Source: Dehalococcoidia bacterium | GTDB taxonomy: Bacteria > Chloroflexota > Dehalococcoidia > Dehalococcoidales > JAUWYK01 | NCBI GenBank assembly: GCA_030615865.1 | Contig: JAUWYK010000059.1 | Location: 1 to 12,403 of the forward strand | Direction: 5' to 3' | Length of the DNA stretch: 12,403 bases | Shown: piece by piece, positions 1 through 12,403 of the stretch | Position numbering within the stretch: the stretch's first letter is position 1 | How the letters are laid out: the number at the start of each line of letters is the position of its first letter | The notes under the pieces: generated by a model | What the model was told of the DNA's origin: nothing | The model's database searches: none | The model's input: only the letters and a program-made list of their open reading frames with translations | Translations under genes and position numbers: made by a program

Positions 1-423
1 TTGCGGATTGAATGGGTGTCTGCTTCTGAAGGAATTCGTTTTGCCGAAATTGTTACCAACTTCACCAAGCAGCTAAAGGAGTTAGGACCTCTTGGGATAG
101 GCGAAGGAAAAGATCTAGAGCAGTTAAAACTAGATCTTGAAGCAGTTGAAAGTTATGTCCGTAAGAAGCTAACCTCATACTATATTGAGCCGGATAAGTG
201 CCAGGCCTGCATGATTTGCCTTAGGAAATGCCCTGTAGAGGCAATCATAGGTGGCAAGAATCAGATCCATGTCATCGACCAAGAGAAATGCATAGGGTGT
301 GGAATTTGCTTCCAAGTTTGTCCCCCTCGCTTTGGCGCGGTAAAAAGGATTCTTGCTGAGCCAGTTCCTCCTCCTATCCCCGAGGAGGCAAGAATTATAG
401 TCAGAGAGGGTGAAGAAAGATAA
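1..423 (+). CDS. MvhD/FlpD-like electron-transfer subunit with C-terminal 2x[4Fe-4S] ferredoxin domain (5' partial)
   Basis: The gene enters from the left edge already in frame, so the first codon (TTG) is probably an internal Leu and the true start lies upstream. Residues 2-31 (IEWVSASEGIRFAEIVTNF and following) look like the C-terminal end of the MvhD/FrhD/FlpD family. That family passes electrons between a hydrogenase or formate dehydrogenase and heterodisulfide reductase HdrA. A linker of about 35 residues leads to a bacterial-type ferredoxin domain with CQACMICLRKCP (Cys67, 70, 73, 77) and CIGCGICFQVCP (Cys97, 100, 103, 107), each expected to hold a [4Fe-4S] cluster. No signal peptide or membrane segment is visible, so it should be cytoplasmic. 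The MOSC and fdhD genes follow on the same strand, which favours a formate dehydrogenase/Hdr context over a hydrogenase. The NuoF/HymB C-terminal ferredoxin is the main alternative, but the WVSASEG stretch argues against it. Family assignment is from memory of motifs. Confidence 0.72.
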   Translation: MRIEWVSASEGIRFAEIVTNFTKQLKELGPLGIGEGKDLEQLKLDLEAVESYVRKKLTSYYIEPDKCQACMICLRKCPVEAIIGGKNQIHVIDQEKCIGCGICFQVCPPRFGAVKRILAEPVPPPIPEEARIIVREGEER

Positions 424-450
424 AGAAAGAAAATTGAATTCATTCGGGGT

Positions 451-476
451 CCCCAAAGGTCTTATGACTTTTGGGG
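451..476 (+). promoter_or_regulatory. 10-bp hairpin between the MvhD-like gene and the MOSC gene
   Basis: CCCCAAAGGT (451-460) pairs with ACTTTTGGGG (467-476) around a 6-base loop CTTATG. All ten positions pair, one as G-U. No T-run follows, so it is not a typical intrinsic terminator. It may be an mRNA processing or stabilising stem that sets different levels for the upstream and downstream genes. It would also bury a TTG at 471, arguing against that codon as the MOSC start. Confidence 0.5.
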
Positions 477-521
477 AGTTACCCATTTTGTCAAGTGACT
501 GCTACCCCGAAAAGGGATAAA

Positions 522-860
522 ATGAAGCTGATTAACCGAAAGGAGGTAGCAGTCTACGATTGCCCGAGCACCTTTGCGCTCGAGTCAGCCTATTTGGTAA
601 ACCCTGGGGATTTCGCCGAGAATCTTACTACAGAAGGAATAGAACTGGTTTCATTGCCGGTTGGCACCAAGGTATCTATAGGCAAGGAAGTCATCCTGGA
701 GATTACTCAGATCGGTAAAGAGTGTCACAGTGGATGTGCTATATTTCGTCAGGTGGGTAAATGCATCATGCCAAAAGAGGGGGTGTTTGCCAGAGTAATC
801 CGTGGTGGATTTGTTAAGGCTGGAGACCACGTGATGAGAAGGATAGGAAAATATGGATAA
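522..860 (+). CDS. Short MOSC-domain protein, apparently lacking the first part of the domain
   Basis: MOSC domains occur in molybdenum-cofactor sulfurases and in small stand-alone proteins that handle sulfur or molybdopterin in the cytoplasm. The core NPGDFAENLTTEGIEL, LPVGTKVSIG, ITQIGKECHSGCAIF and CIMPKEGVFARVI is clear, including the conserved Cys of the GKECH motif. Stand-alone members are usually around 145-150 residues and begin with a segment containing a G-DAH-type motif followed by HRQVSLL; here only the weakly matching NRKEVAV remains of that part. The ATG at 522 has AAAGGG about six bases upstream and gives 112 residues. The open frame runs back to a TTG at 471 (129 residues), but that codon lies inside a stable hairpin and the extra residues do not restore the missing part. 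It stops 21 bases before fdhD, consistent with co-transcription in a molybdo-enzyme maturation set. Whether it is active or a 5'-truncated relic cannot be told from sequence. Confidence 0.75.
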   Translation: MKLINRKEVAVYDCPSTFALESAYLVNPGDFAENLTTEGIELVSLPVGTKVSIGKEVILEITQIGKECHSGCAIFRQVGKCIMPKEGVFARVIRGGFVKAGDHVMRRIGKYG

Positions 861-881
861 TGAAGTAGAGAGGTTCCCTAT

Positions 882-1643
882 GTGCGGCTTACCGAGGAAA
901 GCGAACGTAGCATTGAGGATGTGCTCGCTAGAGAATTTCCCCTTACCATCATCCTGAACAACCAGGAACTGGTGACTCTCCTCTGTTCCCCTAAAGACAT
1001 AAACTACTTGGCTGTTGGTTTTCTTTTTTCAGAAGGGTTACTGGGGAATAAGGATGAAATCAAAAAGATAATAGTTGACGAAAGAAGGGGCATAGTGCGA
1101 GTGGAAACCAAAGAGGGCGGGGAGATTGACCGAGACGTTTTATTCAAGCGGTTCATAACTTCAGGCTGCGGGAGAGGTGCCTCTTTCTACAGTGCGGCTG
1201 ATATTACCGCTCAAAAAGTGGAGTCACCGGTGAAAATGTCAATTGCTGACGTTTTCACTCTAGTAAAGGACTTTCAACATCACTCTCAGGTCTACAGAGC
1301 TACGGGCGGTGTCCACAGTGCTGCCTTATGTGATAGGAAAAGCATATTGGTCTTTAGCGATGATATAGGCCGGCATAATGCTATTGATAAAATATTTGGG
1401 AAATGCCTTTTGGAGGATATACTCACCGATGACCGGATAGTAATAACCAGTGGCAGAATTTCCTCAGAGATATTGCACAAGATAGCTAAAAGAAGCATCC
1501 CAATAATCATCTCCATATCTGCGCCTACTAACCTGGGAGTAAAAATAGCTGATAACTTGGACGTCACTCTAATTAGCTCCGTCAGGGGAAAGAGGATGAA
1601 CGTCTGCACCAATGACTGGAGGATATTGCGTGACAGTAGATGA
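882..1643 (+). CDS. fdhD: Formate dehydrogenase accessory sulfurtransferase FdhD
   Basis: FdhD carries sulfur from a cysteine desulfurase (IscS in E. coli) to the bis-MGD molybdenum or tungsten cofactor and is needed for active formate dehydrogenase. The 253-residue protein has the family motifs: TSGCGRG with Cys96, ATGGVHSA (140-147), DDIGRHNAIDK (160-170), TSGRISSE (189-196), SAPTNLG (213-219) and the terminal RGKRMNVCT. E. coli FdhD has a Cys-x-x-Cys pair in the flexible loop; here the second position is Gly (CGRG), so only Cys96 is available there. Start is GTG at 882, with AGAGAGG about eight bases upstream and an in-frame TGA at 861; no better start is available. It follows the MOSC gene by 21 bases and the MvhD-like gene by one more, supporting a formate dehydrogenase-related operon whose catalytic subunit would lie left of the window. 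Confidence 0.92.
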   Translation: MRLTEESERSIEDVLAREFPLTIILNNQELVTLLCSPKDINYLAVGFLFSEGLLGNKDEIKKIIVDERRGIVRVETKEGGEIDRDVLFKRFITSGCGRGASFYSAADITAQKVESPVKMSIADVFTLVKDFQHHSQVYRATGGVHSAALCDRKSILVFSDDIGRHNAIDKIFGKCLLEDILTDDRIVITSGRISSEILHKIAKRSIPIIISISAPTNLGVKIADNLDVTLISSVRGKRMNVCTNDWRILRDSR

Positions 1644-1749
1644 TGCCAAGCTGAAGGAAGAAATCTTAAACCTCAAGAAAAGAAGAAATGCCATTGACCT
1701 ACTCCCAATGATTGTACCACATCTTAAGTTAGAGTTTACTTCCCACTAA
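1630..1749 (+). pseudogene. 39-codon open frame overlapping the fdhD end; possible remnant of a nadA-like gene start
   Basis: A GTG at 1630 opens a frame that overlaps the last 14 bases of fdhD and stops at 1747-1749. The product begins VTVDDAKLKEEILNLKKRRN followed by AIDLLPM. The stretch LKEEILNLKKRRNAI resembles, from memory, the N-terminus of quinolinate synthase NadA, where a KEEI-LKKERNAV segment comes before the AHNYQ motif. Here that motif is absent and the frame ends after 39 residues in unrelated sequence. It may be the surviving 5' end of a lost gene, a real small protein coupled to fdhD, or chance. I could not find the rest of such a gene in the other frames of the following 380 bases. 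Confidence 0.25.
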
Positions 1750-1918
1750 ACAATCAGCCAAAATGTTCAACTTTCCTACTGATTTGAGCCCCTTTTCTAA
1801 GGTAACAACATACTATATTGTTTCAGTCAATGGCTCCGGTAACTAATTTTTACCTCAATGTAACATCGGTGAGCAGACCCCAGCCTCTTTCTTCCTGGCT
1901 CCCAATTTAGCGGTTAGA

Positions 1919-2040
1919 TACGGGTTCACTCCTTAAGAGGAAGTCCCATCATACTTCATACGGGTTTGGCCAGGAGGGCAGGGGCACCATGTTGTGCACA
2001 CGGGTTTGCTCAAATGAGCTCCCGAAAGTGGTGGAAAAGT
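1919..2040. repeat. Three ACGGGTT blocks at exact 40-base spacing
   Basis: CGGGTT starts at 1921, 1961 and 2001, each preceded by TA or CA (ATACGGGTT, ATACGGGTTTG, ACACGGGTTTG). The roughly 33 bases between blocks are only weakly alike, so this is either a decayed 40-base tandem repeat or three spaced protein-binding sites on the same face of the helix, about four turns apart. Chance is possible. Confidence 0.35.
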
Positions 2041-2078
2041 AAATCGGTATATGCTACCCTAGAAAAGCAAAACAAAAC

Positions 2079-2098
2079 GAGGGCTATTCCCTGCCCTC
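2079..2098 (+). promoter_or_regulatory. Leader hairpin before the flavoprotein operon
   Basis: GAGGGC (2079-2084) and GCCCTC (2093-2098) form a perfect 6-bp stem around an 8-base loop. It lies 37 bases before the first operon gene. There is no T-run behind it, so it is more likely a leader structure than a terminator. Confidence 0.35.
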
Positions 2099-2135
2099 AG
2101 AAGGGAAGATATGCCAGTCTAAAGGATGACGAAAT

Positions 2136-3596
2136 ATGCAGATAAAAGAAAAATTAAAGCAGGCGGTGGGAACTGAACTTGTTTCCGATAGTCCTGGGAC
2201 ACTCAAGGCTTACTCTAGGGATTACAGTCTTTTGCCACCCGGAATGTCCAATTATGCGGTACTGCCAAAATCGGCTGAAGAGGTGCAAAAAGTAATAAGA
2301 ATTGCTAATGAGCACTTGATCCCTGTCATCCCTTGTAGTTCTGAAGTTCATTTCACCGGCTCTACTATACCAAAGCAAGGTGGAATTATATTAGATTTGA
2401 ATAGGATGAACAGAATACCGGAGATTGATGAGAGGAATAGAAAGGCAAAGATTGAGCCAGGGGTAACCTGGAAGGAATTTCAAGCAGCACTTGGAGAGCA
2501 CAATTTTATGATGATGACTCCTCTCCTTCCTCATTCAAAGAAATCTGTACTCACAAGCCTCTTGGAGCGGGAGCCTTTAATAAATCCCAGATATGAATAT
2601 GGTGACCCCCTGTTGGCTATGGAGATAGTGCTGCCCAATGGCGATCTTTTTAAAACGGGCTCGGCCAGTGCCCCCGGATACCCGCAGAGCTTCTCTGAAG
2701 GCGCTCAGCCCCAGGGCCCTGGTACCATTGATTTCTATCGCCTCCTTCAGGGGGCACAAGGGACTATGGGAGTGGTAACGTGGGCAAATGTTAAGGTCGA
2801 GAACTTGCCCAAGATAAGCAAAACCTTCTTTATCCCTTTTCCCGAGATAGAAGATGCTATTGAGCCCATTTATCGAATTCAAAGGAGAAGGATTGGCTAT
2901 GAATGCTTCCTGATGGATAAATTCAATTTAGCTCTCATTGTTGCCGAAAGACAGCCTGAAGATTTTGAAAGCCTAATAGCGACTTTGCCCCCTTGGATAC
3001 TTATTTTAATATTGAGTGCGGCAGGCAGGAGACCTGAGGAGAGGATAGAATATGAAGAGGAGGCTTTAACAGAGATAATGAAGGTGGAGTTTCCCTTTTT
3101 GGAAATCTGGGAGGCTCTCCCCGGTGTTCCTGGATTAGAAATGCAATTACCGCAAATGCTAAAGGAGCCTTGGCCCGAAGAAGTAACTTATTGGAAGTTT
3201 CGTCATAAAGGTGCCTGTCAGGATTTATTCTGTATCACCACGCTTGATAGAGTGCCGCAATTTGTTACAGTGGTGGGTGAGATAGCAGGAAGGCATGGGT
3301 ATGATGTAATTGCTCTCGGACATTATGTACAGCCCATCGAATTTGGTGCCGGTTGCCACTGTGAATTTAATTTCTACTATGATCCGCAAAATCCTGTTGA
3401 AGTAGAGCGAATTAAAGTGCTGTATAGGGAGGCTATTGAGAACCTGTTAAATATGGGAGCGCTGTTTACTCGACCTTATGGCATATTATCTGACCTTGTG
3501 TATAGTCGAGCTACGAGTTACACCGTGACATTAAGGAAAATAAAGAACATTTTTGACCCTAATAATATAATGAACCCTGGTAACCTGTGCTTCTAA
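2136..3596 (+). CDS. FAD-binding oxidoreductase of the VAO/GlcD superfamily (first flavin subunit)
   Basis: This 486-residue protein has an N-terminal PCMH-type FAD-binding domain (about residues 38-225), with the usual YAVLPKSAEEVQKVIRIANE opening, ILDLNRMNRI, KIEPGVTW and the closing LLQGAQGTMGVVTWANVKV. A C-terminal substrate domain ends in FDPNNIMNPG, typical of GlcD, lactate dehydrogenases and 4-cresol-dehydrogenase-like enzymes. The family oxidises hydroxy-acids, phenols or alcohols with flavin; the substrate cannot be read from sequence. No signal peptide or membrane segment is seen. ATG at 2136 has AAAGGA about nine bases upstream. It is the first of three closely spaced genes with an Fe-S CCG protein and a second FAD oxidase, so electrons probably pass from this flavin to the clusters of that protein. 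It differs clearly from the third gene product, so this is not a recent duplication. Confidence 0.85.
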   Translation: MQIKEKLKQAVGTELVSDSPGTLKAYSRDYSLLPPGMSNYAVLPKSAEEVQKVIRIANEHLIPVIPCSSEVHFTGSTIPKQGGIILDLNRMNRIPEIDERNRKAKIEPGVTWKEFQAALGEHNFMMMTPLLPHSKKSVLTSLLEREPLINPRYEYGDPLLAMEIVLPNGDLFKTGSASAPGYPQSFSEGAQPQGPGTIDFYRLLQGAQGTMGVVTWANVKVENLPKISKTFFIPFPEIEDAIEPIYRIQRRRIGYECFLMDKFNLALIVAERQPEDFESLIATLPPWILILILSAAGRRPEERIEYEEEALTEIMKVEFPFLEIWEALPGVPGLEMQLPQMLKEPWPEEVTYWKFRHKGACQDLFCITTLDRVPQFVTVVGEIAGRHGYDVIALGHYVQPIEFGAGCHCEFNFYYDPQNPVEVERIKVLYREAIENLLNMGALFTRPYGILSDLVYSRATSYTVTLRKIKNIFDPNNIMNPGNLCF

Positions 3597-3605
3597 AGGG
3601 GAGAG

Positions 3606-4910
3606 ATGACAAAAATCAAAAAGGAATTTAATTTAGACGTAACCGATATTAATAATTTCAGATATGATGCGGAAAGATGCGTAGGATGTAAAGGCTGTGT
3701 TTGGGTGGATCATATATATATGCCCGGGGTTGAGTTCGGTATAAAGTGTCCCAGCCTGGCAAGGTATTCTTTTGATGCTTACGCCGCATACGGGCGAGAG
3801 AAGATTATCTTGGGACTGTTAGATGGCAAATATGACTATACTGCTAGGCTCTTGGACATCCTATACAAGTGCACTCTATGCGGAGCCTGTGATGCCGGAT
3901 GTAAGCGAAACCTTGATCTAGAGCCTCTACTTGTACTTGAAGCAGCCCGAGTAAAGTGTGTTCGAGATGGAAAGGGCCCCATGCCCGAACACAAGAAGAT
4001 AGCTGAGAACATAGACAACAGTCATAACCGCTATGGCTTATCCCAGGCTAACCGCTCCAAATGGCTGCCCCCGGATATCAAACCAGCCGCCAAGGCAGAC
4101 ATAGTCTATTTTGTCGGCTGTGCCTCTTCTTATATCCACACTGAGATAGCCCAGGCTACTGCCAGAATATTAACTAACACTAACACCAAATTTATGCTGC
4201 TGGACTCAGAGGAGTGGTGCTGCGGTTATCCCCTGTACTCCACAGGTCAGATTGACGCCTTCAAAAAACAGGTAGAACATAACATTGAGGCAGTCAAGAA
4301 ATCAGGGGCAAGCACGGTGTTGGTTAGCTGCGCTGAGGGGTATAAGACGTGGAAGGTGGATTATCCTAAGCTGCTGGGCAAATCTACAGATGACCTGGGT
4401 TTTAAAGTAATGCACCTGGTAGAGTATATTGACCAATTGATTAAGGATGGCAGTCTGAGGTTCAATAACCAGATAAATATGAAGGTAACCTACCACGACT
4501 CATGTAACCTGGGCAGGCTCAGCGAGCCCTGGATTCACTGGGAAGGCAGGAGAGGGAAATGGGGTGTTACCGAGCCGCCAAAACCGATTAGACGTGGAAC
4601 TTACGGTATCTATGAGCCACCAAGGGAAATTCTAAGGAGTATCCCTGGGATAGAACTTGTGGAGATGGTGCGAATAAGAGAAAATGCCTGGTGCTGTGGT
4701 GCGGGGGCTGGGGTAAGAGATGCATTTAGAGATTTCGCTTTGTGGTCGGCGGGTGAAAGGCTAAAGGAAGCAAAAACCACCGATGCTGAAGCTATAGTGG
4801 TTTGTTGCCCTCATTGCAAGGAAAATCTTGGCGAGTCAATCGAAGCAGGGAAGGAAAAAATCAAAGTTTACGATATTTCTGAGCTACTATATAAAGCGGT
4901 GAGGAAATAA
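3606..4910 (+). CDS. (Fe-S)-binding protein with two CCG domains (GlcF/HdrB-like electron carrier)
   Basis: This 434-residue protein should carry electrons from the flanking flavoproteins through Fe-S clusters to an unknown acceptor. The N-terminus has two cluster motifs: CVGCKGC at Cys25, 28, 31 with the fourth Cys delayed to Cys48 (KCPS), and a standard CTLCGACDAGC at Cys89, 92, 95, 99. Two CCG domains follow. The first has VGCASS (Cys172), WCCGYP (Cys205-206) and SCAEGY (Cys242); the second has HDSCNLGR (Cys300), WCCGAGAG (Cys363-364) and CCPHC (Cys400, 401, 404). CCG domains in HdrB and related proteins bind non-cubane or cubane Fe-S clusters. Between HDSCNLGR and YEPPREIL the second domain carries about 25 extra residues rich in Trp, Gly, Arg and Pro. 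Start ATG 3606 lies nine bases after the previous stop, with AGGGGAG directly before it. GlcF of glycolate oxidase is the closest familiar relative by layout. Confidence 0.87.
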   Translation: MTKIKKEFNLDVTDINNFRYDAERCVGCKGCVWVDHIYMPGVEFGIKCPSLARYSFDAYAAYGREKIILGLLDGKYDYTARLLDILYKCTLCGACDAGCKRNLDLEPLLVLEAARVKCVRDGKGPMPEHKKIAENIDNSHNRYGLSQANRSKWLPPDIKPAAKADIVYFVGCASSYIHTEIAQATARILTNTNTKFMLLDSEEWCCGYPLYSTGQIDAFKKQVEHNIEAVKKSGASTVLVSCAEGYKTWKVDYPKLLGKSTDDLGFKVMHLVEYIDQLIKDGSLRFNNQINMKVTYHDSCNLGRLSEPWIHWEGRRGKWGVTEPPKPIRRGTYGIYEPPREILRSIPGIELVEMVRIRENAWCCGAGAGVRDAFRDFALWSAGERLKEAKTTDAEAIVVCCPHCKENLGESIEAGKEKIKVYDISELLYKAVRK

Positions 4911-4929
4911 CCAAACCAGGAGGCTAAAA

Positions 4930-6510
4930 ATGGGCTTAATGAAAGAGGCTTATCAAGCATTAGAGTCAATAGTTGGTCCCGAGTATGTTTCAGAAGACCC
5001 GGTTGTATGCGAGGCTTACAGTCCGAGCCGAGGAGGACATGGCAAGGATGCGGCAGTAGAGACGGTATTAGGTGAAGTCCCTATTTGTGTCATCCTTCCC
5101 GGAAGCACCGAAGAGGTTCAGAAAATAGTTAAAATCTGCAATCGATACAAGATTTCTTTTGTTCCGGCAAGTACTTATTGGGTAACTCATGCTGGTCCAA
5201 GAGCTTCTAACGTACTGTTAATAGACCTTAAACGAATGAACCGGATGGAAATAGATGAAAAGAATATGTATGCCGTGGTTGAACCTGGCGTCGTTCTTTC
5301 GCAACTCCAAGAGCAAGCGATGAGGAGGGGATTATATATTACGGTAGGCGGAGGAGGGGCACAAGCTTCTGTCCTAGCTAACCTATTAGTCTGGTCTCTT
5401 TCTCCTCTTAACTATAAAAATGGCTTGCCTAATCGTCGGCTTTTAGGAGTTGAATGGGTCTCAGCGGATGGTGAGATACTTAGGCTGGGCTCACTTGCCA
5501 CCAGTAACAGTTACTTTTGGGGTGAGGGACCTGGGCCGGATCTTCGTGGCATCCTCAGGGGATACATTGGGTGGTTCGGAGGCTTGGGAATTGTGACTAA
5601 AATAGGAACAAAGCTCCTTCCCTTCCAGCCGGAGAGATTAGAACCAGTAGGTATCTCACCAGATACAACCCTTCAATTACCGACAAATAGGATGAGATGG
5701 TGTAACTTCACCATGCCTAGCCGAGAAGCCCTTGTTAACGCAATGTATGAGATAGGGAATAACGAAATAGGCGCAGCAGTGACCAAGGTACCCCTAATAT
5801 GGAGGTACAGAGCAAGAGCAAAATCAAAGGATGAATTTTGGAGGCTTTGGCAGAAATCTGGCAAAGAAGACGAGGTTGCCACCTTTCATATACTTCGTGT
5901 CTTGCTCATCGGTTATACATCCGAGAAGCAGCTTGAATATGAAGAGCGAGTTCTGATGGATATAATAAAGGAGTATGGGGGGGAGGCTAGAAGGACAAGA
6001 CAGACTGACGAATCTTGGCTTAAAAACGCCGATTCAGCGAGGATGTGGTTAACAGCAGGAACCTACATGTCAGTGTATGGTCATGTAGAGACACTCGCCT
6101 GCTCGCTTAAAGGGGGAGAGGCTTATGCCAAGCGTAAGCGCCAATATACCCCTCCATTAATGGATGACTTTGGAGAGCCGGGATGGTTCCAGCTAACCGA
6201 AAACGGGCATATGGGATACCTAGAGTTCCTTACCCACTGGGAGCCCTACGAGATAGATGAAAAGGGAAGGCACAGGGTGGATGAATGGTATTTTATAGCG
6301 GGACCAAAGTTAGACATAGAGAAAGGCCTTTATAACTTTTTCAATATCACCTATTCTCCTCTATACCTTGTAGGACCTGAATATGGCCCAAACTATCATG
6401 TATGGATGCTGAAGATAAAGGAAGCTCTTGACCCCAATGGAATTTCAAATCCTCCTTATCCTCGCTGTATTGATGAGCTTGTTGAGCGCTGCGATTGGCT
6501 GAAATATTAG
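4930..6510 (+). CDS. FAD-binding oxidoreductase of the VAO/4-cresol-dehydrogenase type (second flavin subunit)
   Basis: This 526-residue flavoprotein is the last gene of the three-gene operon. The FAD domain spans about residues 48-232: ICVILPGSTEEVQKIVKICN, LLIDLKRMNRM, YAVVEPGVVLSQL, the glycine run VGGGGAQASV (139-148) expected at the FAD pyrophosphate, and ILRGYIGWFGGLGIVTKIG. The C-terminal half ends in ALDPNGISNPPYP, matching the closing motif of VAO-type oxidases. AGGAGG at 4918-4923 lies six bases before the ATG, the strongest ribosome site of the operon. It shares the fold but little sequence with the 2136-3596 product. Compared with glycolate oxidase, where GlcE is a reduced FAD subunit, both flavin subunits here look full size. 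Hydroxy-acid, alkylphenol or aryl-alcohol oxidation are all possible; substrate is unknown. Confidence 0.85.
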   Translation: MGLMKEAYQALESIVGPEYVSEDPVVCEAYSPSRGGHGKDAAVETVLGEVPICVILPGSTEEVQKIVKICNRYKISFVPASTYWVTHAGPRASNVLLIDLKRMNRMEIDEKNMYAVVEPGVVLSQLQEQAMRRGLYITVGGGGAQASVLANLLVWSLSPLNYKNGLPNRRLLGVEWVSADGEILRLGSLATSNSYFWGEGPGPDLRGILRGYIGWFGGLGIVTKIGTKLLPFQPERLEPVGISPDTTLQLPTNRMRWCNFTMPSREALVNAMYEIGNNEIGAAVTKVPLIWRYRARAKSKDEFWRLWQKSGKEDEVATFHILRVLLIGYTSEKQLEYEERVLMDIIKEYGGEARRTRQTDESWLKNADSARMWLTAGTYMSVYGHVETLACSLKGGEAYAKRKRQYTPPLMDDFGEPGWFQLTENGHMGYLEFLTHWEPYEIDEKGRHRVDEWYFIAGPKLDIEKGLYNFFNITYSPLYLVGPEYGPNYHVWMLKIKEALDPNGISNPPYPRCIDELVERCDWLKY

Positions 6511-6564
6511 CTGGCATTATCCTACATCAGTGGTCTCTTTCAATACACTCGCATTGAGCTGAAG

Positions 6565-6587
6565 TGAACAAAACATCGTTTTGTTCA
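6565..6587. repeat. Perfect 10-bp inverted repeat after the flavoprotein operon
   Basis: TGAACAAAAC (6565-6574) and GTTTTGTTCA (6578-6587) are exact reverse complements around ATC. It lies 54 bases after the stop at 6510. There is no separate T-run, so it is a weak terminator at best. It could protect the 3' end of the mRNA, or be a dimeric protein's binding site near the end of the integrase region. Confidence 0.55.
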
Positions 6588-6664
6588 ACTCCTAGGACTG
6601 GCTAACCGATGAGTAGCTAATATGCATCCGATGCACTGAGTAATCCTGGCAGACTATAGTTAGA

Positions 6665-6695
6665 GTAGAAGCCTTTACCGTGGCTTCGACTTTTT
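6665..6695 (+). terminator. Intrinsic terminator of the flavoprotein operon
   Basis: GTAGAAGCC (6665-6673) pairs with GGCTTCGAC (6682-6690), nine positions with a single A-G mismatch, around the loop TTTACCGT. TTTTT follows directly (6691-6695). This is the + strand transcription end for the operon and separates it from the convergent integrase. The 5' side overlaps the stop of the small minus-strand ORF. Confidence 0.75.
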
Positions 6696-6788
6696 GTCAG
6701 CCTTGGCTCGATTCTGACCAGTCGCCCTTAGCTTCCGTAAGAACCTGGCTATTGCCTTCTGTATTTCCTCAGTTTCCCTAGTGTCCAT
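6675..6788 (-). CDS. Small basic protein, 37 residues, coupled to the integrase
   Basis: An ATG at 6788 lies one base after the integrase stop (TAA A ATG), so translation could restart directly. The product begins MDTRETEEIQKAIARFLRKL, predicted as a charged helix, and ends in a lysine/arginine-rich tail (KADKKSKPR). No family is recognised. Its size and basic tail would fit a small DNA-binding helper, but that is speculation. The stop lies inside the sequence of the convergent terminator. It could also be chance; the tight coupling and helix-like composition are the only support. Confidence 0.4.
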   Translation of the reverse strand: MDTRETEEIQKAIARFLRKLRATGQNRAKADKKSKPR

Positions 6789-6789
6789 T

Positions 6790-7701
6790 TTAGTAAGTTC
6801 GGGGCACTTTCCGCCCTGGATGTAACGGGTCAAATGCCCAGGGTTCCTCTGCTTTCTCCTTATCCAGCAACTCTATAGCTTCTCGTAATCCCTTACCACT
6901 GAGGCTTAAATACTTTTGGGTTGTGTCCAATCTGCTATGTCTCATTAGTTGTCTAACTGCTTCTGGATTAGCCCCCTTCTCAACTAGCTGTGTGCCAAAG
7001 TAGTGTCTGAGAGAATGGCAATAGATAGAAACCCCAGCCTTCCTGCTAAACCATTCAAACTTACCCGATATTGACGAAGGCTTGAGTCCAAAGAGGGATT
7101 GCTCTGGCTTCATATTCTTAATGTAGGGTCTGAGAAGTGTGGCAATTGTATCGTTCAGTGGAACTATACCGTCCTTTTCCCCTTTGCCTGCTCGGACAGT
7201 CAAGATACCTTGCTCAAGGTGAATATCCCCAACTCGGAGATTGGTAAGCTCTGTTCTGCGTAATCCCGTATTGACAGCTAGGTGGATTAGTAAGGTGTCC
7301 CTACGGGCTAGTCGTTTGTGAGTTGCCTTAGTTTCTATCGCTTTGATAAGTGCGTTAATGTCAGCTTCTTCTACATAAGGTGGTAGTCGTGCTGGCTGTT
7401 TAATCCTCATATCAAGCTCTTCTCCATACCACTTAAAGAATGGTTTGAGGACTGCCACATACCGAGCCAAAGTAGCAGTCTTGCGGTTGGCAAACTGGCT
7501 GAGAAATTGCTTACCCAATGCTGGCATTGGTGGGAACTGACCCAAAAACTCGGCAAAGTGCCTTAGTATCCTGCGGTCCTCATAGAGTCCCTTTGCCGAC
7601 CTGTGCCGACAGATAAGCTCGGCGTCGTAAGCCTCAAAAAGCTGGTCGTTTGTCATTTGCCTCAGCCTCAATCTTCTTTTGCCTTCCTCGCCTAGAAGCA
7701 T
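6790..7701 (-). CDS. Tyrosine recombinase / phage-type integrase (XerC/D-like)
   Basis: This protein should carry out site-specific recombination. From the ATG at 7701 it has 303 residues: an N-terminal SAM-like core-binding domain (about 15-105, with LYEDRRILRHFAEFLG and TLARYVAVLKPFFKWYGEEL) and the catalytic domain with all expected residues. These are Arg148 (TGLRRTEL), Lys173 (AGKGEKDG), His229 and Arg232 (HSLRHYFG), His255 (LMRHSRLD) and Tyr264 (TTQKYLSL), so it looks intact. The frame stays open upstream through the tRNA to a GTG at 7818, but those first codons are just the tRNA read as protein; ATG 7701 with ACGGGAA nine bases before it, or TTG 7707, is more credible. It lies on the same strand as the tRNA with its start about 60 bases past the tRNA 3' end. 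That is the usual arrangement of an integrase using the tRNA 3' end as attachment site. A second tRNA-end copy was not found in the window. Confidence 0.88.
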   Translation of the reverse strand: MLLGEEGKRRLRLRQMTNDQLFEAYDAELICRHRSAKGLYEDRRILRHFAEFLGQFPPMPALGKQFLSQFANRKTATLARYVAVLKPFFKWYGEELDMRIKQPARLPPYVEEADINALIKAIETKATHKRLARRDTLLIHLAVNTGLRRTELTNLRVGDIHLEQGILTVRAGKGEKDGIVPLNDTIATLLRPYIKNMKPEQSLFGLKPSSISGKFEWFSRKAGVSIYCHSLRHYFGTQLVEKGANPEAVRQLMRHSRLDTTQKYLSLSGKGLREAIELLDKEKAEEPWAFDPLHPGRKVPRTY

Positions 7702-7760
7702 TACCAAAAGTTCCCGTATTGGTAAGTCCTCTAGGTTATCGGATAGAAGTCCGACTTTAG

Positions 7761-7832
<72 letters not shown>

Positions 7833-7839
7833 AATGAAA

Positions 7840-7869
7840 TTTATACCACAGATTGAATTAAGCTGTCAA
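7840..7869 (-). promoter_or_regulatory. Consensus sigma-70-type promoter of the tRNA
   Basis: Reading the minus strand, TTGACA (7869-7864) and TATAAA (7845-7840) are separated by 18 bases. The -35 box is perfect and the -10 box has five of six matches. Only seven bases separate the -10 box from the first tRNA base, so transcription should start at or next to the mature 5' end. Confidence 0.75.
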
Positions 7870-7887
7870 TTGAGGTAATTGCGAAAT

Positions 7888-8841
7888 CTATCTGGCCTCG
7901 GTAACATGCTTCTTTAATGCCTCAGGGAGTTTGCTGTTATCATTGGTAACCGCTGGGGTTATGGGTAGTTGACCATTTGCCGCTATAATAGCCATCCCTT
8001 CAGCACTCAGCAGAAAATCAACCCAGGCTATCGCCAATTCAGGATGAGTGGCACTCTTGGGTATCGTTACCCCATAAATTATCGGCTTGCCCCTTTTAAT
8101 CAGGGTTTCCCCCGGTTTCTTGCCGGCAATCTCAACCTGTGCCATAGCATAGTAATCCCTGAACTCCTCGCTGGATAGGTCAATCTCAACCGGTAACTCA
8201 ATAAAATTCAGCTTGTGCTGTTTGGCAACAGACACATACTCAAAAGCATAGTCTAGGTCACCAGATTCCAATAGAGCAATGAGGCCGACCGATTTTGGTC
8301 TCATCATCTCACCGGGAGCACCATAAAGCATATCATTTAACCCAGGCACACCATAATAGTCCTCAGCTAGTTGCCATACCATAAGGGTTCTATAGCCACA
8401 GGGGTCGTGGTCAGGGTCAGCGCGACCATATTTCACCCCTTCACGCTGCAGAATTTCATACCAATTGTCCTTACTAACCTCATCAGCAAATTGAGAGCTA
8501 TCGGTATAGGCAATAACCATGCGATTACAGGCAAAGGTTATGTACCAGTCAGTATACTCGGGAAACATCAACTCCGGAATAAGGGTATAATCGGCGGAAG
8601 CAACCACATCTGCCTCTCTGCTCAGCTCAGTAACCTTACGAATGCTAATCGAGCTACCTGCTGACTCTGCCCTTATCTCTACATCAGGATAGAGCTTATT
8701 AAACTCCTCACTTATCTGAGCAAAGGGTATGGTCAAACTGCCGGCATGAAATATGGTAAGGGCAACACCACCTGAACAGCTAGGCATCAGGCTCAATATC
8801 AGAGCCAAAACCAAAAATAGGCTTGTAGCTAATCGTTTCAT
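7888..8841 (-). CDS. wtpA: Tungstate/molybdate-binding lipoprotein of an ABC transporter (WtpA-type)
   Basis: This is the extracellular binding protein that captures tungstate or molybdate and delivers it to the permease. The 317-residue product has a basic N-terminus, a hydrophobic signal segment (about 5-20) and a lipobox-like MPSC with Cys22 as the likely lipid anchor. The mature part starts with LTIFHAGSLTIPF, as in ModA/WtpA. It contains the WtpA-type motif GRADPDHDPCGYR (139-151) and DYAFEYVSVA with Glu201. In archaeal ModA/WtpA structures an Asp and a Glu complete octahedral oxyanion binding, and the acidic residues here are candidates. ATG 8841 has AAGGAGG (8852-8846) four bases upstream; the TTG at 8844 is too close to it. 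It is the last gene of the wtpB-wtpC-wtpA run, 34 bases after wtpC. The WtpA motif suggests high-affinity tungstate use, but molybdate cannot be excluded. Confidence 0.88.
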   Translation of the reverse strand: MKRLATSLFLVLALILSLMPSCSGGVALTIFHAGSLTIPFAQISEEFNKLYPDVEIRAESAGSSISIRKVTELSREADVVASADYTLIPELMFPEYTDWYITFACNRMVIAYTDSSQFADEVSKDNWYEILQREGVKYGRADPDHDPCGYRTLMVWQLAEDYYGVPGLNDMLYGAPGEMMRPKSVGLIALLESGDLDYAFEYVSVAKQHKLNFIELPVEIDLSSEEFRDYYAMAQVEIAGKKPGETLIKRGKPIIYGVTIPKSATHPELAIAWVDFLLSAEGMAIIAANGQLPITPAVTNDNSKLPEALKKHVTEAR

Positions 8842-8875
8842 CAAACCTCCTTAATTTTGTGCCATATTCTGTTGA

Positions 8876-9922
8876 CTAAAAAATATGGACGGCTGATGCC
8901 TTAAAGGTTATGTAAACCTTTTGCCCTTCAGCCAGACCCATCTCCTCAAAGGAGCGACGGGTAACCAAACAGATAAAGTCTGGCGGAAGGGTAACTGTCA
9001 GATACAATGTCGACCCCTTATCAGCAATACTGGTAACAGTGCCACAAAACGAGTTACGAGCACTAGACCTGAGCGGCTCAGGGGAAATGAGAATATCCTC
9101 AGGTCGAACTGAGGCGTGGAGTTTCCCTCTAAGGTCAGTAACTACTATCAGCTCGGTACCTTCAGTGCGAAAGACGGTATTTCCATCATCTCTTTCTACC
9201 ACTTCACCGGCAAAGATATTCCTCGCCATAGCAAAGCGGGCAACAAACTCAGAGGCAGGCTGCCGAAATATCTGCTCTGGAGTCCCCACCTGCTTTATCC
9301 CCCCCTCACCTAAAACGGCAATGCGCTCGCCCAAAGCTACCGCCTCCTCAAAATCATGGGTAACATGAATAGTAGTCACCTTCAACTGGTTATGTATTTG
9401 GCGAAGTTCTTGTTGCACAGCCTCCCGACTTTCCGGGTCAAGGGCACTTAACGGCTCATCAAGAAGTAGCACCTCGGGCTTGATGCTCAGTGCCCTGGCC
9501 AGAGCTACCTTCTGCCGCTCCCCCCCACTCAGTGTGTCAGGACTCCTATCCAGAAGGTGGACTATCCCCAGCAAATCGGAAAGCCAGTTAAGCGTCTGTG
9601 TCACTTGCTGATGGGGCAGCTTATGAAGCCTCAAGCCAAAAGTGATATTCTCGGCTACTGAAAGGTGAGGGAACAGGACATGGTCTTGGTAAACAATACT
9701 TATGTTTCTTTTTTCTGGCTCAAGTCGTGTCACCTCCCGTCCCCCAAGCCATATCTCCCCACTCTTAACTGGATATAGACCAGCGATAGTCTCTAGGAGC
9801 ACCGTCTTGCCAGACCCAGTAGGTCCCAGGACAACAAAATACTCGCCCTCGTCTACAGTTAAATTAACATCTTCAAGCAAGAAATGCCCCAGGTCAACAC
9901 GCAGATTCTTTATCTGTATCAT
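8876..9922 (-). CDS. wtpC: Tungstate/molybdate ABC transporter ATP-binding protein with TOBE domain (WtpC/ModC-type)
   Basis: This cytoplasmic ATPase drives oxyanion import. From the ATG at 9922 it has 348 residues with Walker A GPTGSGKT (33-40), Q-loop Gln79 (VYQDHVLFPH), signature LSGGERQ (131-137), Walker B LLLDEP (152-157), D-loop SALD and switch His189 (HVTHD). A C-terminal region of about 110 residues (HASVRPEDILI, FCGTVTSIADKGS, to the end) matches a TOBE domain, which in ModC can bind molybdate or tungstate and inhibit transport. The ATG overlaps the permease stop by four bases (ATGA), indicating translational coupling. An extension to 9976 is open but lies inside the permease gene and adds no domain sequence. 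Gene order permease-ATPase-binding protein is unusual compared with wtpABC but keeps all three parts. Confidence 0.9.
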   Translation of the reverse strand: MIQIKNLRVDLGHFLLEDVNLTVDEGEYFVVLGPTGSGKTVLLETIAGLYPVKSGEIWLGGREVTRLEPEKRNISIVYQDHVLFPHLSVAENITFGLRLHKLPHQQVTQTLNWLSDLLGIVHLLDRSPDTLSGGERQKVALARALSIKPEVLLLDEPLSALDPESREAVQQELRQIHNQLKVTTIHVTHDFEEAVALGERIAVLGEGGIKQVGTPEQIFRQPASEFVARFAMARNIFAGEVVERDDGNTVFRTEGTELIVVTDLRGKLHASVRPEDILISPEPLRSSARNSFCGTVTSIADKGSTLYLTVTLPPDFICLVTRRSFEEMGLAEGQKVYITFKASAVHIF

Positions 9923-10713
9923 GTCTTCTGCCCCCGATACACCAATGTTCTGAGAACTACAAAGATGATGACACATAACAGGATAAGTAGCACCGCTACC
10001 GGCCTGGAGTACGCCAAACCATAAGTCTCAAACCTCTCAAAGATGAGAGTAGGAGCTATCATCGGATGATATGCCAGAATAATAACTGCACCAAACTCGC
10101 TTATCCCCCTAGCCCACATCATGATGTTGCCAGCGACGATGCTTCGCCATGCCAGGGGAAAGGAAACTCGGAAAAAGGACTGCCATGGTGAGGCACCAAG
10201 GGTACGAGACACCTTCTCCAGTCTGACATCCACCTTCTTAAACCCCTCTTTAGCCGAATCAATCAAAAAGGGGACGCTAACGAAGAGCATAGCAATAACA
10301 ATACCAGCAATAGAGTCAACAAAGTCGATTCCTATCAGGTGGAAGCCCTTGCCAACCAGAAAATTACGACCAAAAACAAAGAGGAGGGCGATACCGGCTG
10401 CAGTATGTGGCACCACAATAGGCACATCAATAAGCCCCTCCACCAGGTTCTTGCCTGGAAAATCAAATCTGGCTAACAGATAGGCTAAAGGCACCCCCAG
10501 GAAAAAGCCAATGGTAGTAGCTATCAAGGCAGCATACAGAGTGAGCCAGATAGCGCTAATGACCTTACTATCAAGAGCAGTATCCAGCAGTATCTTGGGG
10601 TCAGAGGCAACTATCATCTTAAATAGAGGTACGATAATAAATAGAAAAATAACCAACCCGAGCAGAACAAAGGTAAATGTCATCCTGTTAGTGATAAACC
10701 ATTTTTTAGCCAA
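9919..10713 (-). CDS. wtpB: Tungstate/molybdate ABC transporter permease (WtpB/ModB-type)
   Basis: This membrane subunit forms the oxyanion channel, probably as a homodimer. The roughly 264-residue protein has about six hydrophobic segments, the first being FVLLGLVIFLFIIVPLF and the last VAVLLILLCVIIFVVL. It carries the EAA loop that docks the ATPase (about 166-190, with EKVSRTLGASPWQSFF and FPLAWRSIVAG). I chose the TTG at 10713 because AGGAGG (10725-10720) lies six bases upstream. The longer frame from ATG 10752 has no ribosome site, starts inside the terminator tail of the leader and places the AGGAGG within the gene. The gene overlaps wtpC by four bases. It is the first gene after the Moco-type riboswitch and terminator, so expression of the whole transporter should be set there. 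Confidence 0.88.
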   Translation of the reverse strand: MAKKWFITNRMTFTFVLLGLVIFLFIIVPLFKMIVASDPKILLDTALDSKVISAIWLTLYAALIATTIGFFLGVPLAYLLARFDFPGKNLVEGLIDVPIVVPHTAAGIALLFVFGRNFLVGKGFHLIGIDFVDSIAGIVIAMLFVSVPFLIDSAKEGFKKVDVRLEKVSRTLGASPWQSFFRVSFPLAWRSIVAGNIMMWARGISEFGAVIILAYHPMIAPTLIFERFETYGLAYSRPVAVLLILLCVIIFVVLRTLVYRGQKT

Positions 10714-10753
10714 AAACCACCTCCTGACATTGCTATTTGCTGCGCTTGGCATT

Positions 10754-10781
10754 AAAAAAACACTTCAAAAGGAAGTGCTTG
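10754..10781 (-). terminator. Riboswitch-controlled intrinsic terminator before wtpB
   Basis: On the minus strand CACTTC (10777-10772) pairs with GAAGTG (10766-10761) around CTTTT, followed by seven T (10760-10754). Up to three more pairs can form with the T-run. It sits between the riboswitch and the wtpB ribosome site, where premature termination would shut off the transporter. Its 5' arm, CAAGCACTTCC, can instead pair with GGAGAGCTTG of the riboswitch 3' strand. Confidence 0.85.
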
Positions 10782-10800
10782 AAAATAGACCTATGACTAC

Positions 10801-10910
10801 CCACAAGCTCTCCTTTCCAAAACACGGGAGGCATCGCCGTTTCCAACGAAACCCTATCGGCCAATCTCCATTGGTATACCTTCAGGAGAATAGGCTCGGA
10901 GACAAGTGTT
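10801..10910 (-). ncRNA. Molybdenum-cofactor (Moco/Tuco) riboswitch candidate in the wtpBCA leader
   Basis: Reading the minus strand from 10910, the leader contains CTCCGAGCC, then hairpins, then GATGCCTCCCGTG (about 10835-10823), then AAAGGAGAGC (about 10815-10806). From memory these match the conserved blocks of the Moco RNA motif. A closing stem forms from CAC and TCTCC at the 5' side with GGAGA and GTG at the 3' side. An inner arm pairs GCC and TCTCC with GGAGA and GGC. A second arm is GTTTC-GTTG-GAAAC, closed by GCC/GGC. The motif is known upstream of cofactor synthesis and Mo/W transport genes and senses the molybdenum or tungsten cofactor. Here it precedes a terminator and wtpB, so cofactor binding should switch transport off. 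Whether it is the Moco or the Tuco variant is not clear to me. Confidence 0.8.
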
Positions 10911-10925
10911 TAATTTTTAATTGAT

Positions 10926-10931
10926 ATTATA
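10926..10931 (-). promoter_or_regulatory. -10 box of the wtpBCA operon
   Basis: The minus strand reads a perfect TATAAT at 10931-10926, in an AT-rich stretch about 16 bases before the riboswitch. The predicted start near 10919 would put the whole riboswitch in the transcript. No good -35 box is seen; TTACTG at 19-base spacing is the best and is weak, so an activator may be needed. Confidence 0.65.
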
Positions 10932-11015
10932 TCATATTTTCCGGTGTAACCAGTAACCTCCTCACTTCCTCTTCCTACTCCCTAGAGCAGACCCTACCCG
11001 GCAACTCAGGCGCTT

Positions 11016-11049
11016 TTTCACCGCCGTGAAACTTTAATGAAACTTAAAC
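11016..11049 (+). promoter_or_regulatory. Hairpin and 11-base direct repeat in the divergent intergenic region
   Basis: TTTCAC-CGCC-GTGAAA (11016-11031) is a perfect 6-bp inverted repeat. Overlapping it, GAAACTTTAAT (11028-11038) and GAAACTTAAAC (11039-11049) are two adjacent 11-base units identical at nine positions. One-helical-turn direct repeats are typical of OmpR/PhoB-family binding sites. It could control the 66-residue gene to the right, with TATAAA at 11099 as a possible -10 box, or the transporter to the left. The remaining bases from 10932 to 11129 show nothing else I can support. Confidence 0.45.
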
Positions 11050-11129
11050 GCCAGTTTTATGAGTAATTAATTTCAGCAGCCTAAGATAGAAGTGCGCCTA
11101 TAAATAACTTGGGTAAGTAGAGGAGGACA

Positions 11130-11330
11130 ATGATAATCAAAAGCGCTATTAAGTGCCCAAACAATATGGTTATGGTATTTGATGAGGACGAGGAACAAAT
11201 CCCTGAATACCAGGGTCAATACGAAGAAGTAAAGGAACGCATCCTAAAAGATGCTCCGCCAGAGGCAATATTTGGTCAGTGGATTGATTATGAGACTGAT
11301 ATAAGAACAGTTCCGAGAGAAGAATGGTAA
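11130..11330 (+). CDS. Hypothetical 66-residue acidic protein
   Basis: A good ribosome site (GAGGAGG, about 11120-11126) precedes the ATG at 11130. The product begins MIIKSAIKCPNNMVMVFDED and continues with many Glu/Asp residues, QIPEYQGQYEEVKERI, an Ala/Pro turn and a C-terminal aromatic segment FGQWIDYETDIRTVPREEW. It has one Cys (residue 9), no signal peptide and no membrane segment, so it should be a small soluble cytoplasmic protein. I do not recognise a family with a known function. The amphipathic middle part and well-formed ends suggest a real gene rather than a chance frame. The LuxR-type gene follows 59 bases later on the same strand, so the two may be co-transcribed, possibly linking this protein to regulation. 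Confidence 0.75.
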   Translation: MIIKSAIKCPNNMVMVFDEDEEQIPEYQGQYEEVKERILKDAPPEAIFGQWIDYETDIRTVPREEW

Positions 11331-11363
11331 TCAACTAGCTAAGCTCTAACCGGGAGACGAGCT

Positions 11364-11393
11364 TTGAATAAAAATAGTGGTGATAAAAATTGA
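11364..11393 (+). other. Nine-codon upstream reading frame overlapping the LuxR-type start
   Basis: TTG at 11364, with GGGAG seven bases upstream, encodes MNKNSGDKN (counting TTG as Met). It ends at TGA 11391-11393, overlapping the TTG at 11390. Either it is a leader peptide that feeds ribosomes into the next gene, or it is the true N-terminus separated by a one-base loss in the A-tract at 11385-11389. One extra A would fuse the two frames. The GGGAG lies in the loop of an AAGCTC/GAGCTT stem (11341-11364). Confidence 0.3.
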
Positions 11394-11704
11394 GAAACAA
11401 CCCCATTTTCACGGCTGGAGTGCACCAAGCACTATCCGAGCCAGATGACTTCGGATTGCTGAACTGTGTCTCAACCAAGGACACTGCTCAGAACACAGCA
11501 TCTATAGCCCTCACCCCCAGGGAGTCCCAGATTCTAAGTTACATTGCTGACGGTAACTCAAACAAGCAAATCGCTTACATCCTGCAACTTAGTGAGCAGA
11601 CAATTAAGAACCATGTCAGTACCATCCTACGTAAGCTAGATGCTAATGCCAGAGCTCACGCTGTCGCCCTAGCCATAGGCAACGGCTGGATTTCAGTCAA
11701 ATAA
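11390..11704 (+). CDS. LuxR/GerE-type helix-turn-helix transcriptional regulator, single-domain
   Basis: The 104-residue protein has a C-terminal GerE-type DNA-binding domain (about 40-100): LTPRESQILSYIADGNSNKQ, then IAYILQLSEQTIKNHVSTIL as the recognition region, then RKLDANARAHAVALA. The first 40 residues show no receiver or ligand-binding domain, so it resembles the small orphan LuxR-type proteins rather than a NarL-type response regulator. It should bind promoter DNA, probably as a dimer; its signal is unknown. The frame has a stop at 11384, so TTG 11390 is the first possible start, yet no good ribosome site precedes it. The better site serves the overlapping nine-codon frame, raising the chance of translational coupling or a frameshift. 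The PAS-sensor gene follows about 210 bases later. Confidence 0.85.
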   Translation: MRNNPIFTAGVHQALSEPDDFGLLNCVSTKDTAQNTASIALTPRESQILSYIADGNSNKQIAYILQLSEQTIKNHVSTILRKLDANARAHAVALAIGNGWISVK

Positions 11705-11813
11705 AAACCCTCCAATATGACCCCGGAAGCTAACCACTAAATAAGCAACTTCATCCCCCGATAAATACGCCCTATCTGCCATTGGACTTGCCCTTCATTT
11801 AGCTATATAACAT

Positions 11814-11846
11814 TACTAAATACCTACTAAATTCTTACTAAATGCC
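11814..11846 (+). repeat. Three exact TACTAAAT repeats at 11-base period (candidate operator)
   Basis: TACTAAAT starts at 11814, 11825 and 11836, with three-base spacers ACC, TCT and GCC. The array ends a few bases before the -35 box of the downstream promoter. A period of one helical turn on one strand is the layout bound by OmpR/PhoB-family activators. The rest of the 11705-11915 spacer holds only the promoter below. Confidence 0.6.
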
Positions 11847-11848
11847 TA

Positions 11849-11878
11849 TTGGCATATTTGTGGACTTGATGATACAAT
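11849..11878 (+). promoter_or_regulatory. Promoter of the PAS-sensor gene
   Basis: TTGGCA (11849-11854) and TACAAT (11873-11878) each match the sigma-70 consensus at five of six positions and are 18 bases apart. Transcription should start near 11885, about 30 bases before the ATG. The three-repeat operator lies directly upstream of the -35 box, the position of an activator. Confidence 0.6.
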
Positions 11879-11915
11879 TGGCATCAAGATGGTAGTTCAG
11901 GAGGAGGATAGCGAG

Positions 11916-12403
11916 ATGGTTAAAGGAAGGATGGCAAGCAAATCATCTACCTCCGCGCCACCCAAGACAAAAGAATTAAAAAAATCAGTAGAAAGACTTC
12001 AGGCTTTGATGGACGAAATTCCCACCGGCGTAATGAATGTGGACATCAAGGGCAAAATCACTTATGTCAACAAAACTATCCTACAAGCTACGGGCTATTC
12101 ACGCGAGGAGCTGGTCGGTAAGAATGGGTTGAGGCTTGGTCTATTTCCCCCTGAAACTCTAAAGCTCTTGGGAAAACGGATGAAAGAGAAGCTAATGGGG
12201 AAACCTCCCAGTCCTCTGGAAATACAGTTCAAGCGCAAGGATGGAGAATGGATGTGGATTGAAATAAGCGGCAGGGCGCTCTGGGAGCATGGTGTGCCTG
12301 TCGGCGTCCAAATCGTCGGAAGGGACATCACCGACCGCAGGCAGGCTGAGGAGAAACTAAAAAGCTCGGAGGAGCGGCTAAAAATACTATTTGAATTTGC
12401 ACC
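11916..12403 (+). CDS. PAS-domain sensor protein, probable histidine kinase (3' partial)
   Basis: The frame is open from ATG 11916 to the window edge (162 full codons), so the 3' end is missing. GAGGAGGA lies seven bases before the start. After a short basic, Ser/Pro-rich N-terminus without signal or membrane segment and a short helix (KELKKSVERLQALMDEIP), a PAS domain spans about residues 30-142. It shows MNVDIKGKITYVNKTILQAT, GYSREELVGKN, FKRKDGEWMWIEISGRAL and the closing GRDITDRRQAEEKLKSSEER. The following RLKILFEFAP is the usual beginning of a second PAS domain. Such tandem-PAS proteins are mostly soluble histidine kinases, but the kinase part is outside the window, and a diguanylate cyclase or PAS-only protein is possible. 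The 11-base repeats ahead of its promoter suggest control by an OmpR/PhoB-type regulator, perhaps its own partner. Confidence 0.85.
   Translation, partial: MVKGRMASKSSTSAPPKTKELKKSVERLQALMDEIPTGVMNVDIKGKITYVNKTILQATGYSREELVGKNGLRLGLFPPETLKLLGKRMKEKLMGKPPSPLEIQFKRKDGEWMWIEISGRALWEHGVPVGVQIVGRDITDRRQAEEKLKSSEERLKILFEFA

Follow-up and report, generated by a model that had tools for sequence, protein, structure and literature searches.

Genomic context of the wtp leader

The window, that is the whole stretch of 12,403 nucleotides from a Dehalococcoidia bacterium analysed here, carries on its minus strand a molybdenum/tungsten transport operon whose leader matches the Moco/Tuco riboswitch family. 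Reading along that strand, the elements follow one another in this order:

10926..10934, minus strand: extended -10 promoter element TGATATAAT, with TATAAT at 10931-10926 (read from the sequence)
10793..10913, minus strand: Moco/Tuco riboswitch aptamer, RF01055, P3-less type (cmscan, 74.6 bits; own covariance model, 106.4 bits)
10754..10780, minus strand: intrinsic terminator with a 9-bp stem (one G-U), loop CTTTT and seven T (sequence, scan)
10719..10725, minus strand: Shine-Dalgarno sequence AGGAGGT of wtpB, past the terminator (sequence)
9919..10713, minus strand: wtpB, tungstate-type ABC permease with a TTG start at 10713 (NF040839, 324.3 bits, cut-off 340; Pfam BPD_transp_1)
8876..9976, minus strand: wtpC, ABC ATPase with a TOBE domain (NF040840, 425.3 bits, cut-off 440)
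7888..8844, minus strand: wtpA, tungstate/molybdate-binding protein (NF003196, 377.1 bits, cut-off 355; TIGR03730, 334.1 bits, cut-off 242.75)

WtpA exceeds two curated cut-offs; WtpB and WtpC have tungstate families as their top match, yet score slightly under the equivalog cut-offs. The location of wtpB-wtpC-wtpA directly downstream of the aptamer is that expected for RF01055. Homologues of wtpA are termed selective tungstate transporters in PMC2408646, and the paper cited there has both tungstate and molybdate in its title. The ten best WtpB loci, with 76-88% identity to the WtpB of the window, all come from metagenome-assembled genomes (MAGs) named Dehalococcoidia or Dehalococcoidales, and of nine related genomes eight encode a protein of the aldehyde ferredoxin oxidoreductase (AOR) family and all nine a molybdopterin oxidoreductase domain.

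The perfect TATAAT claimed by an earlier, sequence-only reading of this DNA is present within TGATATAAT (10934-10926), and the transcript is expected to start near 10919-10918. No good -35 element was found for TGATATAAT, and a promoter and terminator scan of 10600-11400 omits this promoter. Counted with a hexamer list set by the analysts, extended -10 sites are present in 12 of 35 wtpB leaders, at a distance of 12-55 nt before P1; three control stretches have none (0/35, 0/35 and 0/32).

Downstream of wtpA lie a tRNA-Met (CAT) gene and then a tyrosine recombinase gene, whose longest open reading frame starts inside the tRNA (6790-7832, minus strand). The related locus L002 also has a tRNA after wtpA (6922-6993), followed by two other open reading frames and no recombinase within the 1.8 kb examined; the recombinase may therefore mark an integrated element in the window. 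On the plus strand (2136-6510), two genes for FAD-linked oxidoreductases flank one for a cysteine-rich Fe-S protein and are adjoined by fdhD and a gene with a MOSC domain; the first oxidoreductase, the one scanned of the two, has a FAD_binding_4 domain and is GlcD-like.

Identity and architecture of the aptamer

The sequence-only reading had recognised the leader from the family consensus, and the Rfam search that it proposed bears this identity out: RF01055 matches 10913-10793 of the minus strand over all 135 model positions with 74.6 bits (E 6.8e-17), about twice the gathering threshold of 36. The three conserved blocks that it had named are found on the minus strand in the order CTCCGAGCC, GATGCCTCCCGTG, AAAGGAGAGC. 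A covariance model built in this study scores the aptamer at 106.4 bits, a value that includes the window itself as one of the 39 rows used in building. The parts of the aptamer are as follows:

10898..10902, minus strand: P1 5' strand TCTCC (alignment and sequence)
10885..10895, minus strand: P2 5' strand (cmscan, alignment, sequence)
10860..10869, minus strand: P2 3' strand (cmscan, alignment, sequence)
10855..10859, minus strand: P2-P4 junction CGATA, 5 nt, without a P3 stem, hence Tuco type by the 2008 rule (alignment to the covariance model)
10829..10854, minus strand: P4 hairpin with GAAA tetraloop at 10843-10840 (alignment, sequence)
10817..10828, minus strand: P5 (CC...GG), whose 8-nt loop exceeds the commonest form by one base (covariance-model alignment)
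10809..10813, minus strand: P1 3' strand GGAGA, common to P1 and the antiterminator (fold and sequence)

In the alignment of the window and 38 relatives, 92.0% of the cells of the aptamer structure are paired, against a mean of 76.4 in shuffles; 23 of 30 pairs change on both sides, and any of the five measures used was reached by 0 of 500 shuffles. Versions of the structure slid along this alignment pair in 39-50% only, and P1, P2, P4 and P5 all show covariation, as is required of the family. The tetraloop receptor expected in the P2 bulge of the family takes the form CCUAAG/UAUGG. The P2 letters of the window (CCTGAAG...AATGG) differ from it, as do those of several relatives, and the GAAA tetraloop is present.

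Whether the aptamer has a P3 arm, a point raised by the sequence-only reading, was decided by alignment to the covariance model, which types it as the P3-less 'Tuco' form. Among 185 model matches (some loci occur twice) the P2-P4 junction is bimodal, with either 4-8 nt or at least 19 nt, and a P3 hairpin is formed in 75 of these rows. The extra base in the P5 loop was considered as a sign of decay or error and rejected, because P5 has the same length of 12 in 14 of the 185 rows, window included; it is 11 in 128. Two other aptamers, L019:1671-1874 and L025:3660-3848, are enlarged by some 70-85 bases inserted at the P2 tip. The insert holds TTTTTCGTACTAGCGGAAGG-like repeats that resemble sequence just after the terminator of the L019 leader, which would fit the entry of a repeat element into a loop that tolerates it.

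Terminator and alternative pairing in the window

The terminator with seven T claimed earlier lies 28 nt after P1. Its arms are AAGCACTTC (10780-10772) and GAAGTGTTT (10766-10758) around the loop CTTTT, and the T run occupies 10760-10754, its first three residues also pairing in the stem. It is one of four terminator-like sites in the scan of 10600-11400, for which shuffled sequences give a mean of 0.7. Part of the terminator can alternatively pair with the aptamer through two further segments:

10804..10816, minus strand: antiterminator 5' half AAAGGAGAGCTTG (free fold; core conserved in relatives)
10768..10781, minus strand: antiterminator 3' half CAAGCACTTCCTTT, which overlaps both the 5' arm and the loop of the terminator (fold; relatives)

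In this helix, AAAGGAGAGCUUG of the aptamer (10816-10804) pairs with CAAGCACUUCCUUU of the terminator (10781-10768). Six pairs AAAGGA/UCCUUU are joined by one further G-C pair, and beyond an A-A mismatch come five more, GCUUG/CAAGC; one base is bulged. The pairing of GGAGAGCTTG with CAAGCACTTCC put forward in the sequence-only reading holds at nine of ten positions (one G-U), with an A-A mismatch at the other, but it is only the inner part of a better helix that extends 5' to AAAGGA/UCCUUU. Its description of GGAGAGCTTG as the closing strand of the aptamer is right for GGAGA, which pairs in P1, and not for the rest of GGAGAGCTTG.

With RNA energies, the ligand-free minimum-energy fold is the antiterminator at -53.0 kcal/mol (-52.8 kcal/mol with the antiterminator pairs enforced), and the fold with aptamer and terminator, at -45.4 kcal/mol, lies 7.6 kcal/mol above it. 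Stepwise growth of the transcript by 4 nt shows P1 at lengths of 108-132 nt; a different fold follows at 136-140 nt, and the antiterminator is present once 144 nt are reached. Two results count against so simple a switch. A terminator fold without P1 (-50.3 kcal/mol) lies merely 2.7 kcal/mol above the free minimum; and when the aptamer pairs or P1 are enforced, the best fold of the window still leaves the terminator open, in one of the foldings because the 5' leader is paired to the 3' arm of the terminator. This 8-bp pairing of AAACACUU (10911-10904), seen in full-length folds of the window, was rejected as a conserved part of the system: its shuffle rank in the window is 0.01, but a rank of 0.05 is passed by only 4 of all 103 leaders, 2 of the 31 wtpB ones among them.

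Taken in the window alone, the strength of the antiterminator is not significant against shuffles or control terminators, since its -13.5 kcal/mol is reached in 25 of 100 shuffles that keep the dinucleotide composition and, among 200 control terminators sampled, in 11.5%. The case for it therefore rests on the relatives.

Conservation of the expression platform

When identical aptamers were merged, the 185 model matches gave 171 unique RNAs, a few of them cut by contig ends. A terminator was found 5-70 nt after P1 in 103 of these, at 15-35 nt in 95 of the 103, and none was found at 5-70 nt in the other 68, some of which lie near contig ends. An exact complement of 6 nt or more to the aptamer core is found in the terminator 5' arm or loop of 50 of the 103 leaders, including 21 of 31 wtpB and 19 of 34 tupA-like leaders, whereas control terminators elsewhere in the same loci contain such a complement to the consensus core in only 14 of 222 cases (Fisher p 7e-18 for all leaders and 2e-14 for wtpB, relatedness not being removed from these values). 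The complement remains in 44 of 96 leaders when identical terminator arms are collapsed, and the terminator 3' arm is complementary to the core in only 3 of 103. The alternative pairing, whose conservation in related wtpB leaders the sequence-only reading had made a test of its proposal, is thus far commoner there than in the controls, although 10 of the 31 leaders lack the 6-nt complement. It is rarer in the presence of P3, occurring in 14 of 42 P3-bearing and 36 of 61 P3-less leaders.

Folding results for the relatives are mixed support, as minimum-energy folding ignores kinetics. Among free folds, the antiterminator appears in 12 of the 31 wtpB leaders and in 22 of 103 leaders overall, where shuffled hairpins give 5.8% (of 155) and 5.4% (of 515) respectively; of the leaders bearing P3 only 2 of 42 show it. 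Against it, the terminator forms without ligand in the free fold of 19 of 31 wtpB leaders and 77 of 103 overall. The shuffle test over the 103 leaders gives a modest effect, with a mean z of -1.26 and 34 of 103 leaders ranking among the best 5 of 100, and the pairing beats 95% of control terminators in 37 of 103.

The leader thus has what a terminating riboswitch needs, an intrinsic terminator between aptamer and gene and a mutually exclusive antiterminator on an aptamer strand, and the P3-less Moco/Tuco RNA is very probably a transcriptional OFF switch of the wtpBCA importer. With little cofactor present, the conserved AAAGGAG strand of the aptamer would be captured by the 5' arm and loop of the terminator, which then could not form, and the polymerase would read on into wtpB. 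When cofactor is bound, P1 (TCTCC/GGAGA) would hold the shared strand, the terminator would form and import of tungstate or molybdate would stop. The OFF direction, also proposed in the sequence-only reading, follows from anatomy: P1, which the ligand would stabilise, and the antiterminator compete for the same GGAGA. Aptamer membership, the terminator, the alternative pairing with its conservation and the operon are results of computation, to which we add, by inference, ligand binding, the regulatory direction and the metal.

Distribution and gene context in Dehalococcoidia

Of 294 genomes sampled from the class, 91 contain Moco RNAs above the cut-off. Among WtpB loci of named genomes, 37 of 80 have an RF01055 match, though not in every case immediately before wtpB. 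Four matches in class genomes were left out, three with scores under the cut-off (G033, G105, G234) and one, in G218, close to a contig end; G070, also under the cut-off, was regained by our own model as L196:2809-2914 and counted. Eight further matches (G028, G056, G080, G110, G124, G168, G212, G227) are represented by named loci with the same coordinates.

The first gene downstream of the 171 unique RNAs is TupA-like in 57 cases, WtpB in 36, WtpA-like in 12, ModA-like or similar in 11, MoaA in 8, a molybdopterin-domain or linked gene in 6, Fe-S in 4, FdhA in 4, AOR in 2 and another gene in 25, with 6 RNAs lacking an open reading frame. These labels were in part scanned and for the rest assigned by blastp clustering. 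Scans covered 14 of the 57 TupA-like proteins, all far under the TupA cut-off (148-212 vs 400 bits), hence '-like'; 2 of the 36 WtpB, besides that of the window; 3 of the 12 WtpA-like, two above a cut-off; 4 of the 11 ModA-like, one of which gave no family; 5 of the 8 MoaA, each above a MoaA cut-off; and 2 of the 4 FdhA.

Tandem Moco RNAs on one strand were also seen, nine pairs less than 400 nt apart among 143 genome-derived hits (G194:C3, G216:C97, G117:C155, G139:C127, G246:C22, G060:C22, G211:C120 and G186:C20, G117 having two) and an additional pair in L034 (3188-3306 and 3372-3491). They precede TupA-like, WtpA-like, Fe-S, periplasmic-binding and other genes. In L181, a P3-bearing Moco RNA (315-467) stands before a gene for a NiFe-hydrogenase small subunit (617-1738), not itself a molybdenum or tungsten enzyme; hydrogenase genes behind tandem Wco riboswitches are mentioned in the available text of PMC9481103. 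The FdhA gene behind a P3-bearing RNA at L183:1912-2481 forms an open reading frame of only 190 aa, which covers the beginning of the formate dehydrogenase-N alpha model; the truncation may reflect an in-frame TGA read as selenocysteine.

The P3 stem and the choice of metal

An AOR-family protein was taken here as a rough sign of tungsten metabolism. Such proteins (PF02730) are encoded in 196 of the 294 class genomes, by a search that is also positive in the E. coli control, and the incompleteness of MAGs adds noise to the counts. The comparison of P3 with AOR covers 143 RNAs, which come from 90 of the 93 genomes in which a match was found. Of the genomes whose RNAs all lack P3, 42 encode an AOR-family protein and 1 does not; where all RNAs bear P3 the numbers are 23 and 7 (Fisher p 0.007), and where both types occur 10 and 7. 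Counted by RNA, 66 P3-less ones have and 9 lack AOR in their genome, against 44 and 24 of the P3-bearing ones; among TupA-like leaders the numbers are 32 and 1 against 14 and 10. In the table by leader type, G008 is not marked AOR-negative, which touches one WtpB row; the TupA-like rows were used here.

P3 has changed at least 9 times on the TupA-like tree and at least 5 times on the WtpB tree, both quick trees, and no link to AOR appears in the 3-4 supported independent pairs, which are too few for a firm answer. The evidence on P3 as a clean marker of the metal is divided: the genome counts fit, the gene associations are mixed and the tree-aware pairs are underpowered. In one instance sister WtpB genes (support 100) differ, P3 being present at L083 (the same place as L009) and absent at L008.

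P3-less RNAs were proposed in 2008 to sense the tungsten cofactor (PMC2408646, as far as its text was available). It is conceivable, at somewhat less than even chances, that RNAs without P3 are sensors dedicated to the tungsten cofactor, and that the gains and losses of P3 flip the metal specificity of one importer operon. With a probability likewise short of one half, the riboswitch and its mechanism may be the same but the ligand the molybdenum cofactor, or the cofactor with either metal, so that the absence of P3 is no mark of tungsten. The lability of P3 and the few independent pairs speak for this second view, as does gene context: P3-bearing aptamers precede tungstate-type importers, against a simple P3 rule (24 of 57 TupA-like and 8 of 36 WtpB genes), and P3-less ones precede 7 of 8 moaA genes. 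The AOR counts (42 of 43 only-P3-less against 23 of 30 only-P3-bearing genomes) and the near-perfect correspondence between P3 absence and tungsten reported in 2008 (PMC2408646, available text) speak against it. The same source describes a P3 deletion in the E. coli RNA, which lost regulation in every condition tried and therefore did not yield a change of specificity. No later paper announcing a test of P3 in metal specificity was found, as judged by titles and the beginnings of abstracts.

Alternative modes of control

Transcriptional termination on cofactor binding is preferred to three other modes. It is unlikely that the leader acts also or mainly on translation or mRNA stability, with the hairpin a weak terminator. 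The moaA member of E. coli was proposed to mask a ribosome binding site (PMC2408646, available text), and no terminator was found for the 68 unique RNAs mentioned above, but in the window the Shine-Dalgarno sequence (10725-10719) lies past the U-tract and outside both alternative folds, and an RNA-seq study of 2025 attributes termination to the E. coli member as well (PMC12121620, as far as available). An ON switch, in which ligand prevents termination, is very improbable: nothing more than the general existence of such switches favours it, stabilisation of P1 through the shared GGAGA would free the terminator arm, and an importer of the cofactor's metal would be expected to be repressed by the cofactor. 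Equally far-fetched is an unregulated attenuator, or a chance terminator beside a decayed aptamer, for although the pairing in the window is not significant by itself, the core letters of the aptamer are intact, its score is high, and promoter, terminator position and complementarity recur across relatives.

Relation to known riboswitches

The window RNA shares with the RF01055 Moco RNA of Regulski et al. 2008 (PMC2408646, available text) the sequence, the P1/P2/P4/P5 architecture with its GAAA tetraloop and the gene association; a downstream terminator is present as in some members, and P3 is lacking as in 58 of the 176 members of 2008. Chloroflexi are absent from the organisms in the abstract of that paper, and the word 'Chloroflexi' was not found in the main text available. 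From the P3-less subgroup described there, the operon of Syntrophomonas wolfei for MPT and transport likewise lacks P3 and serves transport of molybdate or tungstate, with putative terminators after its first two RNAs; the RNA of the window differs in being single rather than triple, in preceding a wtp-type importer and in belonging to a host of another phylum. A Moco riboswitch of the same bacterial class and RNA family precedes the biosynthesis genes moaA and moaC in three Dehalogenimonas strains (PMC13390414, available part), whereas that of the window precedes an importer. In the accessible parts of the respective papers, a census lists 62 MOCO motifs (PMC3766115), and frequent association with transporters and tandem Moco and Wco riboswitches are described (PMC9971707, PMC9481103).

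The riboswitch of the window is thus most likely an ordinary but well-supported new example of a known family, which shuts an importer by ending transcription when cofactor is plentiful. It is a clean case of a P3-less RNA with a terminator ahead of a tungstate importer. If the P3-less form is indeed a tungsten-cofactor sensor, sister WtpB genes with opposite forms, such as L083 and L008, would be natural test pairs for the 2008 Moco-versus-Tuco proposal, and homologous importers with or without P3 in their riboswitches could test whether one stem decides between the molybdenum and the tungsten cofactor.
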